In this document: positions 1-64,000 of the stretch, in pieces | How the letters are laid out: every line of letters starts with the position of its first letter | How positions within the stretch are numbered: the stretch's first letter is position 1 | NCBI GenBank assembly: GCA_016869215.1 | Contig: VGEP01000003.1 | Span: 1 to 64,000, forward strand | DNA: 64,000 nt | DNA from: Alphaproteobacteria bacterium | GTDB lineage: Bacteria; Pseudomonadota; Alphaproteobacteria; Rhizobiales; Xanthobacteraceae | Direction: 5' to 3' | Notes under the pieces: model-generated | The model's input: only the letters and a program-made list of their open reading frames with translations | The model's database searches: none | What the model was told of the DNA's origin: nothing | Position numbers and translations under genes: made by a program

Positions 1-297
1 CGGCGCGGGTGCCGCATCGCGGCGGGCCAGGGCCTCGCTCGCCTCGCGCGGCTGCTGCGCGGTCGTCACCGGCTGCTGCCGCGGACGGGCGCCGTAGATC
101 TTCTCGCTGCATTCGTTGTTGCGCATCTGGCAGGCTTCGATGCAGCGCTCCTGGAATGACTTCACCGTCTTCGACACGCAGGCGTCGATGCAGGAGACGT
201 AGGTGTTGTTGCAGGAGTTCTGCTGGCTCAATGCCGCGCCGGGCTGGAACGCCACAAGAGCGGCCGCGGCGGCGAGCGCCATGGTGATCGACTTCAT
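1..297 (-). CDS. Secreted cysteine-rich small protein (3' end outside window)
   Basis: This is a 5'-complete, 3'-truncated gene; the first 99 codons are inside the window. The first ~24 residues form a signal peptide (short basic start, alanine-rich core, ending near AALSQQ). The mature part carries regularly spaced cysteines in NTYVSCIDACV and ERCIEACQMRNNEC, which suggests disulfides or metal binding in the periplasm. A Gln/Pro/Ala-rich tail follows. A GAGG ribosome-binding site lies about 7 bases before the ATG. I do not recognise the family. Export is inferred from the signal peptide; no function can be given. Confidence 0.7.
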   Translation of the reverse strand, partial: MKSITMALAAAAALVAFQPGAALSQQNSCNNTYVSCIDACVSKTVKSFQERCIEACQMRNNECSEKIYGARPRQQPVTTAQQPREASEALARRDAAPAP

Positions 298-569
298 CGC
301 GTGGTCCTCACTACGCCCCCTCAAAGCGCCGCACGCTTTTCTGGTAAGGCCGCAAACTATGGGGGATGACCCGCGATTGCATCCGGAAACGGCCCGGATG
401 GTTAAATCCGGCGGGCCGGCGGTTCCCCGCAAATCCCGGCAGGACGTGCCCTCGAAGCGGGTCCGCCGGGCGCCCTGCCGCCGATCCGCGCGTCATATGC
501 GCCATACGCGGCGCAGCCTGCCCGCGCCCCCGCGCGCGTGGTAACCAAACCGGGCACCGGAGACAGGAC

Positions 570-1487
570 GTGACCGCGACCGGCGGCGCAGAACAGCCCC
601 AGCACCGGCGGACCCGCGAGGAGCGCATCCCGCTCGGCATCCTCTACATGCTGGGCGCGACGGTGATGTTTTCCAGCACCAGCGCGGCGGCCAAGTGGCT
701 GGTCGCGGATTATCCGCCGGGCGAGGTGCTGTTCGTCCGGCAGACCATGTCGCTGCTGGTGTGTGCGCTCATCGTCCTGCCGGTCACGGGCCTCGCGGTG
801 TTCCGGACCGCGCGGCTGCGCCACCACAGCGTGCGGTCCGGCATCCAGGGCACGGCGCAGCTTTGCCTCCTGATTGCCTTCACCGTCATGCCGCTCGCCA
901 GCGCCATGGCGATCAACTTCTCCTCGCCGCTGTTCGCAACGCTGCTGTCGGCGATCTTCCTGCGCGAAGCGGTGGGATTGGCGCGCGCGGCGGCCCTCGC
1001 GGCGGGATTCACCGGCGTGCTGATCATCACCGAACCGGGCGGCGGCACGTTCCAGATCGCGGCCTTGTTCGCGCTCGCGAACGCGGTGATGTACGGCAGC
1101 ATCGCCACCGTGGTCCGCGGCATGTCCGCGACCGAAAGCACCGAAACGCTGATCATGTATCAAATGGTGCTGCTGACCGCGATGTTCGCACCGCTGCTGC
1201 TGTTCGGTTTCGTCATGCCGACGCCCGGCGATGCGGCGCTCATGCTCGGCTCGGGTGTGGTCAACGGGATCGGGCAGTATCTGTGGACGCGCGCGATTAC
1301 GCTGGCGCCGACGTCCGCGGTGACGCCGTTCTACTACTTCTCGCTGGTCTGGGCGATGATCCTGGGCTTCGCGGTGTGGGGCGACGTGCCGACCGCGGCG
1401 CTGCTCGCCGGCTCCACGATCGTGGTCGGCTCGGGCCTGTTCCTGCTGTGGCGGGAGTCCGCCAAAACGCCCGGCGCGGCGAAGTAG
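570..1487 (+). CDS. EamA-family (DMT) transporter, first paralogue
   Basis: A 305-residue inner-membrane protein of the drug/metabolite transporter superfamily, with about ten hydrophobic helices in two EamA repeats. An open frame extends upstream, but I chose the GTG at 570 because GGAGA lies 8 bases before it. The paralogue at 3457 also starts with a GTG and a VTAT-like N-terminus. Shared motifs include EERIP, SAAAKWLV, MPLASAMAINFSSPLFATL, GVLIITEPG and RAITLAPTSAV near residue 240. Members export amino acids, metabolites or drugs. The substrate here cannot be read from sequence. Confidence 0.85.
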   Translation: MTATGGAEQPQHRRTREERIPLGILYMLGATVMFSSTSAAAKWLVADYPPGEVLFVRQTMSLLVCALIVLPVTGLAVFRTARLRHHSVRSGIQGTAQLCLLIAFTVMPLASAMAINFSSPLFATLLSAIFLREAVGLARAAALAAGFTGVLIITEPGGGTFQIAALFALANAVMYGSIATVVRGMSATESTETLIMYQMVLLTAMFAPLLLFGFVMPTPGDAALMLGSGVVNGIGQYLWTRAITLAPTSAVTPFYYFSLVWAMILGFAVWGDVPTAALLAGSTIVVGSGLFLLWRESAKTPGAAK

Positions 1488-1491
1488 CGTC

Positions 1492-2193
1492 TCAGGAGTC
1501 GAGCTCCGGATAGCGTCGAAAGATGCCCCATTCATTGAACGGAATTCGCCGTTCCGATTTGAGATAGGCCGCGATACGCGGACGCCGGGCCACGCGGTCG
1601 TGCAACGCTGCAAGGCGCGGCAGCGAGCGCTCCAGCCGCCGCATCCGCTTTGGGAAGGCATAGCGCAGCCCCGCGACGATCTGGAACAGACTCAAATCGA
1701 CGTAGCACACACGGCGTCCGAACACATATGGCCCGCCGCTCTGGGCGACCACGCGCTCGAAGTAGCCCAGCATCTTCGGCGCGCGATGGCGCCAGAACGC
1801 CTCGGTGTAGCGTTTGGCGGCCGGCTTCTGATCCTCGTAGTAGAGCGCGCTCGAAATCGGGTGATGGGTGTCGTGAATCTCTTTAACAAAGTCGGTGACC
1901 GTCAGCTGGAGCTGGTGCGCCCACAGGCGATCGGCCTCGCCGCGTGGACACAGGCCCAAACGCGGACCGAGAAACTGAAGGATCAACGCGGTCTGCGCGA
2001 TCGTGAACCTGCCCGCCTTCAGGATCGGCGGCGCATAGGCTGACCGCACGCCGCGCTCCATGACCGCGGTCATCGCCTTAACGCCTCGCGTCCGCGCAAC
2101 GTCGACGTAGTCGGCGCCGCCCTCCTCCAGCGCGAGACGGACGAATTCCCCGCGGCCCTGAATCTCCGGCCAGTAGTAAAGCTCGTAGCGCAT
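1492..2193 (-). CDS. Glutathione S-transferase family protein
   Basis: A 233-residue cytosolic protein. The N-terminal thioredoxin-like domain (about 1-80) starts MRYELYYWPEIQGRGEFVRL; a tyrosine at position 6 or 7 sits where sigma/mu-like GSTs place the catalytic Tyr. A helical C-terminal domain follows (about 90-220). Family members conjugate or reduce electrophiles with glutathione. The gene converges on the EamA gene upstream with only 4 bases between them. Its C-terminus (YLKSERRIPFNEWGIFRRY) looks intact. The specific substrate is unknown. Confidence 0.85.
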   Translation of the reverse strand: MRYELYYWPEIQGRGEFVRLALEEGGADYVDVARTRGVKAMTAVMERGVRSAYAPPILKAGRFTIAQTALILQFLGPRLGLCPRGEADRLWAHQLQLTVTDFVKEIHDTHHPISSALYYEDQKPAAKRYTEAFWRHRAPKMLGYFERVVAQSGGPYVFGRRVCYVDLSLFQIVAGLRYAFPKRMRRLERSLPRLAALHDRVARRPRIAAYLKSERRIPFNEWGIFRRYPELDS

Positions 2194-2323
2194 TGCCGAC
2201 CTCCGTCCGTTTGCGAGTCCGTAGTCTAGCCCGCTCCGCTGTTCGGCGGTTCAGGGCTTTGACTTGAATCAATGCTGCGGCGGCGCAGTCCGCTGACTCT
2301 CGGTGCTGCATCGAGGGATGACC

Positions 2324-2524
2324 ATGACCGACGCAGGCACCGTCGACCGCATCGTCGCAGGCCTGCTGCTGATCGCTTTCGCGATCCCGATCGGCTTTTC
2401 GGCGACCGGCTGGAAATGGATCGGCCGGATCGGGATTGCGCCCTTGCTCACCGCACTGATTGGCTATTGTCCGGCGTGTACTTTATTTGGCGTATCGACC
2501 TGCCCGATTCGCGAACGGACCTGA
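2324..2524 (+). CDS. DUF2892 (YgaP-like) small membrane protein
   Basis: A 66-residue protein with two hydrophobic segments, ending in the signature YCPACTLFGVSTCP that marks the DUF2892/YgaP transmembrane family. The ATG at 2324 is preferred because GAGGG ends 6 bases before it; ATG codons at 2318 and 2303 are in frame upstream. Family members often sit beside rhodanese or thiol/sulfur genes, and no such partner is present here. The stop overlaps the cytochrome gene's leader, so the two are probably co-transcribed. Confidence 0.8.
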   Translation: MTDAGTVDRIVAGLLLIAFAIPIGFSATGWKWIGRIGIAPLLTALIGYCPACTLFGVSTCPIRERT

Positions 2525-2525
2525 C

Positions 2526-2864
2526 ATGCCGAAAGCCCGGACGGTGCTGAAAATCGCGGCACTCGCGCTCGCCGCCGCTGTGCAAGTGCTGCCCGCACAT
2601 GCGCTGACCGAGCAAGAGCAGCGCGGCCGCACGCTGGCCGCCGGCCTGTGCGGCGGCTGCCACGCCGTCGGCAAGGCTGGCGCGAGTCCCCGGCCCGCCG
2701 CCCCGGCGTTCCGCGACCTGGACCGGCAATTGGATCTCGATAAGTTCACCCAGCGGCTGCGCGAAGGCCTGCTCGGCACCCACGAAGACATGCCGATGTT
2801 CCGGTTCAGCCGCGACGACGCCACCGCGCTCGTTTCGTATCTGCGGACCGTACAGGGTCCATGA
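2526..2864 (+). CDS. Periplasmic monohaem cytochrome c
   Basis: A 112-residue class I cytochrome c. A signal peptide covers about 1-26 (ending LPAHA). The haem-binding CGGCH motif is at 42-46. A methionine in HEDMPMF (residue 89 or 91) is the probable sixth ligand, and the C-terminal helix DATALVSYLRTVQG is intact. The ATG is one base after the stop of the DUF2892 gene, which implies translational coupling. It probably carries electrons in the periplasm; its redox partners are not evident here. Confidence 0.9.
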   Translation: MPKARTVLKIAALALAAAVQVLPAHALTEQEQRGRTLAAGLCGGCHAVGKAGASPRPAAPAFRDLDRQLDLDKFTQRLREGLLGTHEDMPMFRFSRDDATALVSYLRTVQGP

Positions 2865-2870
2865 CGCGGG

Positions 2871-3128
2871 CTAGCGCCGGACGAACTCCGCGCCGATCGT
2901 CGAACCGCGGCGCCACTTCACTTGGCACGGACGGCCCGGCACCGCATCGCGCGACAATAGGAGGCTGAAGCGGTTGGCGACATCGCGCGGCGCATCCACC
3001 TCGATGCGGACGCCGGCTTCCGAGACGTCCACCACCCGGCACGGCCGCACCGAAAATCCGTCGTCGACCCGAATCCAGGCGCGCGCGCCGAGCTTCCTGC
3101 GCGGGGTCTTTCTGCTGTCCTTTCGCAT
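2871..3128 (-). CDS. PilZ-domain protein (cyclic-di-GMP binding candidate)
   Basis: An 85-residue single-domain protein. It has the PilZ pattern: an N-terminal arginine-rich stretch (RKTPRRKL), then PCRVVDVSEAGVRIEV corresponding to the D/NxSxxG motif, and a C-terminal CQVKWRRGSTIGAEFV strand. The usual RxxxR is present as RKTPRR. The start at 3128 is preceded by GAGGATT; the frame stays open upstream but that part has no PilZ character. It converges on the cytochrome gene. It may act as a cyclic-di-GMP effector for the GGDEF and HD-GYP proteins in this window. Confidence 0.8.
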   Translation of the reverse strand: MRKDSRKTPRRKLGARAWIRVDDGFSVRPCRVVDVSEAGVRIEVDAPRDVANRFSLLLSRDAVPGRPCQVKWRRGSTIGAEFVRR

Positions 3129-3456
3129 GGCAACCAATCCTCGATGGCAAGTTCGGCGCCATCGTGCCCGCCGGCGCTTGGCTCCATCCGCCTGCGCCGC
3201 AGTGGTTGTTCTAACCGGTAGAAATTGAGAGAAATTGCGCGCGACCCCGGAAACGCGGACCCGCAAATTAAGCGTTCGGACACCATCCAAACGGGCCTGT
3301 CGCGAGGATTTCCGGCAAACATTGCGAGCGCTGCGGCGTAAGCCCGGGGCATGCGCGCGAAGAGCTTTCGGCATTCCGCTTTAACGCTGCCTCACGATTT
3401 GCAGGCGTGCTAACGGTTTCGGCACGACTGACCGATCCAACAGCGACCGCCCCGCC
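3129..3456. other. Intergenic stretch without a recognisable gene
   Basis: These 328 bases separate the divergently transcribed PilZ and second EamA genes, so they should hold both promoters. I see no convincing coding frame, RNA structure or repeat. Confidence 0.5.
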
Positions 3457-4368
3457 GTGACCGCCACCAGCAGCGTCGAACGACCGACGCCCAAACCGCC
3501 GGCGCGCCAGGAGCGGATTCCGATCGCCATCGCCTACATGGTGAGCGCGGGCGCGATCTTTTCGTTCTCCAGCGCGATTTCGAAGTGGCTGGTCGAATTC
3601 TACCCGGTCGGCGAAGTGCTGTTCACGCGCGCCTTCACTTCGCTGCTGCTGTTTGCCGCTTTTGTGATTCCCACCGCGGGCTTCGCCGTGTTCCGCACGC
3701 GGCGCCCGGGCGCGCACCTGCTGCGCGGCGTCTCGCAGTCCGGCTCGCAGACACTGCTGCTGATCGCCTTCAGCCTGATGCCGCTCGCGAGCGCGACCGC
3801 GATCAACTTTTCGGCGCCGCTGTTTGCGACGCTGGCGTCGTTGTATTTCCTGAAGGAGCCGGTCGGCGCGGCGCGCTGGACCGCGCTTGCGGTCGGATTC
3901 CTCGGCGTGCTGATCATCACCCAGCCGGGCGCGGGCACGTTCCAAATCGGCGCGCTGTTCGCGCTCGCCAACGCCGTCCTGTTCGGCACCGTGACGGCCG
4001 GCGTGCGCGGCATGACCTCGACGGAATCGAGCGAGACGCTGACGATGTATCAGCTCATCTTCCTGTCGAGCGTGTTCGCCATGTCGCTGCCGTTCGCATT
4101 CACGGTGCCGACGTGGAAACATGCGCCGCTGATTTTCATCAACGGCGCAACCAATCTGCTCGGCCAGTATTGGTGGACGCGCGCGATTCACCTCGCCCCG
4201 ACCTCGGCGGTTGTGCCGTTCCAGTACCTGTCGCTGCTGTGGGCAATGCTGCTCGGCTTTGCGATCTGGGGCGACGTGCCGACCGCGGCGCTGCTGTTCG
4301 GCTCGGCGATCGTGGTCGGGTCGGGCCTGTTCCTGCTCTGGCGCGAAACGCGCAAGCGCCCGGTCTGA
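3457..4368 (+). CDS. EamA-family (DMT) transporter, second paralogue
   Basis: A 303-residue membrane protein with about ten helices, closely related to the protein at 570-1487. The two share QERIPIAIAYM-like, SAISKWLVEF-like and MPLASATAINFSAPLFATL motifs, and both have the RAIHLAPTSAV segment and a WGDVPTAALL C-terminus. It starts with GTG. The paralogues are 2 kb apart in the same direction, which suggests local duplication with other genes in between. It is probably an exporter of small metabolites; the substrate is unknown. Confidence 0.87.
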   Translation: MTATSSVERPTPKPPARQERIPIAIAYMVSAGAIFSFSSAISKWLVEFYPVGEVLFTRAFTSLLLFAAFVIPTAGFAVFRTRRPGAHLLRGVSQSGSQTLLLIAFSLMPLASATAINFSAPLFATLASLYFLKEPVGAARWTALAVGFLGVLIITQPGAGTFQIGALFALANAVLFGTVTAGVRGMTSTESSETLTMYQLIFLSSVFAMSLPFAFTVPTWKHAPLIFINGATNLLGQYWWTRAIHLAPTSAVVPFQYLSLLWAMLLGFAIWGDVPTAALLFGSAIVVGSGLFLLWRETRKRPV

Positions 4369-4372
4369 CGCG

Positions 4373-5671
4373 TCAGCTCGAATGCGCGAGCCGCACGGAA
4401 GCCGAGCCGGGGGCCAGCAGGTCGCCGACGACGCGGTTCCGGCCTGCCGCCTTGGCTTGGTAGAGCCGCCGGTCGGCGACCTGGAACAGCGCATCGTAGC
4501 TGAAGTCCCGCTCCGAACAGGTCGCGATCCCGACGCTGACCGTGACGTGCGACGACGTTCCATCGCCGGTCATCGCGATCTCGCGCCGGATACGCTCGCC
4601 GAGTGACAATGCGGGGCCGGCCGCGAGCCCCTCGCAGATCACCACGAATTCCTCGCCGCCGAAGCGGAACACCATGTCGGTGGCGCGGACCGTGGCCATG
4701 ATTTCGCGCGCGATCTGCTTGAGCACCGCGTCGCCCGCGGCGTGGCCGAAGCGGTCGTTGAAGCTCTTGAAATGATCGATGTCGATCAGAAGGAGGCTCA
4801 CCGGCCGGCCGGCGTCGACGGCGTCGGCGATGGCGCGGCGGCCCTCTGTTTCCAGCCGGCCGCGGTCGAGCGCGCCGGTGAGCGCATCGCGGCCGGTGCG
4901 CGCCAGCAGATCCTCGTAACGCTCGCGGTAGGTGAGCAGGTCGAACACATCGGAGATGCGCGGTGCGGCGGCATGTCGGCCAGCCGGGCGTTCGAGCCAG
5001 AACAGGTAGGCGCCGACCAGCACGCTGTAGATCGCGACCGCACCCATCTTGGCAATCCAGCCGCCGACCAGCACAGACGCCGGCGCGCCGGTCAGCACGT
5101 GCAGTCCGGCATAGAACGCAAGCTGGTCGAAGCTGAGCACCGCAGCGCCCGACAACGCCAGCCGCAGGAACACCTTGTCGCCAAGCCAAGCGCGCGAACG
5201 CTCATAGAGCAGGATGATCAGGATGCAGTCGAAAAACAGGACCGCCGTGCCCCAGACCATCAGCGCGCCCATCTGGTCGAGGAAGCCGAAGTCCGGCGCG
5301 CGGCCCGCGGCGAACGTGACCAGTTCGTGATGGCGCATGACGGCCGCCAGCGCGACCATCAGCAGATTGCCGATCAGAAGGCCGTAGATCGGCTGCCGCA
5401 CAACTTTTGCGTCCTCGCGGATATAGACCAGCAGCAGCATCATCAGCTTGCCGGTGAACAGCACGCTCGAACCCGGGGAGGTCACGACGCCCGCCGGCAG
5501 CGCGATGTAGAACGCACTCGCCAGATAGGTCTCGATGAAATGCATCACGCCGAGCGCGCAGAAGAACGCACCGATACCGAGCCGGTGCCGCGCCCGGAAC
5601 AGCCCCGCCAATACGGCGAAATAAAGCAGCGCGTCGCCGGCCAGCAGCAGCAGGTTGTTGACTTCCGTCAT
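4373..5671 (-). CDS. Membrane-bound diguanylate cyclase (GGDEF)
   Basis: A 432-residue protein. Residues 1-230 hold six to eight hydrophobic helices, an integral-membrane sensor I cannot assign to a named family. The C-terminal GGDEF domain has the active-site motif GGEEF at 338-342. The product-inhibition I-site RATD is at 329-332, correctly five residues upstream. DIDHFKSFND and TVSVGIA are also present, so it should be an active, feedback-inhibited synthase of cyclic-di-GMP from two GTP. It converges on the EamA gene with 4 bases between. Its signal is unknown; flagellar output is plausible from context. Confidence 0.92.
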   Translation of the reverse strand: MTEVNNLLLLAGDALLYFAVLAGLFRARHRLGIGAFFCALGVMHFIETYLASAFYIALPAGVVTSPGSSVLFTGKLMMLLLVYIREDAKVVRQPIYGLLIGNLLMVALAAVMRHHELVTFAAGRAPDFGFLDQMGALMVWGTAVLFFDCILIILLYERSRAWLGDKVFLRLALSGAAVLSFDQLAFYAGLHVLTGAPASVLVGGWIAKMGAVAIYSVLVGAYLFWLERPAGRHAAAPRISDVFDLLTYRERYEDLLARTGRDALTGALDRGRLETEGRRAIADAVDAGRPVSLLLIDIDHFKSFNDRFGHAAGDAVLKQIAREIMATVRATDMVFRFGGEEFVVICEGLAAGPALSLGERIRREIAMTGDGTSSHVTVSVGIATCSERDFSYDALFQVADRRLYQAKAAGRNRVVGDLLAPGSASVRLAHSS

Positions 5672-5808
5672 CGGACAAACGCCCCGCGCGGTTCAAAAAC
5701 GCGTCGCCCCCGCGTGAATTCCCGAATCAACCGATAGAGAATGCCGGTTAAGATTTCCGCGCACCAGTCCTTAACATTGCGGTCATCATGGCGCCTGCAC
5801 AAACGAAA

Positions 5809-5832
5809 GGCGGCGGCCCGAAGGCCGCCGCC
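5809..5832 (-). terminator. Intrinsic terminator of the amidohydrolase operon
   Basis: A perfect 10-bp stem (GGCGGCGGCC/GGCCGCCGCC) with a 4-base loop lies 29 bases after the stop of the substrate-binding protein gene. On the minus strand TTTCGTTTG follows, as expected for a factor-independent terminator. Confidence 0.75.
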
Positions 5833-5861
5833 CCGCTCCGTCCGGCGTGTCTCGCCGCAGC

Positions 5862-6866
5862 CTAAAGTCCGGCCAACGCCTTGTCGTAATAGGACATATC
5901 GAAATACTTGCCCGGCGCGGGCGGATTGCCGCCCCACTGCCCTTCGATCTCCGCCCGCAGTTTGAGGACGTTCCGGAAACCCTCCAGGTCGAATTTTGCG
6001 TCCCTGACGATACCATCCGCCGCATCGGTCGCGGCCGCGTAGGACTGTGCGGCCACCTTGGGCGAAAGCTTCAGGCGATCCGCCAGCAGCTTGGTCACCT
6101 CGTCCTTGTTCTTTGGATCGAGCGCCCAGCGCCGGCCTTCGACATAGGCCTTGATGTAGCGGATCACCGTGTCGCCGTTGGCTTTCGCCCACGGGCGCAT
6201 GACGAACAGCGTGTCCGACTGGTAGGCCCCGATGGCGCGCGCGGCCGAGCCCATGTCCTTCAGTCCCTTCTCGACCGCCGCAAACGAACTCGGCGGGTTC
6301 ATGATGCCGGCCGCTGCGTTGGCCTTGTCTTCGAGCATCGCCTTGAGGCGTGCGGGCGTGCCGCCGACCGGCTTGACCGTGTAGTCGCCCTTGTTGAGGC
6401 CGGCGTCCTTGAGCACCTTGTAAAGCAGCAGCGCGAACGCGGTATTCGGCGCGTCGACCACGACCGTCTTGCCGCGCAGGTCGGCGTACGACTTGATCTC
6501 GGGCTGCACGATCACGCGGTTGAGCCCGTTGTCGCCGCCCATCGCGAGGATCACGTCGGCCTTGGCGATCTCCACCATGGCCACGGCGTTGTCGCAGGCT
6601 GCGTGGCCGAGATGATAGTCGCCCTTGGCGATCCCGTTGCGGAGCACGCCCGAGTTCGGCGTGTTGATCAACTCGATCTCCAGCCCGTGCTTCTTGAACA
6701 AGCCGCGATGCTGCGCGGCAAAGATCGAGAGATTGCTCAGGCCGGGGAATACGATGACCTTGAGCGCCGTGGCGCCCTGCGCAAGCGCCGGACGCGCCAG
6801 TCCGCCGAACGCAACGGTTGCGGCGGCGCCGGCCACGACACTGCGGCGGGTGGGCTTGATTGTCAT
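5862..6866 (-). CDS. Tat-exported substrate-binding protein, NMT1/SsuA-like
   Basis: A 334-residue periplasmic solute receptor. The ATG at 6866 follows AAGGAGAG at good spacing, and the protein opens with a twin-arginine signal, TRRSVVAGAAATVAFGG, ending near ALAQG. The mature protein has the two-lobe fold pattern of the NMT1 group (FAAQHRGLFKKHGLEIEL near residues 55-75, then SYADLRGKTVVVDAPN). No permease or ATPase gene is adjacent, so it is an orphan receptor. It lies 32 bases downstream of the amidohydrolase gene and is probably co-transcribed. The ligand may be related to that enzyme's substrate; this is inference. Confidence 0.85.
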   Translation of the reverse strand: MTIKPTRRSVVAGAAATVAFGGLARPALAQGATALKVIVFPGLSNLSIFAAQHRGLFKKHGLEIELINTPNSGVLRNGIAKGDYHLGHAACDNAVAMVEIAKADVILAMGGDNGLNRVIVQPEIKSYADLRGKTVVVDAPNTAFALLLYKVLKDAGLNKGDYTVKPVGGTPARLKAMLEDKANAAAGIMNPPSSFAAVEKGLKDMGSAARAIGAYQSDTLFVMRPWAKANGDTVIRYIKAYVEGRRWALDPKNKDEVTKLLADRLKLSPKVAAQSYAAATDAADGIVRDAKFDLEGFRNVLKLRAEIEGQWGGNPPAPGKYFDMSYYDKALAGL

Positions 6867-6898
6867 GTTCTCTCTCCTTGCATGTCGCACATGAATGG

Positions 6899-7972
6899 CT
6901 AGGCGCGTTTGAGCTGCGGCAACAGGCGCATGGCGTTGCCGCTTTCGATTGCCGCGACATCCGCGGCCGACAGTCCGAGCTTGGTCAGGTCTTTATTCTG
7001 GTCGAAGGGGAAATAGGGATAGTCGGTTCCGTAGGTCACCTGCGACACCGGCACGAGCTTGAGCAGTGCCGCCATTGCCGGCGCCGAGGTGGCGTTGGCG
7101 GTGTCGTAGTGCAGCCGCGCCAGTTCGCCGAAGATCCCCTCCGGCGCGAACTCCTTCAGATTCGGCCGCTTGCCGTAGAACGAGTCGATGCGGCCCGCCA
7201 TCATCGGGATCGTGCCGCCGGCGTGCGAGAATATCCATTTAATGTCGCGGTAGCGGGCGAACGATCCGCTCAACAGCAGGCTTGTGACGGTACGGGTCGT
7301 GTCGTGCGGCACCTCGATCACCGCGGGATGCGTGCCGACGCTGAGCCTGGTACAGCAGGCCGCCACCAGCGGATGGACATAGACCACCGCCCGGCGCCGG
7401 TTCAGCTCTTCGAGCACCGGCCGGTAAACGGCGTCGCCGAGCCATTTGTCGCTGTAGTTGGTCTGCAGGTTGACGCCGTCGGCCTTGAGCGTGTCGAAGG
7501 CGTATTCGATCTCCTTCAGCGTCGCGTCGACGTTGAGCATCGACAGCGGCGCGAAGATGCCGAAACGGCCCGGATGATTGCGGCGCATCTCGGCCTGGAA
7601 GTCGTGACAGATGCGAACGATCTTGGAGGCCGCTTCGGCGCCGGCGTCGAACCAGAGCCCCGGCGTGGACTGACACGACAGCACGCCGGTCTGAATGCCG
7701 TTCTGGTCCATCAGTTCGAGGGTCTTGCTCACGGTCCAGCCGTGGACCGCCGGGTTGTGCGGAATTTTCCGCGCCGCTTCCCACGTCTTCATCATCGCCA
7801 GGTAGGGTGGCGGGAAGAAATGCAGATGCGTGTCGATCACCGTCCGCTTGGCCTGCGCTTGCACGGCGGGCGCGGGCAGCGCGGCGGCCGCACCGGCGGC
7901 GCCGAGCCCTGCGATAAATCCGCGGCGGGACAATCCGGGCCCGTCACATTCGGCACAACGATGAAACAGCAT
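6899..7972 (-). CDS. Tat-exported amidohydrolase family 2 (metal-dependent hydrolase)
   Basis: A 357-residue protein. The ATG at 7972 follows GGGAGG, and the N-terminus carries a twin-arginine signal ([11 protein letters not shown], arginines 16-17). The amidohydrolase-2 core begins with the metal-binding HLH at residues 49-51 (VIDTHLHFF). It continues with [16 protein letters not shown] and a late TYGTDYPYF aspartate, all typical of ACMSD-like decarboxylases and hydrolases. A Tat signal on this family is notable because many members are cytosolic. It leads a two-gene operon with the receptor at 5862. The substrate is unknown. Confidence 0.87.
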
Positions 7973-8154
7973 GCGCGACCTCCCCATATTGCGAGCGGCC
8001 GCTCGTTTGGTCTTGTGGTCACGGGCCGATGCCGACGGCGCCCGTGACGGCCGCTTGGCCGATCCTATCCCGCCCCGCAACACCCGGAAAGAAACCTGTC
8101 CGGGTTGACGACGGCGCCTGCGCTTGGCCTATAGGGCCCGCTCAAGACCGCGCC

Positions 8155-8475
8155 ATGCCGAAAATCACCTATATCGACCAGGATGGAGCCGCCCGCACGG
8201 TAGAGGCCGAAATCGGCTCGACCGTGATGGAAACCGCGGTCCAGAACGACATTCCCGGGATTCTCGCAACCTGCGGCGGCTCGTGCTCCTGCGCGACCTG
8301 TCACGTTTATGTGGACGAGGACTGGATCGACCGGCTGAAACCGCCGGAGATCGAAGAGTCCGACATGCTCGACACCGCCCACGACCTGAAAGAGAACTCG
8401 CGACTGTCGTGCCAGATTGCGGTGACGGAAGAACTCGACGGTCTGATCGTGACCACGCCGCCACGGCAAATCTGA
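8155..8475 (+). CDS. 2Fe-2S ferredoxin, adrenodoxin/putidaredoxin type
   Basis: A 106-residue cytosolic electron carrier. The cluster ligands are C40, C46, C49 and C86 (CGGSCSCATCH, then LSCQI), the C-x5-C-x2-C-x36-C spacing of vertebrate-type ferredoxins. The acidic EIEESDMLDTA segment is the usual reductase/P450 docking patch. Such proteins feed electrons to cytochrome P450s, Rieske oxygenases or Fe-S assembly. No oxygenase or reductase gene is adjacent, so the partner is elsewhere. Confidence 0.93.
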   Translation: MPKITYIDQDGAARTVEAEIGSTVMETAVQNDIPGILATCGGSCSCATCHVYVDEDWIDRLKPPEIEESDMLDTAHDLKENSRLSCQIAVTEELDGLIVTTPPRQI

Positions 8476-8486
8476 CCGGCCGTTTC

Positions 8487-8550
8487 ATAGCGTTTTCGAG
8501 CGAAGTGGGTATCGGCTCGCGTAAAGAAAACGCGTCAAAACAAAAAGCTA
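8487..8550. repeat. Dispersed intergenic repeat, copy A
   Basis: A 64-bp block starting ATAGCGTTTTCGAGCGAAGT and ending CAAAACAAAAAGCTA. It matches 49379-49442 with four substitutions and no gaps. It lies between convergent genes and covers the stop codon of the gene at 8548. It is probably one of the short palindromic elements scattered in rhizobial intergenic DNA. Confidence 0.8.
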
Positions 8551-8760
8551 CCGCCGTGACGGCAATTCCAGCGGCGTGCAATTGCGGCGGCCGGCGGCAA
8601 TGCAATCGTCGGCCTTGCGCGCGGCGAGCATCGCATCGACCAGCCAGAAGCCGCCGCCGATCACGATCACGGCCCCGACCAGCAAGACGATATTGGCGAG
8701 GCGGCGGTCGCGTGCCTCCTCTTCCCGGGTCGGCGGCGGTTCGCGTTGCTCGTTCGACAT
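8548..8760 (-). CDS. Small single-pass membrane protein, unknown
   Basis: A 70-residue protein with a charged N-terminus (PPPTREEEARDRRLAN), one hydrophobic helix (about 22-45, IVLLVGAVIVIGGGFWLVDA) and a short tail with two cysteines (DDCIAAGRRNCTPLEL). I do not recognise the family. Its stop codon lies in repeat copy A. It probably sits in the inner membrane with the tail in the periplasm; that orientation is a guess. Confidence 0.6.
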   Translation of the reverse strand: MSNEQREPPPTREEEARDRRLANIVLLVGAVIVIGGGFWLVDAMLAARKADDCIAAGRRNCTPLELPSRR

Positions 8761-8794
8761 GAGCGGAGATTAGCGCAAGCCCGGCGGATCCGCC

Positions 8795-9793
8795 TCAAGG
8801 CTTCAGCAGCACTTTGCCGATCGCTTGCCGCGCTTCCAGCATCTCATGCGCGCGGCGGGCGTCCTTGAGCGGCAACCGGGCGTGGATCAGCGGACGGATC
8901 GCGCCGTCGGCGAGACGCGCGATCAGGTATCGCATCGATTCCGCACGCAGATCGGGACGACCGTCGAGGGTGTGCATGGTGAAGACCCGCACCGCCGTGC
9001 TGTTCAGATAACCCGGCCCGCGGTCGAGCGCCGCAGCAAGGTTGGCTTCCAGCGGACCGACGAGCTTGCCGTAGGACACCGCAAGTCCGAACGGCGCCAG
9101 CATGGCGAGCAGCGACGCAAACTTCGCGCCACCCGCCGCATCGAGGATCAGGTCGACGCCCTCCACGTCCGTCACCGCCTTGACGCGCTCCGCCACGTCC
9201 TCGCGGCTCGCATCGATGACGTGGTCGGCGCCAAATGCTTGCAGCGCGGGCACCTTGGCCGGCGCGCCGACGATGGCGATCGTCGTCATCCCCGCGATCT
9301 TCGCAAGCTGCACCGCGGCGCTGCCGAGGCCGCCGGCCGCGCCGTCGATCAGCACCGAGCGCCCCGGCGCGCCGCGCGTCGCGGTGTGAAGAAGGTGGTA
9401 GGCCACCTGGTAGTTGGACAGGCACGCCGCCGCTTCGAGGTTTGCGCTCGCGTCGAGCCGGAACAGCGCCCGCGCCGGCACCGCGATATATTCGGCGTAG
9501 CAGCCCGCCCGCTGAGGCAGTTCGCGCGCGCTGACGTAGACCTTGTCGCCGACCGCATAGCCCGGCGCGCCAGCCCCCAGCTCCGCGACCGCGCCGGCCA
9601 TCTCGATGCCGGGAATCGCGGGAAGCTTCGGCATCCAGGCGTAGGTCCCGTTGCGCACCAGAAGTTCGGGACGGCTCACGCCGATGGTGTCGGCCTTGAC
9701 CAGCACTTCGCCGGGACCGGGCTGCGGCGTCGACATGTCGACGTATTCGAGCACGGACGGATCGCCGGTGCGGGTGAGCAGAATGGCTTTCAT
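8795..9793 (-). CDS. Zinc-type alcohol dehydrogenase-like / NADPH:quinone reductase
   Basis: A 332-residue MDR-superfamily oxidoreductase. The GroES-like half includes PGPGEVLVKADTIGVSRPE and ends near residue 120. The Rossmann half has VLIDGAAGGLGSAAVQLAK, a dinucleotide-binding loop. The structural zinc cysteines of classical ADHs are missing, so it belongs with the quinone reductases that pass electrons from NADPH to quinones or enones. I chose the start at MKAILLTRTG, the family's usual N-terminus. It is divergent from arsR. Confidence 0.87.
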   Translation of the reverse strand: MKAILLTRTGDPSVLEYVDMSTPQPGPGEVLVKADTIGVSRPELLVRNGTYAWMPKLPAIPGIEMAGAVAELGAGAPGYAVGDKVYVSARELPQRAGCYAEYIAVPARALFRLDASANLEAAACLSNYQVAYHLLHTATRGAPGRSVLIDGAAGGLGSAAVQLAKIAGMTTIAIVGAPAKVPALQAFGADHVIDASREDVAERVKAVTDVEGVDLILDAAGGAKFASLLAMLAPFGLAVSYGKLVGPLEANLAAALDRGPGYLNSTAVRVFTMHTLDGRPDLRAESMRYLIARLADGAIRPLIHARLPLKDARRAHEMLEARQAIGKVLLKP

Positions 9794-9913
9794 GAACAGG
9801 ACGCGGTTCGTGACGACGGGCCGCGCTTGATAGCGCGGACGGCAAGATCTGGCGAGGCGGCAACGCGCACCCAACGGGGTTGACGCCGCGGGCGGCCTTC
9901 TATATTTAACTAT

Positions 9914-9929
9914 TTGGTTATTTAACCAA
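9914..9929. promoter_or_regulatory. Palindromic operator candidate for the ArsR-family regulator
   Basis: A perfect 7-bp inverted repeat, TTGGTTA-TT-TAACCAA, ends one base before the arsR-family start codon. It sits in an AT-rich patch (TATATTTAACTATT) in otherwise GC-rich DNA. Its position suggests autorepression, and it may also affect the divergent quinone reductase gene. Confidence 0.6.
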
Positions 9930-9930
9930 T

Positions 9931-10335
9931 ATGGACATTAATATGCCGCTCGACCCGCTCAGCGCCAAGTTCGCGGCGCTCGCCGATCCGACCCGGCGGG
10001 CGATCCTGGCGCGGCTCGCGCTCGGCGAAACCTCGGTGTCGAAGCTGGCCGAACCGTTCGACATGAGCATGCCGGCGGTGTCCAAACACCTGAAGGTGCT
10101 GGAGCGCGCCGGCCTGATCGCGCGCGGCCGCGAGGCGCAGTGGCGGCCGTGCCGGATCGAACCGGAGGCACTGAAGGGCGTTGACGATTGGCTCGAACGC
10201 TACCGCAAGCTTTGGAGCGAGCGCCTCGACCGGCTCGAGGTTTACCTGCACGAGCTTCAGGCCAGGGAATCGAAAGCCGGCGGCAAACCGCCGAAACCGC
10301 GATCGGAGGAGCACAAGCGTGACCGTAGAAAGTAG
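9931..10335 (+). CDS. ArsR-family winged-helix transcriptional regulator
   Basis: A 134-residue protein. The winged helix covers about 10-90, with LADPTRRAILARLALGE and recognition helix SMPAVSKHLKVLERAGLI. No metal-binding cysteine pair is visible, so it belongs with the metal-independent ArsR subgroup usually found upstream of AHSA1/SRPBCC genes. A second ATG at 9943 is possible; neither has a good ribosome site. It heads a five-gene operon and probably represses it through the palindrome just upstream. Confidence 0.9.
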   Translation: MDINMPLDPLSAKFAALADPTRRAILARLALGETSVSKLAEPFDMSMPAVSKHLKVLERAGLIARGREAQWRPCRIEPEALKGVDDWLERYRKLWSERLDRLEVYLHELQARESKAGGKPPKPRSEEHKRDRRK

Positions 10336-10807
10336 CGTCGACCTCGATCGCGATCCAACGACCATCGTCACTTCGCGCGTCATCGCGGCGCCGCGCGACC
10401 TTGTGTTCGAGGCATTCACCGACCCGAAGCACCTGGCGCACTGGTGGGGTCCGGTGGGCTTCACCACCACGACCAGCGCATTCGAGATGAAGCCCGGCGG
10501 CGGGTGGCGCTTCGTCATGCACGGCCCGGACGGCCGCGACTACGAGAACCGCATCACCTTCGATGAGATCGTGCGGCCGGAGCGCATCCGCTACCACCAC
10601 GGCGGCGGAGACGAAGTCGAGCCGGTGCAGTTTCGCACCGTCGTGACGTTTGAGGACCTGGGCGGCAATCGCACGCGCCTGACGTTGCACGCCACCTTCC
10701 CGTCGACCCAAGCGCGCGACCATGTGATCAAGAACTACGGCGCCGACAAGGGCGCAGCGGAGACGCTGGCGCGGCTCGACGACTACGTGCGGACGATGAT
10801 GCGCTAG
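10319..10807 (+). CDS. AHSA1/SRPBCC-domain protein
   Basis: A 162-residue START-like hydrophobic-pocket protein with a GTG start behind GGAGGAG. It overlaps the end of arsR by 17 bases, the usual ArsR-AHSA1 coupling. Family motifs are VIAAPRDLVFEAFTDPKHL, WWGPVGF and a central PGGGWRF. It is expected to be a cytosolic ligand-binding protein; the ligand is unknown. The same operon holds a second, distinct SRPBCC protein at 12013. Confidence 0.9.
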   Translation: MTVESSVDLDRDPTTIVTSRVIAAPRDLVFEAFTDPKHLAHWWGPVGFTTTTSAFEMKPGGGWRFVMHGPDGRDYENRITFDEIVRPERIRYHHGGGDEVEPVQFRTVVTFEDLGGNRTRLTLHATFPSTQARDHVIKNYGADKGAAETLARLDDYVRTMMR

Positions 10808-10852
10808 CGGCTGGTGCGCGGCGCAGCGCGGCTAATCAAGGGAGTGATCATC

Positions 10853-11272
10853 ATGCAAGTGCAGGCCTATCTGTTCTTCGACGGACGCTGCGAAGAGGCG
10901 ATCGAGTTCTACAAGACGAACCTCGGCGCCAAGGTCGAGATGCTGATGCGCTTCAAGGAGGCGCCCGAGAAGCCGCCGGCCGATTGCGCGCCGGCCTCCG
11001 AGAACGCGATCATGCACGCCACCATTCGGATCGGCGACACGGCCGTCATGGCCTCCGACGGAATGGGCAAAGGCAAGCCGGAGTTCAAGGGCTTCTGCCT
11101 TTCGCTCGACGCCAGGAACGAGGCCGAGGCTGACCGGCTGTTCAATGCGCTGGCCAACGGCGGACAGGTCCAGATGCCGCTCGGCAAGACCTTTTTCTCG
11201 CCGCGGTTCGGCATGGTCGCCGACAAGTTCGGCGTCGGCTGGATGGTGATCGTGCCGCAGCCCGGCATGTAG
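10853..11272 (+). CDS. VOC-family (PhnB/glyoxalase-like) protein
   Basis: A 139-residue vicinal-oxygen-chelate fold protein of the PhnB type, opening MQVQAYLFFDGRCEEAIEFY and ending FGVGWMV, both family hallmarks. The ATG at 10853 follows GGGAG. Family members include resistance proteins and isomerases, but many have no known activity. It is third gene of the ArsR-led operon, 45 bases after the AHSA1 gene. A role in handling a reactive or toxic compound together with the next gene (a GST) is inference. Confidence 0.85.
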   Translation: MQVQAYLFFDGRCEEAIEFYKTNLGAKVEMLMRFKEAPEKPPADCAPASENAIMHATIRIGDTAVMASDGMGKGKPEFKGFCLSLDARNEAEADRLFNALANGGQVQMPLGKTFFSPRFGMVADKFGVGWMVIVPQPGM

Positions 11273-11302
11273 GGCCGCACAATCCGGAATGCTGGCGCAC
11301 CA

Positions 11303-11989
11303 ATGCCGCTCAAACTTTACAGCCATCCGCTGGCGTCGTTCTGCCACAAGGCGCTGATCGCCCTGTATGAAGGCGGCGTGGCGTTCGAGCCGGTGCTGGT
11401 CGATTTCGGCGACGCGCGTTCCGTGGCAGCGTTCAAGGCGGTCTGGCCAATGGCGAAGATGCCGGTGCTGCACGACGAGCAACGCGGCCGCACGGTCGCA
11501 GAATCGACGGCGGTGATCGAATATCTCGACGCCTTCTATCCAGGCGCCCACCGCCTGTTGCCCGCCGACCCCGACCGCGCCTGGCAGGCGCGGATGTGGG
11601 ACCGCTTCTACGACCACTATGTGCACGAGCCGATGCAGAAGATCGTCACCGACCGCCTGCGCCCGCAGGGCGCGAAAGACGGCTTTGGAGTCGATCAGGC
11701 GCACGCCCTGATCGGCGTGGCCTATGCGGTCGCCGACCGCGCACTCGAAGGCAAAACCTGGATGCTGGGCGACGACTTCACCCTGGCGGACTGCGCCGCG
11801 GCCCCCGCCCTGTTCTACGCCGACCTCGTCGCGCCGCTCGGCGCGCACCAGCATCTGAGCGGCTACCTCGACCGGCTGATGGCCCGGCCGTCCTATGCGC
11901 GCGTGTTGGCGGAAGCCGAGCCGTATTTCGGAATGTTCCCGATGGACAACAAGCCGAAGCGCGTCCGGTCCGGCGCTGCACCGGCATAG
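11303..11989 (+). CDS. Glutathione S-transferase family protein
   Basis: A 228-residue GST. The N-terminal thioredoxin-like domain starts MPLKLYSHPLASFCHKALIA; S7 or C14 could be the catalytic residue, and AESTAVIEYLD is the glutathione-contact motif. The C-terminal helical domain includes DDFTLADCAAAPAL. It is unlike the Tyr-type GST at 1492. As fourth gene of the ArsR-led operon it suggests a detoxification role. Confidence 0.88.
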   Translation: MPLKLYSHPLASFCHKALIALYEGGVAFEPVLVDFGDARSVAAFKAVWPMAKMPVLHDEQRGRTVAESTAVIEYLDAFYPGAHRLLPADPDRAWQARMWDRFYDHYVHEPMQKIVTDRLRPQGAKDGFGVDQAHALIGVAYAVADRALEGKTWMLGDDFTLADCAAAPALFYADLVAPLGAHQHLSGYLDRLMARPSYARVLAEAEPYFGMFPMDNKPKRVRSGAAPA

Positions 11990-12012
11990 CCAATCCTGGA
12001 GAGAGACAACAT

Positions 12013-12546
12013 ATGATCAAGGCCGTTCTCGTCACCCTGGCCGTCGCGGCCGTCGCCATCGTCGCGGTCCTTGCCTATGCTGCGACCATGCCGGACACGT
12101 TTCGCGTCCAGCGCTCCGCGAGCGTCAAGGCGGCGCCGGAGAAAATTCATCCGTTGATCGCCGGGTTCGACCGCTGGCCTGAATGGTCGCCTTACGAGCA
12201 TCGCGATCCGCAGATGAAGCGCACCCGCAGCGGCCCGAAGATCGGCAAGGGCGCAATCTACGAATGGGACGGCAACAACAACGTCGGCAAGGGCCGGATG
12301 GAGATTCTGGACACGTCACCGGGAAAAATCGTCATCAAGCTCGATTTCCTCCGGCCGTTCGAAGCCAGCAACACCGCCATCTTCACGCTCGAACCCGCAA
12401 GCGACGGCACCCGCGTGACGTGGGCGATGGAGGGGCCGAGCCAGTTCATTGGCAAGGTGATGAGCGTATTCATCGACATGGACAAGATGGTCGGCAAGGA
12501 CTTCGAAACCGGCCTCGCCAGCATGAAGGCCGCCGCCGAGAAATAG
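12013..12546 (+). CDS. Membrane-anchored SRPBCC (polyketide cyclase-like) protein
   Basis: A 177-residue protein with an N-terminal hydrophobic helix (about 4-28), followed by an SRPBCC domain (ASVKAAPEKIHPLIAGFDRW, then WSPYEHRDPQMKR, and later TRVTWAMEGPSQF). The ATG follows GGAGAGA. The anchor means this pocket protein faces the periplasm, unlike the soluble AHSA1 protein in the same operon. It is the last gene of the five-gene cluster. The ligand is unknown. Confidence 0.85.
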   Translation: MIKAVLVTLAVAAVAIVAVLAYAATMPDTFRVQRSASVKAAPEKIHPLIAGFDRWPEWSPYEHRDPQMKRTRSGPKIGKGAIYEWDGNNNVGKGRMEILDTSPGKIVIKLDFLRPFEASNTAIFTLEPASDGTRVTWAMEGPSQFIGKVMSVFIDMDKMVGKDFETGLASMKAAAEK

Positions 12547-12707
12547 CGCCGCTCAAGTCGGTCCGCACAACCGCAGCGATAGTCTCGCGGCGATCGGCCG
12601 CGACCGCGCACGGCTAGGCGCATGCGCGGTCCATGAATTATCATCGCGGCAGGCGCGCCGCCCGTCATGCCGGCGCAATCGAATCGATTCCTGGGGAGGG
12701 ACCGGCC

Positions 12708-13685
12708 ATGATCGCACCGCGGACGATGACCTTGCTCGCCTTTGCCTCGGCGCTTGCGCTGCTCGGCGTTTCGGGTGCATCCGCGCAGAACTATCCGACG
12801 CAGACGATCCGGATCGTGGTGCCGCAAAGCCCCGGCGGCCTGATCGACACCACCGCGAGGCTGATCCAGCCGCATCTCGAAAGGTCGCTGAAACAGACAG
12901 TGATCGTCGAAAACCGGACCGGGGCCGCAGGAGTCCTTGGCACCGACGCGGTCGCCAAGGCCGCGCCCGACGGGCACACGCTGCTGGTCGTCGCGGGCTC
13001 GTTATCGGTGCTGCCGGCGACCAATCCGAACCTGCCCTACGACACCGAGCGCGATCTCGCGCCGGTCGCGCTGCTCAGCAAGTACGCGTTCCTGTTCGTC
13101 GTCAATTCCCAGGTGCCGGCCAAGACGCTGCCGGAGTTCGTCGCGCTCGCGAAAAAGGATCCCGGCAAGTACAACTACGCCACCACCGGAATGGCGGCGC
13201 TCAATCACCTCGCAACCGAGCGGCTCGCGGCGCTGGCCGGCATCAAACTCCTCCACATCCCCTATCGCGGCGGCGCGCCATCGGTGATGGCCGTGGTCAA
13301 GGGCGAGGCGCACCTGCTCGCGATCTCGCCGCAGGTGACCATGCCGCATATCGAGGCCGGCAGCATCCGCGCCATCGCGACCGGCGGAGCGAGCCGCGAC
13401 AAGCTGCTGCCGAACGTTCCGACTGTGGCGGAGGCGGGTTACCCCGGCTACGAGGCGGTGTCTTGGGTCGGCCTGCTGGCGCCCGGCAAGACGCCGAAGC
13501 CGATCGTCGACCGGATCAACGCTGCGGTGAACGAAGCCATGCGCGTACCGGAAGTGGCCGACCGGATCGCCAAGACCGGCAGCGAGGTCGGCGGCGGCAC
13601 GCCGGAAGCATTTCGCGCGATGATCTCGCGCGAGATCAAGGAGTGGACCGAGGTCGCGCGCGCGGCCAACATCACCACCAAGTAG
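12708..13685 (+). CDS. Bug-family tripartite tricarboxylate receptor (TctC-like)
   Basis: A 325-residue periplasmic solute receptor. The ATG at 12708 is preceded by GGGAGGG. The signal peptide ends at ASAQN and the mature protein opens YPTQTIRIVVPQSPGGLIDT, the standard Bug N-terminus. RTGAAGVLGTDAVAKAAPDG and HIPYRGGAPSVMAVVKGE are ligand-pocket loops. No TctA/TctB membrane genes are adjacent, so it is one of the orphan Bug receptors common in this lineage. The ligand is probably a carboxylate. Confidence 0.92.
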   Translation: MIAPRTMTLLAFASALALLGVSGASAQNYPTQTIRIVVPQSPGGLIDTTARLIQPHLERSLKQTVIVENRTGAAGVLGTDAVAKAAPDGHTLLVVAGSLSVLPATNPNLPYDTERDLAPVALLSKYAFLFVVNSQVPAKTLPEFVALAKKDPGKYNYATTGMAALNHLATERLAALAGIKLLHIPYRGGAPSVMAVVKGEAHLLAISPQVTMPHIEAGSIRAIATGGASRDKLLPNVPTVAEAGYPGYEAVSWVGLLAPGKTPKPIVDRINAAVNEAMRVPEVADRIAKTGSEVGGGTPEAFRAMISREIKEWTEVARAANITTK

Positions 13686-13697
13686 CCGCATCGAGAC

Positions 13698-14603
13698 ATG
13701 ACGGCGCAGCGCCGCATCGGCATTCTCGACACGGCCGCGCCCGACCCGGCGCGGCTCGCGCTATGGGAGCTGTTCGAGCAGCGGCTGCGCGAGCTCGGTC
13801 ATGCGTCCGCCGGCTTGCGCCTGGAATTCCGCTTCGCAGAAGGCCGCAAGGAGCGGCTCGCGCCGGCCGCGGCCGAGCTCGTCGCGCTCGGCGCCGGTGC
13901 ACTCGTGACCGCGGGCACTCCCGCCGCCGACGCCGCCGCCCGCACAACGCGCACCATCCCGATTGTGATGGCGACCGGCACGGCGCTCGAAGCCGATTTC
14001 GCGAAAAGCCCGGACCAGCGCGTGGACAATCTCACCGGCCTCACCGACCTGCCGCCGGGCTTGAGCGAAGCGCGGCTGAAGCTGCTCATGGAGGCGCTGC
14101 CGCAGGCGTGCGCGTTCTCGATCCTCGCCGACCGCGGCAATCCGTCGTCGCCGCCTGCGGTGCGCGAAACGCACGAGGCCGGACGCAGGCTCGGCGTTGC
14201 GACAAAGGACTATTGGATTTCCGGTCCCGGCGAATTCGACAGCGCATTCGCGGCGATGCGCGCCGACGGCCTTTCAGGTTTTGCGGTCGCGCCGGGTGCG
14301 ATGTTTTTTGCGGCGCGTACGGCGCTCGCCGAAACCGCACTGCGCCACCGGCTCGCCGCCATGACCGTCCGCCGCGACTATTGCGAGGCGGGCGCGTTGA
14401 TATCCTACGGCGCGCCGATCGAGGACAACTACCGCCGCGCGGCGGAATACGTGGATCGGATATTGCGCGGCGCGAAGCCGTCCGAACTTGAGCTCGCGCC
14501 AGTCAGCACGTTCGAGCTGTTCGTCAATCGCGCGACGGCGCGCGCGCTGGGATTGGAACTTCCAAAGGAGCTGCTGGCACGCGCACACAACGCCGGCGGC
14601 TGA
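13698..14603 (+). CDS. ABC_sub_bind-like protein lacking a signal peptide
   Basis: A 301-residue protein resembling the ABC transporter substrate-binding family PF04392 (RIGILDTAAPDPARL, GALVTAGTPAADAA, YGAPIEDNYRRAAEYVDRIL). Members are normally secreted, but this one begins MTAQRRIGIL with no export signal and I see no better upstream start. It is therefore predicted to be cytosolic, or it has lost its leader. It lies 12 bases after the Bug receptor gene and is probably co-transcribed. The function is unclear. Confidence 0.75.
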   Translation: MTAQRRIGILDTAAPDPARLALWELFEQRLRELGHASAGLRLEFRFAEGRKERLAPAAAELVALGAGALVTAGTPAADAAARTTRTIPIVMATGTALEADFAKSPDQRVDNLTGLTDLPPGLSEARLKLLMEALPQACAFSILADRGNPSSPPAVRETHEAGRRLGVATKDYWISGPGEFDSAFAAMRADGLSGFAVAPGAMFFAARTALAETALRHRLAAMTVRRDYCEAGALISYGAPIEDNYRRAAEYVDRILRGAKPSELELAPVSTFELFVNRATARALGLELPKELLARAHNAGG

Positions 14604-14618
14604 TCCGCGGCTAACGCC

Positions 14619-17210
14619 CTACCCCTTCATCGTCTCCTTCACCTGCGCCACCAGCTGCTTGAGCGTGAAGGGCTTCGGCAGGAATGCGAACTGCTCGCCC
14701 GCGGGCAGGCTCTTCTCGAACGCCTCCTCGGCGTAGCCCGAAACGAAGATGATCTTGGTGTCCGGATGGGCCTTGCGGAGCTCTTTGAGCAACGTCGGCC
14801 CGTCCATCTCTGGCATGACCACGTCGGACACGACAAGGTCGACCTTGCCCCCGTGCTTGGCCAGCGCGTCGATCGCTTCGACGCCGTTGCCGGCCTCCAG
14901 CACGGTGTATCCGCGCGACTTGAGCCCGCGGGCGTTGAGCGCACGCAGGCCCTCCTCGTCTTCGACCAGCAGGATCGTGCCCTGCCCGGTCAGGTCGGGC
15001 GCGGCTTCCGCCGCCGGAGCCTCGGCCACGCCGGGCGCCGCGGCCTGCGGGAATGCCATGTCCTCGGCGACCGGCACGTGGCGCGGCAGGAAAATGCGGA
15101 AGGTCGTGCCCTTGCCCGGTTCGGAGTCCGTATAGATGAAGCCGCCGGTCTGCTTGACGATGCCGTAAACCGTCGACAGCCCGAGCCCGGTGCCCTTGCC
15201 AACCTCCTTGGTGGAGAAGAACGGCTCGAAGATCTTGTCGATGATCTCCGGCGGAATACCGGTGCCGGAGTCGGACACTTCGACCAGCACGTAATCGGCG
15301 GACGGCAGGCCCTTGTAGGCGTAGGTCGCGCAATCGGCCGCCACGACGTTGCCGGTGCGAAGCGTGAGCCGGCCGCCGTCGGGCATGGCGTCCCGCGCAT
15401 TGACCGCGAGATTGACGATCACCTGCTCGAACTGGGACAGGTCGGCCTTCACCGGCCACAGATCGCGGCCGTGCTTGACGTCGAGCGTCACCTTCTCGCC
15501 GATCAGGCGGCCGAGCATGATCCGCAAGTCTTCCAGGCGCTCTCCGAGGTCGAGCACCTGCGGCCGCATGGTCTGGCGGCGCGAAAACGCCAGCAGCTGG
15601 CGCACCAGCGCCGCCGCCCGGTTGGCGTTCTGCTTGATCTGCATGATGTCCTGGAACGACGGATCGGTCGGCTTGTGCGAACCGAGGAGAAAGTCGGTCG
15701 CCAGGATGATGGCGTTGAGGACGTTGTTGAAGTCGTGTGCGATGCCGCCGGCAAGCTGGCCGACCGACTCCATGCGGGCGCGCTGGTTGATCTGGTTCTC
15801 CAGGTTGCGCTGGCCCGTCGTCTCCAGGACATAAACAATGGCGGCTTCGCCGTCGCGCTCCTCCTCCTCGACCGGCGACGCGTAGAACCGGCCCCAGCGC
15901 TCGCCGCTGCCGGAGAACGCAGCATCGACCGGCGCGACATCGCCCTGCCCTTCGGCGGCATTCTTGATCGCGGCTTCCAGCGCCCCTCGATCGCGCTCGG
16001 CGACCGCGGCGAGGATCGAGCGCGGCTCGCCCGCGACTGCCGAGGCGTCGTATTGCGCGTTCTGAAACATGCGGGCGAACAGCGCATTGGTGCGCGCAAC
16101 GACGCCCGCCTTGTCGACGGTCGCAATCGCCATCGGCGTGGACTGGAAGAACCGCATGAAGCGCACTTCGGCCGCGCGCTGCGGATCTTCGCCTTCGCCC
16201 CGGCCGCGGTTGAGCACCAGAGTGCGCGACGAGCCGGGCGCGCCGTCGGCGCCATACGCGACCTTGTGGAACAGCCGGACCGGCAGGTTGCGGCCGCCGC
16301 GGGTCTTGAAGTCGATATCGAACACCTCGGTCCGGACCTCGCCGGGCGCGGCGGCGATCGCGGTGAGCAGCGCCGCGCCGTTGCCCGAGACGATGTCGGT
16401 CAGCTTCAGCCCGCCGGAACCGACCTGCGCGAGATCGTGGTCGAGCCAGGCCGCAAGCGTAGCGTTGAGGTAGCCCACGTCGCCGTTGGCATCGACCGAG
16501 AAGAAGCCGGCCGGCGCATGGTCGAGATAGTCGATAGCGTGCTGCAGCTCCTGGAAGATGTTCTCCTGGCGCTCGCGGTCGCGCGTCACGTCGGTGACGG
16601 TCCACAGCGTCGTCTTCGAGCCCCGCCCGCCGTCGCCCAGCGGCCGCACGCGCAGCCTGAGCCAGCTCGCGGGCCGCCCCATCAATCCGGCGACGCGGAC
16701 CTCCTCCTGCGACCGGCGCCCCTCGCGCGCCGCCTTGAGCAGCCGATACACCGCCTCGGAGACGTCGGGATCGCCGATGAACACCCGCTCGACCGGGCGC
16801 ACGTCGTCGGCGTCGCGCGCCTCCACCATCGCGAGATAGGCGGCGTTGGCGTAGATCACCCGGCCGCGCGCGTCGGTGACCAGAAGGCCGTCGACCGCCT
16901 CGTCGACCACCGCCTTCAGCACCGGATTGGACGCATCCTTGCCGCCGAGCCGCAGGATTCCGGTCGCGAGCGCAAACAGCGAGAACACGCCGACCGTCGC
17001 CAGCACCGCCAGCAGGATCAGAATGTAGGGTCCGGCGCTGCCACGCCCGACCACCAGGAGCCCGACCGCAGCCCCGACCAGCGCCAGCGCGATCAGCAGC
17101 ACCATGCCGATGCTGCCGCCGCGCGCGCCGGGGTCGCTGCGGTCGACGACGGCTGGCCTTTGGCCTTCGGTCAGGTCCTGTGTCGTCATGCGCGGAGCCG
17201 GTTTGGACAT
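14619..17210 (-). CDS. cckA: CckA-type hybrid sensor histidine kinase
   Basis: An 863-residue hybrid kinase. Two transmembrane helices lie at about 35-56 and 62-84. PAS-like segments follow near 95-210, 220-330 and 350-465. The histidine box is [13 protein letters not shown] with H492, the N-box is [11 protein letters not shown] (N604), and the ATP-lid motif is DSGTGIP (D647). A C-terminal receiver domain (about 745-860) has phospho-acceptor D796 in [10 protein letters not shown]. In alphaproteobacteria CckA phosphorylates ChpT and thereby activates CtrA. CtrA-type boxes ahead of flagellar operons in this window fit that role. It lies just downstream of the flhB operon on the same strand. Confidence 0.93.
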
Positions 17211-17362
17211 TATCGCGCTCGGTCCCGGACGATACGACGCAAAGGCTCGCCCCTGGTTCCCAGCACGGTTTTCGACGCAAGGATTAGCTGATTCCGGGCG
17301 CGGCCGTCAGCAATTGCGGCGGCGAGCCAGCGCGAAATCGGCCTTGCGCCGGCACACCGCGG

Positions 17363-18439
17363 TCAGGCCCGCCCGATCCCGCGCTGCATTTTCATCACAT
17401 AACCGATGATTTCGGCCACTGCCTTGTAGTGTTCCGGTGGAACTTCGTCTTCGACATCGACCGCGGCATGCAGCGCGCGGGCCAACGGCGGGTTCTCGAC
17501 CACCGGGACCGAATGCTCCTTGGCGACGTCGCGAATCCTGAGCGCGAGAGCGTCCACGCCCTTGGCAACGCAGAGCGGCGCGTTCATGCCGCGCTCGTAC
17601 TTCAGTGCGACGGCGTAGTGCGTCGGGTTGGTGATGACGACCGAGGCGTTCGGCACTTCCGCCATCATGCGCTTGCGCATGCGGCTCTGGCGCAGTTGCC
17701 GGATCTTGCCCTTGACCAGCGGGTCGCCTTCGGTCTGCTTGAACTCCTCCTTGATCTCGCGCATCGACATCTTCTGCCGCTCGAACCACTGGCGGTACTG
17801 GAACAGGTAGTCGCCGGCGGCAACCAGAGCCAGGATCGCGATGACCGCGAGCATGAGATCGACCGCCAGCGAGCGGGTCAGCGACAGCGAACCGAGAATG
17901 TCCGTCGCCACCAGCGTTTCGAGCCGGTGCCGCTGCGGCCATAGCAGCGCCGTCATCACCGCGCCGATCACCACGAGTTTGACCAGGCCCTTGGCGAAAT
18001 TTGCGAGTGCCTGTTTCGAAAACATCCGCTTCAGGCCAGCGAGCGGCGAAATCTTGCTCAACTTCGGCTTGAGCGACTCGCCGGACCAGACCAGGCGATG
18101 CTGCACGATATTGCCGAACGCCGCCGCGATCATCAGCAACAGCAGCGGAACGCCAAGGACCGCCAGCACTTCGAGTTCCAGCCGGCCCGCAATGGCGATC
18201 AACGAACGCCCGTCGACCGGGATTTGATACGAGTTGGACAACAGGCCGCGGAACGTGGTGTTGAGCCCGCCGCCCATGGAGCCCGAGAACGCCGCAATCA
18301 CAAGCGCGCCGCCCGCCAACACGAACCAGGTCGACACCTCCTGGCTCTTGACCACATCGCCGCGGTTGTGCGCGTCCTCAAGGCGTTTCTGGGTCGGATC
18401 CTCTGTGCGGTCGGTATCGTTCTGGTCGTTGTCGGCCAT
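17363..18439 (-). CDS. flhB: Flagellar export switch protein FlhB
   Basis: A 358-residue inner-membrane component of the flagellar type III export gate. The N-terminus EDPTQKRLEDAHNRGDVVKS is typical. Four helices follow, then the cytosolic domain with the autocleavage motif NPTH at 271-274. Cleavage there switches export from rod/hook to filament substrates. It is the last gene of the flgB-flgC-fliE-fliQ-fliR-flhB run, 18 bases after fliR. Confidence 0.97.
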   Translation of the reverse strand: MADNDQNDTDRTEDPTQKRLEDAHNRGDVVKSQEVSTWFVLAGGALVIAAFSGSMGGGLNTTFRGLLSNSYQIPVDGRSLIAIAGRLELEVLAVLGVPLLLLMIAAAFGNIVQHRLVWSGESLKPKLSKISPLAGLKRMFSKQALANFAKGLVKLVVIGAVMTALLWPQRHRLETLVATDILGSLSLTRSLAVDLMLAVIAILALVAAGDYLFQYRQWFERQKMSMREIKEEFKQTEGDPLVKGKIRQLRQSRMRKRMMAEVPNASVVITNPTHYAVALKYERGMNAPLCVAKGVDALALRIRDVAKEHSVPVVENPPLARALHAAVDVEDEVPPEHYKAVAEIIGYVMKMQRGIGRA

Positions 18440-18457
18440 GGTGGCGCCCGCTGCCCC

Positions 18458-19228
18458 TCACCGCCCCGGCGCCAGCGTCGACAGAACGCCTTCGACATGG
18501 CCGAGATACACGGTCATCATCGCGCCCAGCACCATGAGCAGGATGAGGAAACCGACCAGGATCGAAGCCGGCATGCCGACGAAATAGACCGGCATCTGAG
18601 GCATCAGCCGCGACAGCACACCGAGGCCGAGGTTGAACAAGAGGCCGAACACCAGAAACGGCGCGGCGAGTTGCACGCCGATGCGGAACGCCGCCGTCAC
18701 CGTGGTGGTCACGAGGCTTGCCACGTCTCCGACGACCGGCATTTCACCGGGTCTGAAAAGCAGATAGCTGTCGTGCAACGCGGCGATCACAAGGTGGTGC
18801 AGATCGGTCGCGAAGATCAGCGTGATGCCGAGCACGCCGAGGAAGTTACCGAGGATGATCCCTTGTTGGCCCTGCGTCGGGTCGACCGCCATGACGAAGC
18901 CGAGACCCATCTGGTTGGCCATCACGGTTCCCGCGACCTGCAAGGCCGAGACCGTCAAGCGCGCCACCATGCCGAGCATCGCGCCGATCAGCATTTCCTG
19001 ACCGAGCATGACCATCACGGGGCCAAACGCCCTGAAGTCGATCTGATATTGCGGCCGATGCAGCGGCAGGATGACGGCGGTGAGCACCAGAGCGATCGTC
19101 AGCCGCACACGTGGCGAGAGCGTCAGTTCGCCGAGGCCGGGCAGCAGCATGACCATCGTGCCGATTCGCGCGAACGCCAGCATGAAGGCGGCGGCGAAGG
19201 CCGGAACGAACGAGATGTCGATCCGCAT
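18458..19228 (-). CDS. fliR: Flagellar export gate protein FliR
   Basis: A 256-residue protein with about six hydrophobic helices, full length for FliR. Conserved segments include RIGTMVMLLPGLGE near residue 22 and QVAGTVMANQMGLGF. With FliP and FliQ it forms the helical export-gate channel. It sits between fliQ and flhB on the same strand. Confidence 0.95.
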   Translation of the reverse strand: MRIDISFVPAFAAAFMLAFARIGTMVMLLPGLGELTLSPRVRLTIALVLTAVILPLHRPQYQIDFRAFGPVMVMLGQEMLIGAMLGMVARLTVSALQVAGTVMANQMGLGFVMAVDPTQGQQGIILGNFLGVLGITLIFATDLHHLVIAALHDSYLLFRPGEMPVVGDVASLVTTTVTAAFRIGVQLAAPFLVFGLLFNLGLGVLSRLMPQMPVYFVGMPASILVGFLILLMVLGAMMTVYLGHVEGVLSTLAPGR

Positions 19229-19288
19229 CGTTGTGACCCGCCCGTTGCAGACCTTGTTCGCGCGCCGCGACCGCGGATGCGCCGCGGG

Positions 19289-19552
19289 CTAGCCGCCAAT
19301 GATCTTCGATGCAAGCCGCGCCATATGGCCCTGCATGGCGTCCGCCATGAACGGCAGGACCAGCAGCATGGCCGCGAACATCGCCAGGATCTTCGGCACG
19401 AATACCAGAGTCATTTCCTGAATCTGGGTCAGCGCCTGAAACAACGAGATCATCACGCCGACCGCGAGCCCGACCAGCATCAGCGGCGCCGCCACCAGCA
19501 CAAGGGTCATGATGGCGTCGCGTGCGACGTCGAGAACTTCCGGTCCCGTCAT
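19289..19552 (-). CDS. fliQ: Flagellar export gate protein FliQ
   Basis: An 87-residue, two-helix membrane protein starting MTGPEVLDVARDAI and containing GVMISLFQALTQIQEMTL, the FliQ signature. Four codons of open frame precede this ATG (start at 19564), but the family N-terminus and AAGGA spacing favour 19552. It contributes four copies to the FliPQR gate. Confidence 0.94.
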   Translation of the reverse strand: MTGPEVLDVARDAIMTLVLVAAPLMLVGLAVGVMISLFQALTQIQEMTLVFVPKILAMFAAMLLVLPFMADAMQGHMARLASKIIGG

Positions 19553-19581
19553 GGCACTTTCCATTCCTTCCGTCAGGACGC

Positions 19582-19896
19582 TCAGATCGGCATCCGCATG
19601 ATTTCTTCATAGGCGTGGATCACCCGGTCGCGCACCGAAACGAGCGTATCGATGGCGACCTCGGTCTCGGCCACGGCCGTGACCACATCGACGAGATTTG
19701 ACTTGCCGGACGCGAGCGCGTGGGTCTGCACATCGGTCTTGCGCGATGTCTCGGTGAACGAAGTGACCGCGTTCTGCAGCATGTCCCCGAAGCTCGATCC
19801 GGGGGCCGCAGGCGTCAGACCCTTGGCAGCGCCGGCCGCATCGGTCAGACGCGCGAGACTGGCGTAGGCATTCGCGGCAAGGCTCGGGGTCGACAT
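19582..19896 (-). CDS. fliE: Flagellar hook-basal body protein FliE
   Basis: A 104-residue protein with the FliE C-terminal block (KSNLVDVVTAVAETEVAIDT, then VSVRDRVIHAYEEIMRMPI). FliE joins the MS ring to the proximal rod and is among the first exported substrates. It lies between flgC and fliQ, with 14 bases to flgC. Confidence 0.95.
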   Translation of the reverse strand: MSTPSLAANAYASLARLTDAAGAAKGLTPAAPGSSFGDMLQNAVTSFTETSRKTDVQTHALASGKSNLVDVVTAVAETEVAIDTLVSVRDRVIHAYEEIMRMPI

Positions 19897-19910
19897 GAGG
19901 GCTCTCCGAA

Positions 19911-20321
19911 TCAGGATTTGAGGATGTCGAGAGTTTTCTGGATCATGCGGCGCGAGGCTGTGATGATGTTGACGTTGGCCTCGTAGGATCGCTGCGCCTC
20001 GCGCAGGTCGGCCATTTCGACCAGCGCGTTGACGTTCGGATATTTGACATTGCCGTTGGCGTCCGCGGACGGATGGCCGGGTTCGTGCTTGGTCCGGAAC
20101 TCCGCGGCGTCGTTCACGGGTTTGCCGATCTTGACCAGCGGCGCCTCGAGCGTGCGGTCGATTTCGGTGCGGAACGTCGCGATCTTGCGGCGGTACGGAT
20201 CGGTGCCCGGATTCGGTGCGACGGAATCCGCATTGGCGATGTTCTCGGAGATGATGCGCATGCGGCCGGATTGCGCGCGCAGGCCTGACGCTGCGATCGC
20301 GATCGATCTCAGGAAGTCCAT
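19911..20321 (-). CDS. flgC: Flagellar proximal rod protein FlgC
   Basis: A 136-residue rod protein. The N-terminal SGLRAQSGRMRIISENIANA helix and the C-terminal EANVNIITASRRMIQKTLDI heptad region are the paired axial-protein helices. PNVNALVEMADLREAQRSY is typical of FlgC. It follows flgB directly. Confidence 0.96.
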   Translation of the reverse strand: MDFLRSIAIAASGLRAQSGRMRIISENIANADSVAPNPGTDPYRRKIATFRTEIDRTLEAPLVKIGKPVNDAAEFRTKHEPGHPSADANGNVKYPNVNALVEMADLREAQRSYEANVNIITASRRMIQKTLDILKS

Positions 20322-20363
20322 CGCCGCTCTCCTGTCATCGGTTCAAGGTCCCGGCTCGCCGCG

Positions 20364-20762
20364 TCAGCGCTTGCCGACCGCGGTTTTCAGCAGGCCGATG
20401 CTGCGCTGGTAGAGCGAGGCGGCGGCCTGATAATCCATCTGGTTCTGCGCGACCTTCATCATCTCGTCTTCCAGTACGACCGAGTTGCCGGTGGGTCGCG
20501 CCTCGTAGGCGCCCGTGTGGTCGGGACGGAACCGGGTCCCCGCCGAGACCGAGGCGGCCATGTGGCCGGACGCGGTCCGTTCGAGGCCAAGACTCGCCGT
20601 CACCGCCTGGGTGCGCTCGAATTTCGGCGGAGCAAGATCGCGCGGCCGGTAGTTCGGGCTGCTGGCATTGGCGACGTTTTCGGCCAGCAGGCGCTGGCGT
20701 TCCTGATGCCAGTGCATGCGCGTCTTCAGCATGGAGAACAGCGAAAGGTTGGTGACGGACAT
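20364..20762 (-). CDS. flgB: Flagellar proximal rod protein FlgB
   Basis: A 132-residue rod protein, the first gene of the flgB-flgC-fliE-fliQ-fliR-flhB operon. I chose the ATG at 20762 because GAGGG lies 7 bases upstream and the family N-terminus MSVTNLSLFSMLKTRMHWHQ starts there; the frame is open to 20789. The ENVANASSPNYRPRDL and MDYQAAASLYQRSIGLLKTA regions are the axial helices. A CtrA-type box lies about 65 bases upstream. Confidence 0.95.
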   Translation of the reverse strand: MSVTNLSLFSMLKTRMHWHQERQRLLAENVANASSPNYRPRDLAPPKFERTQAVTASLGLERTASGHMAASVSAGTRFRPDHTGAYEARPTGNSVVLEDEMMKVAQNQMDYQAAASLYQRSIGLLKTAVGKR

Positions 20763-20827
20763 GGGCGCCCTCGGGCTCGCCGGGGCCATGTCGCGGCGCC
20801 GGTGGGCAGACTTTGCCGGGCGTATGG

Positions 20828-20842
20828 TTAACGGCCGGTTAA
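20828..20842 (-). promoter_or_regulatory. CtrA-type box upstream of flgB
   Basis: TTAA-CGGCCGG-TTAA, an exact match to the full CtrA consensus TTAA-N7-TTAA, lies 65 bases before the flgB start. In Caulobacter CtrA activates class II flagellar operons from such sites. It could in principle also serve fliO, 200 bases away on the other strand. Confidence 0.75.
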
Positions 20843-21042
20843 ATCTGCCGTTTTGGCCCTGCCGCCATCAATATGCCGTTTACCAAGCGAATCGTTTTAG
20901 ATCGGCGAAGTTGAGCCGCATCGGCCCTTGGCGTTAGTTTTTTGTTAAGATTCTTGGCGGCAAATGTTGCCGACGGCGTTAACCATGGGCCGGACCCACA
21001 GGCGGGCCGGAATGCGCCGGACGCGCCAAGGGATACCATCAG

Positions 21043-21939
21043 ATGAGCAGTCTCTTCGGCATGGAACTCCCGACCCCGGTGAATTTCGTCATCGCCTTTG
21101 TCGTCGTGCTCGCGCTGATCGGCGGTCTCGCGTGGCTGGTCCGCCGGTTCGGGGCGACGCGGCTTGACGCCGCCACCCGCAGCCGTCAGCCCCGTCTTGC
21201 GGTCATCGACGCCGCGGCGGTCGACGGCCGCCGCAAGCTTGTCATCATCCGCCGCGACAACGTCGAGCATCTGCTGATGATCGGCGGCCCGACCGACGTC
21301 GTGGTCGAGACCAACATCGTGCGCGCCGCCGTCGGCGTGACACGCGATGCGCCGGCCGCCCGTAACGGCGGCGCGGACAGTCTGCCCCGCGCCATGCCGC
21401 TGCCCGATCCGACGCCCTGGCCGCTGCAACCGGAGCCTTCGCAAACGCCGATTCAGCCGGTCCGCATGCCGCGCGCCATTGCCGACGACGCTGGACAATG
21501 GCAGACCGGCGGCGAGCCCGCCGCTCCGCGCGCAGCGCGCGCCACCGATTCAATGGCGGGACCCGCGGTTGATTTCACCCGGCCGGCCCACGAGCCGGTC
21601 GCATCGCCGCGCATTGTGCATCCCGAGCCGGCGCAACCGGTGGCCTCCGCCGCGGCGCCGCAGATTCCGCCGCCCGACCAGAGCCTCGCCGAAATGGCAC
21701 AACGCTTTGAAGCCGCATTGCGGCGTCCGATGGCGCAGAGCCCCGCCGCCAAGCCCGCCGCCGAAACCGGAGGCGCCCGCGTCGTGGTCGCAGCCGAGCA
21801 CAAGGCAGCCCAGCGCGCGGAATCCAAGCCCGCTGTGCAAGCCAAGGGCGGGGGCGCCCCGCCCAAGCCACAATCGGCGAGCGGCGGCAGCCTCGAACAG
21901 GAGATGGCCAGCTTGCTGAGCCGTCCGGGGAAGACGTGA
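21043..21939 (+). CDS. fliO: FliO-like flagellar biosynthesis protein with a long tail
   Basis: A 298-residue protein. Residues 1-45 hold one membrane helix (NFVIAFVVVLALIGGLAWLV). The FliO-type cytosolic strand domain follows (RQPRLAVIDAAAVDGRRKLV, HLLMIGGPTDVVVETNI). About 180 residues of low-complexity Pro/Ala/Gln-rich tail come after, far longer than in enterobacterial FliO (about 125 residues). FliO assists FliP assembly into the export gate. Its stop overlaps the fliP start (GTGA), so the two are coupled. Confidence 0.85.
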   Translation: MSSLFGMELPTPVNFVIAFVVVLALIGGLAWLVRRFGATRLDAATRSRQPRLAVIDAAAVDGRRKLVIIRRDNVEHLLMIGGPTDVVVETNIVRAAVGVTRDAPAARNGGADSLPRAMPLPDPTPWPLQPEPSQTPIQPVRMPRAIADDAGQWQTGGEPAAPRAARATDSMAGPAVDFTRPAHEPVASPRIVHPEPAQPVASAAAPQIPPPDQSLAEMAQRFEAALRRPMAQSPAAKPAAETGGARVVVAAEHKAAQRAESKPAVQAKGGGAPPKPQSASGGSLEQEMASLLSRPGKT

Positions 21940-22700
21940 CGATCGGCAGGCTCGCCGCCTGCGTCCGTCTCACGACGGCGGCGGCGATGGTGGTTGCGAC
22001 AATCGCGTTCCCGATAGCACCTGCCTTCGCGCAGGACATCAGCATCAATTTCGGCCAGGGCACCGGGCTCACCGAGCGCGTGATCCAGCTTGTCGCGCTG
22101 CTCACGGTGCTGTCGCTTGCGCCGTCGATCCTGGTGATGATGACGTCGTTCACGCGGATCGTCGTCGTGCTGTCGTTGCTTCGCACGGCGCTCGGCACTG
22201 CCACCGCGCCGCCAAACGCGGTGATCATCTCGCTCGCGCTGTTTCTGACCGCGTTTGTGATGGGTCCGGCGTTCCAGAACGCCTACGACCGTGGCGTGAA
22301 ACCGCTGGTCGCGAACGAAATCACCGTCGAGCAGGCGTTCCAGCGCGCCTCGGAGCCTTTCAGGGCCTTCATGCTGAAGAACGTGCGCGACAAGGACCTC
22401 AAGCTGTTCAGCGATATGTCGAAGGAGCCGGCGCCGGCCAAGGTCGAGGACATGTCGCTGCGGATTCTCATTCCGGCCTTCATGATCTCCGAGCTCAAGC
22501 GCGCATTCGAGATCGGATTCCTGCTGTTCCTGCCCTTCCTCATCATCGACCTGGTGGTGGCCTCGGTCCTGATGTCGATGGGCATGATGATGCTGCCGCC
22601 GGTCGTCGTCTCGCTGCCGTTCAAGCTGATCTTCTTCGTGCTGGTGGACGGCTGGAGCCTGGTCGCGGGCTCGCTGGTACAGAGCTACGGCGGCGGGTAG
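21936..22700 (+). CDS. fliP: Flagellar export gate protein FliP
   Basis: A 254-residue protein with a cleavable signal peptide (ending APAFAQD), as in other FliP proteins, and four helices. Signature segments are MMTSFTRIVVVLSLLRTALG and IPAFMISELKRAFEIGF. It starts with GTG overlapping the fliO stop. It forms the pentameric core of the FliPQR gate; fliQ and fliR are in the divergent operon. Confidence 0.97.
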   Translation: MTIGRLAACVRLTTAAAMVVATIAFPIAPAFAQDISINFGQGTGLTERVIQLVALLTVLSLAPSILVMMTSFTRIVVVLSLLRTALGTATAPPNAVIISLALFLTAFVMGPAFQNAYDRGVKPLVANEITVEQAFQRASEPFRAFMLKNVRDKDLKLFSDMSKEPAPAKVEDMSLRILIPAFMISELKRAFEIGFLLFLPFLIIDLVVASVLMSMGMMMLPPVVVSLPFKLIFFVLVDGWSLVAGSLVQSYGGG

Positions 22701-22705
22701 CGCGA

Positions 22706-22755
22706 GGGCATGATCCCGAAATGGAGTCCAATTCAACGCGGTTGAATCGGACTCC
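22706..22755. repeat. Composite palindromic repeat between convergent genes
   Basis: It begins GGGCATGATCCCGAAA, the same opening as the element at 52520. It continues into a 15-bp imperfect palindrome (GGAGTCCAATTCAAC, gcg, GTTGAATCGGACTCC; one mismatch) related to 52590-52617. It lies between the ends of fliP and the repeat-protein gene and may also act as a bidirectional terminator. Confidence 0.7.
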
Positions 22756-22760
22756 AGGCG

Positions 22761-25700
22761 TCAGCGCAAGACGGTCGCGGCCTGCTGCATGGCCGACCGC
22801 GCCGTCGAGCCGGTTGGCGACATGTCGGCGCGGGTGCCGGGCGGCGGGCCGGCCTGGGGCTGGCCGGGCAGGCTCGGCGAACCGGTGCTCATCTCCGGAT
22901 AGCGCGCACGCAACTCGCGCATGAAGCCCGACAGCGTGTCCGCCGCGGCGACGGCGCGCGCCACCGCACGGAACTCCGCACTGTTGACGCCGATGCCGCT
23001 GGTCATCACCTCGAAACCGCGCCGGTCGGGGCCCTCGGCCATCTTGGCGGCGTACTTGTCGCGGATGCGCGCGATGCCGAGCCTGTCCTCCGCCAGCGCA
23101 TAGCCCATGGCGGCGCGCAGAACGTCGGAACGCTCGGCGTCGGAAAACGGCTCGAAACCCTTCCAGCGGTCGCCGTACAGCAGCTCGATGTGCTCGGCGG
23201 CCTTCTGCCAGCGCCGCGCCGACCAGTGGATGTCGGAGCGCAGCCGGAGCGCTTCGCGCCCTTCGACGCCCTCGATCACCTCCAGCGCGAAGTCGTGACG
23301 GCCGAGGTCGGACAGCGCCCGCGCCTCGATGAGCAGGCGCGGCACGCGGATCTCGTTGGCGAGATCGGCGGTGCGGGTGGCGCGCAGCGTGGCCTGAGCG
23401 CGGTCGGGCTTGTGATTGAGCAGATAGATCACGGCAAGCCGGGTCGCGACCTGGGCGCGCGCTGCGCCCTGCAAGCGGTTGTCGACCTGGTGCTGGAGCA
23501 GTTCCGCCGCCTGATCGAGCAGGTCGACCGAGACCAGCCGGTCGGCCAGCCGCCGGATCATCTCGTCGCCGCGCCGGCCGATCGGGGTGAGGTCGCGGTA
23601 GTCGTAGAACAGGCTCAGCGCCTCAACCGCGGGCAATGCGTCGCCCTTGCCCGCCAGGAACAGCGAGTCGAAATTCTTCGCGGCTTCGTCCTGGATCGCG
23701 CGCGTCAGGACCGAATTCGGATGCACCGCGATCGCGACGCGCATGACGTGGAAAGCGTCGCGGAACCGGTTCTCTTCGGTGTAGAGGCGCGCCAGAACCT
23801 GCAGCGCCTCGACCTCGGTCTCGTCGCCGCGCCACGCGGTGGTGAGGGCTTCCAGCTCCTTGATGGCGTCCGGCTTGGCCATCTTGCTTTGCGCGTAGAG
23901 CATCGCGATCTCGCGCAGCCTCCCTTGCGCGGCCGCCTGCCGGTTTGCAGACGCACCCGCGGCGCGAAACGCGGCCAAGGCATCCTCATTGCGGCCGAGG
24001 CCCAGCGCAAGGCGCCCGGTCAGCACCGAAATCTCGGGCGCGAGGTCGGCCGTAACGCCGATGGTTTCGAAGTCGTTGAGCCGGCTGACGGCCGACGCGT
24101 AGTCGCCGACCTCGATCGAGGCGCGCAGCGCGTCCTTCAGCGCCCTGCGCTGCAGTTCCAGCGGCAACGCGGCCAGCGCGCCCTCGACGGTCCGGAATCC
24201 TTCGCGCGCGTCCGCCCATTTGCCCTGGCGCGCGTGGATCATAGCGCGCCATAACTGCGCATCGTGCTGGTTACCGACGGTCGGATGCGACAGATCCTTG
24301 AGCGCGGCATCGAGGCGGCCGATCATGATGTTGGCGATCGCGCGCAGCACCAGGACGCTGGGATCGTCGGCCGTCGGACTCTCCTCGGCGAGCGCCGTGT
24401 CCAGCACGGCCTTGGCCTCGGGATAGAGCTCGCGCGAAAGATAGAAGCGCGCCAGATTCATCCGGTGCGCGGACCGCTTGGTGAACGGCGCCTCCGCGGC
24501 GGTGCGGATCAGCTCCGACTGCCGCTCGGCGAACTCGGCGTCGCGGTCGACATTCCAGGCCTTGGTATCGAAGGTCATCGCGCGCACGGGCCGCGCCGGC
24601 CCAGATGCCTGCGCGGTCTCCGACAGCGTCAATCCGTTCGGCCGCGTGATCAGAATCTTGTCCGACGAAAGCTCGGCCTTCAAATCGTCGGCGTAAGGCT
24701 GGACGGCGATTCCGTGGGCCGTGGCGAGCGCGCGGAAGTCGACGAAGTCCTGGGTTTTGACCAGGGCGCGCGCAGGACCGAGCGCCGTCACGACCAGAAT
24801 ACGGTCGCCTGCGTCGTCGTCGCCGAGCCAATGGAGCTTGCGCGGATCGTCGAACGGAATGGAGATGCTGGTGCGCCCCGGCCCGACAATGCTGCGCGAA
24901 ATGCTGAGGGCGGCCGTCGTTCCGGTGTTGGATTCGCCGATGCTCACCAGCCAGCCGTTGCCCTGCTGCTCCATGCTGACCAATCGCGGACGTTCGAGCT
25001 TCAGGCGAACGATCTGGGCGCCGTCGGCCTGGACCGCGTTGAAGCTGCGGACCGTGCGGCTGGAATCGCTCGCAAGGACTCCGGCGTCGATTTTGGTTTC
25101 CGTGTCGAACACCAGCCACAAGGTGTCTGCGCGCTGAAAAACGGCGGCAGGCGTCGGCGCCTTGAACGGGACGAGCAGGCGCAGGTTATCGCCCTGCCGG
25201 CGCATTTCTACAGTGATCGGGCGGCTCGGATCGGCCGGCCCCGTGTCCGGTGCCGGCTGCTCCACGACCCGCTCGGCGGCTGCAGGCGCGGGTACGGGCG
25301 CAGTCTGCTGCGGCGCAGGTTCCGGCGGCGGCGTTGCAGGTCCGGCAGTTTTGCCGGCGGACGGCGGCTGCGCCGGCGTCGTCTGCGGCGGCTCAAGACC
25401 GGCGAGCGGCCCGCCGGGCGCGGTGCGCGACGCCTTCATCTCGATCGGACTGACGTCGACGACGAAATGGGCGTCCTCGCGGAACGTGCGGATGTCGACC
25501 TGGCGCTGGAACGCAAAGCGCACGGTGGCGGTGCCGCGGTCGCTCTTGGCGTCGATCGATTCGAGTGTCTCAGGCAGCGTCAACTTCGCGTCGGCAAGAT
25601 CGAAGCTGAGCGGCCGCGCAAATTTCAGAGTCAAACCGTCGCTCGCGCGCTCGCTGGCGACGCCGATCAGTTCGGGAAGCTCGAACACATAGCGGGTGAA

Positions 25701-26261
25701 CGTGGACTGGTTGGCGACGCGAACCCGGATCGGTTTGGCGCTGAGCTGCCGCTCATGCTCCATCCGCTCGCGCACCATGCGCTCGGCATCCTGCGCGCGA
25801 CGCGCCAAGTCTTCGATCACGCTGCGCGGCAGGCTCGGCGGCTCGGCGGTCCAGCTGTCCGGCAACAGGTCGACGTACAGCCGCTCGGCCGCGGGCGTGG
25901 TGCTCAGGCGCACCTTGCGCGCAAGCGCAAACCGCAGCGCTTTGCCGTCGGGATCTCGGCGCGCGGCGGCAATGTAGTCGGTCACGCCCGCGGTGATTCG
26001 ATCCACCGGCACGTCGACCGGCTGCTTGAACTGAATGACCAGCACGCCGCCGGACAGACGGACCTGCGATTCGACCTCGTGCGGGAAACGGATCTGAAGG
26101 CGGCCGTAGCCACCGTCGGTGGTGACGGTTGCCTCGCCCCGCACCGGCTGCTGCGCGGACGCCGGCAGCACGGCCAGCGTGGCCGGCGCGGCCGCCGTCA
26201 GGGCGGCCACAGCGGTCCACCGGGCGGCAAACGCTGAAACGCTACGAAGGGAACTCGCCAT
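22761..26261 (-). CDS. Very large periplasmic protein with AMIN-like and TPR-like regions
   Basis: A 1166-residue protein. A signal peptide spans about 1-38 (ending LPASAQQ). Two or three beta-rich AMIN-like segments follow: LQIRFPHEVESQVRLSGGVL near 55, YVFELPELIGVASE near 190, and RLLVPFKAPTPAAVF near 370. They are separated by a Pro/Gln-rich linker at about 290-345. The C-terminal half (about 600-1130) is an alpha-solenoid of TPR-like repeats (LARFYLSRELYPEAKAVLDT, ALGLGRNEDALAAFRAAGAS). The ATG at 26261 is chosen over a GTG two codons upstream. A CtrA-type box lies 43 bases upstream. It sits between fliP and the motE-like operon, so a periplasmic or peptidoglycan-linked role in flagellar assembly is plausible but unproven. 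Confidence 0.8.
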   Translation of the reverse strand: MASSLRSVSAFAARWTAVAALTAAAPATLAVLPASAQQPVRGEATVTTDGGYGRLQIRFPHEVESQVRLSGGVLVIQFKQPVDVPVDRITAGVTDYIAAARRDPDGKALRFALARKVRLSTTPAAERLYVDLLPDSWTAEPPSLPRSVIEDLARRAQDAERMVRERMEHERQLSAKPIRVRVANQSTFTRYVFELPELIGVASERASDGLTLKFARPLSFDLADAKLTLPETLESIDAKSDRGTATVRFAFQRQVDIRTFREDAHFVVDVSPIEMKASRTAPGGPLAGLEPPQTTPAQPPSAGKTAGPATPPPEPAPQQTAPVPAPAAAERVVEQPAPDTGPADPSRPITVEMRRQGDNLRLLVPFKAPTPAAVFQRADTLWLVFDTETKIDAGVLASDSSRTVRSFNAVQADGAQIVRLKLERPRLVSMEQQGNGWLVSIGESNTGTTAALSISRSIVGPGRTSISIPFDDPRKLHWLGDDDAGDRILVVTALGPARALVKTQDFVDFRALATAHGIAVQPYADDLKAELSSDKILITRPNGLTLSETAQASGPARPVRAMTFDTKAWNVDRDAEFAERQSELIRTAAEAPFTKRSAHRMNLARFYLSRELYPEAKAVLDTALAEESPTADDPSVLVLRAIANIMIGRLDAALKDLSHPTVGNQHDAQLWRAMIHARQGKWADAREGFRTVEGALAALPLELQRRALKDALRASIEVGDYASAVSRLNDFETIGVTADLAPEISVLTGRLALGLGRNEDALAAFRAAGASANRQAAAQGRLREIAMLYAQSKMAKPDAIKELEALTTAWRGDETEVEALQVLARLYTEENRFRDAFHVMRVAIAVHPNSVLTRAIQDEAAKNFDSLFLAGKGDALPAVEALSLFYDYRDLTPIGRRGDEMIRRLADRLVSVDLLDQAAELLQHQVDNRLQGAARAQVATRLAVIYLLNHKPDRAQATLRATRTADLANEIRVPRLLIEARALSDLGRHDFALEVIEGVEGREALRLRSDIHWSARRWQKAAEHIELLYGDRWKGFEPFSDAERSDVLRAAMGYALAEDRLGIARIRDKYAAKMAEGPDRRGFEVMTSGIGVNSAEFRAVARAVAAADTLSGFMRELRARYPEMSTGSPSLPGQPQAGPPPGTRADMSPTGSTARSAMQQAATVLR

Positions 26262-26304
26262 ACACACGCGCCGTACAAAGACGGCTAACCCTAAGCCAGC
26301 GTGT

Positions 26305-26319
26305 TTAACGGCGCGTTAA
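26305..26319 (-). promoter_or_regulatory. CtrA-type box upstream of the large periplasmic protein
   Basis: TTAA-CGGCGCG-TTAA matches the full CtrA consensus and lies 43 bases before the start of the 1166-residue protein, inside a short intergenic gap. It suggests that this gene has its own cell-cycle-linked promoter rather than relying on readthrough from motE. Confidence 0.7.
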
Positions 26320-26335
26320 CCCTGACAAATTGAGT

Positions 26336-27241
26336 CTAATTTCTCGTCGGGCGCCCTTCGATCTTGGGCAGATCGTTGGGATTGGGAGCGGCGGTCACGC
26401 CGCTCGCGCGCGCGGCCAATTCAACCGTGAGCCGCTCGGCGGCCTCCGGCGACATTTGCGACAGGATTTCCGACATGCGCCGCGGGTTGATCTGCGTCGC
26501 CATCTCCAGAAGCACTTTGATGTCGAGCCGTTCGAAAATCTTGGCGGCGTCCTTGGGCTTCATCGACTCGTAGATGGTCACGAGGCTCTTGTAGCGCGCC
26601 GCGGCGTCCTCCTTGCGCGCAGCCGGGTCGGCCTTGGCGTCGGGGGCCTTGGTCTCATGCAAACGGGGATCGAGCTTCTGCTCGGCCTCCTTGAGCAGGC
26701 TCTCGCGCGCATCCAGCTCGCGGGCGCGCGATTCCAGCTCCTGGCGGCGCTCCTGCAGGCGTTCGAGAATGGCGCGCTCGGCGCGCGACAATTGCCGCGG
26801 CGGCTCGGCGGGCACGACCTTGCGTTCGGGAAACACCGGCGGTTCGCCCTTGGGCGGCTCCGGCTTGGCCGCGGCGTCCTTCTTGGGCTCTTCTTTCGCC
26901 GCAGGTTTGGGCGGATTGACCGAGCCGGTGATGATCGTGTCCCGGGGATCGCTGGCGGCCGATGCGGCAGTCCGGTCGCCTTTGTCGAAAAACATTTCCT
27001 GGAGCCATGGCCGCTGCACCGGCGACGGCCGGCCGGCAACCTCCAGGGGCACCGACGGCGAGCGCAGCTCCGTCGACGGCGGGCGCATGGTGGTGATCAA
27101 GTTTTCCGTCTGGCCGCTCAGGCGCTGGCCGAGCGTGTAGCCGCCGTCAAACACGATCCCGATGGATTTCAGCACGAACAGGCCGACGACCGCGATCAAC
27201 ACGATCGGGACCAGCCTGAAGTCGCGCATCCATCGGTTCAT
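26336..27241 (-). CDS. MotE-like flagellar protein (MgtE_N-like domain)
   Basis: A 301-residue protein with an N-terminal membrane helix (about 10-28), then a Pro/Lys-rich linker and a coiled coil (about 140-200, LSRAERAILERLQERRQELE). A C-terminal MgtE-N-like domain follows (IYESMKPKDAAKIFERLDIK, INPRRMSEILSQMSPEAAER). This layout matches MotE of Sinorhizobium, a periplasmic chaperone for MotC. No motC is visible here, so the assignment is by architecture. It ends the fliL-fliM-DUF6468 run. Confidence 0.8.
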   Translation of the reverse strand: MNRWMRDFRLVPIVLIAVVGLFVLKSIGIVFDGGYTLGQRLSGQTENLITTMRPPSTELRSPSVPLEVAGRPSPVQRPWLQEMFFDKGDRTAASAASDPRDTIITGSVNPPKPAAKEEPKKDAAAKPEPPKGEPPVFPERKVVPAEPPRQLSRAERAILERLQERRQELESRARELDARESLLKEAEQKLDPRLHETKAPDAKADPAARKEDAAARYKSLVTIYESMKPKDAAKIFERLDIKVLLEMATQINPRRMSEILSQMSPEAAERLTVELAARASGVTAAPNPNDLPKIEGRPTRN

Positions 27242-27285
27242 TCCGCCAAACCTTTACGTCGATAAGCCCTTACATCGGCAAGCGC

Positions 27286-27738
27286 CTATGCAGCCAAGCC
27301 TTTGACCCGTGCCCGCGCGCGGTCGGCCACCGCCTGCGCCGCCTGCATGATGGCCTTCGGACTCGGTGCGTTCGACTGGGGCTCGGGCGCGGGCGCGACG
27401 CCAAGCAGCCACGGGCGGGCGCCCGCGATCTGCGTCAAGCGGTCGAGCACTTCGGCGCCGGCCTCGGTGGTCTTGACGATGTCTTCGGAGAATTTCTCGG
27501 CTTCGCGCAACCGCGCGCCCAGCGATTCATCGGCCTCGCGCACCGTCGCCTTCAGGCCTGCGATGGCGCGCTCGGCCTTCTCGGTCGCGGCGATGAGCTC
27601 GCCGATCGTAGCTTTCATCGCGCTCTCGTCCGCCTTCAGACGCGTGAGCTGGCCGTTGAGCCTGACGCAATAAAGGATCGTGAACAGCAGCAGGATCGCC
27701 ACCATGCTCTCAATCGTCAGGGGAAGGATCGTGCTCAC
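27286..27738 (-). CDS. DUF6468 flagellar-cluster membrane protein
   Basis: A 150-residue protein with one N-terminal helix (TIESMVAILLLFTILYCVRL). A long coiled-coil region follows (RLKADESAMKATIGELIAAT, VREADESLGARLREAEKF), then a proline-rich tail. The GTG start at 27738 overlaps the fliM stop (GTGA). This protein type is usually encoded between fliM and the motE-like gene in alphaproteobacteria; its biochemical role is not known to me. Membrane anchoring and coupling to fliM suggest a switch- or motor-associated factor. Confidence 0.8.
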   Translation of the reverse strand: MSTILPLTIESMVAILLLFTILYCVRLNGQLTRLKADESAMKATIGELIAATEKAERAIAGLKATVREADESLGARLREAEKFSEDIVKTTEAGAEVLDRLTQIAGARPWLLGVAPAPEPQSNAPSPKAIMQAAQAVADRARARVKGLAA

Positions 27739-28943
27739 TGCGCCTCCATGCGGGTCTTCGACTCGTCGGCCTTCTCGAACATGGCGTAGGTGGTTTGCGG
27801 CTTGCGCAGGGGCTTCGTCACGCGCACGGCGACCCGGTCGGCGACGCGGCCCATACGCCCTTCGCTGAGGATGACGTCGCCGCAGCGGACCTTGACCATG
27901 GCGTCGGGCTTGAGCTCCAGCATGAGCGTGTCGCCGACGTCGAGCGCCATCATCTTGCGCAGCGGCAGCCGATCCTCGTAGAGAACGGCGTCCACCGCGA
28001 TTTCCGCCTGTCCGATCTCGGTCGCGAGATGGCCTTCCCAGATCGGGTCGCGGCCGAACTTCTCGCCCATGAACATCTGCAGCAGCACTTCGCGGATCGG
28101 CTCGATCGTCGCGTAAGGCAGCAGCAGTTCGAGTTCCCCGCCGCGATCCTCCATGTCGATGCGCAGGCGCACCAGGATCGCGGCGTTGGCCGGACGGGTA
28201 ATGGCGGCGAACCGGGGATTGGTCTCCATCCGGTCGATGTTGAACTTCACCGGCGAGAGCGGCTTGAACGCAAGCTCCGCGTCCGCCAGGACGACCTCGA
28301 CCATGCGCTTGACGAGATTGGACTCGATGGTCGTGTAGGGCCGCCCCTCGACGCGCACCGTCGCCTGGCCGCGACGGCCGCCGAGCAGCACGTCGATGAT
28401 CGAGTAGATCAGGCCCGAGTTGATCGTCATGAAACCGTAGTTGTCCCACTCCTCGGCCTTGAACACGGCGAGGATCGCGGGCAACGGGATCGAATTCAGG
28501 TAGTCGCCGAAGCGCACCGAGGTGATGCGGTCGAGCGAGACTTCCACGTTGTCTGACGTGAAGTTGCGCAAGGACGTCGTCATCAGCCGGACCAGCCGGT
28601 CGAAGACGATTTCCAGCATCGGCAGGCGCTCGTAGGAGACCATCGCAGAATCGATGATCGCGCGAATGCCGGAATTGTCGTTGAGCGAAACGTCGGTGAT
28701 GCTGAAGCCCAGGAGGCTGTCGATCTCGTCCTGACTCAGCACGCGCTCGGTGCCAGCCTTCAGGCCGCCAGAAGCCTGTTTGGTCGGCTCCTCGCTCCAT
28801 TGCACGACCGGGCGGCCGGTGGCATCGAAGGCCGGACCGACCGGCGCCGCGGCCAGCGCGTTGGCGGAATCGGCATCGAGCGCCAGGCCCCATTCGGCGG
28901 CCAGCGCGTCCTGGTCGATCTTGTCTTTGGACTGGTCGCTCAT
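27735..28943 (-). CDS. fliM: Flagellar motor switch protein FliM
   Basis: A 402-residue protein, longer than the ~330-residue enterobacterial form because of an N-terminal extension before LSQDEIDSLLGF (about residue 70), the CheY-P-binding motif. The middle CheC-like domain has RLPMLEIVFDRLVRLM and INSGLIYSIIDVLLGGRRG. A C-terminal SpoA/FliN-like domain follows. It forms the C ring; fliG and fliN are not in the window. It overlaps fliL by ATGA and is followed by DUF6468. Confidence 0.95.
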   Translation of the reverse strand: MSDQSKDKIDQDALAAEWGLALDADSANALAAAPVGPAFDATGRPVVQWSEEPTKQASGGLKAGTERVLSQDEIDSLLGFSITDVSLNDNSGIRAIIDSAMVSYERLPMLEIVFDRLVRLMTTSLRNFTSDNVEVSLDRITSVRFGDYLNSIPLPAILAVFKAEEWDNYGFMTINSGLIYSIIDVLLGGRRGQATVRVEGRPYTTIESNLVKRMVEVVLADAELAFKPLSPVKFNIDRMETNPRFAAITRPANAAILVRLRIDMEDRGGELELLLPYATIEPIREVLLQMFMGEKFGRDPIWEGHLATEIGQAEIAVDAVLYEDRLPLRKMMALDVGDTLMLELKPDAMVKVRCGDVILSEGRMGRVADRVAVRVTKPLRKPQTTYAMFEKADESKTRMEAQ

Positions 28944-29479
28944 TGCACCACGATTTCCTTGAACAGCACGGCGTTGATCCGGCCGGGCGCGATCGCCGCG
29001 TTGACCCGCCTCGTCAGCTCCTCTTTCAGCCGGTACAGTCCGGCGGAGCCGTCGAGGTCGTTCGGGCGCAGTTCGCGCAGATAGGTCTGAAAGGCGTCCA
29101 TTACGCGCGGCATGATCGGCTGAATCTTCTCGACCATCTTCTGCTCGGGCAGTTCGAGCACGATCTTGATCTTCAGGTATTGCGTGCGCTCGCTGCCGGA
29201 GTTGGCGAGATTGACCACGACTTCAGGCAGATCGACGAACACCGCGGGCTTGGCGATCGGCGCTTCGGCTTTGGGCTTGGGCTTGCCGGCGGCAAAGAAG
29301 TAATAGCCGCCCCCGGCCACGCCCAGCAGCAGCACAATTCCGGCGCTTCCGACAATCAGCAGCTTGGTGGGCGGAAGCGCGACGAGCGAAAGCAGCGATT
29401 TCTTGGACTGGCCGGCGGACGCCTCGGCGTCCGCATCGGGTTCGTTTTCGATCGCAGCCGTATTGGAATTCGCCGCCAT
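28940..29479 (-). CDS. fliL: Flagellar basal body-associated protein FliL
   Basis: A 179-residue single-pass membrane protein: cytosolic acidic N-terminus, helix at about 40-60 (LLIVGSAGIVLLLGVAGGGY), then the periplasmic FliL domain (VFVDLPEVVVNLANSG, QYLKIKIVLELPEQKMVEKI). The start at 29479 has GGGAGTG upstream. It stabilises stator/rotor interaction at the basal body. First gene of fliL-fliM-DUF6468-motE, with a partial CtrA box 115 bases upstream. Confidence 0.94.
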   Translation of the reverse strand: MAANSNTAAIENEPDADAEASAGQSKKSLLSLVALPPTKLLIVGSAGIVLLLGVAGGGYYFFAAGKPKPKAEAPIAKPAVFVDLPEVVVNLANSGSERTQYLKIKIVLELPEQKMVEKIQPIMPRVMDAFQTYLRELRPNDLDGSAGLYRLKEELTRRVNAAIAPGRINAVLFKEIVVQ

Positions 29480-29593
29480 GTTTTTTTGCACTCCCGATCG
29501 TGTCGAAACAGGGCGCCGGACGCCGGCCAATGTGCGAGGGACGGGTCGCGGGCGCCGGCACCGGGCACCCGCTGGAACGGTAGGTCGGTATGG

Positions 29594-29608
29594 TTAACGG
29601 ATTCTTTC
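29594..29608 (-). promoter_or_regulatory. Partial CtrA-type box upstream of fliL
   Basis: TTAA-CGGATTC-TTTC keeps the first half-site and the CGG after it but has a degenerate second half. It lies 115 bases before fliL. It is weaker than the boxes at 20828 and 26305 and is listed because the same GGTTAACGG context recurs. Confidence 0.45.
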
Positions 29609-29725
29609 CCGCATCTCCGAACTGGGAACATTTTGCCGGTCTGGACCGGCAAGAAGCTCAATTTTCCCGGTCCAGAATCTGCCCAAAAAACATCTAAATA
29701 TCTGTTTTATTTATATTATTTCGAT

Positions 29726-29741
29726 TGGCACAGGCCCTGCA
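29726..29741 (+). promoter_or_regulatory. Sigma-54 (-24/-12) promoter of the flgF operon
   Basis: TGGCACAGGCCCTGCA has GG and GC exactly ten bases apart and differs from TGGCACG-N4-TTGCA at two positions. It lies 95 bases before flgF. An unusually AT-rich tract (29690-29722) is immediately upstream. Confidence 0.75.
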
Positions 29742-29836
29742 AAGCATTCCCCGAGCCGCAGCTTGGGAGAGCCAGCGGCATGATCGACGGACGGTCGCCT
29801 GGGAGGGCGGCCGACCGCCGCGCCGGGGAGCCAGGA

Positions 29837-30601
29837 ATGGACAACACCCTCCTTATCAGTCTGTCGCGGCAGACCGCGCTGCGGCGCGAGCTCGACATCG
29901 TCGCCAACAACATCGCCAACCTCAACACGACCGGATTCAAGTCGGACGGCGCCATCTTCAGCGAATACATGTCCGACTCGCAGCCGGACCAAATCACCTC
30001 ACCCAACCGGCGGATGAGCTTCGTGCAGGACCGGATGTCCTGGCACGACATGAGCCAGGGAACGTTCAAGCAGACCGGCAACCCCCTCGACATCGCGATC
30101 GACGGCGACGGCATGCTGGTCGTGGATACGCCGCGCGGCGAGCGCTATACGCGCGCCGGATCGCTGCAGATCAACGCCGACGGCGAACTCGTGACCGCAA
30201 GCGGCGACCGCGTGCTCGGCGACGGCGGTCCGATCATTTTCCAACGCAACGACCGCGACATCATCATCACCAAGCAAGGACGCATCAGGGTCCGCGAGGG
30301 CCAGAGTCTGAACTCGGATACGACCCGCGGCACGCTGCGGCTGGTCTGGTTCGCGAACACGCAGCAGCTTCAGAAAGACGGCGCCAGCACATTCCGGCTT
30401 CCGGAAGGAGCGCGGGCCGAGGATACAACCAGCGCGAAAATCATTCAGGGCTCGATCGAACTGTCCAACGTGCGCTCGGTGATCGAAATGACGCGCATGA
30501 TCGAACTGACGCGCGCCTATTCCGAGGTCGCCAATCTGATGAACCAGCAGAACGACATGCGGCGCAATTCGATCCAGCAGCTCGCCGACGTTCCGGTCTA
30601 G
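29837..30601 (+). CDS. flgF: Flagellar proximal rod protein FlgF
   Basis: A 254-residue axial protein. The N-terminal helix RRELDIVANNIANLNTTGFK and the C-terminal SNVRSVIEMTRMIELTRAYS helix are the conserved paired axial helices. The central domain carries NPLDIAIDGDGMLVVDTPRG. The ATG follows a GGAG-containing leader. It heads flgF-flgG-flgA-flgH behind a sigma-54 element. Confidence 0.96.
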   Translation: MDNTLLISLSRQTALRRELDIVANNIANLNTTGFKSDGAIFSEYMSDSQPDQITSPNRRMSFVQDRMSWHDMSQGTFKQTGNPLDIAIDGDGMLVVDTPRGERYTRAGSLQINADGELVTASGDRVLGDGGPIIFQRNDRDIIITKQGRIRVREGQSLNSDTTRGTLRLVWFANTQQLQKDGASTFRLPEGARAEDTTSAKIIQGSIELSNVRSVIEMTRMIELTRAYSEVANLMNQQNDMRRNSIQQLADVPV

Positions 30602-30672
30602 CCATGACGCCGCAACACGACAGCCGCCTTTCAAACGCGCTCACACGACAAGGGCACCGGGAGACCTGACAC

Positions 30673-31461
30673 ATGCGCGCGCTTCACACCGCAGCCACCG
30701 GGATGAGGGCCCAGGAGGTCAACGTCCAGGTGATCTCCAACAACATCGCAAACATGCGCACGACCGGCTACAAGCGCCAGCGTGCCGAGTTCCAGGACCT
30801 GCTCTACGAACACGTACGCCGGGTTGGCACCCAGGCGTCGACGCAAGGCAACATCCTGCCGGTCGGCATCGATCTCGGCGGCGGCGTCAAGACCGTCGGC
30901 ACGCCGCGGCTGATGATGCAGGGCACGATCTCTCAGGTCGGCGGCGAACTCAATCTGGCGATCCGCGGCGAGGGATTCTTCAAGATTTTGATGCCGGACG
31001 GCTCTTTCGGTTACACCCGCGACGGCTCGTTCCAGATGGATGCGCAAGGCCGTATCGTCACCTCGAACGGCAACGTCGTGCAGCCCGCCATCGCGATCCC
31101 CGGCAACGCACAGGCGATTGCGATCAATCCGCAGGGCCAGGTATCCGCGACGCTGCCTGGGCAAACCACGCCCACGGTGATGGGTCAGATCCAATTGACC
31201 CGTTTCGTCAACAAGGCCGGCCTGCAGGCGATCGGCGACAACCTGTTCGTCGAGACGCCGGCGTCCGGCCCGCCGCAGGACGGTCTGGCAACCGCCAACG
31301 GCTACGGCGACATCCACCAGGGCGGCCTCGAGCAGGCCAACGTCGAGGCGGTGACCGAGATTTCCGACCTGATCGCCGCGCAGCGCGCCTACGAGATGAA
31401 CGCCAAGGTCATCACCGCCGCCGATCAGATGCTCACCGCCACGTCGAGCCTGATGCGCTGA
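30673..31461 (+). CDS. flgG: Flagellar distal rod protein FlgG
   Basis: A 262-residue protein opening MRALHTAATGMRAQEVNVQV with NNIANMRTTGYKRQRAEFQD and closing with SNxxxV-type helix EISDLIAAQRAYEMNAKVIT, all FlgG signatures. Length matches the family (about 260). It forms the distal rod that passes through the P and L rings. Confidence 0.97.
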   Translation: MRALHTAATGMRAQEVNVQVISNNIANMRTTGYKRQRAEFQDLLYEHVRRVGTQASTQGNILPVGIDLGGGVKTVGTPRLMMQGTISQVGGELNLAIRGEGFFKILMPDGSFGYTRDGSFQMDAQGRIVTSNGNVVQPAIAIPGNAQAIAINPQGQVSATLPGQTTPTVMGQIQLTRFVNKAGLQAIGDNLFVETPASGPPQDGLATANGYGDIHQGGLEQANVEAVTEISDLIAAQRAYEMNAKVITAADQMLTATSSLMR

Positions 31462-31472
31462 GGAGCTTCGCG

Positions 31473-32486
31473 ATGATCCGCACCCTGATTGCATCGGCTT
31501 TGGCTTTCACGCTGGCCGGCGAGGCCGCCGCGCAATCCGAGCCGGCGCGGCTGGCGCCGCGGCTGAAGGAGCTTGTCAGCATCGACTCCGAATTCGTCCG
31601 GGCCGGCGATCTGGTCCAGAACGCCGGCGCGCTTGCCTCGGTCGCGGTGTTCCGCGCACCCGACCTCGGCCACACCGGCAGCGTACCCGCCGAGCGGGTC
31701 GTCGAGGCGCTTCGCTCCCACGGCATCACCGGAATCGACGCTGGCCACTTCGCCGAGGTGGTGGTGACGCGGCCGAGCCGCACCATCACACGCGCCGAGA
31801 TCACGGAACGGATCACGCAGGCGCTCGCCGGCAAATTCGGCCTCGGCGACGCCGCCAGCCTCTCGGTCAATCTCGACCGCGAGCTGCGCACGATGCACGT
31901 GGAGGCTTCCGCGACCTCCGATCTCGTCGTCACGCGGCTGCAGGTCGAGCCCCGGAGCGGCCGCTTCGATGCCTCGTTCGAACTGCCCGGCAGCCGCCTG
32001 GCGCGCAGGCTTCCGCTGCGCTTTACCGGCACCGTCACCGAGACGGTCGAAGCGACCACGCTGGTGCGCGCGCTGCGCAACGGCGAGGTCATCAAGCCGG
32101 ACGACGTTCGGATCGAGCGGCGCCCCAAGTCGGAGGTGGGAACCGACACGGTCGACGACCGCCATGCGGTCGGACTGTCGGCGGCGCGTCCGATGCGCGC
32201 CGGCCAGATCCTGCGCACCGCCGACCTGACCAAGCCGCAACTCGTGCAACGCAACGAAATCGTGACCATCCACTACAGCGTGCCCGGCGTCGCACTGACC
32301 GTGCGCGGCAAGGCCACCGAAGGCGGCGCCGCGGGCGACATCATCGGCGTGCTCAACGCGCAATCCAACCGCACCATTCAGGCGACGGTCGCCGGACCGG
32401 GTCAGGTCGTCGTGACCGCCACCCAGCCGTTCGTCGCAGCCGCCTCGCCGTCCGTGGACAACCCAGCGCAGCCCCGCATTCAGTGA
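31473..32486 (+). CDS. flgA: P-ring assembly chaperone FlgA
   Basis: A 337-residue periplasmic protein with a signal peptide (ending GEAAAQSE). Its C-terminal SAF domain (LVRALRNGEVIKPDDVRIER, then LRTADLTKPQLVQRNEIVTI) is the FlgA core. At 337 residues it is longer than enterobacterial FlgA (about 220), the extra being an N-terminal region as in other alphaproteobacteria. It helps FlgI polymerise into the P ring. Its stop overlaps the flgH start. Confidence 0.93.
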   Translation: MIRTLIASALAFTLAGEAAAQSEPARLAPRLKELVSIDSEFVRAGDLVQNAGALASVAVFRAPDLGHTGSVPAERVVEALRSHGITGIDAGHFAEVVVTRPSRTITRAEITERITQALAGKFGLGDAASLSVNLDRELRTMHVEASATSDLVVTRLQVEPRSGRFDASFELPGSRLARRLPLRFTGTVTETVEATTLVRALRNGEVIKPDDVRIERRPKSEVGTDTVDDRHAVGLSAARPMRAGQILRTADLTKPQLVQRNEIVTIHYSVPGVALTVRGKATEGGAAGDIIGVLNAQSNRTIQATVAGPGQVVVTATQPFVAAASPSVDNPAQPRIQ

Positions 32487-33238
32487 GCGTCATGAAGCAA
32501 CATTCGCGTCTCGTTTCCGCCGTGGCCGTCACGTTCGGCGCCGCACTCCTCACCGGTTGCTCGACGCTTGAGCGCATCGGCATGATCGGCGAAGCGCCGC
32601 CGCTGACGGCGATCGAGAACCCGACGACACAGCCGGGCTACAAGCCGGTGCATATGCCGATGCCGACCCCGCAGCCCGCCTCGTACAGCCCGAACTCGCT
32701 GTGGCGGAACGGATCGCGCGCCTTCTTCAAGGATCAGCGCGCGCATCAGGTCGGCGACATCCTGACCGTGAAGGTCAACCTCAACGACAAGGCCACGATC
32801 GACAACCAGACCACGCGCACGCGCCAAAACAGCGAGGATTCGGGCGTCGACTCGTTCTTCGGCAAGACCAAGTTGCCGATTATGAACACCCCGGTGCCGA
32901 CCAAGATCTTCACCGGCGAATCCAACTCCTCCAGCGACGGCAAGGGATCGATCAACCGCGCCGAGGCTCTGCAGACCAACGTCGCCGCAGTGGTCACGCA
33001 AATCCTGCCGAACGGTAATCTGGTCGTCGAAGGCAAGCAGGAGGTGCGGGTCAACTTCGAGGTCCGCGAGTTGATCGTCGCCGGCATCGTGCGGCCGGAG
33101 GACATCGAAAGCGACAACACCATCGATTCGACCAAGATCGCCCAGGCGCGGATCGCCTACGGCGGCCGCGGCCAGATCTCCGACGTGCAGCAGCCGCGCT
33201 ACGGCCAGCAGGTGCTCGACATCCTGTTGCCGTTCTGA
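32483..33238 (+). CDS. flgH: L-ring lipoprotein FlgH
   Basis: A 251-residue outer-membrane lipoprotein. The lipobox LLTGC is near residue 25. The FlgH core has SLWRNGSRAFFKDQRAHQVG, DILTVKVNLNDKATI and the C-terminal ISDVQQPRYGQQVLDILLPF. A GTG at 32483 overlaps the flgA stop; an ATG three codons later is an equally good start. It ends the operon, followed by a strong terminator at 33339. Confidence 0.95.
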   Translation: MSVMKQHSRLVSAVAVTFGAALLTGCSTLERIGMIGEAPPLTAIENPTTQPGYKPVHMPMPTPQPASYSPNSLWRNGSRAFFKDQRAHQVGDILTVKVNLNDKATIDNQTTRTRQNSEDSGVDSFFGKTKLPIMNTPVPTKIFTGESNSSSDGKGSINRAEALQTNVAAVVTQILPNGNLVVEGKQEVRVNFEVRELIVAGIVRPEDIESDNTIDSTKIAQARIAYGGRGQISDVQQPRYGQQVLDILLPF

Positions 33239-33338
33239 CGCGCATGGCGCGCCGACGACGTAGAGTTGGTATTTCCACAGTCGATTGCGTTCGAGCTCCC
33301 CCGCCGCTTCGCATCGCGCGAGCGGGCGGCGGTCACAG

Positions 33339-33377
33339 CGGCCTCCGGCTCCTCCCCGCCGGAGGCCGTTTACTTTT
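33339..33377 (+). terminator. Intrinsic terminator of flgF-flgG-flgA-flgH
   Basis: A perfect 11-bp stem (CGGCCTCCGGC/GCCGGAGGCCG) with an 8-base loop, followed by TTTACTTTT, about 100 bases after the flgH stop. Confidence 0.88.
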
Positions 33378-33441
33378 CGCGGCCGTTGCTGCGGCATTAG
33401 CGCCGCGCCATCATCGCGGCTCGGTCGATCGGAGCCTGGCA

Positions 33442-34605
33442 GTGTCACGTCCCGGCCACGCGGAAATCGTCGGCGCCGGCTTCGGCGGCCTCGTGGCGGC
33501 GATCGCGCTTTCCGCGCGCGGCTGGAGCGTCCGCGTCCACGAGCGCCGCCCTTCGCTGCGCGGAGAAGGCTACGGCATCGCGATTCACAACAACATGGCG
33601 CGCATGTTCGCGGAGTTCGGCATCCTCGACGCGGTGCTGGCCGGCGGCATGCGCATCGACCGGCGCGACTCGCTCGACCGGAACGGCCGCGTGGTGATGA
33701 CGCGGAAGACCGAGCGCAGTCCCTACCGCATCGACCGCCAGCACATCGTTGCGCTGCTCGCCGAGCGCGCATTGGCCGGCGGCGCCGAAATCCGATTCGG
33801 CTCCGAAGTCGCGGATGCGGCGCCTGAAGGCGCGGTCGTCCTAAGCGACGGCAACCGCCTGCCTGCCGATCTGGTGGTTGCCGCCGACGGAATCAATTCG
33901 ACGGTGCGCGACCGCCTGGGCTTGCTTAAGCGCCGCATCTTCGGGCGCGATCGCGGCGTCCGCATCAACATTCCGCGGCGGCCCGCGGAGATTGCATCCG
34001 ACGCCGCCGAAGGCACGGCGATGATCGAGGCGTGGTCCGACAAGCGGCGGGTTCTGTTCTGCCCGGTGACGCGATCCGAGTTCTACGTGCTGCTCACCTG
34101 CACCGTCGGCGACCGCGCTGCCGCGACTTCACCGATCGACCCGGACGAATGGGCGCGCTCGTTTCCGACGCTGCGCGAACTGTTCGTTCGCATGCGCGAC
34201 GAAGCCGACTGGCCGCAATCGCACTGGGCGCATTTTCAGACTGTCAGGCTCAGGCGCTGGTCGAAGGGGCGCGTGGCGGTGCTGGGCGATGCCGCGCATG
34301 CGATGGCGCCTTATCTCGCGCAAGGCGCCGGCCACGCCATGATGAATGCGCTCGGCCTCGCCGCCGCCGTGCAGGACGCGCCGACAATTGAAGGTGGATT
34401 GGCGCAATGGGAACGCCGCGAACGGCCTCTAACGGAACACACCCAGCGCTGGACGCGCATCTACGGCACGACCATGTTTCTGCCCGCGCCGCTGAAGGCG
34501 ATTTCGATTCTGGTCGAAAAGCTGCCATGGGTCGCGGCGCAATATGTGCGCGCCGCCAATCACGTCCCGACCGGCTGCGACCCGCAATGGCGGCGGCCGT
34601 TGTGA
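33442..34605 (+). CDS. FAD-dependent monooxygenase (UbiH/salicylate hydroxylase-like)
   Basis: A 387-residue group A flavoprotein. The GTG at 33442 is preferred: GGAG lies 7 bases upstream and the FAD-binding GAGFGG follows within 12 residues. The frame is open to 33244, but that stretch crosses the flgH terminator. The DG motif is VVAADGINSTVRDRL and the second FAD motif is GRVAVLGDAAHAMAPYLAQG. It is an NAD(P)H-dependent aromatic hydroxylase by family; the substrate is unknown. It interrupts a flagellar gene order otherwise like Caulobacter. Confidence 0.88.
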   Translation: MSRPGHAEIVGAGFGGLVAAIALSARGWSVRVHERRPSLRGEGYGIAIHNNMARMFAEFGILDAVLAGGMRIDRRDSLDRNGRVVMTRKTERSPYRIDRQHIVALLAERALAGGAEIRFGSEVADAAPEGAVVLSDGNRLPADLVVAADGINSTVRDRLGLLKRRIFGRDRGVRINIPRRPAEIASDAAEGTAMIEAWSDKRRVLFCPVTRSEFYVLLTCTVGDRAAATSPIDPDEWARSFPTLRELFVRMRDEADWPQSHWAHFQTVRLRRWSKGRVAVLGDAAHAMAPYLAQGAGHAMMNALGLAAAVQDAPTIEGGLAQWERRERPLTEHTQRWTRIYGTTMFLPAPLKAISILVEKLPWVAAQYVRAANHVPTGCDPQWRRPL

Positions 34606-34794
34606 ACGGTCGCCGCCATGGCCCGAGATGCACTGCAACGCCAGGGTCGATGGCCCCGCGAATATATTCAATTTGATCTAAGTTATAGTAGTTCTTAAGT
34701 ATTCCTAAATGCACCACGCGGTATCTTTACACCTCGCGCGCCTGTGAACGCTTGGCAGAAGCCGGGCATCCAGTGAGCGCGAGGGGATACGCTC

Positions 34795-35877
34795 ATGTTG
34801 CAGGTCTCTATTGTCGGCGGCGCGCATGCGCGTCCCGAGGAACTGCGAAAGCGGCTCGGCGGCCATTTCGACATTGCGTTTACGCGCCTGGAAGAGATCG
34901 AAGGATCGGTACCGGGCCAGTACATCCTGTTCGATGTCGATCTCAGCGACCCGTCGCTGATCATCAAGATCAAGGACTGGCTCAAGGGCAAGCCCGGCGA
35001 CGCGCGGGTCGTGTTTGCGACCGACAAGTCGTCGCGCCTCCAGAATACCCGTGCCTACGCGCTCGGCGCGACCGACGTGATCTCGCGCCCGGTCGACGTC
35101 CGCGGCCTCGCGCAGGCGCTCGGCTGCAACCAGACCGAACCCAAGGACGAATTCGCCGCGCTTGCGAACGGATCGCCGGATTTCGCCGCGAAGGCCGCGC
35201 CCGGAGTCAAGGCCGCAGTCGAAGGCCTGCAGGACATCTTCTCGTCGGCCTTTGCCGGCAAGCCGGTCGAGCCCGAAGCGGTCGCCGCCGCGGGTGAGGC
35301 GATCGTGCATGACGTCGAAGCTCACGGTCTCTCGACCTGGATTCAACTCGTCCGGGCGCACCACAGCCAGACTTATCAGCATTGTTTGCTGGTGACCGGG
35401 GTCGTCGTCGGCTTCGGACAGCAGATCGGGTTGTCGCAGGCCGACCGCAAGCGCCTATCTTTTGCCGGGATGCTGCACGACATCGGCAAGGCGCGCATTC
35501 CGCTGGAGATTCTGGAAAAGCCCGGCCCGCTCAATAACGAGGAGCGCGAGGTGATGAAGCGCCACCCGCAATACGGGATCGACGCACTCAACGAGGCCAG
35601 AAACGTACCGCAGGATATGCTCGACCTCGTTCTACACCACCACGAACTGCTGGACGGCACCGGCTATCCGCACGGTCTGAGCGGCGGCGAAATTCCGGAC
35701 CTGGTCCGGATCATGACCATCTCCGATATTTTCGGCGCGCTGATCGAGCGGCGCTCGTACAAGCCGCCGATGTCGGGCGACGCCGCCTACAAGATCCTGC
35801 TCGACATGGGCGCCAAGCTGGACAAGGACCTGGTGCGTGCTTTCAGCCCGGTCGCGCTCGGACGCGCCGCGGCTTGA
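34795..35877 (+). CDS. HD-GYP phosphodiesterase with receiver-like N-terminus
   Basis: A 360-residue protein. Residues 1-105 resemble a degenerate receiver fold (YILFDVDLSDPSLIIKIKDW). The HD-GYP domain spans about 165-355 with LLVTG, metal-binding HD at 228-229 (MLHDIGKARIPLEIL) and GYP at 290-292 (HHHELLDGTGYPHGLSGGEI). All core residues are present, so it should hydrolyse cyclic-di-GMP. The ATG follows GAGGGGAT and an AT-rich promoter region (34665-34705). Within the flagellar locus it can oppose the GGDEF protein at 4373. Confidence 0.92.
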   Translation: MLQVSIVGGAHARPEELRKRLGGHFDIAFTRLEEIEGSVPGQYILFDVDLSDPSLIIKIKDWLKGKPGDARVVFATDKSSRLQNTRAYALGATDVISRPVDVRGLAQALGCNQTEPKDEFAALANGSPDFAAKAAPGVKAAVEGLQDIFSSAFAGKPVEPEAVAAAGEAIVHDVEAHGLSTWIQLVRAHHSQTYQHCLLVTGVVVGFGQQIGLSQADRKRLSFAGMLHDIGKARIPLEILEKPGPLNNEEREVMKRHPQYGIDALNEARNVPQDMLDLVLHHHELLDGTGYPHGLSGGEIPDLVRIMTISDIFGALIERRSYKPPMSGDAAYKILLDMGAKLDKDLVRAFSPVALGRAAA

Positions 35878-35885
35878 CAACGAAA

Positions 35886-35908
35886 CGGCCGGCGCAACGC
35901 GCCGGCCG
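35886..35908. terminator. Bidirectional terminator between HD-GYP gene and dksA
   Basis: A perfect 10-bp stem (CGGCCGGCGC/GCGCCGGCCG) with a 3-base loop, flanked by GAAA on the left and GGTTTC on the right. It sits between two convergent genes. Confidence 0.75.
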
Positions 35909-35943
35909 GGTTTCAAGAATCTCGACAAGACCGGGCGGCGGCG

Positions 35944-35974
35944 TCAGTCGTCGCGGTAGATGCGCTCGCGCCGC
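35944..35974 (-). repeat. Direct duplicate of the dksA 3' end
   Basis: A 31-bp sequence identical to 36010-36040, the last ten codons plus stop of dksA, repeated 66 bases downstream in the same orientation. It keeps the RRERIYRDD-stop reading. Confidence 0.9.
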
Positions 35975-36009
35975 CGGTCTTTGCGATTGAGCGGCGCGCC
36001 GGAGCGGCT

Positions 36010-36480
36010 TCAGTCGTCGCGGTAGATGCGCTCGCGCCGCTCGTGGCGCTCCTGCGCCTCGACCGACAGAGTTGCGATCGGGCGCGCTTCGAGCCGCTTG
36101 ATCGCGATCGGCTCGCCGGTCTCTTCGCAATAGCCGTAGGTGCCGTCGTCGATCCGGTTCAGCGCGGCGTCGATCTTGGCGATCAGCTTGCGCTGCCGGT
36201 CGCGGGCGCGCAGCTCGATGGCACGGTCGGTTTCCGAGGAGGCACGGTCGGCGAGATCGGGGTGGTTCTGGTTTTCGTCCTGGAGGTGCTGGAGGGTTTC
36301 CTTGGCCTCTTTCAGGATGTCTTCGCGCCAATTCATCAACCGGCCGCGGAAATAATCCCGCTGGCGCTCGTTCATGAAGGGCTCTTTGTCGGACGGCCGA
36401 TAGTTCTTGTCTTTGCTCTTGTCCGAGCCATTGGACCCGTTCGGACCGTGTACGCCATTGATCCCATTCTTCTTTTTCAT
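36010..36480 (-). CDS. dksA: RNA polymerase-binding factor DksA, single-cysteine type
   Basis: A 156-residue DksA/TraR protein. The coiled coil (about 45-115) includes NERQRDYFRGRLMNWREDIL, and DDGTYGYCEETGEPI begins the zinc-finger region. Only one of the four usual cysteines is kept, as is normal in alphaproteobacteria. Residues 3-30 are an unusual Asn/Gly/Lys-rich segment (KNGINGVHGPNGSNGSDKSK) ahead of the conserved domain. It modulates the polymerase secondary channel with ppGpp. Its place between flgFGAH and fliX matches Caulobacter. Confidence 0.95.
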   Translation of the reverse strand: MKKKNGINGVHGPNGSNGSDKSKDKNYRPSDKEPFMNERQRDYFRGRLMNWREDILKEAKETLQHLQDENQNHPDLADRASSETDRAIELRARDRQRKLIAKIDAALNRIDDGTYGYCEETGEPIAIKRLEARPIATLSVEAQERHERRERIYRDD

Positions 36481-36604
36481 GCGACCCCACCGTACTGCCG
36501 CGAGCCTCCCTGCTCGCGGGGCGAGCTTATAGTGGCCGCGCCCGCCCTCGACAAGCACGTAATCAAGGCGTCGGGTTTTGGGGCAGGAACGCCGGGTTTT
36601 GGGG

Positions 36605-37027
36605 TCAGGACACGCCGTTTCGGGGCGTGAGCTTGGCGATTTCGACTTCCAGGCGCAGCTCGATCTCGCCCAGAACGGCGTCGAGCCCGGTATCGCCGGT
36701 CGGGTCCCGGAGTTCGGCTGTCGCGGCCTTCAGGCGGTGCAGGGTGGTGGTCCCGATCGTTCCGGCCAGGACTCCGACCTTCAATTCGTCGAGCGCGTCG
36801 AGCGCGATGCGGCCCCGCTTCACCGCCCGCCGCCGGCGCTCGCCCGGATCGTCCTGACCCTGCAGCGCCAACAGCGCATCGATTCCGCCTATGGTGCGCA
36901 GCGAAGCCGCCGCCGCCGTCTGCCGCGGCGCGTCGTCTTCCGGCACTGAAAATGCGCCACCGGGCGCGCGGCGCGGCTGCGAGACATTGGCCACCCTGGC
37001 GGGTGCGTTGGTGCCGAGAATGCGCAT
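36605..37027 (-). CDS. fliX: Flagellar assembly regulator FliX
   Basis: A 140-residue protein starting MRILGTNAPARVANVSQPRR, with the conserved LRTIGGIDALLALQGQDDPG and ALDALDELKVGVLAGTIG. FliX is restricted to alphaproteobacteria; in Caulobacter it couples class II assembly to FlbD/sigma-54 activity. The start at 37027 is the family N-terminus; the open frame extends upstream to 37183. It is divergent from flgI. Confidence 0.95.
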   Translation of the reverse strand: MRILGTNAPARVANVSQPRRAPGGAFSVPEDDAPRQTAAAASLRTIGGIDALLALQGQDDPGERRRRAVKRGRIALDALDELKVGVLAGTIGTTTLHRLKAATAELRDPTGDTGLDAVLGEIELRLEVEIAKLTPRNGVS

Positions 37028-37092
37028 CGCGAAGGCCTTGGGTGCCGGACGGCCAATCCATCCCGGATTACCGCAAAGGGTGTGCCGGTTTG

Positions 37093-37107
37093 TTAATCCC
37101 CGGTAAA
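37093..37107 (-). promoter_or_regulatory. Near-consensus CtrA-type box upstream of fliX
   Basis: TTAA-TCCCCGG-TAAA has one full and one near half-site with the correct 7-base spacing. It lies 65 bases before fliX, the same distance as the perfect box before flgB. Confidence 0.5.
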
Positions 37108-37221
37108 CGGGCGGCAAATTTTGCCTCCCGCCCGGCAGCCCGCGCCGGTCCGCAGCCCAGCGCCGCTGGTGGCTGCAAAGCATTCCATCGACAAATCAAA
37201 CACTTCCGAATTGGCCGCCGA

Positions 37222-37237
37222 TGGCACGGGGTTCGCA
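37222..37237 (+). promoter_or_regulatory. Sigma-54 (-24/-12) promoter of flgI-cheL-flbY
   Basis: TGGCACGGGGTTCGCA matches TGGCACG-N4-TTGCA at all but one position, with correct GG/GC spacing, and ends 37 bases before the flgI ATG. It argues that translation starts at 37275 rather than at the upstream in-frame codon at 37221, which overlaps the site. Confidence 0.85.
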
Positions 37238-37274
37238 AGGCTCATGCCGGTCCGACCTCATCGGGGAGCTTTGG

Positions 37275-38423
37275 ATGACGAGGACGCCAAAGATCTGGTT
37301 CGCCGCAGCTGGCGTCGCGGCGCTGATGCTGATTTGCCATGCCGCGCCCGCCGCAGCCGATGGGCCGTTTCGCTCGTCGTCAACGTCGCGCATCAAGGAT
37401 CTCGCCAGCGTCGAGGGCGTGCGCCAAAATCAATTGATCGGTTACGGCTTGGTGGTCGGTCTCAACGGCACCGGCGACACGCTCAACAACATTCCGTTCA
37501 CCCGGCAGTCGCTGCAAGCGATGCTCGAGCGGCTCGGCGTCAACGTCCGCGGCCAGACGCTGCGCACCGGCAACGTCGCCGCCGTCATGGTGACGGGAAA
37601 CCTGCCCGCCTTCGCGACCCAAGGCACGCGCATCGATATCACCGTCTCGGCGCTCGGCGATTCCAAGAGCCTGCAAGGCGGCACGCTGCTGGTCACGCCG
37701 CTGCTCGGCGCCGACGGCAACGTCTACGCCGTGGCGCAGGGCTCGCTCGCGATCTCCGGTTTCCAGGCCGACGGCGAAGCCGCCAAGATCGTGCGCGGCG
37801 TTCCGACGGTCGGCCGCATCGTCAACGGCGCGATCATCGAACGCGAGATCGACTTCGCGCTCAACCGCCTCAACCAGGTGCGGCTGGCGCTGCGCAACGC
37901 CGACTTCACCACCGCCAAGCGCGTTGCCGCCGCGATCAACGACTTCATCGGCACCAACACCGCCGAACCGCTGGATTCCTCCACGGTGCAGGTCAATGTA
38001 CCCAAGCAGTTCACCGGCAATGTCGTCTCGCTGCTGACCGAAATCGAGCAGCTGCAGATCGAGCCCGATCTCACCGCGCGCATCGTCATCGACGAGCGCT
38101 CCGGCATCATCGTGATGGGCCGCGATGTGCGCGTGTCGACGGTCGCGGTGGCGCAAGGCAACCTGACCGTCACGATCACCGAGACGCCGCAGGTGAGCCA
38201 GCCAAACGCATTCTCGCGCGGCGGCACCACCGTCACTGTGCCGCGCACGCGGGTCGGCGTTCAGGAGGACGGCAAGAAATTCGGGATCGTGCGCGAAGGC
38301 GTGTCGCTGCAGCAGCTCGTCGACGGGCTGAACGCACTCGGCATCGGTCCGCGCGACCTGATCTCGATCCTCCAGGCGATCAAGGCGTCCGGAGCGATCC
38401 AGGCCGACATCGAGGTGATGTGA
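37275..38423 (+). CDS. flgI: Flagellar P-ring protein FlgI
   Basis: A 382-residue periplasmic protein with a signal peptide (ending APAAADG). Core motifs are RIKDLASVEGVRQNQLIGYG, GLNGTGDTLNNIPFTRQSLQ and the C-terminal GIGPRDLISILQAIKASGAI. The ATG has GGGAG upstream and a sigma-54 element behind that. It polymerises into the P ring around the rod. Its stop overlaps the next start (TGATG). Confidence 0.97.
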   Translation: MTRTPKIWFAAAGVAALMLICHAAPAAADGPFRSSSTSRIKDLASVEGVRQNQLIGYGLVVGLNGTGDTLNNIPFTRQSLQAMLERLGVNVRGQTLRTGNVAAVMVTGNLPAFATQGTRIDITVSALGDSKSLQGGTLLVTPLLGADGNVYAVAQGSLAISGFQADGEAAKIVRGVPTVGRIVNGAIIEREIDFALNRLNQVRLALRNADFTTAKRVAAAINDFIGTNTAEPLDSSTVQVNVPKQFTGNVVSLLTEIEQLQIEPDLTARIVIDERSGIIVMGRDVRVSTVAVAQGNLTVTITETPQVSQPNAFSRGGTTVTVPRTRVGVQEDGKKFGIVREGVSLQQLVDGLNALGIGPRDLISILQAIKASGAIQADIEVM

Positions 38424-38731
38424 TGGCGGCCTCCCTCGTCGCAGGACTCAATCCTGCCGCGGCAGCGCCCATGCTCAACGCGAAGGCAGCGGCCGGCGTT
38501 GCCGGCAAGGCGCGCGCCACCGCCGAGGAATTCGAGACGGTGTTTCTCAACAGCATGCTGCAACAGATGTTCTCCGACGTCGGAACGGGCCCGTTCAGCG
38601 GCGGCCCGGGCGCAGGCATGTGGCGGTCGTTCCTGACCGACGAATACGCCAAGTCGATCGTCAAGTCGGGCGGCATCGGCATCGCCGACCACGTCGAGCG
38701 TTCGCTGCTCGCCCTGCAGGAGCAACCATGA
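38423..38731 (+). CDS. cheL: FlgJ-type rod-binding protein (CheL)
   Basis: A 102-residue protein corresponding to the rod-capping half of FlgJ (TAEEFETVFLNSMLQQMF, FLTDEYAKSIVKSGGIGIAD). It lacks the C-terminal muramidase domain of enterobacterial FlgJ, so another lytic enzyme must open the peptidoglycan. In Caulobacter the same position after flgI is called cheL. It is coupled on both sides (TGATG with flgI, ATGA with the next gene). Confidence 0.9.
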   Translation: MAASLVAGLNPAAAAPMLNAKAAAGVAGKARATAEEFETVFLNSMLQQMFSDVGTGPFSGGPGAGMWRSFLTDEYAKSIVKSGGIGIADHVERSLLALQEQP

Positions 38732-39216
38732 GCGAAGCCGCGACCGTTCCGAACCCGCCTCCCCCGCGTCCGGTGTCGAGTCACGCGGAGGCCGAGTTTC
38801 TGATCAAGCACCTGCTCGACGTGATGGACGCGCTGCTCGGCACGGTCGAGGAGGAAACCCAGCTCGTGCGCGCCGGCAAGCTGAACGACGCCGCCGCCCT
38901 CGAAGCCTCCAAGGCCGATCTGTCGCGGCTCTACATCGCCGACACGCTGCGGGTGCGGGTGAGCCAGGACTACCTCATGAAGACGGTGCCGGACACGCTC
39001 GATCGCCTGCGCAAGCGGCACGAGGAATTCCGCGCCGTCCTGCAGATCAATCTCACGGTGCTCGCGACCGCGCACGCAGTGTCGGAAAGCATCATGCGCG
39101 GGGTGTCTGACGAGATGGCCCGCAAGGCCACGCCGCAGGGCTATGGCGCTACGGGCCGGGCGGCAGCGCCGACCGCGGCGGCCCAGCAGCCGCTCGCGGT
39201 CAGCCGCGCGTTGTAG
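38728..39216 (+). CDS. flbY: FlbY / FlgN-like flagellar chaperone
   Basis: A 162-residue mostly helical protein (FLIKHLLDVMDALLGTVEEE, TLDRLRKRHEEFRAVLQINL), with a disordered Pro-rich start and an Ala/Gln-rich end. The fold pattern and length match FlgN-type chaperones for FlgK/FlgL. The position after flgI-cheL corresponds to flbY in Caulobacter. The start ATG overlaps the cheL stop. The chaperone role is inferred. Confidence 0.75.
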   Translation: MSEAATVPNPPPPRPVSSHAEAEFLIKHLLDVMDALLGTVEEETQLVRAGKLNDAAALEASKADLSRLYIADTLRVRVSQDYLMKTVPDTLDRLRKRHEEFRAVLQINLTVLATAHAVSESIMRGVSDEMARKATPQGYGATGRAAAPTAAAQQPLAVSRAL

Positions 39217-39353
39217 CGGCAATACACTCTAAGGTTGCAGCACGCCGGGAATGTTCACTTGGCGTTAGTACGCAAACGGTAGGGTAGAAGGAGTCACGAC
39301 AGGGACTGTTCGGTTGGGTTTGCGTGCCCGGAAGGGCCGCAGGGAGAACCCGC

Positions 39354-39728
39354 ATGGACAACAGTTTGTCGATCAGGCCCGGCGCCGCGATCCGCGGCCC
39401 CTATGCCTCGCGCGATCCGCTGCCGGTTCGGCAGGTCGCGGAATCCGAACTCGACCCTTCCAAGACCGTCGCCGCTGTCGACCCGGACCGGCGCCGTCAG
39501 CCCGGCAACGGGGGCGGCGACCCCGGCCGGCAAGAAGGGCACCAAAATCCCGACCACCCCAACCTTGATGTGGTCGTCGATCCCGAAACCCAGGACCGCC
39601 TGTTCCGCGAACGCGACGTCCGCACCGCGCCGCAAGAGCATCCGGACCAGGCGATGCTGCGCCAGCGCGCTTACGGCCACAGCCCGTCCGCTGGCGGCCC
39701 CCGGCCCCACGCCGATATCGAAGCCTGA
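39354..39728 (+). CDS. Unrecognised hydrophilic protein upstream of flagellin
   Basis: A 124-residue protein with an AGGGAG ribosome site. It is rich in Pro, Asp, Gln and Gly, has no membrane segment, and appears largely disordered (RRRQPGNGGGDPGRQEGHQN). The stretch LDVVVDPETQDRLFRERDVR faintly resembles the C-terminal part of FlaG, which is often encoded next to flagellin, but the similarity is too weak for a name. Its coding status rests on the ribosome site, the base composition and its position. Confidence 0.55.
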   Translation: MDNSLSIRPGAAIRGPYASRDPLPVRQVAESELDPSKTVAAVDPDRRRQPGNGGGDPGRQEGHQNPDHPNLDVVVDPETQDRLFRERDVRTAPQEHPDQAMLRQRAYGHSPSAGGPRPHADIEA

Positions 39729-39779
39729 ACCGACGCCTTCATTCGCCCATCGGGCCCGGCTCCGGCGCGCCGCTTATGG

Positions 39780-39794
39780 TTAGCGGCCGGTTTA
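39780..39794 (+). promoter_or_regulatory. CtrA-like box upstream of flagellin
   Basis: TTAG-CGGCCGG-TTTA has the same CGGCCGG spacer and TATGGTTA flank as the perfect box at 20828, with one change in each half-site. It lies 188 bases before flagellin, in an intergenic region that lacks an evident sigma-54 site. Confidence 0.45.
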
Positions 39795-39982
39795 TTTTCA
39801 TGGTTACTTGAACGTGAAAGATTTCGCGGGTTGCCGCGAATGCAAATACTTGCCGCCTTAACTCGTTAACCACGTTCTTTTACGTGCCATTACAAGCAGC
39901 CATGCGATGACCACGGCCGATCTCTTGGGGGATCGAGACGTAACCGCCAAGTATTGGCAACACGACCAGAAAGGTTCGTACC

Positions 39983-41497
39983 ATGGCTTCCAATATCACC
40001 CTGTCGGCCAGCGTCCGACAGAACCTGCTGGCTCTGCAGAACACTGCAGACCTGATGAGCGCGACGCAGAACAAGCTCGCGACCGGCAAGAAGGTCAACT
40101 CGGCCCTCGACAATCCGGGCAGCTTCTTCACCTCGCAGGCGCTGTCCAACCGCGCCACCGACCTGAACTCGCTGCTCGACTCGATCGGGCAAGCGCAGCA
40201 GGTGTTGAAGGCCGCCGACACCGGCCTTGGCTCGCTGACCAAGCTGGTCGAATCCGCGAAGTCGATCGCGAAGCAGGCGCAGCAGGCTCCGCAGGCCGGC
40301 TCGACGACCTACAATGCGTTCGCCGTCACCGGCGACCCGACCAACGAAACGCTCGCCAGCCACGACGGCGGCGCCGTCACGATCGCCAACACCACGGCCT
40401 ATTCGTTCGACATCAACATCAACGGCCTGGGCGCCCGCACCATCAACTACACCTCGGACGCCGACGCGACCGAAGCCGAAATCGTGGCCGGCCTGCAGGC
40501 CGACCTCGCCACCGAACTCGCCGCCGCGGTCGGCGGTTCGAGCTTCACCGGCCGTGTCACGATCGCCACGGGCGCCGGCGGCGACGACCTCGTGGTCAGC
40601 GCAGTCGATGCGGACATCGACTTCGTGATCGCCAACGCCACCGCCAACACCGGCCTCACCAACAACACCTACAACTCCACGAGCCTGCTCGACAACATCG
40701 GCTCGTCGGGTCAGACCCTGTCGGTGCAGGTCAACGGCGGCGCCAACCAGATCCTCACCTTCGGCACCGGCGCGGGCCAGATCTCCACGCTCGCCGAGTT
40801 GAACACCGCGATCGGCGGCATCGCCGGCGTTACGGGCTCTGCCAACAACGCCGCGTTCACGCTGAACGTCGCCTCCACGACCAGCGCCCAGAACAGCCTC
40901 GTTCTGGCCGCCTCCAACGCCAACCTGGCCACCGCGCTCGGGATCGCGCAGAACAGCACGACGCAGGGCACGGTCACGATCGGCGCGCCGAACGCGACCC
41001 GCACCAGCTTGGAGCAGGACTACAACAACGTCATGTCGCAACTCGATGCACTGGTGAGGGACTCGTCCTACAACGGCATCAACCTGCTGAACGGCGACGA
41101 CTTCAAGGTGCTGTTCAACGAGACCGGCACCAGCTTTCTGACCATCCCCGGGGTGACGTTCGATGCGACCGGTCTTGGCCTCAACGCAATCGGCGTCGGC
41201 CACTTCCAGGCCGACGGCAACATCGAGACCGAAATCGGCAAGCTCGACACCGCGCTCAGCTCGCTTCGCAACCAGGCGTCCAAGTTCGGCTCGACGCTGA
41301 CCACCGTCCAAATCCGCCAGGACTTCACCAAGAACCTGATCAACACCCTGGAAACCGGCGCCGACAACCTCGTACTGGCCGACACCAACGCCGAAGGCGC
41401 GAACCTTCTGGCCCTGCAGACCCGCCAGCAGCTCTCGACCACGGCGCTGTCGCTGTCCGCCCAAGCCGACCAGGCGGTGCTGAGGCTGTTCGGATAG
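39983..41497 (+). CDS. Flagellin
   Basis: A 504-residue filament subunit. The N-terminal D0/D1 helices (SVRQNLLALQNTADLMSATQ, then LATGKKVNSALDNPGSFFTS) and the C-terminal helices (DNLVLADTNAEGANLLALQT, ALSLSAQADQAVLRLFG) are conserved. Residues about 110-330 form a Thr/Ala/Asn-rich surface domain. No signal peptide is present, as expected for type III export. A hairpin terminator follows immediately. FlbT and FlaF, both flagellin regulators, are encoded next. Confidence 0.96.
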   Translation: MASNITLSASVRQNLLALQNTADLMSATQNKLATGKKVNSALDNPGSFFTSQALSNRATDLNSLLDSIGQAQQVLKAADTGLGSLTKLVESAKSIAKQAQQAPQAGSTTYNAFAVTGDPTNETLASHDGGAVTIANTTAYSFDININGLGARTINYTSDADATEAEIVAGLQADLATELAAAVGGSSFTGRVTIATGAGGDDLVVSAVDADIDFVIANATANTGLTNNTYNSTSLLDNIGSSGQTLSVQVNGGANQILTFGTGAGQISTLAELNTAIGGIAGVTGSANNAAFTLNVASTTSAQNSLVLAASNANLATALGIAQNSTTQGTVTIGAPNATRTSLEQDYNNVMSQLDALVRDSSYNGINLLNGDDFKVLFNETGTSFLTIPGVTFDATGLGLNAIGVGHFQADGNIETEIGKLDTALSSLRNQASKFGSTLTTVQIRQDFTKNLINTLETGADNLVLADTNAEGANLLALQTRQQLSTTALSLSAQADQAVLRLFG

Positions 41498-41520
41498 GCC
41501 GCCATCCGGCGGACGAACCG

Positions 41521-41551
41521 GGGCGGGGCCAAAACCCCGCCCTTATTTTTT
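41521..41551 (+). terminator. Intrinsic terminator after flagellin
   Basis: A perfect 8-bp stem (GGGCGGGG/CCCCGCCC) with loop CCAAAA and the T-tract TTATTTTTT, starting 23 bases after the flagellin stop. It makes flagellin monocistronic and separates it from flbT. Confidence 0.93.
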
Positions 41552-41602
41552 GTCTATGGGTTAGACCGGATTGCCGGGCGATTCGCGGACGAGGGACGGG
41601 CC

Positions 41603-42043
41603 ATGCCCCTGAAGGTCGAATTGAAGCCGAACGAGCGGATCATCATCGGCGAAAGCCTGCTGATCAACGGCGACCAGCGGACCCGGTTCACGATCAAAGG
41701 GACCGCGCCGATCCTGCGGGAAAAGGACATCCTGCTCCCCGAACAGGCCGATACCCCGGCCAGGCGCGTCTATCTGGCGGTCCAGCTGATGTACACGTCC
41801 CGGGATCCGGGGGAGCATCACGACGTCTATTTTTCCCTGGTCCGGGACATCGTCCAGGCCGCCCCCAGCATGTGGCCCTACATCGAGGCGATCAATAATC
41901 AAATCTTAACGGGCAATCTCTATAAGGCCTTGAAAGAAGGCCGAAAATTGATCGGGTACGAGTCGGAGTTGATCAACGATGCAAAGCGCGGCGCAGGCGT
42001 ACGGAAGCGTGGCAAAGCAATCATCCAGCCCGCGCGAGCTTGA
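41603..42043 (+). CDS. flbT: Flagellin mRNA regulator FlbT
   Basis: A 146-residue protein starting MPLKVELKPNERIIIGESLL, with TRFTIKGTAPILREKDILLP and LTGNLYKALKEGRKLIGYE, which is FlbT throughout. In Caulobacter FlbT binds the flagellin mRNA leader and limits its translation and stability until hooks are complete. The 3' end overlaps flaF by 65 bases in another frame. Confidence 0.95.
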   Translation: MPLKVELKPNERIIIGESLLINGDQRTRFTIKGTAPILREKDILLPEQADTPARRVYLAVQLMYTSRDPGEHHDVYFSLVRDIVQAAPSMWPYIEAINNQILTGNLYKALKEGRKLIGYESELINDAKRGAGVRKRGKAIIQPARA

Positions 42044-42344
42044 AGCCAATCTTCTGTTGCAGGCTGCCTCCCGGCTGCAGTCCATAAAGGACGGCTGGGA
42101 CGCCAAGAAGTCCCAGCTCGAAGCTGCGCTCCTCTACAACCGCAAGCTCTGGTCGGTGTTTCTCAGCACCGCGACCAGCGGCAACAACCCGCTGCCGCCG
42201 GAAATCAGGCAGAACATCGCCAACATTGGCATCTTCGTGATGAATCACAAGCTGGAGACGAGCTTCGATCCGAAGCCTGAGAAGCTTGCCCCGCTGATCC
42301 AGATCAACCGCGAACTCGCCGCGGGCCTTCTCGGCCGCGCCTGA
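41979..42344 (+). CDS. flaF: Flagellin biosynthesis regulator FlaF
   Basis: A 121-residue helical protein: AAQAYGSVAKQSSSPRELEA, LWSVFLSTATSGNNPLPPEI and ANIGIFVMNHKLETSF are FlaF landmarks. FlaF acts with FlbT and promotes flagellin translation or secretion. The 65-base overlap with flbT is unusually long and suggests strict co-expression. Confidence 0.95.
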   Translation: MQSAAQAYGSVAKQSSSPRELEANLLLQAASRLQSIKDGWDAKKSQLEAALLYNRKLWSVFLSTATSGNNPLPPEIRQNIANIGIFVMNHKLETSFDPKPEKLAPLIQINRELAAGLLGRA

Positions 42345-42369
42345 GACCCGGACGGCTGTCCGAATTGAA

Positions 42370-42396
42370 ACGCCCCGCGGCTTGGCCGCGGGGCGT
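42370..42396. terminator. Bidirectional terminator between flaF and flgL
   Basis: A perfect 12-bp stem (ACGCCCCGCGGC/GCCGCGGGGCGT) with a 3-base loop lies between convergent flaF and flgL. The left flank reads TTTCAATT on the minus strand; the right flank is CTTGCTT on the plus strand. Confidence 0.85.
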
Positions 42397-42423
42397 CTTG
42401 CTTGGCGGCCGGGCACCGCGCGA

Positions 42424-43927
42424 TCAGATGTAATTCAGGAGCGTCGTACGCAGCAGCAGCGCCGTGGTCTGCAAGGTGGCCTGCAGGCTCGTCTGCAGGG
42501 CCAGGATCTTGGCCGCGACCTCTTCGGTCGGGATGCCCTCGACACTTTGCAGGAGGCTGTCCAATGCGCTCCCGGTCTGCCGGTGCCGGTCGGCGGAGGA
42601 TTTCAGCGCAACCTGCGCGCCGGCGATCTCGCCTTGAATGGCGGTGATCTGCTGTTCGCCGGGGGGGGCCGATCAAGGCCGCACCGACGCGCTCCTGCAG
42701 CGCGCTAAAGCGCCCCGCGTCGTTCGGATTGAGCTCCGAATAGGTCGCCGCCGCGAACACCGCCAGATTTTGAACGGTGCGGCGCAGCGCCTGCTCGTTG
42801 GCGCGCGCACCGTAAGAAACGGATAACGAATGATCGGCGCGCGCGACGGCGGTCGCGCGCGGATCGCCGACGCTATCGTCGCCCAGATACCAGCCCACGG
42901 TGTTGGCGTCGGTTCCGTCCACCAGCGCCGTCGCGCTCTCAAACGGGGGGCCCGCGACCCGCTGCGGCGGGTTGGCGGCGTCGGTGTTGAAGAAGTCATT
43001 ACCTGCCGCCACCGCCGAAGCCGCCGCAAGCTTGGTCGCCGCGAGCCTCGTCAGCCCCTGGTTAAGGGCGGCGCTGAAGTTCGTCGCCGTCGCATCGGCG
43101 TCTGCTCCGATGGTGAACTGTCCCGGCTGCGGCGGCGAGGAGGCCGTGGCGGTCAAGGTCAGGTCGGCGCTGGTGCCGTCCGGCAGATCGAAAGTGATAT
43201 TCAGCGTTTGGCCTTCGCTGGGCAGCGGAGGGGAGAATTCAACGCTGAAGGTCGCGGGCGAGCCGGCCGGTCCGGTGACCGTCGCGCCGGTCAAATTCGA
43301 CGTCACCCCGGAAATCTTGAAGCCGAACGGCGAAACCGCGTCCTCGGTCAGCGACACTTCGTCCGTGTCAGGCGCACCAATCGTGAGCCGCCCGAGGCCG
43401 CTTGCACCAAGATCAGCGAGCCGCCGCTCGGCCGTGACCTGAATGAGACCGGCGCGACCGCCTTCGCCGTTGAGAATATGGTCGACGGTTTCCGCCGCCG
43501 GCCGATCGACGGCGCGGCCCGAAAAGATGTAACGCCCGTCGGCCGCCGTGTTGAGCAGCGTCAGCGCCTGATCGAGCTGCGACCGTGCTTCAAGCTGCGA
43601 CTGCGTCTGGGAGCTGCCCTGCAAGTCGAAATTGGACTGCACGACGGTGTTCTTGCCGGCGCGCGTCACCGAGTCGTACTGCGCCAGCGACGCCTGCATC
43701 AGGCTCAACCGCACGCCGACCTGCGTGATGGTCTGCTGATAGCCGTCGATTGCCGACAGTTGCGAGCGCAGGCCCACTGTCAGGCCGCGGCCGAGACCGA
43801 GACCTGCGTAGGAAATGCTTTTCTTGCCGGTGCCGAACTGGCGCTGCAGATCGTCGATCGTGCCGCGCATATCGACCGCGGACTGAATCGCGACAGACAT
43901 GGTCATGCCGATTCCGCTGACGCTCAT
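42424..43927 (-). CDS. flgL: Hook-filament junction protein FlgL, frameshifted in this sequence
   Basis: The reading frame from 43927 gives a normal FlgL N-terminus and middle (IQSAVDMRGTIDDLQRQFGT, LTLLNTAADGRYIFSGRAVD) up to Pro422. There an 8-base C tract on the coding strand (42668-42661) throws it out of frame. Removing one C restores GEQQITAIQGEIAG followed by ILALQTSLQATLQTTALLLR and the stop at 42424, a proper C-terminal D0 helix and about 500 residues in total. As written, the frame instead runs to 42245 (560 residues), antisense to flaF, with a non-flagellar tail. FlgL joins FlgK to the filament and needs both termini. The cause may be a sequencing error, slippage-based phase variation, or a lesion. 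Confidence 0.85.
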
Positions 43928-43934
43928 GGCGACC

Positions 43935-45797
43935 TCACGCTCTCAGCAACGTGTCGAGCATCTGCTGGATGACGGCCAGCACCCGCGCGTTCGCGCCGTA
44001 GGCGGTTTGAAGCGCAATGAGATTGGCCATCTCCCGGTCGATGTCGACGCCGGCCGAGTCATCGAAGCGCTGCCTGAGCGCATTCACCACAACGCCTTGG
44101 CCCGCTGCCAGTCCTTCGGCGGTCGCCGCGGCCTCGCCCTGCGAACTGAGAACCTGGCGCAGATATGCCGGCAGGCTGCCGTTGAACGGCGATTCGGAAG
44201 AGCCTATCCCAGTGTTCGATGAATATCCGAATGCGGCCTGCGTCAGCCTGTCGTAGATGAAGTTCGGCCGTGTCGGATCGCCGGACATTGCATTGCCGTC
44301 GAATGCGACGAGCTTGGCCGGATCGGCGATCAACGCCAGATTGACGGCGATGCGGCCGGCAAAGCCGATGCGCTGATGTCCGGACGAAGTGACCGAGCCC
44401 GAATAGAAGCCGCCGCCGTCGGTAAACAGCGGAAGCGCCGGACCGCCACCGGTGAGCGCGGTTGCGGTTTTGGTCGCCGAGAACGCGGTCACGTCGGTCC
44501 GATTGGGAGTGCCGTCATCCAGCACCTGCAAGGTCGTGCCGGCAGGATTGGCAAACGTCAGGCGGCCGTCGAATAAGGTATTGAGCTGCGATACGACCGA
44601 AGCAAGACCGCCGCTGAAATCGAGCCCGATGACCTTGTCGTCCGGCTCGATGGTGAACGAATCGCTCAGCGGCAATGCCGTCGGATCGTCGACCCGAACG
44701 ATCGTGTAGCGATGCTCCTGATTGGTCATCCGGTCGAAAAACGTCAGCGACAAACTGTTGCCCGACAGCATTCCGGCGGTGTCGACCTCAAAGCCGGCCT
44801 GCGGACCGGACGTCGCCGGCGTGCCGGCGGTGGTCGTATCTGACAGCGCGCTCGCCATCGCCGCCGCCAGCGCGTCGAGCTGGTTCTGCGCTTCGACCAG
44901 GATCTCGTCGCGCATTTCAAGATAGGCCGCGATCTCGCCGGATCGGATGCCCTTGGTGGCGATCAGGTCGATCGACGATCCGCTGGGCGACACCAGCATC
45001 AGCGTGCCGGCGGTGTTCTTCGATTGATCGTGGCTCCATTGCGTCGACGGCATCATGGTGCCGGTCGGCGTCAAGACGAGGCGCGAAGGATCGGCGCCGA
45101 CCAGTTGAATGCCGGACGTCGTGAAGACGTTGAGCTGATTATTGTCGCCGGAGATGACGCGGATATCCATCAATTCCGCGAGTTGGCTGATGTAGAAGTC
45201 GCGCTGATCCAAAAGCGCAGCCTCGCCGGCGTTGCGCGCCGTGGCGTCCATCAACTGCCCGTTGATCGAGGCGATCTTTTCGATCGCAATATTGGCGGCG
45301 CCGACTGCGTCGGCGATGCCGCCCTCTGCGTCGGCACGCAGCCCCTGAATGTCGGTGGTCATGCCGTTCAGATTCTGGGCCAGGACCTGCGCGGCGCTGA
45401 GTACGCCGCTGCGCGCGGACGACGACTCCGGGCTGGTGATCAAGGTCTGCACGGCGTTCGTAAAGTTGTTGAACAGCGTTTCGAGCGAACTGTCCGAACC
45501 GGGCTGGCCGAACAGCGACTGCAGCCGCTGATAGAAGTCCGCGCGCACCTGGGCAAAGGAGCCGCCCGACAGCTCGACCCGCAACTGGCGCTGGACGTAA
45601 AGGTCGAGCTCCCGGTTGATCGCGACCACCCGGACGCCGCCGCCGGTGTCGCCGGCCGACGTCGCCTGATACGAGACCGATTTCCGGATATAGCCCGGCG
45701 TCTGCGCATTGGAGACGTTGGCGGCCGTGATCGCGAGCGCGGTCTGCGTGGTGCGCAGACCGGACATCGCGTTGTTGAGCGCCAATCCGATGCTCAT
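43935..45797 (-). CDS. flgK: Hook-filament junction protein FlgK
   Basis: A 620-residue protein. The N-terminus (SIGLALNNAMSGLRTTQTAL, ANVSNAQTPGYIRKSVSYQ) and C-terminus (DREMANLIALQTAYGANARV, LAVIQQMLDTLLRA) are the classic axial helices. YVQRQLRVELSGGSFAQVRA is also conserved. It lies between flgE (33 bases upstream) and flgL (7 bases downstream), one operon. Confidence 0.96.
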   Translation of the reverse strand: MSIGLALNNAMSGLRTTQTALAITAANVSNAQTPGYIRKSVSYQATSAGDTGGGVRVVAINRELDLYVQRQLRVELSGGSFAQVRADFYQRLQSLFGQPGSDSSLETLFNNFTNAVQTLITSPESSSARSGVLSAAQVLAQNLNGMTTDIQGLRADAEGGIADAVGAANIAIEKIASINGQLMDATARNAGEAALLDQRDFYISQLAELMDIRVISGDNNQLNVFTTSGIQLVGADPSRLVLTPTGTMMPSTQWSHDQSKNTAGTLMLVSPSGSSIDLIATKGIRSGEIAAYLEMRDEILVEAQNQLDALAAAMASALSDTTTAGTPATSGPQAGFEVDTAGMLSGNSLSLTFFDRMTNQEHRYTIVRVDDPTALPLSDSFTIEPDDKVIGLDFSGGLASVVSQLNTLFDGRLTFANPAGTTLQVLDDGTPNRTDVTAFSATKTATALTGGGPALPLFTDGGGFYSGSVTSSGHQRIGFAGRIAVNLALIADPAKLVAFDGNAMSGDPTRPNFIYDRLTQAAFGYSSNTGIGSSESPFNGSLPAYLRQVLSSQGEAAATAEGLAAGQGVVVNALRQRFDDSAGVDIDREMANLIALQTAYGANARVLAVIQQMLDTLLRA

Positions 45798-45829
45798 GAG
45801 CGGCGACCTTTACTCCGAACTGCGGGCCG

Positions 45830-47845
45830 TTACCGCAGCATGTTCAAGAGATCCTGAACCATCTGGCTGCTGGTCGAGATCACGCGTGTATTTGCCGAAT
45901 AGGCCTGCTGCGTCACAATCAGCTTGGTGAACTCGTCGGCGATGTCGGTGTTCGAGCTTTCGAGCGAGGAGCCGACGATCTTGCCGGGCGCGCCGTAGGT
46001 CGGCGTGCCTGAGGCGTCGGTTGCGATGAAGGCGCCGCCGTCGATGCGCTTGAGGCCGTTGGTTCCGTTGAAGCTCGCGAGCGTGATTTCGGCGAGGTCG
46101 ATGGTGCGGCTGTTCGAATAGGTGCCGACCACGCGGCCCTTGTCGTTCACCGACACCGACTGGAGCGTGCCGGCGGCGTAGCCGTTCTGCTGCAGCAGGT
46201 TGACCTGCACGTTGCCGTTCGGATCGGAGAACTGGGTGATGCCGCCCGCGCCGTGGACCAGGTTGACGGTGCCGAGCAGCACGCCATCGACGGTCACGTT
46301 CGGCAGCGACAGCGTGGCGACCAACGGACTCATCTGGCCGTTGGGCCCGAAGGTGTAGTTGATACCGACATTCTGCCAAGCGGGCTCGATGCCCGTCGCC
46401 TGCGAGTCGATTTGATAGAACAGGTTCCAGGTGTCGGTGCCGCCATAGAGCTTGCTGTCGACCTTGGCCCAGCGCAGCTGGATATTCACCGGAGAGCCCG
46501 CGGTGTCGTAAGCGGTGATGGCGCCGCCGCCGATCGACTGCTTGACGAACGTGGTCAGGTCGTTGGCGATGACGGTGCCGTTTGACGGGACCGCCGAGGT
46601 CGTGCGGATACCGAACGTCACCGGGTTGACGTTGCCGCCGATCGTGATCGTGTCGTCCGGCGACATGCCCCCAGCGACGATGGTGATGTTGCCCGCGTTC
46701 GCACCGGTCGTGATGACGCTCGCCGTGCCGGCCGTGAGAGTGCCCAGCTCGGTTGCCAGTTCCGATAGCGTCGACACCTGACCAACGCCGTATCCGAACG
46801 TGATGACCAGGAGCGGATTCGGTGGATTGGCTCCGGACTGGATTTCCAGCGTCTGGGTCGCGGTGACGGCGCTTTGCGTCAGCAGGTTCGTGGGATTGCT
46901 GGTCCCCACCGAAAGCCCGAGTTCGTTGAGCACCGCCGCGGTGCTGGTGCCGCCGATCTGGATCGACGTATCGGGGTTGATGCTGGTCAGCCGCAGCCGA
47001 TTGCTGACGATCGACGCGCCCACGCCGGTCGTACCCGTCTCGGCATCGATTGCCGCCTCCACGGCAGCCGCATTCATGCCGGCGGTGATGATGATGTCGG
47101 TGGTCCCGATCCGCAGCGTACCGCCGACAGAGCTGAGCGTGGAAATGTCCTGTGTGCCGGTGACCAAGGCGGGGGCGTCCGGCAAGAGAGTTGCACCGAT
47201 ACCCGTGATCGTTGCGGGCGATGGCGGGCCCGCCACGGGATTGGCCTGGAAGTTGGCCGGCTGCAGCAGTTCGGACATCGGCAGATTGGGATCGCTGTCC
47301 GGGGTCAGCGGATAGCTCGCGAGGTTGGCCTTGTATTCGACCTGAGTCGTCGCCTGCGCCGGCAGGAATCCGCTGTCGAATTGCAGCAGCGTTGGCACGC
47401 TGCCGACCAGGTTGCCCGTGGTCGGATCGACCGGGATGCCCATGAGGTAATAGCCGGCGCTGTTGACCAGATAGCCGTTCTTGTCGGGCGCAAAGTCGCC
47501 GCGGCGGGTGTAGAGGTCGACGCCGTCGAACACCGGGCGGTTGTCGACGAAGCTCGACGGCTTGGCCACCACGAAGAAGCCCTGGCCGTTGATGGCCATG
47601 TAGGTGCCGACCTGCGAGTTCTGGATGTCGCCCTGCACGCTGTTGGTCGAGCGCGAACTCGCCACCACGTTGCCGGACAATTGCTTGGACGGCAGGTTGT
47701 CGGGGATCAGGTCCTCGAAGCTCGTGTCCACGCGTTTGAACGCGATGGTCTGCGAATTGGCGATGTTGCCGGAGATGTTCTCAAGCGCGTACGACTGCGC
47801 ACGCATGCCGCTGACGGCGGTGGTCAGCGCTCCGAAAATTCCCAT
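45830..47845 (-). CDS. flgE: Flagellar hook protein FlgE
   Basis: A 671-residue hook subunit, much larger than the ~400-residue enterobacterial protein. The expansion is a Thr/Val/Gly-rich central domain (about 200-480). The N-terminus MGIFGALTTAVSGMRAQSYA with NISGNIANSQTIAFKRVDTS, and the C-terminus SLESSNTDIADEFTKLIVTQ, are typical. The start at 47845 has GGAGA upstream; the frame is open to 47941. A sigma-54 element lies 68 bases upstream. It heads flgE-flgK-flgL. Confidence 0.95.
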   Translation of the reverse strand: MGIFGALTTAVSGMRAQSYALENISGNIANSQTIAFKRVDTSFEDLIPDNLPSKQLSGNVVASSRSTNSVQGDIQNSQVGTYMAINGQGFFVVAKPSSFVDNRPVFDGVDLYTRRGDFAPDKNGYLVNSAGYYLMGIPVDPTTGNLVGSVPTLLQFDSGFLPAQATTQVEYKANLASYPLTPDSDPNLPMSELLQPANFQANPVAGPPSPATITGIGATLLPDAPALVTGTQDISTLSSVGGTLRIGTTDIIITAGMNAAAVEAAIDAETGTTGVGASIVSNRLRLTSINPDTSIQIGGTSTAAVLNELGLSVGTSNPTNLLTQSAVTATQTLEIQSGANPPNPLLVITFGYGVGQVSTLSELATELGTLTAGTASVITTGANAGNITIVAGGMSPDDTITIGGNVNPVTFGIRTTSAVPSNGTVIANDLTTFVKQSIGGGAITAYDTAGSPVNIQLRWAKVDSKLYGGTDTWNLFYQIDSQATGIEPAWQNVGINYTFGPNGQMSPLVATLSLPNVTVDGVLLGTVNLVHGAGGITQFSDPNGNVQVNLLQQNGYAAGTLQSVSVNDKGRVVGTYSNSRTIDLAEITLASFNGTNGLKRIDGGAFIATDASGTPTYGAPGKIVGSSLESSNTDIADEFTKLIVTQQAYSANTRVISTSSQMVQDLLNMLR

Positions 47846-47912
47846 AACCCGTCTCCACTTGCGATACGCACGCGCACCTACGACGCGCACGCCACGGTCC
47901 CGGCGGTCGTGA

Positions 47913-47928
47913 TGCAAGCGACGGGCCA
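47913..47928 (-). promoter_or_regulatory. Sigma-54 (-24/-12) promoter of flgE-flgK-flgL
   Basis: On the minus strand it reads TGGCCCGTCGCTTGCA, one base from TGGCACG-N4-TTGCA with correct GG/GC spacing. It lies 68 bases before flgE, next to an AT-rich stretch (47930-47962). Confidence 0.8.
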
Positions 47929-48032
47929 TTGAAATTATCAAATGATATCAATTACTTAATTGAAACGCCGTTGCCTCTTGGCCCGGCAGGATGCGACGCT
48001 GGCCGGCAAGAATTTCCCACTTCGATGGCCGG

Positions 48033-48569
48033 TCAGGCGGACGCCAGCGACGGCACAAACCCCAGCGCCACACCGTTGATGCAGTAGCGCTGCCCGGTCG
48101 GCGGCGGTCCGTCGGGGAACACGTGGCCGAGATGGCCGCCGCAACGCCGGCAGTGCACTTCGGTGCGCGCCAGAAACAGGGTACGGTCGGTCGCGGTGCC
48201 GATCGCATTGGCCAGCGGACGGTAGAAGCTTGGCCAGCCGGTGCCGCTGTCGTATTTCGTGTCGGAAGCGAACAGCGGCAGGTCGCAGCCGGCGCAGACG
48301 AAGGTGCCGGTGCGCTTTTCGTGATTGAGCGGGCTCGAATGCGGCCGCTCGGTGCCGTGCTGGCGCAGCACGCGATACGCCGCGGGCTTGAGGATGCGGC
48401 GCCATTCGTCGTCGGCCTTCTCGATCTCGAAGAGACCGGCGCGCACCGGATCGTCGCGCAACCACCAGACTGCGGCGAGCGCAGCGATCGAGGCGCCGCC
48501 GACCGTGAACGCGCGGCGACTCATGCCCTCGATCGCAGCCGACTTCGGCCCGGCAAACGGCTCGGACAC
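48033..48569 (-). CDS. msrB: Tat-exported methionine-R-sulfoxide reductase MsrB
   Basis: A 178-residue protein. A twin-arginine signal (MSRRAFTVGGASIAAL) precedes the MsrB domain. Zinc cysteines lie in CAGCDLPLF and HCRRCGGHLGHVFPDG, and the catalytic cysteine is in RYCINGVALGF. It reduces methionine-R-sulfoxide in proteins, here in the periplasm. The GTG start at 48569 has AAAAGG upstream; the ATG at 48524, directly before the Tat motif, is an alternative. It follows msrA by 13 bases. Confidence 0.93.
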   Translation of the reverse strand: MSEPFAGPKSAAIEGMSRRAFTVGGASIAALAAVWWLRDDPVRAGLFEIEKADDEWRRILKPAAYRVLRQHGTERPHSSPLNHEKRTGTFVCAGCDLPLFASDTKYDSGTGWPSFYRPLANAIGTATDRTLFLARTEVHCRRCGGHLGHVFPDGPPPTGQRYCINGVALGFVPSLASA

Positions 48570-48582
48570 GGCGCGCGGCCTT

Positions 48583-49206
48583 TTAGCTGCTCTTGTCCGG
48601 CGCGCCCCAGAGGTCTTTGAGGCGCTGATCGCGGCCGCAATTGAAACGGTACAAATTGTAACGGACCGGATTCTTCTTGTAGTAGTCTTGGTGATACTCC
48701 TCAGCCTTGTAGAACGTCGTGGCCTGGGTCACCTCGGTGTGCACGATGCGCGGCGCGAACTTCATCTGCACCGTCTTCCTGGTTTCCTCGGCAAGCTTCT
48801 TCTGCTCGTCGTCACGATAGAAGATGCCGGCGCGGTACTGCTCGCCCGCGTCGCAGAACTGCCGGTTCTTGGCCAGCGGATCGTGGTTGCGCCAGAACAC
48901 GTCCAGCAGCTTGGCGAACGTCACCTTGGACGGGTCGTAGACGATCTCCACCGCCTCGGTGTGGCCGGTGGTGCCGGAAACCACCTGGTTGTAGGTCGGG
49001 TTGGCGGCCCGGCCGCCGATGTAGCCGGACGTGGTGCTGATGACGCCGTTGACCTTGTCGAAGTCGGCCTCCACGCACCAGAAGCAGCCGCCGGCGAAGA
49101 TCGCGGACGCCTGCGGTGGCGTGCCGCCGGACTGCGCGGATGCGATGCCAGCGGCGGCCAGCAGAGCGGCGAAGACGGCAGCGGAGATGCTCGGCAATCG
49201 TTTCAT
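48583..49206 (-). CDS. msrA: Exported methionine-S-sulfoxide reductase MsrA
   Basis: A 207-residue protein with a Sec signal peptide (ending GIASAQSG). The catalytic motif is FAGGCFWCVEADF, followed by TTSGYIGGRAANPTYNQVVS and EYHQDYYKKNP. It reduces methionine-S-sulfoxide and pairs with the Tat-exported MsrB for periplasmic protein repair, using two different export routes. A GTG two codons upstream (49212) has slightly better ribosome-site spacing. Confidence 0.95.
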   Translation of the reverse strand: MKRLPSISAAVFAALLAAAGIASAQSGGTPPQASAIFAGGCFWCVEADFDKVNGVISTTSGYIGGRAANPTYNQVVSGTTGHTEAVEIVYDPSKVTFAKLLDVFWRNHDPLAKNRQFCDAGEQYRAGIFYRDDEQKKLAEETRKTVQMKFAPRIVHTEVTQATTFYKAEEYHQDYYKKNPVRYNLYRFNCGRDQRLKDLWGAPDKSS

Positions 49207-49378
49207 GGGCACGTTTCCCCTCGGGCAGGCTTTGCGGACGCCGGACTTTCAAGACGCCAGCCGACTTTCTCCATAGCGCCGGGGCACGGGGAAGTACGCT
49301 CAATTCCGCTCACGATCCCGCGACCGCACCGTGGCCATCGGTGAGGCGGGCGCTTGCCCGGCGCTTTGGCCATGGCCT

Positions 49379-49481
49379 ATAGCGTTTTCGAGCGAAGTGG
49401 GTACCGGTTCGCGTCAAGAAAGCGCGTCAAAACAAAAAGCTAGAGCCCGGCATTGATTCCATCAAAGCCGGAAAGGCTCTA
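49379..49481. repeat. Dispersed intergenic repeat, copy B, plus adjoining hairpin
   Basis: Positions 49379-49442 match copy A (8487-8550) at 60 of 64 bases. Directly after it, TAGAGCC (49441-49447) and GGCTCTA (49475-49481) bracket an inner CGGC/GCCG pair and form a hairpin. The block ends 30 bases before the MoxR gene and includes its likely leader region. Confidence 0.8.
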
Positions 49482-49511
49482 GGGTGAATTTGTGCACTGC
49501 AAGGAGACTCC

Positions 49512-50357
<846 letters not shown>

Positions 50358-50430
50358 CGCGGCCTATGGCGCGGCGCGAGGGGCGCTGAGTTGGCCATTG
50401 GCCCAGCGCGAGAGGCGTTGAGGCAACGAC

Positions 50431-51894
50431 TCAGCTGGGCTTGCTGCCGGACACGAACTCGACCTCGGGAAGCTTCGGCGTTTCCGCCGGCGCAGGCGCG
50501 GCAAATGCGGGCGCAGCGGCAACAGGCACAGTTGCAGCCTTCTCCACCGCCAATCGCTTGCGCTCGGCGTCGTGGCGCGCCGCGGCATCGCGCTTGTGCG
50601 CGCGCGGCACCGCCACCCGCTCGCGTGTGCGATGCGTCCAGTAATAGGCCTGCGCCGCCACGCGCCCGAAGAGACCGCCGGCCCACACCAGCTCGAACGG
50701 CAGGAATTGCCGCCAGGTCTTGTCGTCCTCGACGATGGCGCGGGCGATCAGCTCGCCGGCCATCGCGGTGGTGTTGAGACCGTGGCCGCCGAAGCCGCCG
50801 AGCAGCCAGAGCCCCGGCGACAGCTCGCCGATCTGCGGCATGCGGTGCACGGTGAGGCCCAGGGTCCCGGTCCAGGCGTATTCGACCGAAACCCGGCCGA
50901 GCTGCGGATAGGTACGCGCCAGGTCGTGCGTTAGCGACGCGGCATGGCGCTGCGGATCGCCGGGCCAGACCGTGCTGCGGCCGGACCACATCAGGCGGTC
51001 GCCGTCGACGACCCGGTAGTGGTTGTCGGCAAGATCGGTGTCGCTGACCGCGCCGGGGAAGGCGATGGCCTCGCCGAGCCGCTCGCCGAGCGGCGACGTG
51101 GTGAGCACGTAGGTCGAGACCGGCAGCAGCGTCGAGGCCACCTGCGGCATCAGCTTGCGCATGTCGACATTGCCCGCCAGCACGACATGCGCCGCGCGCA
51201 CCCGCGCGTTCGGCGTCACGACGCGCTTGCGCACGCCCGCGGGATCGATTTCCAGCGCCGGCGTCTCTTCGCAGATGCGCGCGCCCGCGGCTTCGGCGGC
51301 GGTTGCAAGGCCCAGCGCGTAATTGAGCGGATGGATGCTGAAAGCGCGCGGATAGAACAGCGCGCCGAAATAGTGCGGGGACTTGAGCACGGACTGCACG
51401 CGCCCCGCGCTCCAGGCCTCGACCTCGGCGCCGAACTCGCCCGCAAGGACATCCACGGCGTCCCGCGGCGGAAACGCTGCGTCGGTCTTGGACACATGCA
51501 GCCAGCCGCCCTCGGACAGTTCCACGCCCGGCATTGCGGTTTCGGCGATGGTGTTGCGGATATATTGCACGCCGGCGTCCGACAGCGCCCACAGCGACCG
51601 GGCGCCGTCGCGGCCGACGCGCGCAACGACGGTGCCGGGATCGGCGGCAAAGCCCGGCAGCACGAAGCCGGTGTTGCGGCCCGACGCGCCGCTCGCCACG
51701 CGCCTGGCCTCCAGGACCACCACCGACCAGCCGCGCCGCGCGATCTCGCGCGCTGCGGTGAGGCCCGCAAGCCCCGCACCCACCACGCAGACATCGACGT
51801 CGAGTTCGACCGCCAGCCGGCCGCGCGGCGGGCTTGCCACCGCGGTCGCGGCATACCAACTTGACCCGTAGGCCTTCGGATCGGCGGTCGGCAT
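50431..51894 (-). CDS. FAD-dependent amine/amino-acid oxidase (DadA/PuuB-like)
   Basis: A 487-residue DAO-family flavoenzyme. The FAD motif VCVVGAGLAGLTAAREIARR starts near residue 35, and the C-terminal GLWLLGGFGGHGLNTTAMAG is the second flavin contact, as in gamma-glutamylputrescine oxidase-like proteins. Residues ~430-487 form a basic then Ala/Pro-rich tail that is probably disordered. The start at 51894 has AGAGAGG at 5 bases. The substrate is unknown; family members deaminate amines or amino acids to aldehydes or keto acids. Confidence 0.88.
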   Translation of the reverse strand: MPTADPKAYGSSWYAATAVASPPRGRLAVELDVDVCVVGAGLAGLTAAREIARRGWSVVVLEARRVASGASGRNTGFVLPGFAADPGTVVARVGRDGARSLWALSDAGVQYIRNTIAETAMPGVELSEGGWLHVSKTDAAFPPRDAVDVLAGEFGAEVEAWSAGRVQSVLKSPHYFGALFYPRAFSIHPLNYALGLATAAEAAGARICEETPALEIDPAGVRKRVVTPNARVRAAHVVLAGNVDMRKLMPQVASTLLPVSTYVLTTSPLGERLGEAIAFPGAVSDTDLADNHYRVVDGDRLMWSGRSTVWPGDPQRHAASLTHDLARTYPQLGRVSVEYAWTGTLGLTVHRMPQIGELSPGLWLLGGFGGHGLNTTAMAGELIARAIVEDDKTWRQFLPFELVWAGGLFGRVAAQAYYWTHRTRERVAVPRAHKRDAAARHDAERKRLAVEKAATVPVAAAPAFAAPAPAETPKLPEVEFVSGSKPS

Positions 51895-51992
51895 CGCGCC
51901 TCTCTGGGCGGGCGCGCCGGACCGGCTCCGGCGCGTCTGGACGTCAACAGCTAACGGCAAATCGACCGCAGGAAAAGCCGGGAAGGCCTCAC

Positions 51993-52520
51993 ATGCGTCG
52001 TCTCTTGCTCTTGCGCCATGCCAAAGCGGAACGCGCCAGACCGGGCGAGCGCGACCATGACCGCATTCTGGCCGACCGCGGCCGCGCCGACACCCCGAAA
52101 ATCGCCCACTACATGGCGCGCCACGGTCTGGTGCCCGACGCCGCCGTCGTTTCGACCGCGGCGCGCACACGCGAAACCTGGGCCTTGTGCGAACCGGTAT
52201 TTGAACGCGCGCCTCCCGTGGTTTTCGAAAGCCGCATCTACGAAGCCACGCCGCAGGCCATCATGGGCGTCATCGCGGAGACGGCGCCCGGCGTGGGCAC
52301 CCTGCTGGTCATCGGCCACAATCCCGGCCTGCAGGAGCTCGCGGCGCTGCTCATTGCATCCGGCGACGTGGACGCCCGGCAGCGAATGAACGAGGGCTTC
52401 CCGACCTCGGCGCTCGCCGTGATCGGCTTCGCGTTCGAAGACTGGAGCGGCGTGCATCCCCACGCCGGCCGGCTCGAACATTTCGTCACGCCGCGCGCGC
52501 TCGAACCCGAAAGCGATTAG
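51993..52520 (+). CDS. SixA-like histidine phosphatase
   Basis: A 175-residue protein of the histidine phosphatase superfamily, starting MRRLLLLRHAKAERARPGER with the RHG-type motif LRHAK (catalytic H9). A later VIGHNPGLQELA provides the second histidine. SixA in E. coli dephosphorylates phosphohistidine in phosphotransfer proteins, so an action on histidine phosphorelays is possible but unproven. Divergent from the oxidase gene. Confidence 0.87.
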   Translation: MRRLLLLRHAKAERARPGERDHDRILADRGRADTPKIAHYMARHGLVPDAAVVSTAARTRETWALCEPVFERAPPVVFESRIYEATPQAIMGVIAETAPGVGTLLVIGHNPGLQELAALLIASGDVDARQRMNEGFPTSALAVIGFAFEDWSGVHPHAGRLEHFVTPRALEPESD

Positions 52521-52568
52521 GGCATGATCCCGAAAAGTGGGGATCGGTTTTCGGAAAAGATCATGCCC
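52520..52568. repeat. 49-bp palindromic repeat, left copy flanking uspA
   Basis: It begins GGGCATGATCCCGAAAAGTG and ends AAGATCATGCCC; the ends are inverted repeats of each other. Its reverse complement matches 53122-53170 with three differences. It begins on the last base of the phosphatase gene's stop codon. Confidence 0.88.
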
Positions 52569-52589
52569 AATCAAAAAAGAAGAGCCTAG

Positions 52590-52617
52590 AGTCTGATTCA
52601 ACGCAGTTGGATCAGAC
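52590..52617. repeat. Short palindrome next to the 49-bp repeat
   Basis: GTCTGATTCAAC and GTTGGATCAGAC form an imperfect inverted repeat (one mismatch) around GCA. It is related to the palindrome at 22723-22755, and in both places it sits beside the GGGCATGATCCCGAAA motif, so the two parts probably form one composite repeat family. Confidence 0.7.
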
Positions 52618-52681
52618 ACTACCCCGGACGGACGCCACGATTTGTGGCAGGATTGACGCAATCGGCGCAAAGGAGCCCGCG

Positions 52682-53107
52682 ATGTACAAGAAAATTCTCG
52701 TCCCGGTCGACCTTGCCGACCCCAATCTCGCCAAGCCTGCGCTCGACACCGCCGTGACGATCGCCAACGCCGAGGGCGGCGACATCCGTCTGATCAACGT
52801 GCTGCCGCTGACGCCGGTCATGCTGGCCGAGTATGTGCCGCCGGATTTCGATGCGCAGCAGCGGCGCTCCGCGGAGGAAGCGCTGACCATCGTCGCCAAG
52901 GAAATCGGCCTTGGCGAAGGCCGCTCGACCTGGGTGGTCCGTCAGGGCGGCATCTATCAGGAGATCCTGGAAGAGGCCAAGGAATGTGACGCCGACCTGA
53001 TTGTGATGAGCTCGCACCGCGTCGGCGTCCGCACCTATTTCCTCGGCTCGGTCGCGGGCCACGTGGTGCGCTACGCGAATTGCTCGGTGATGGTGGTGCG
53101 GCGCTAA
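52682..53107 (+). CDS. Universal stress protein (UspA family)
   Basis: A 141-residue single-domain Usp starting MYKKILVPVDLADPNLAKPA. It has the ATP-binding loop GSVAGHVVRYANCSVMVVRR at the C-terminus and VMSSHRVGVRTYFLG before it, so it belongs to the nucleotide-binding subgroup. The gene is flanked on both sides by inverted copies of the same 49-bp repeat. Its stress-related role is known only at family level. Confidence 0.93.
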   Translation: MYKKILVPVDLADPNLAKPALDTAVTIANAEGGDIRLINVLPLTPVMLAEYVPPDFDAQQRRSAEEALTIVAKEIGLGEGRSTWVVRQGGIYQEILEEAKECDADLIVMSSHRVGVRTYFLGSVAGHVVRYANCSVMVVRR

Positions 53108-53121
53108 AGTCTTTTTGGTTT

Positions 53122-53170
53122 GGGCATGATCTGTTCCGAAAACCGGTTCCCACTTTTCGGGATCATGCCC
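53122..53170. repeat. 49-bp palindromic repeat, right copy flanking uspA
   Basis: It begins GGGCATGATCTGTTCCGAAA and ends TTTTCGGGATCATGCCC. It is the inverted counterpart of 52520-52568 and touches the stop codon of the next gene. Confidence 0.88.
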
Positions 53171-53820
53171 TAACCCGCCCTGCGGAACCGGGCCAAGCCG
53201 GCATTCGGGTTCGGCAACACGTTCTCCGGGATCGCGTCCGGCCGGTAGCGCAGCGGCCGGTTGCGGCGCAGGAAATTGCCGATTTGCCAGCCGAACAGCA
53301 CCACCAGACCGGCCATCACCGCAGCCCCGATCCAGTCGCCCTGAATGAGGCCGCGGCCACCCACGAACAGCATAATCGCCAGGATTCCGGCGAGCAGGAC
53401 GACGCCCATCCAGTACACCGGCACCGGCGACCCGGCTGCGAACTGCGCGCCGGTATCGGCCGCATCGAGCCTGCGGTGCAGCTCCTTGACGAACGCCACA
53501 TACTCCACGTCGTGGCGCTGCTGCTCGACCAGGTTGCGCCAGGAGGTCGAAGCGATGCGCAGCTTCGGGCCGTCGCTCGACCAGATTTCGGTGAGGAAGC
53601 GATACGACTGCATGGTCATCGGCCGGAACGACAGCCGCACGCGCTGGATGCGGTCGTAGCGGATCGTTCCGTTGCGACGGCCAAACTGCCATTCCAGCCC
53701 GCGCTCGCGCAGCGCGAACTCCCACGGCGCGCCCAGCATCGCCGGCTTGTAGGCGTAGTACGGATCGCCCGCCCCGCCGTCTTGAGCGACTGCAACGTCG
53801 CGCTGGTCGTCGTTTGTCAC
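53170..53820 (-). CDS. Membrane protein with PH-like region, unknown
   Basis: A protein of about 216 residues. The N-terminal half (WEFALRERGLEWQFGRRNGT, IRYDRIQRVRLSFRPMTMQS) looks like a PH-like domain of the kind found in bacterial bPH proteins. Two helices follow (WMGVVLLAGILAIMLFVGGR and WIGAAVMAGLVVLFGWQIG), then a basic tail. The start is uncertain: GTG codons at 53820 and 53865 both lack a good ribosome site. I do not assign a function. Confidence 0.65.
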   Translation of the reverse strand: MTNDDQRDVAVAQDGGAGDPYYAYKPAMLGAPWEFALRERGLEWQFGRRNGTIRYDRIQRVRLSFRPMTMQSYRFLTEIWSSDGPKLRIASTSWRNLVEQQRHDVEYVAFVKELHRRLDAADTGAQFAAGSPVPVYWMGVVLLAGILAIMLFVGGRGLIQGDWIGAAVMAGLVVLFGWQIGNFLRRNRPLRYRPDAIPENVLPNPNAGLARFRRAG

Positions 53821-53908
53821 GTTAGTCCGATGCCGCTGTGCTGGAGAAAAGGCGATGATAGCCACCGCCGCGCGGCGGGGCTACGACGCAAGAATCGGGC
53901 TCCGCCCG

Positions 53909-55153
53909 TCATGGCTTGCGGCCCTGGATCGAGTCGATGCGCGCGATTTCGGGGAACAGCCGCATCCATAACGCCGCTATCAGCACCGCGCCAATGCCAC
54001 CCGCCAGCACCGACGTGAACGCCCCGAACATCGCCGCCACCGCACCGGCGCGGAACTCGCCGAGCGTGCCGGAGGTGCCGGTGAACATCGCATTCACGGC
54101 CGTGACGCGGCCCAGCATCTCGTTGGGCGTCTGCGTCTGCACCAGCGTATGGCGGATCACCACGCTCACCGCGTCGGCCGCGCCATAGACCGCAAGCGCC
54201 GCGATCGACACGGCGAGCGACGTCGACAACGCGAATGCAATCGCAGCCAGGCCGAAGGCCGCGACCGAGGCGAACAGCACGTGTCCGACGCGGTGCTCCA
54301 GGGCGCGGCGCGCCAGCAGGATCGACACCGCGAGCGCCCCGATGGCGGGCGCCGAGCGCAGCACGCCGAGCCCCCAGGGTCCGGTTTCCAGGATGTCCTT
54401 GGCGTAGATCGGCAACAGCGCGGTGACGCCGCCGAGCAGGACCGCGAACAGGTCGAGCGAGATCGCGCCCAGCACCACGCGGTTGCTCAGGATGTAGCGG
54501 AAGCCCGCGAGGATGGTATCGAGCGTCACCGGCCGCTTTTGCGGCGGCGGTCCCTGCAGGCGGACCAGGCTCACCAGCGCGCCCGCCAGCACGAACACGA
54601 CCGTGCAGACGGTGTACACGGTGTTCGCACCGAACATATAGAGAATCCCGCCGAGCGCGGGGCCGCCGATGATCGCGGTCTGGTTGGCGGTCGCGGCAGC
54701 CGCGATCGCGCGCGGCAGCAGCACCGGCGGCACGATCACCGGTATCAGCGCATGCATGGTCGGCGTCTCGAACGCGCGCGCCGTGGCGCTGACGAACAGG
54801 ATCGCGAGCATGGCGTCGCGCGTCAGCCAGCCGCCGAGCGTGCCGGCGACGAACGCGGCCGCGGCCAGCGCCTTGAGCACTTGGGCGAATGCGATCACCC
54901 GGCGGCGGTCGTAGCGGTCGGCGATCTGGCCGACGACGAGACCCAGCACGACCACCGGAACGAACTGCACCAGCCCAACCAAACCGAGGTCGAATGCGCT
55001 CCCGGTCAGGTCGTAGATCTGCCAGCCGACTGCGACCGCCTGCATCATGTAGGCGGCGTTCGACGACGTGCGCGCGAACCAATAGAAGACGAACGAGCGA
55101 TGCCGGCGCAGCTCGGCGGGCGGATGGACGAAGCTGTCGGAGGGTGCTGACAT
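53909..55153 (-). CDS. MFS transporter (EntS/MFS_3-like)
   Basis: A 414-residue protein with about twelve hydrophobic helices. The cytoplasmic loop GQIADRYDRRRVIAFAQ between helices 2 and 3 is the major facilitator signature. The N-terminus FWFARTSSNAAYMMQAVAVG and LGRVTAVNAMFTGTSGTLGE resemble the MFS_3 (enterobactin exporter-like) group. It probably exports small molecules; the substrate is unknown. Confidence 0.9.
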   Translation of the reverse strand: MSAPSDSFVHPPAELRRHRSFVFYWFARTSSNAAYMMQAVAVGWQIYDLTGSAFDLGLVGLVQFVPVVVLGLVVGQIADRYDRRRVIAFAQVLKALAAAAFVAGTLGGWLTRDAMLAILFVSATARAFETPTMHALIPVIVPPVLLPRAIAAAATANQTAIIGGPALGGILYMFGANTVYTVCTVVFVLAGALVSLVRLQGPPPQKRPVTLDTILAGFRYILSNRVVLGAISLDLFAVLLGGVTALLPIYAKDILETGPWGLGVLRSAPAIGALAVSILLARRALEHRVGHVLFASVAAFGLAAIAFALSTSLAVSIAALAVYGAADAVSVVIRHTLVQTQTPNEMLGRVTAVNAMFTGTSGTLGEFRAGAVAAMFGAFTSVLAGGIGAVLIAALWMRLFPEIARIDSIQGRKP

Positions 55154-55246
55154 TGAAAAGCGCCGGCGGCGGGCGCGCCTACATAGCGCGTCCGCCGCCG
55201 GTCACCAATGCGCTGTCCACCGCCACAGCGGCGGAAACCGAAAACG

Positions 55247-56221
55247 TCAGTTCAGCTTGACGCCCGCGTCCTTGATCACCTTGCCCCAGAGTTCGGTCTC
55301 CTTCTTGAAGAAGGCCGCCTCCTCAGCAAGCGTGCCGCCGACCACCTCAGCGTTGAGGTTGCCCAGCCGCTGCCGCACCGTCGCGTCGCGCAGCGCCTCG
55401 CGAATGTCGGTGTTGAGCTTCTGCACGATCACCTGCGGTGTCTTGGGCGGCGCGACGATGGCGAACCACGTCACCGCGACGAAGCCCGGGACGGTTTCCT
55501 GGATTGTCGGAACGTCCGGCAGCGACGGCACCCGCTTCTCGGAGGCTACGCCGAGAATCCGGATCTTGCCGCCCTTGATCAGCGACATGGCGGCGCCAAT
55601 GTTGTCGAACGCGACATCGACCGTGCCCGCGACCAGGTCCTGAACCGCAGGTGCCGAGCCGCGGTAGTGCACGTGCTGGAACTTGACCTTGGCCATGGTC
55701 TGGAACCATTCCGACGTCAGGTGCGCGGTGGTGCCCACGCCCTGCGTGCCGGAATTGAGCACGCCCGGATTCTTCTGTGCGAAATCGATCACGTCCTTGA
55801 CGGTCTTGGCGTCCTTCAGCCGCGGCGAATTGGTGAGCAGCGAGTTCGGCACCTTGCCCATCGTCGCAATCGGGATGAACTGCGTCGGATCGAACGGCAG
55901 CTTCGGATTGAGGATGTGGTTGTAGACCAGCGGCGGCGGCGGCGCGGAGAACAGCGTGTAGCCGTCCGGGTCGGAACGGAACGCCGCTTCCGCGCCGACA
56001 TTGCCGCCCGCACCGGCGCGGTTCTCGACGATGACCGGCTGGTTCCACTTCTTGGACAGGAAGTCCGCAACGATGCGCGGCATCGCGTCTGCGGTGCCGC
56101 CGGCCGGGAACGGCACGATGATCTTCACCGCGCGCGTCGGATAGTCCTGCGCTGCGGCAGATGCAGTCAGCGCAGCCGTTACTGCCAATGCACCGGCCAG
56201 CGCGATAAGTTTTCGAGACAT
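55247..56221 (-). CDS. Bug-family tripartite tricarboxylate receptor (TctC-like)
   Basis: A 324-residue periplasmic receptor with a signal peptide ending ASAAAQD, then YPTRAVKIIVPFPAGGTADA and ENRAGAGGNVGAEAAFRSDP, the Bug landmarks. It is the second orphan Bug receptor in the window, with no tctAB nearby. It lies downstream of a flavin monooxygenase on the same strand, with a perfect palindrome in the gap. An aromatic acid ligand would suit that neighbour but is only inference. Confidence 0.92.
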   Translation of the reverse strand: MSRKLIALAGALAVTAALTASAAAQDYPTRAVKIIVPFPAGGTADAMPRIVADFLSKKWNQPVIVENRAGAGGNVGAEAAFRSDPDGYTLFSAPPPPLVYNHILNPKLPFDPTQFIPIATMGKVPNSLLTNSPRLKDAKTVKDVIDFAQKNPGVLNSGTQGVGTTAHLTSEWFQTMAKVKFQHVHYRGSAPAVQDLVAGTVDVAFDNIGAAMSLIKGGKIRILGVASEKRVPSLPDVPTIQETVPGFVAVTWFAIVAPPKTPQVIVQKLNTDIREALRDATVRQRLGNLNAEVVGGTLAEEAAFFKKETELWGKVIKDAGVKLN

Positions 56222-56248
56222 GCCTCACTCCCTTGGATGCCGAAGATT

Positions 56249-56268
56249 CAACGGACGTTAGTCCGTTG
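56249..56268. promoter_or_regulatory. Perfect 20-bp palindrome upstream of the Bug receptor
   Basis: CAACGGAC-GTTA-GTCCGTTG is an exact 8-bp inverted repeat with a 4-base spacer, 28 bases before the receptor's start codon. It has no T-tract on either strand, so an operator is more likely than a terminator. No regulator gene is adjacent. Confidence 0.5.
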
Positions 56269-56330
56269 CAGCCGGCGTTTCCAGCGCCGGACCGGCGCGG
56301 ATCGCCGCAGCCGCGGGCACGGACGGGCGA

Positions 56331-57869
56331 TCATCCAAAGAAGCGGCTCAAATAAGCGGCGAGGCCTTGCCCCGCGGCGGCGGCCCCCGTGTAGCCGACA
56401 TAGCCGTCGGGCCTGACGAGGATCAGGCCATCGCCGTAGATGCGATGGGCTTCGCCGCCGGGATCGGTTAAGGCACCCTCGCCCATGGCTTCGCCCATTC
56501 GAGCCACGCGGATTGCGCGCACCGCATCGCGATAACGCGGATCGAGCGCGGGCAGGATTGAGCCACCGAAAGCCAAAAGCGTGAAATGCGGTCCGCGAAG
56601 GATGTCGAACAGCCGCACCGGCGCGCCCGACGCGTCGGCGAGCCGCGCATCCGGAGCACGGTCGCCTGCGCACGTGCCGCCCTCACCCACCGCCGGGCGC
56701 TCGTTGACCGACAGCGGCCCGCCGCGATAATTGAGCGAAAGCTGCATGTGCTCGCCCTTGCGCGGCTCCTCCTTGTCTTTCGCCTTGCCGAGCCAGTCCT
56801 TGTGCATCTGCACGACGAATTCGAGCAGGTTCGCCGCGACCGGTAGCCGCTCCGCCTCGTAACTGTCGAGCAGCGCATCCGGCGCGCCGTGGCGCAGCAC
56901 CTGGCCGAGCTTCCAGCCGAGATTGTAGGCGTCCTGCACCGCCGTGTTCATGCCTTGCCCGCCCGCCGGCGGATGGACATGCGCGGCGTCGCCTGCCAGG
57001 AACGCGCGGCCGGCGCGGAAGTGCCGCGCCATGCCGCTGCGCGATCCGAAGTGCGAGGCGAACAGCACTTCGCGCAAAACGAAGTCCGGGCGTTGCGTGC
57101 GCTCAACGATAAGCTTGCGCAGCGCATCGAACGACAGGTCCGGCTCCTCGTTCTCGAACTTGGCGTAGAGCTGAAATGCATTGCTCTTGACCAGCGGCCC
57201 GAGCCACAGCGCGCCGCCGGGCGCGTTGTCCCACATGTGCCAGTGCTCGCGATCGAGATCGCCGTCGATCACGACGTCTGCCGTGATCATCGGATGCGGG
57301 TCGATGGTTTCGCTTGCGAACTCGACGCCGGTCGCCGCCCGCACGACGCCGCGCGCGCCGTCGCAGCCGGCGATGTAGCGCGCGCGAACGGTCTCCGCGG
57401 GAGCACCGGCGCGCTGGAGCGTCGCCGCGACACCGTCCGCAGCCTGCTCGAAATGTAAAAGCCGCGTGCCGAACTCGACCGCGGCCCCGAAGCCCTCGAG
57501 CCGCTCCCGCAACATCTCCAGCGCGCGCGGCTGCGGCAGCATCCACATGCTGGGATAAGGCACGTCCGGCGTCGGCGCCCGCCGCTCGATGCGGTGGAAT
57601 TTCGCCAAGCCCGCGGGCTTCGGCCCGTCCCAGGCCAGCGCCGGCGAATACGGCCCGCCCGCCTCGTGCACCGCATCGACAATGCCGAGGTCGTCGTAGA
57701 TTTCCAGCGTGCGCGGCTGGATGCCCTTGCCGCGCGAGCCGGAGCGGTGGTCGGGCGGCATGGGGCTCGCCTCGACGATCCGGATGCTCACACCGCGCCG
57801 CGCCAGATCGCAGGCCAGCACAAGGCCCGCGGGACCGGCGCCAGCGATCAGAACGTCGATATCGGCCAC
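56331..57869 (-). CDS. FAD-dependent aromatic hydroxylase (MhpA/PheA-like)
   Basis: A 512-residue group A monooxygenase. The N-terminal FAD motif is VLIAGAGPAGLVLACDLARR, the DG motif is YIAGCDGARGVVRAATGVEF, and the FAD ribityl motif is AFLAGDAAHVHPPAGGQGMN. A C-terminal thioredoxin-like domain (about 390-512) is present, as in phenol and 3-(3-hydroxyphenyl)propionate hydroxylases. It uses NAD(P)H and oxygen to hydroxylate an aromatic compound. It is divergent from the amidase gene. Confidence 0.9.
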   Translation of the reverse strand: MADIDVLIAGAGPAGLVLACDLARRGVSIRIVEASPMPPDHRSGSRGKGIQPRTLEIYDDLGIVDAVHEAGGPYSPALAWDGPKPAGLAKFHRIERRAPTPDVPYPSMWMLPQPRALEMLRERLEGFGAAVEFGTRLLHFEQAADGVAATLQRAGAPAETVRARYIAGCDGARGVVRAATGVEFASETIDPHPMITADVVIDGDLDREHWHMWDNAPGGALWLGPLVKSNAFQLYAKFENEEPDLSFDALRKLIVERTQRPDFVLREVLFASHFGSRSGMARHFRAGRAFLAGDAAHVHPPAGGQGMNTAVQDAYNLGWKLGQVLRHGAPDALLDSYEAERLPVAANLLEFVVQMHKDWLGKAKDKEEPRKGEHMQLSLNYRGGPLSVNERPAVGEGGTCAGDRAPDARLADASGAPVRLFDILRGPHFTLLAFGGSILPALDPRYRDAVRAIRVARMGEAMGEGALTDPGGEAHRIYGDGLILVRPDGYVGYTGAAAAGQGLAAYLSRFFG

Positions 57870-58005
57870 GACCTCGGCCTCCTCGGAAAGTCCGCGGCAG
57901 ATTAGTCGCGTCGCCGGAGATCATCCATTGTCCGTGACGTTTGACAGCAATGCCCCCAGGCGACACCTTCGAGCCTTGGTTTCTTGACGCTCCAAAAGGC
58001 AGGCC

Positions 58006-59187
58006 ATGACCGGCTTCTTCGTCCCGCACGACCTCAAGACACCGCTCAAGGGCGCGGACAATGGCCCGCTCGCAGGCCTTACCGTCGCGGTGAAGGACAT
58101 GTACGCCATCGCGGGCGAACGCGCGGGCGCAGGCAATCCCGACTGGCTCGCCCAGGCGCAGCCTGCGGCCGCGCACGCCTCGGCCATCGAGAAGCTGCTC
58201 GCCGCCGGCGCGACCGTCATCGGCAAGACGATCTGCGACGAATTCTTCTACAGCGTCGCCGGCATGAACGCGCACTACGGCACGCCCGCAAACGTCCGTG
58301 CACCGGGCCGCATTCCGGGCGGCTCGTCGAGCGGATCGGCGGCGGCGGCCGCTGCCGGCGCCTGCGATTTCGCGCTCGGCTCCGACACCGGCGGTTCGGT
58401 GCGCATTCCGGCGTCGCTCTGCGGGCTCTACGGCATTCGCACGACGCTCGGACGAGTCGACACGCGCGGCGCGATGGACATGTCGCCGTCGTTCGACACC
58501 GTCGGCTGGCTCGCGCCGACCGCCGGTGTGTTCCGCAAGGTCGGGCTTGTGTTGCTCGGCGGCGAGCGCATCGGCGCGTCCGTTTCCGAACTGCTGATCG
58601 CCGACGATGGCTTTGCCGAGTCCGATCCTGCGGTCGCTGCGCTGCTGGGCGACGCGCTCGCCGCGATGAAAGGCGCCCTGCCCCGCCCACGCAACATCCG
58701 CATCGCGCCGGACGGCCTCGATCCATGGCGCGACGCCGTCCGCATCGTCCAGGCCCACGAAATCTGGCAGGTGTACGGGCGATTCGTCACGGAGAAGGAG
58801 CCGCGCTTCGGCCCCGGCGTCGCCGAGCGCATGCAGGCGGCATCGCAAATCACGGCAGCGCAAGCCGACGCCGCGCGCAAGGTCCATGCCGCGGCGCGCG
58901 AGCAGATCCGTTCCGTGGTGAAGCCCGGCACGATCCTGGCGCTGCCCGGCGCGCCATGCATCGCGCCAAGGCTCGACACGCCGCCCGACGGCCTCGACTC
59001 CTACCGCACGCGCGTCATGCGGCTGACCTGCATCGCGGGGCTCGGCGGGTTGCCGCAGGTGTCGATCCCCGCAGGCACGCTCGACGGCTGTCCTGTGGGA
59101 CTGTCGTTCGTGGGATGGGCGGGCGGCGACGAGGCGCTGCTCGATCTCAGCGTGTCGGTGTCGCGGTATTGCGGTATCGCACGCTGA
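58006..59187 (+). CDS. Amidase-signature family hydrolase
   Basis: A 393-residue amidase. The catalytic triad is readable: K30 (VAVKDMY), cis-Ser S107 (PGGSSSGSAAA) and nucleophile S131 (GSDTGGSVRIPAS). The 24-residue gap between the serines matches the family. At 393 residues it is shorter than the GatA type (about 480) and close to the AtzF/indoleacetamide-hydrolase-like group. It hydrolyses a small amide to acid and ammonia; the substrate is unknown. Confidence 0.93.
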   Translation: MTGFFVPHDLKTPLKGADNGPLAGLTVAVKDMYAIAGERAGAGNPDWLAQAQPAAAHASAIEKLLAAGATVIGKTICDEFFYSVAGMNAHYGTPANVRAPGRIPGGSSSGSAAAAAAGACDFALGSDTGGSVRIPASLCGLYGIRTTLGRVDTRGAMDMSPSFDTVGWLAPTAGVFRKVGLVLLGGERIGASVSELLIADDGFAESDPAVAALLGDALAAMKGALPRPRNIRIAPDGLDPWRDAVRIVQAHEIWQVYGRFVTEKEPRFGPGVAERMQAASQITAAQADAARKVHAAAREQIRSVVKPGTILALPGAPCIAPRLDTPPDGLDSYRTRVMRLTCIAGLGGLPQVSIPAGTLDGCPVGLSFVGWAGGDEALLDLSVSVSRYCGIAR

Positions 59188-59200
59188 ACGCGCGCGGGAG

Positions 59201-59521
59201 TCAGACGGTGAAATCCCAGGTCGGCCGCGCGAGATAGTACACGCCGACCTTGTCGCCGTCGCGCCAGCTGACCTTGCAGCGGCGGCGCACCCGCCCGTCG
59301 CGCGACAGTGCGATCTGGAATTCCTCGGGCAACCTCATGTCCGGCGCGACGGCAAGCCGCGCACCGCTCGACGACACGTCCGAGATGACGCACGGCCGGT
59401 TCAGAACGCCCGCGCCGAGATCGATCCAGGCGATGCAATGGACCTCTTCACGCGGCGCGGCGCGGCGGTCGAGGACCGCCAGGGTCTCGCCGTCGGATTC
59501 GCAATCGTGATCGAGACTCAA
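59201..59521 (-). CDS. PilZ-domain protein, second copy
   Basis: About 106 residues if the TTG at 59521 is used: GGGAG lies 9 bases before it and no ATG exists in the plausible region. The frame stays open to 59728, but the extra N-terminus looks non-coding. The PilZ core has LDRRAAPREEVHCIAWIDLG, then CVISDVSSSGARLAVAPDMR and CKVSWRDGDKVGVYYL, giving both the RxxxR-like and DxSxxG motifs. It is a likely cyclic-di-GMP receptor. It converges on the amidase gene. Confidence 0.75.
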   Translation of the reverse strand: MSLDHDCESDGETLAVLDRRAAPREEVHCIAWIDLGAGVLNRPCVISDVSSSGARLAVAPDMRLPEEFQIALSRDGRVRRRCKVSWRDGDKVGVYYLARPTWDFTV

Positions 59522-59690
59522 ATGGCGCTCCCGGCGGATCGGAGAGCCGCCGCAAAACCGGCGGATGCCCTGCGATCGCTCGGAGGCTAGCGGATGCGCT
59601 TTACCGAACGGCCCGTTCCTTCGGTCGGATTTTCGGGCAGATCGATTCAAATTTGAACGATTCCGGAAACGCTTCGGTGGCAATGAAAAT

Positions 59691-59739
59691 CCGGCCGGCC
59701 AAGGGCCGCGAAGCGGACTTCGCGCCAATGGCCGGCCGG
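59691..59739 (-). terminator. Large nested hairpin downstream of the gene at 59771
   Basis: CCGGCCGGCCA (59691-59701) pairs exactly with TGGCCGGCCGG (59729-59739), and the loop contains a second hairpin (GCGAAG/CTTCGC). On the minus strand ATTTTCATT follows, so it probably terminates the gene at 59771-60184. Confidence 0.65.
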
Positions 59740-59770
59740 TGAACTGCGAGCTGGGCGGTCAGAGCGCCGA

Positions 59771-60184
59771 TCAGCGCCGCTTGCCCTTGCGCGGCTTCTT
59801 GCCTTCCCACTCGGGGTGCTTGTCGTAGGCCGCATTGACCAGCTTCGCCCCGATAAACGGCAGGATGCAATCCGCGATCAGGACGTGGCCTTCGCGCATG
59901 GTGAGCGGACGGTTGACGACCGCGGTCGCAACCATCGGCGACAGCGCCGTGCAGCCGATCGTGGTCAGGGCAAACGCACCGCCGCTGCCGATCGGCCCGC
60001 CTTTGCCTTTCCAGTCGGTCATCGCGAAATAGGCGACCGTCATGCCCGCGCCCACGCCGATACCGACATGCTTCACGGTGCGGTCGATGCCCTTGCCGTG
60101 CTTGCGGCCGCCTGCATCCGCGGACTGGCACGTCAGCGCCAGAGCCGCGGCGATGACCGTGAGTGCGACTGACAGCTTCCTCAT
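59771..60184 (-). CDS. Exported hydrophobic protein, unknown
   Basis: A 137-residue protein with a signal peptide (about 1-25, ending SADAGG), a Gly/Lys-rich segment, two moderately hydrophobic stretches (HVGIGVGAGMTVAYFAMTDW, FALTTIGCTALSPMVATAVV) and a very basic C-terminus (GKKPRKGKRR). I do not recognise the family. It is probably a small membrane or periplasmic protein. Confidence 0.7.
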   Translation of the reverse strand: MRKLSVALTVIAAALALTCQSADAGGRKHGKGIDRTVKHVGIGVGAGMTVAYFAMTDWKGKGGPIGSGGAFALTTIGCTALSPMVATAVVNRPLTMREGHVLIADCILPFIGAKLVNAAYDKHPEWEGKKPRKGKRR

Positions 60185-60324
60185 CGTTCCAACCCCTCAA
60201 CTGATTGAGCCCCGAACCCTGTCTGCGGCGCACAATTCACGAAGTCGAGTTCTTTGTGCCCCGCGCCGAAGTTTTGCACGCATTTTCCGGCACGGCTACG
60301 CTACGGGTTGCCGCGGAAAAGGAG

Positions 60325-60350
60325 AAGGGCCGCCCGCAAGGGCGGCCCTT
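60325..60350 (-). terminator. Strong hairpin ending the small-ORF transcript
   Basis: A perfect 11-bp stem (AAGGGCCGCCC/GGGCGGCCCTT) with a 4-base loop. CTCCTTTTCC follows on the minus strand, so termination of the small-ORF transcript is more likely than of a plus-strand RNA. Confidence 0.75.
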
Positions 60351-60422
60351 CCATTGTCAGGCCGTGGTCCGGCACCAGACGCGCAAGAGTTGCGCGCCCG
60401 GGCGTGACCGTGACGGTTCACG

Positions 60423-60500
60423 TCACGCGGCGTCCACCTCGGCTGAGGCGACGATCCAGCTCATGGATGCCGGCGACCGCGGCGATAGACAATGAGACAC
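60423..60500 (-). CDS. 25-codon small ORF with maximal Shine-Dalgarno sequence
   Basis: GTG start, 25 residues beginning VSHCLSPRSPASMSW and ending SAEVDAA, then TGA. The ribosome site upstream (GAAAGGAGGTGATCCAG) is complementary to 17 nt of the 16S rRNA 3' end, with 7 bases between GGAGG and GTG. The peptide has no recognisable domain and one Cys. It may be a real micro-protein, a leader peptide, or a ribosome-binding RNA element. Its reality is inferred from the ribosome site and the terminator downstream. Confidence 0.5.
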   Translation of the reverse strand: MSHCLSPRSPASMSWIVASAEVDAA

Positions 60501-60516
60501 TGGATCACCTCCTTTC
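60500..60516 (-). promoter_or_regulatory. Extended Shine-Dalgarno, 17-nt complement of the anti-SD tail
   Basis: The plus strand reads CTGGATCACCTCCTTTC, identical to the 3' end of alphaproteobacterial 16S rRNA, so the minus-strand transcript can pair with the whole anti-SD tail. Ordinary sites pair over 4-8 bases. Confidence 0.7.
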
Positions 60517-60649
60517 GGTTGTTGAACGATGAGGCAAAGCTAACACGGAAAATTCGATTCGAAAGTGGTGGCAGCCGTTTCTCACCGGTCTGTGGCGTGC
60601 GTGCATCAGCGGTGAAATTCCAAGCCAATCCCCCGGTTGAAACCGTGCA

Positions 60650-61120
60650 TTACGGCGCCGCGGCGGCGCGCTTGAGCCGCACGATGGCGCGGTCGAGCGC
60701 GGAGAGAAAGGCGGAACGGTCGCGCGGCGCGAACGGCTTCGGCCCGCCGGTGACTTCGCCCGCGCCGCGCAACTCGTGCAGCAGGTTTCGGGTCGCAAGC
60801 GCCATGCCGATGGAATCGCCGTCGAACGGCTTGCCGTTCGGCGCGATGACCGCCGCGCCGGATTTCACGCAGCGCGCGGCGAGGGGAACGTCCGCGGTCA
60901 TGACGACGTCGCTGCGTGTCGCGCGCTCCGCGATCCAGTCGTCGGCCGCGTCCATACCCCCGCCGACAACCACGCGCTCGATCCACGGCTCGCGCGGCAC
61001 CATGATCGGGCTGTTGGACACGACGAAGACGTGCAGCCCGTGGCGATTGGCGACGCGATAGACCTCGTCTTTCACCGGGCAGGCGTCGGCGTCGACGAAG
61101 ATGCGGATGGGCATGGTCAT
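60650..61120 (-). CDS. YaiI/YqxD family (DUF188) protein
   Basis: A 156-residue protein with the family's [20 protein letters not shown] opening, [15 protein letters not shown] and [19 protein letters not shown], all conserved acidic positions of this PIN-like fold. The biochemical role is not established; nuclease activity is only suggested by the fold. The start is one of three nearby ATGs (61126, 61120, 61114); 61120 has AAGAGA at 5 bases. Confidence 0.9.
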
Positions 61121-61239
61121 CGCCATCTCTTAGCGGTGTTTCAAACCGGATGCAGCACGAAGCGCGACGGCGCGCGGCGCCCTGCCGCCGCCCGGCAAGC
61201 CACCTTGGTCGGGCCGTGAGCAGGTGCTATCTTTAGTAG

Positions 61240-61473
61240 ATGAACGACTCGAAGCCCCTGGGAACTCTTCTTGAGCGCGCGGAATCCTGGCCGGACGAAG
61301 CGCAGGCGGAGCTTGTGCGCTTCATGATCGACATGGAAGCCAAGCATTTCGGGGTTTATCGGCTGAGCGACGAAGACCGTGCCCGCATCGAACGAAGCCT
61401 TGCTGCCGCCAAGCGCGGCGAGTTCGCGACCGACGAAGAGGTCGCGGCGCTGTTTAATCGCTATCGCAAGTGA
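61240..61473 (+). CDS. Antitoxin of a ParE/RelE-type module
   Basis: A 77-residue acidic helical protein (LLERAESWPDEAQAELVRFM, LSDEDRARIERSLAAAKRGE, DEEVAALFNRYRK). The C-terminal segment is the usual toxin-wrapping tail of this antitoxin group. Its stop overlaps the toxin's GTG start by four bases, the classical antitoxin-first arrangement. No DNA-binding motif is clear at the N-terminus, so operon control may depend on the HTH protein two genes on. Confidence 0.82.
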   Translation: MNDSKPLGTLLERAESWPDEAQAELVRFMIDMEAKHFGVYRLSDEDRARIERSLAAAKRGEFATDEEVAALFNRYRK

Positions 61474-61772
61474 GCGTCCGTTATACTCGGGACGCGCTTC
61501 ACGACCTCGATCAGATTTCGTCCTATATCGCCCAGCACAATACGCGCGCCGCGGCAGCCGTTTTGGAAGCCGTCGAAACGGTCGCTCGCCGTCTCGGACG
61601 CTTCCCCTATTCCGCCCAGGCCACGGAAATGCCCGGCATTCGGGCAACTCCGATTGCCCGCTTTCCCTATGTCGTTTTCTATTCGGTCGAAGGCAGCGAT
61701 GTGGTCATTCACTATGTCAGGCATGCGTCCCGCCTGCGGCCGTGGGAGAGCCCAAAGGATGAAAACGAATAA
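61470..61772 (+). CDS. ParE/RelE-superfamily toxin
   Basis: A 100-residue basic protein with the ParE fold pattern: SVRYTRDALHDLDQISSYIA at the N-terminus, then RRLGRFPYSAQ, and RFPYVVFYSVEGSDVVIHYV with the terminal RHASRLRPW. ParE toxins poison DNA gyrase and RelE toxins cleave mRNA; sequence alone favours ParE. GTG start overlapping the antitoxin; 3' end overlaps the HTH gene by 14 bases. Confidence 0.87.
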   Translation: MSVRYTRDALHDLDQISSYIAQHNTRAAAAVLEAVETVARRLGRFPYSAQATEMPGIRATPIARFPYVVFYSVEGSDVVIHYVRHASRLRPWESPKDENE

Positions 61773-62058
61773 GAACATGGGCCATATCGACCGCAGCGAG
61801 ACATTCGACGAATTCCTCGCCAAGGACGGCCTGCTTGCCGAGACCGAGGAGTCGGCCATCAAGGAAATCATCGCCGACCGGATCAGGGACGCGATGAACA
61901 AGCAGGGCCTGAGCAAGACGGAGATGGCCGCGCGCATGAAGACCAGCCGGCGGCAGCTCGACCGGCTGCTCCATCCCGAGAACGGCTCGGTGACGCTTGC
62001 GACGCTGCGGAGGGCGGCCAGCGCGGTGGGGTGGAATTTGCGGGTGGAGTTGGAGTGA
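61759..62058 (+). CDS. XRE-family helix-turn-helix protein, third gene of TA operon
   Basis: A 99-residue protein. The HTH is at about 50-85 (IRDAMNKQGLSKTEMAARMK, TSRRQLDRLLHPE). The N-terminal FDEFLAKDGLLAETEESAIK helix is typical of short XRE proteins accompanying RelE/HigB toxins. Start at 61759 overlaps the toxin gene; GGGAGAG lies upstream. With a separate antitoxin already present, this makes a three-component module in which this protein may be the repressor or a second antitoxin. Confidence 0.82.
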   Translation: MKTNKNMGHIDRSETFDEFLAKDGLLAETEESAIKEIIADRIRDAMNKQGLSKTEMAARMKTSRRQLDRLLHPENGSVTLATLRRAASAVGWNLRVELE

Positions 62059-62075
62059 GTAACGACTCGTGTTCG

Positions 62076-62918
62076 CTAGGCGTGCCTTCTGATCCAAGCT
62101 TCGATTTGCTCCTTATCTTTATAATCTAGGCGGTACACGTCCTGCTTCACCCAATCCAATGCGCCTCTTGTTAAATGACTGGTCGTAACCAACACGCCCT
62201 TGGTCGCACCTGATTTTTGAAGCACGCCCGAAAGCTCTCGTACGGCAGAAAGCTGAACCTTTTTGTTTTCACCGTACTTCTTTGCCTGCCAAATTGATCT
62301 CAGCTTCCCAATACTCGGATCATCCTTCGATGCATAGAGATCAATTCCACCGTCCTTCGACGGCCTCGTCAGATCGACATACCAGCCTTCACGCTCAAGG
62401 ACTTCGCCGATGACTTCTTCGAATTGACGCCAAATGAGCTCGGACAACAGCTTGCCCCGCTTTAACAATTCCGCCGCCAAAATAAGATTGGATGGCGCGC
62501 GCACCAACCACTTTGGGCCACCCTCAGCGCTAGCATCCCAATGACGTGACTCCGTTGGCCTGATTTCAGAAAGGACGCGGTAGGGAACAAGATCGGCGGC
62601 AATCCATTCGTTCGTTTGAGCCCACTGGCGAGAAAGATCGCGAAGCTCTTCGAAGATTGAATCTTCAACCTGAGCACTGGGATATCCAAATCCAAGTAGC
62701 CCAGGGTCTATCAGCTGCGTTGCAATCTCTTCATCAAAAAGGGGATTCGTCAGAATGAAATCATCGAGTTCGTCATCCGTTGGCTGCCCCGTGGGACGAA
62801 CGTAACTTTCATCCTGCACCTGCCGTGAGGATCGATGCCATTCAATAGTCGAAGCCAGTTCCTGTTCGATAATTGCACGTAGCTCTAATTTTGATATTCG
62901 CTTCTTGCCATCTTGCAT
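62076..62918 (-). CDS. Mrr-type restriction endonuclease-like protein
   Basis: A 280-residue protein. The N-terminal ~150 residues are unassigned (QPTDDELDDFILTNPLFDEE). The C-terminal Mrr_cat PD-(D/E)xK domain has FEEVIGEVLEREGWYVDLTR with E168, GGID with D193, and the QxK motif WQAKKYG (Q211, K213), then GVLVTTSHLTRGALDWVK. All catalytic residues are present. Mrr-type enzymes cleave modified foreign DNA. The gene is visibly AT-richer than its surroundings and abuts a toxin-antitoxin operon, so it was probably acquired. Confidence 0.87.
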   Translation of the reverse strand: MQDGKKRISKLELRAIIEQELASTIEWHRSSRQVQDESYVRPTGQPTDDELDDFILTNPLFDEEIATQLIDPGLLGFGYPSAQVEDSIFEELRDLSRQWAQTNEWIAADLVPYRVLSEIRPTESRHWDASAEGGPKWLVRAPSNLILAAELLKRGKLLSELIWRQFEEVIGEVLEREGWYVDLTRPSKDGGIDLYASKDDPSIGKLRSIWQAKKYGENKKVQLSAVRELSGVLQKSGATKGVLVTTSHLTRGALDWVKQDVYRLDYKDKEQIEAWIRRHA

Positions 62919-62942
62919 TGAGCAGCTCCAAGAAAGCGCAAA

Positions 62943-64000
62943 TCACCTCACCAACTCCCGCATCGCGCGATCCAGCCCCTCCAGCGTCAGCGGAAACATC
63001 CGCTCCCCCATGATCTGCTTCATCAGCTTGATCGAATAGATGTGCTCCCACTCCCCTTCCGGCACCGGGTTGAGCCACACGCACGCCGGATAGGTCCGCG
63101 TCACGCGCTCCATCCACACATGGCCCGGCTCCTCGTTGTAGTGCTCGACCGACCCACCGGCGGCCGAAATCTCGTAGGGGCTCATCGAGGCGTCGCCGAC
63201 GAACACCGCCTTGTAGTCGTGCGGATAGGTGTGCAGCACCTGCCAGGTCGGCGTGGTCTCCTGGTAGCGGCGGCGGTTCTCCTTCCAGACGCGCTCGTAG
63301 ACGCAATTGTGAAAGTAATAGTGCTCCATGTGCTTGAACTCGGAGCGCGCCGCCGAGAACAACTCCTCCGTCGCCTTGACGTGCCAGTCCATCGAGCCGC
63401 CGATGTCGAAAAACAGCAGCACCTTCACCGAATTGTGCCGCTCCGGCCGCATCAGGATGTCGAGATAACCCTTGTGCGCGGTCTCCTTGATCGTGCCGTC
63501 GAGGTCCAGCTCGTCCGGCGCGCCGGTGCGCGCGAACTTGCGCAGCCGCCGCAGCGCCACCTTGATGTTGCGGGTGCCGAGTTCCACGTCGCCGTCGAGG
63601 TCCTTGAACTCGCGCTTGTCCCAGACCTTCACCGCGCGGCGGTGCGTGCTCTCGCCGCCGATCCGGATGCCCTCGGGGTTGTAGCCGGCATTACCGAAAG
63701 GAGATGTGCCGCCGGTGCCGATCCATTTCTTGCCGCCTTGGTGGCGGCCTCTCTGCTCGGCCATGCGCTGCTTCAGCGTCTCAAGCAGCTTCTCAAGCCC
63801 GCCCATGGCCTCGATCTGCTTCTTCTCCTCCTCGGTGAGATACTTGTCCGCGAGCTTCTTCAGCCACTCCGCCGGGATTTCGGCGTCGAGCGCCTGTTCC
63901 ATCAGGTCGAGGCCCTTGAACACGTGGCCGAACACCCGGTCGAACTTGTCGAGGTTGCGCTCGTCCTTCACCAGCGCGGCGCGCGACAGATAATAGAAAT
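62943..64000 (-). CDS. VWA-domain (CoxE-like) protein, 5' end outside window
   Basis: At least 352 residues; the frame runs open off the right edge (in-frame residues before the first candidate start read FYYLSRAALVKDERNLDK), so the true start lies beyond the window. The VWA metal site is VLLFFDIGGSMDWHVKATEE, where the usual DxSxS is DIGGS, with the first serine replaced by glycine. HYYFHNCVYERVWKENRRRY and VFVGDASMSPYE follow. It is the expected partner of MoxR ATPases, such as the one at 49512. The function of this pair is not established. Confidence 0.88.
   Translation of the reverse strand, partial: FYYLSRAALVKDERNLDKFDRVFGHVFKGLDLMEQALDAEIPAEWLKKLADKYLTEEEKKQIEAMGGLEKLLETLKQRMAEQRGRHQGGKKWIGTGGTSPFGNAGYNPEGIRIGGESTHRRAVKVWDKREFKDLDGDVELGTRNIKVALRRLRKFARTGAPDELDLDGTIKETAHKGYLDILMRPERHNSVKVLLFFDIGGSMDWHVKATEELFSAARSEFKHMEHYYFHNCVYERVWKENRRRYQETTPTWQVLHTYPHDYKAVFVGDASMSPYEISAAGGSVEHYNEEPGHVWMERVTRTYPACVWLNPVPEGEWEHIYSIKLMKQIMGERMFPLTLEGLDRAMRELVR

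Follow-up and report, generated by a model that had tools for sequence, protein, structure and literature searches.

An RF01867 (CC2171) element as a possible ribosome-responsive small mRNA in Alphaproteobacteria

The uORF leader of a DUF1127 gene in S. meliloti has a ribosome-binding site that pairs with codons of its own ORF, and the passages of the report drawn on here propose that it monitors ribosome availability; synonymous codon changes showed that the RNA, and not the peptide, matters (PMC12218461). In rpsU of Bacteroidota, an extended Shine-Dalgarno (SD) sequence pairs over an unusual length with the 16S rRNA tail, a signal described in the cited part of that work as read by the ribosome itself (PMC9976891). 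A small RNA with a mini-ORF is also known from S. meliloti, the dual-function sRNA rnTrpL, whose peptide peTrpL is called functional in the section cited (PMC10117765).

The element described here was found in a stretch of 64,000 nt, referred to as the window. As in the S. meliloti leader, its ribosome-binding site can pair with codons of its own ORF, and the RNA appears to count for more than the peptide; however, that leader acts in cis, with presumed Rho-dependent attenuation. An identity with the DUF1127 uORF is rejected, as a self-made DUF1127 hallmark motif, used without a positive control, is found in none of 229 loci. With rpsU the element shares the unusually long pairing of SD and tail, but the rpsU product is a ribosomal protein, and the gene responds to ribosomes without bS21, whereas the product of the element looks disposable and an internal arm can cover its SD. 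The likeness to rnTrpL does not extend to the peptide, in which no amino-acid constraint is seen for the element. Of the two properties of a dual-function sRNA, a translated ORF is indicated, indirectly, by the conservation of start and frame, and a functional peptide is not.

The preliminary description presented the element as an undescribed system. It is a member of the known Rfam family RF01867 (CC2171), with the same 5′ block, closing helix and 3′ hairpin, and the match covers the full length of the model (Table 1). The family is typed as sRNA in Rfam; what sets the present description apart, and appears to be new from sequence comparison, is the spread of the element to relatives beyond the model, a start codon and a short open frame that look selected, a free peptide, and an internal arm complementary to the SD (anti-SD arm). 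BjrC1505, a possible relative of the element, was considered and rejected. This name turns up in a Herbaspirillum list, in the portion of it considered here, and an Rfam scan at gathering score finds no Bjr families at the Bradyrhizobium locus L112. As far as the retrieved portions of the literature go, searches by family name and accession found no function for CC2171/RF01867. The Rfam 15 paper has one line on CC2171, with no function there, and RF01867 is a row in the sRNA table of Mesorhizobium huakuii, likewise with no function in that place (PMC5596092).

Table 1. Parts of the RF01867 element in the window.
Feature	Position	Strand	Basis and remarks
Whole element, RF01867 (CC2171) match	60326..60524	-	cmscan 85.6 bits, gathering score 75, E 3.9e-16, model 1-159/159
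Shine-Dalgarno (SD) GAAAGGAGGTGATCCAG	60500..60516	-	17-nt perfect complement of 16S 3′ tail; last base is the G of GTG
25-codon ORF, translation VSHCLSPRSPASMSWIVASAEVDAA	60423..60500	-	start GTG 60500-60498, stop TGA 60425-60423
Internal anti-SD arm CTGGATCGTCGCCTC, within ORF	60445..60459	-	complements GAGGTGATCCAG of SD; predicted duplex -17.5 kcal/mol
Long-range helix, 5′ arm: CATTGTC then GCCGCGGTCGCCGGC, codons 3-11	60469..60494	-	minimum-free-energy fold, alifold, pair counts
Long-range helix, 3′ arm GCCGGACCACGGCCTGACAATG	60352..60373	-	minimum-free-energy fold, alifold, pair counts
Terminator-like hairpin, 12 bp, GC-rich: GAAGGGCCGCCC-TTGC-GGGCGGCCCTTC, then TCCTTTT	60324..60351	-	fold; 3′ end conserved in alignment

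Since the assembly of the window yields no 16S match (0/1), the 16S tail was read from a genome of the same genus (G003, L282), where it is GCGGCTGGATCACCTCCTTTCT. The reverse complement of this tail contains the 17 nt of the SD, and therefore the match is exact. The claim that such a complement precedes a 25-codon GTG ORF on the minus strand is thus confirmed against the same-genus tail. The SD is the only match in the 64-kb window at three or fewer mismatches, for which the chance expectation is a mean of 0.08, with one found in 8 of 100 shuffles. Its predicted pairing energy with the tail is -29.9 kcal/mol, as compared with -23.4 kcal/mol for the strongest of 132 crudely called window ORFs of at least 200 aa.

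This energy raises the case of a 30S titrator, i.e., an RNA whose very stable SD duplex would keep 30S subunits bound and so lower translation elsewhere, with the ORF there just for recycling; the part that contacts the 30S subunit is also the best conserved part of the element. An internal anti-SD arm would nevertheless weaken titration and points to regulated 30S access rather than to titration. A titrator would also require a high RNA copy number. Of the 80 class genomes that match the pattern, only G072 has more than a single match. We regard titration as unlikely. Alternatively, a very long SD may simply serve high translation. A full-tail SD also lies ahead of genes for proteins of 55-59 aa with signal-peptide-like starts (L160, L188, L245 and L246); thus small exported proteins of an ordinary kind may likewise be made from such a strong SD.

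The RNA from 60524 to 60320 has a predicted fold of -112.8 kcal/mol (z -5.83), and none of 200 shuffles is as stable. In the minimum-free-energy fold the long-range helix between codons 3-11 and positions 60373-60352, missing from the preliminary description, encloses the inner hairpins; the SD is partly paired elsewhere and the SD:arm pairing is absent. It should be noted that the SD:arm pairing and the long-range helix cross as a pseudoknot, and that the folding program cannot score such a crossing. Of the hairpins and strong terminator claimed earlier, the internal hairpins and the 12-bp 3′ hairpin are there, but the T-tract TCCTTTT is imperfect and a rule-based terminator prediction finds none at the 3′ hairpin of the window element. 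A sigma-70-like promoter was not found in window positions 60200-60800, and upstream of the element little signal is common to relatives except TTCAACAA.

In CC2171-type elements, CTGGATCnTCgCCTC in the ORF is a possible partner of the SD, and codons 3-11 can pair with the segment just ahead of the terminal hairpin. Among the 74 sequences of this type 49 have a terminator call, and these pairings were counted in an alignment of 41 of the 49. In the crossing structure 16 of 30 pairs are doubly changed, against a shuffle mean of 9.5 and with none of 500 shuffles as high; its covariation is 0.155 versus 0.035-0.073 for slid versions, a control that favours the counted structures, here and in the next alignment, because they were drawn from alifold and one member each (L005, L121). 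The main SD:arm helix of 7 bp is 87.9% paired with four of its seven pairs doubly changed, and the adjoining 4-bp SD:arm helix is 79.4% paired without double changes. The CAUUGUC/GACAAUG closing helix is nearly invariant, with 94.4% of cells paired and one of seven pairs doubly changed.

In the Rhodobacterales type (22 of 23 sequences with a terminator call, 26 in all) the SD pairs with a CAUCUCC/CACCUCC arm past the stop codon. This pairing is found in 97.4% of cells with one-sided changes only, and another helix in the same alignment has all seven pairs doubly changed; double changes in the SD:arm pairing are confined to the CC2171-type set. SD-complementary segments occur at other places in the other clades, according to a best-partner search that has no shuffle control. 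In this search the best SD partner has a CCUC-like core in 25 of 26 Rhodobacterales, 50 of 74 CC2171-type, 31 of 41 Rhizobiaceae-type, 16 of 27 Sphingomonadales and 2 of 11 Bradyrhizobium-type elements, the last of which pair mostly through GGGATCGCC.

Pairing energies were compared with dinucleotide shuffles in the 165 of 229 elements that have a rule-based terminator. The mean z of the pairing between SD and internal segments is -0.27 in Sphingomonadales, i.e., near the shuffles, -1.09 to -1.90 in five sets, and -2.69 in a set of two. For the early codons against the segment ahead of the hairpin, it is -1.56 in the CC2171 type and -1.62 in Sphingomonadales; the other sets are at -0.93 (set of two), -0.68, -0.43 (Rhizobiaceae-type), -0.38 (mixed) and -0.03 (Rhodobacterales). 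Thus the SD arm is the commoner feature, the helix of the early codons is restricted to certain clades, and there are clades in which one or the other is weak. In a permutation test of pairing (98 of 106 rows after collapsing) 117 of 196 cells are paired and the maximum of 2000 permutations is 111, a result that is inflated by relatedness; among the 34 non-CA variants, pairing at both positions is kept in just 13.

A pattern without a start codon matches 70 of 385 class genomes; two of the matched places are 16S genes, one verified and one presumed. At the fixed start place RTG is found in 66 of the 70 genomes and TTG in the other four, and the two bases that precede the start vary among the matches. 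The reading frame was followed in 229 distinct elements, chosen by tail match (one mismatch at most), NTG at the fixed place and enough sequence. The frame was not a criterion, and the set, chosen for SD and NTG, thus tests the frame and not the start. In frame 0 no stop occurs before codon 13, and in 221 elements the stop falls at codons 13-36; early stops number 109 in frame +1 and 89 in frame +2. When the elements are collapsed into 115 clusters, frame 0 again has no early stop and 110 clusters stop at codons 13-36, with 57 and 55 early stops in frames +1 and +2 and a shuffle expectation of 32% early. Some of the five exceptional clusters look like other genes. The Bradyrhizobium type gives no frame contrast, the other frames having 0 and 1 early stops in 11 elements. 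The start codon and short frame look selected, which is comparative evidence for translation.

This bears on a different reading, in which the RNA is a non-coding trans-acting sRNA. Its SD-like block would then serve as a seed, or as a sponge that soaks up sRNAs carrying anti-SD motifs, and the ORF would be there by chance. The Rfam type and the covarying structure agree with it, and alphaproteobacterial sRNAs with anti-SD motifs exist according to the cited parts of two reports (SisA-D, PMC12559287; BbsR14, PMC7717549). In Caulobacter, the pages used here report most ncRNAs as intergenic and untranslated, and two previously predicted ncRNAs as translated (PMC4117421). A kept NTG start and a short, open frame do not follow from such a reading. 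In addition, the match spans the whole tail, beyond the short anti-SD motifs quoted for SisA-D and BbsR14, and in the cases from another class given below the SD differs along with the host tail (one tail read). We consider a non-coding role in trans improbable.

The preliminary description also had a translated micro-protein in view. Start and short frame argue by comparison for its translation, but for a functional peptide the comparison gives no amino-acid constraint. The ratio pN/pS was calculated for sets of equal-length peptides within a clade and compared with the two other frames and with 30 column shuffles per set. In frame 0 it is 0.82 in Rhodobacterales (21 sequences), 1.30 in Sphingomonadales (22), 0.94 and 1.01 in two CC2171-type sets (24 and 23), 0.90 and 0.86 in two Rhizobiaceae-type sets (6 and 4) and 1.95 in Bradyrhizobium (10, hardly diverged). 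In none of the seven sets is it clearly under the other frames or the column shuffles, and in Sphingomonadales and Bradyrhizobium it exceeds the other frames. Nor is the third codon position the most variable one in any of the seven sets. Thus the synonymous bias for which the codons were checked is not seen, and the amino-acid sequence looks free.

A functional micro-protein gene of 14-27 amino acids would account for the translation signals and for peptides that are alike inside clades. Such a gene is rejected on the comparison of pN/pS, at about 1 or above, with other frames and column shuffles, and we consider it very improbable. Peptides from different clades have little in common beyond Met-Ser, and in the CC2171 type the Trp-Ile codons coincide with the anti-SD arm. 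Nor does the element look like a type I toxin mRNA, whose hydrophobic toxic peptide was not found: on visual inspection most of the peptides are polar or charged, and they show no constraint.

The element is conserved in relatives, whose lack of it had been named beforehand as grounds to drop the proposal. DNA matches are found in 40 of 61 relatives, some only in the flanks, and in the covariance-model search RF01867 matches 85 of 385 class genomes at E <= 0.001, 14 of them above the Rfam cut-off. Among 14 named control genomes the model matches one above cut-off, that of Caulobacter vibrioides. The pattern GAAAGGAGGTGRTCNNRTG matches 80 of the 385 class genomes; its reversed control has none among the matches listed. 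Pattern and model (E <= 0.001) together reach 100 of 385, of which the pattern adds 15, a count that includes weak model matches and a few pattern matches that precede longer ORFs, maybe other genes. At gathering score RF01867 finds none of 17 loci chosen mostly from clades other than the CC2171 type, and these other-clade loci keep the SD, the start and the short ORF, most of them with a terminal hairpin. The genome with two copies, G072 (L051 and L272), has one that is CC2171-like (MSHC...) and one that is Sphingomonadales-like (MSHGS...); thus in certain lineages these types may be paralogous to each other. A pattern scan of named genomes matches at least 120 stretches and is biased because the pattern carries the alphaproteobacterial tail; among the 80 matches listed, two are outside Proteobacteria (Paenibacillus and Gemmatimonadota).

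Outside the class a pattern scan matches 7 of 112 genomes, as compared with 21 of 38 inside, and the reversed control matches once. Four of the seven matches are one gene start, presumably of a korB-like gene, two look unrelated and one is element-like. The element-like version is found by pattern in 2 of 99 genomes of the order and 3 of 59 of the family, and a class-wide pattern search with it matches 1 of 185 genomes, the query genome itself. Element-like versions of 18 codons with the SD TAAGGAGGTGATC are thus found in a different class of the phylum, in three genomes that belong to a single family (L299, L303 and L306). The 16S tail in one of them is TTGGATCACCTCCTTAC, which we assume to be gammaproteobacterial. 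Thus the SD there fits its host, as far as the tail read in one genome tells. Outside the class the element appears to be rare, on a thin basis.

In the window a DUF188 gene (60653-61126, minus strand) lies upstream of the element. The neighbour on the other side is an ORF of 137 aa (59774-60184, minus strand) that has no Pfam match. Elsewhere in the window, a ParE-type toxin gene at 61470-61769 on the plus strand (Pfam PF05016, 53.5 bits) comes immediately after an ORF of 77 aa (61240-61473) that has no Pfam match and with which it possibly forms a type II toxin-antitoxin pair, and a Mrr-type restriction endonuclease domain is found at 62079-62918 on the minus strand (Pfam PF04471, 80.9 bits).

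Neighbour families are conserved inside clades only, and none of the families clustered follows the element across clades. In Rhodobacterales-type loci (among L061-L180) the neighbours, named from sequence, are genes that we take to be ArfB/YaeJ-like (ribosome rescue) and YhhQ-like; the former are near the element in 12 of 22 loci and the latter precede it in 19 of 22. The ArfB/YaeJ-like cluster comprises 15 loci, 12 of them of the Rhodobacterales type. An attenuator-like leader had been considered in the preliminary description, and a leader peptide that acts in cis on the next gene has on its side the terminator-like hairpin at the end of the element, the ArfB/YaeJ-like gene downstream on the same strand in 14 of 15 placements and the DUF188-like gene likewise in 13 of 17. 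The DUF188-like gene is upstream in 3 of 17 placements, as in the window, and both families are clade-bound. Heuristic gene calls, some clearly spurious, put the gene that follows on the other strand in 28 of 74 CC2171-type and 8 of 11 Bradyrhizobium-type loci. Because the downstream gene varies between clades and often sits on the other strand, a general cis attenuator is disfavoured and seems quite improbable. No conserved regulated gene was found directly downstream, the ArfB-like gene being frequent within Rhodobacterales. The context fits an independent transcription unit, though no promoter was recognised.

The reading that we prefer, tentatively and with somewhat less than even confidence, is that the element is a stand-alone, ribosome-responsive small mRNA, of which the translation and not the peptide matters. 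Comparison supports the features on which it builds: an SD that matches the full tail, a start at a fixed place, a frame that is open but short, a peptide that looks free, an arm complementary to the SD, covarying structure and a terminal hairpin. The SD complements the whole single-stranded 3′ tail of 16S rRNA and the anti-SD arm on the same RNA is predicted to pair with it, so that free 30S subunits would compete with the internal arm for the SD. A winning 30S subunit would initiate at the fixed NTG and translate the short, disposable ORF. This translation would open the SD:arm pairing; in elements of the CC2171 and Sphingomonadales types it would also open the long-range helix that covers the early codons. 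In this model 30S occupancy switches the RNA, whose state would then report the supply of ribosomes or the capacity for initiation. As to the output, one may guess that the arm or the 3′ part is set free and acts in trans, or that the RNA simply holds 30S subunits. A broader form of this proposal, which is possible but doubtful, would make RF01867 and its unrecognised relatives one class-wide stand-alone ribosome sensor. Its ligand would be the 3′ tail of the free 30S subunit, translation of the mini-ORF would be the sensing, and the released arm or 3′ part would adjust translation via other RNAs.

If the proposal is true, a family filed as sRNA would in fact be translated, and what is conserved would be the act of translating it rather than the peptide. 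A large bacterial class would then have a free-standing sensor of the 30S supply, and how bacteria gauge free ribosomes would become directly testable, for example in Caulobacter. In that case a frame that is kept without amino-acid constraint can mark regulatory ORFs that are missed by the annotation of both sRNAs and proteins.
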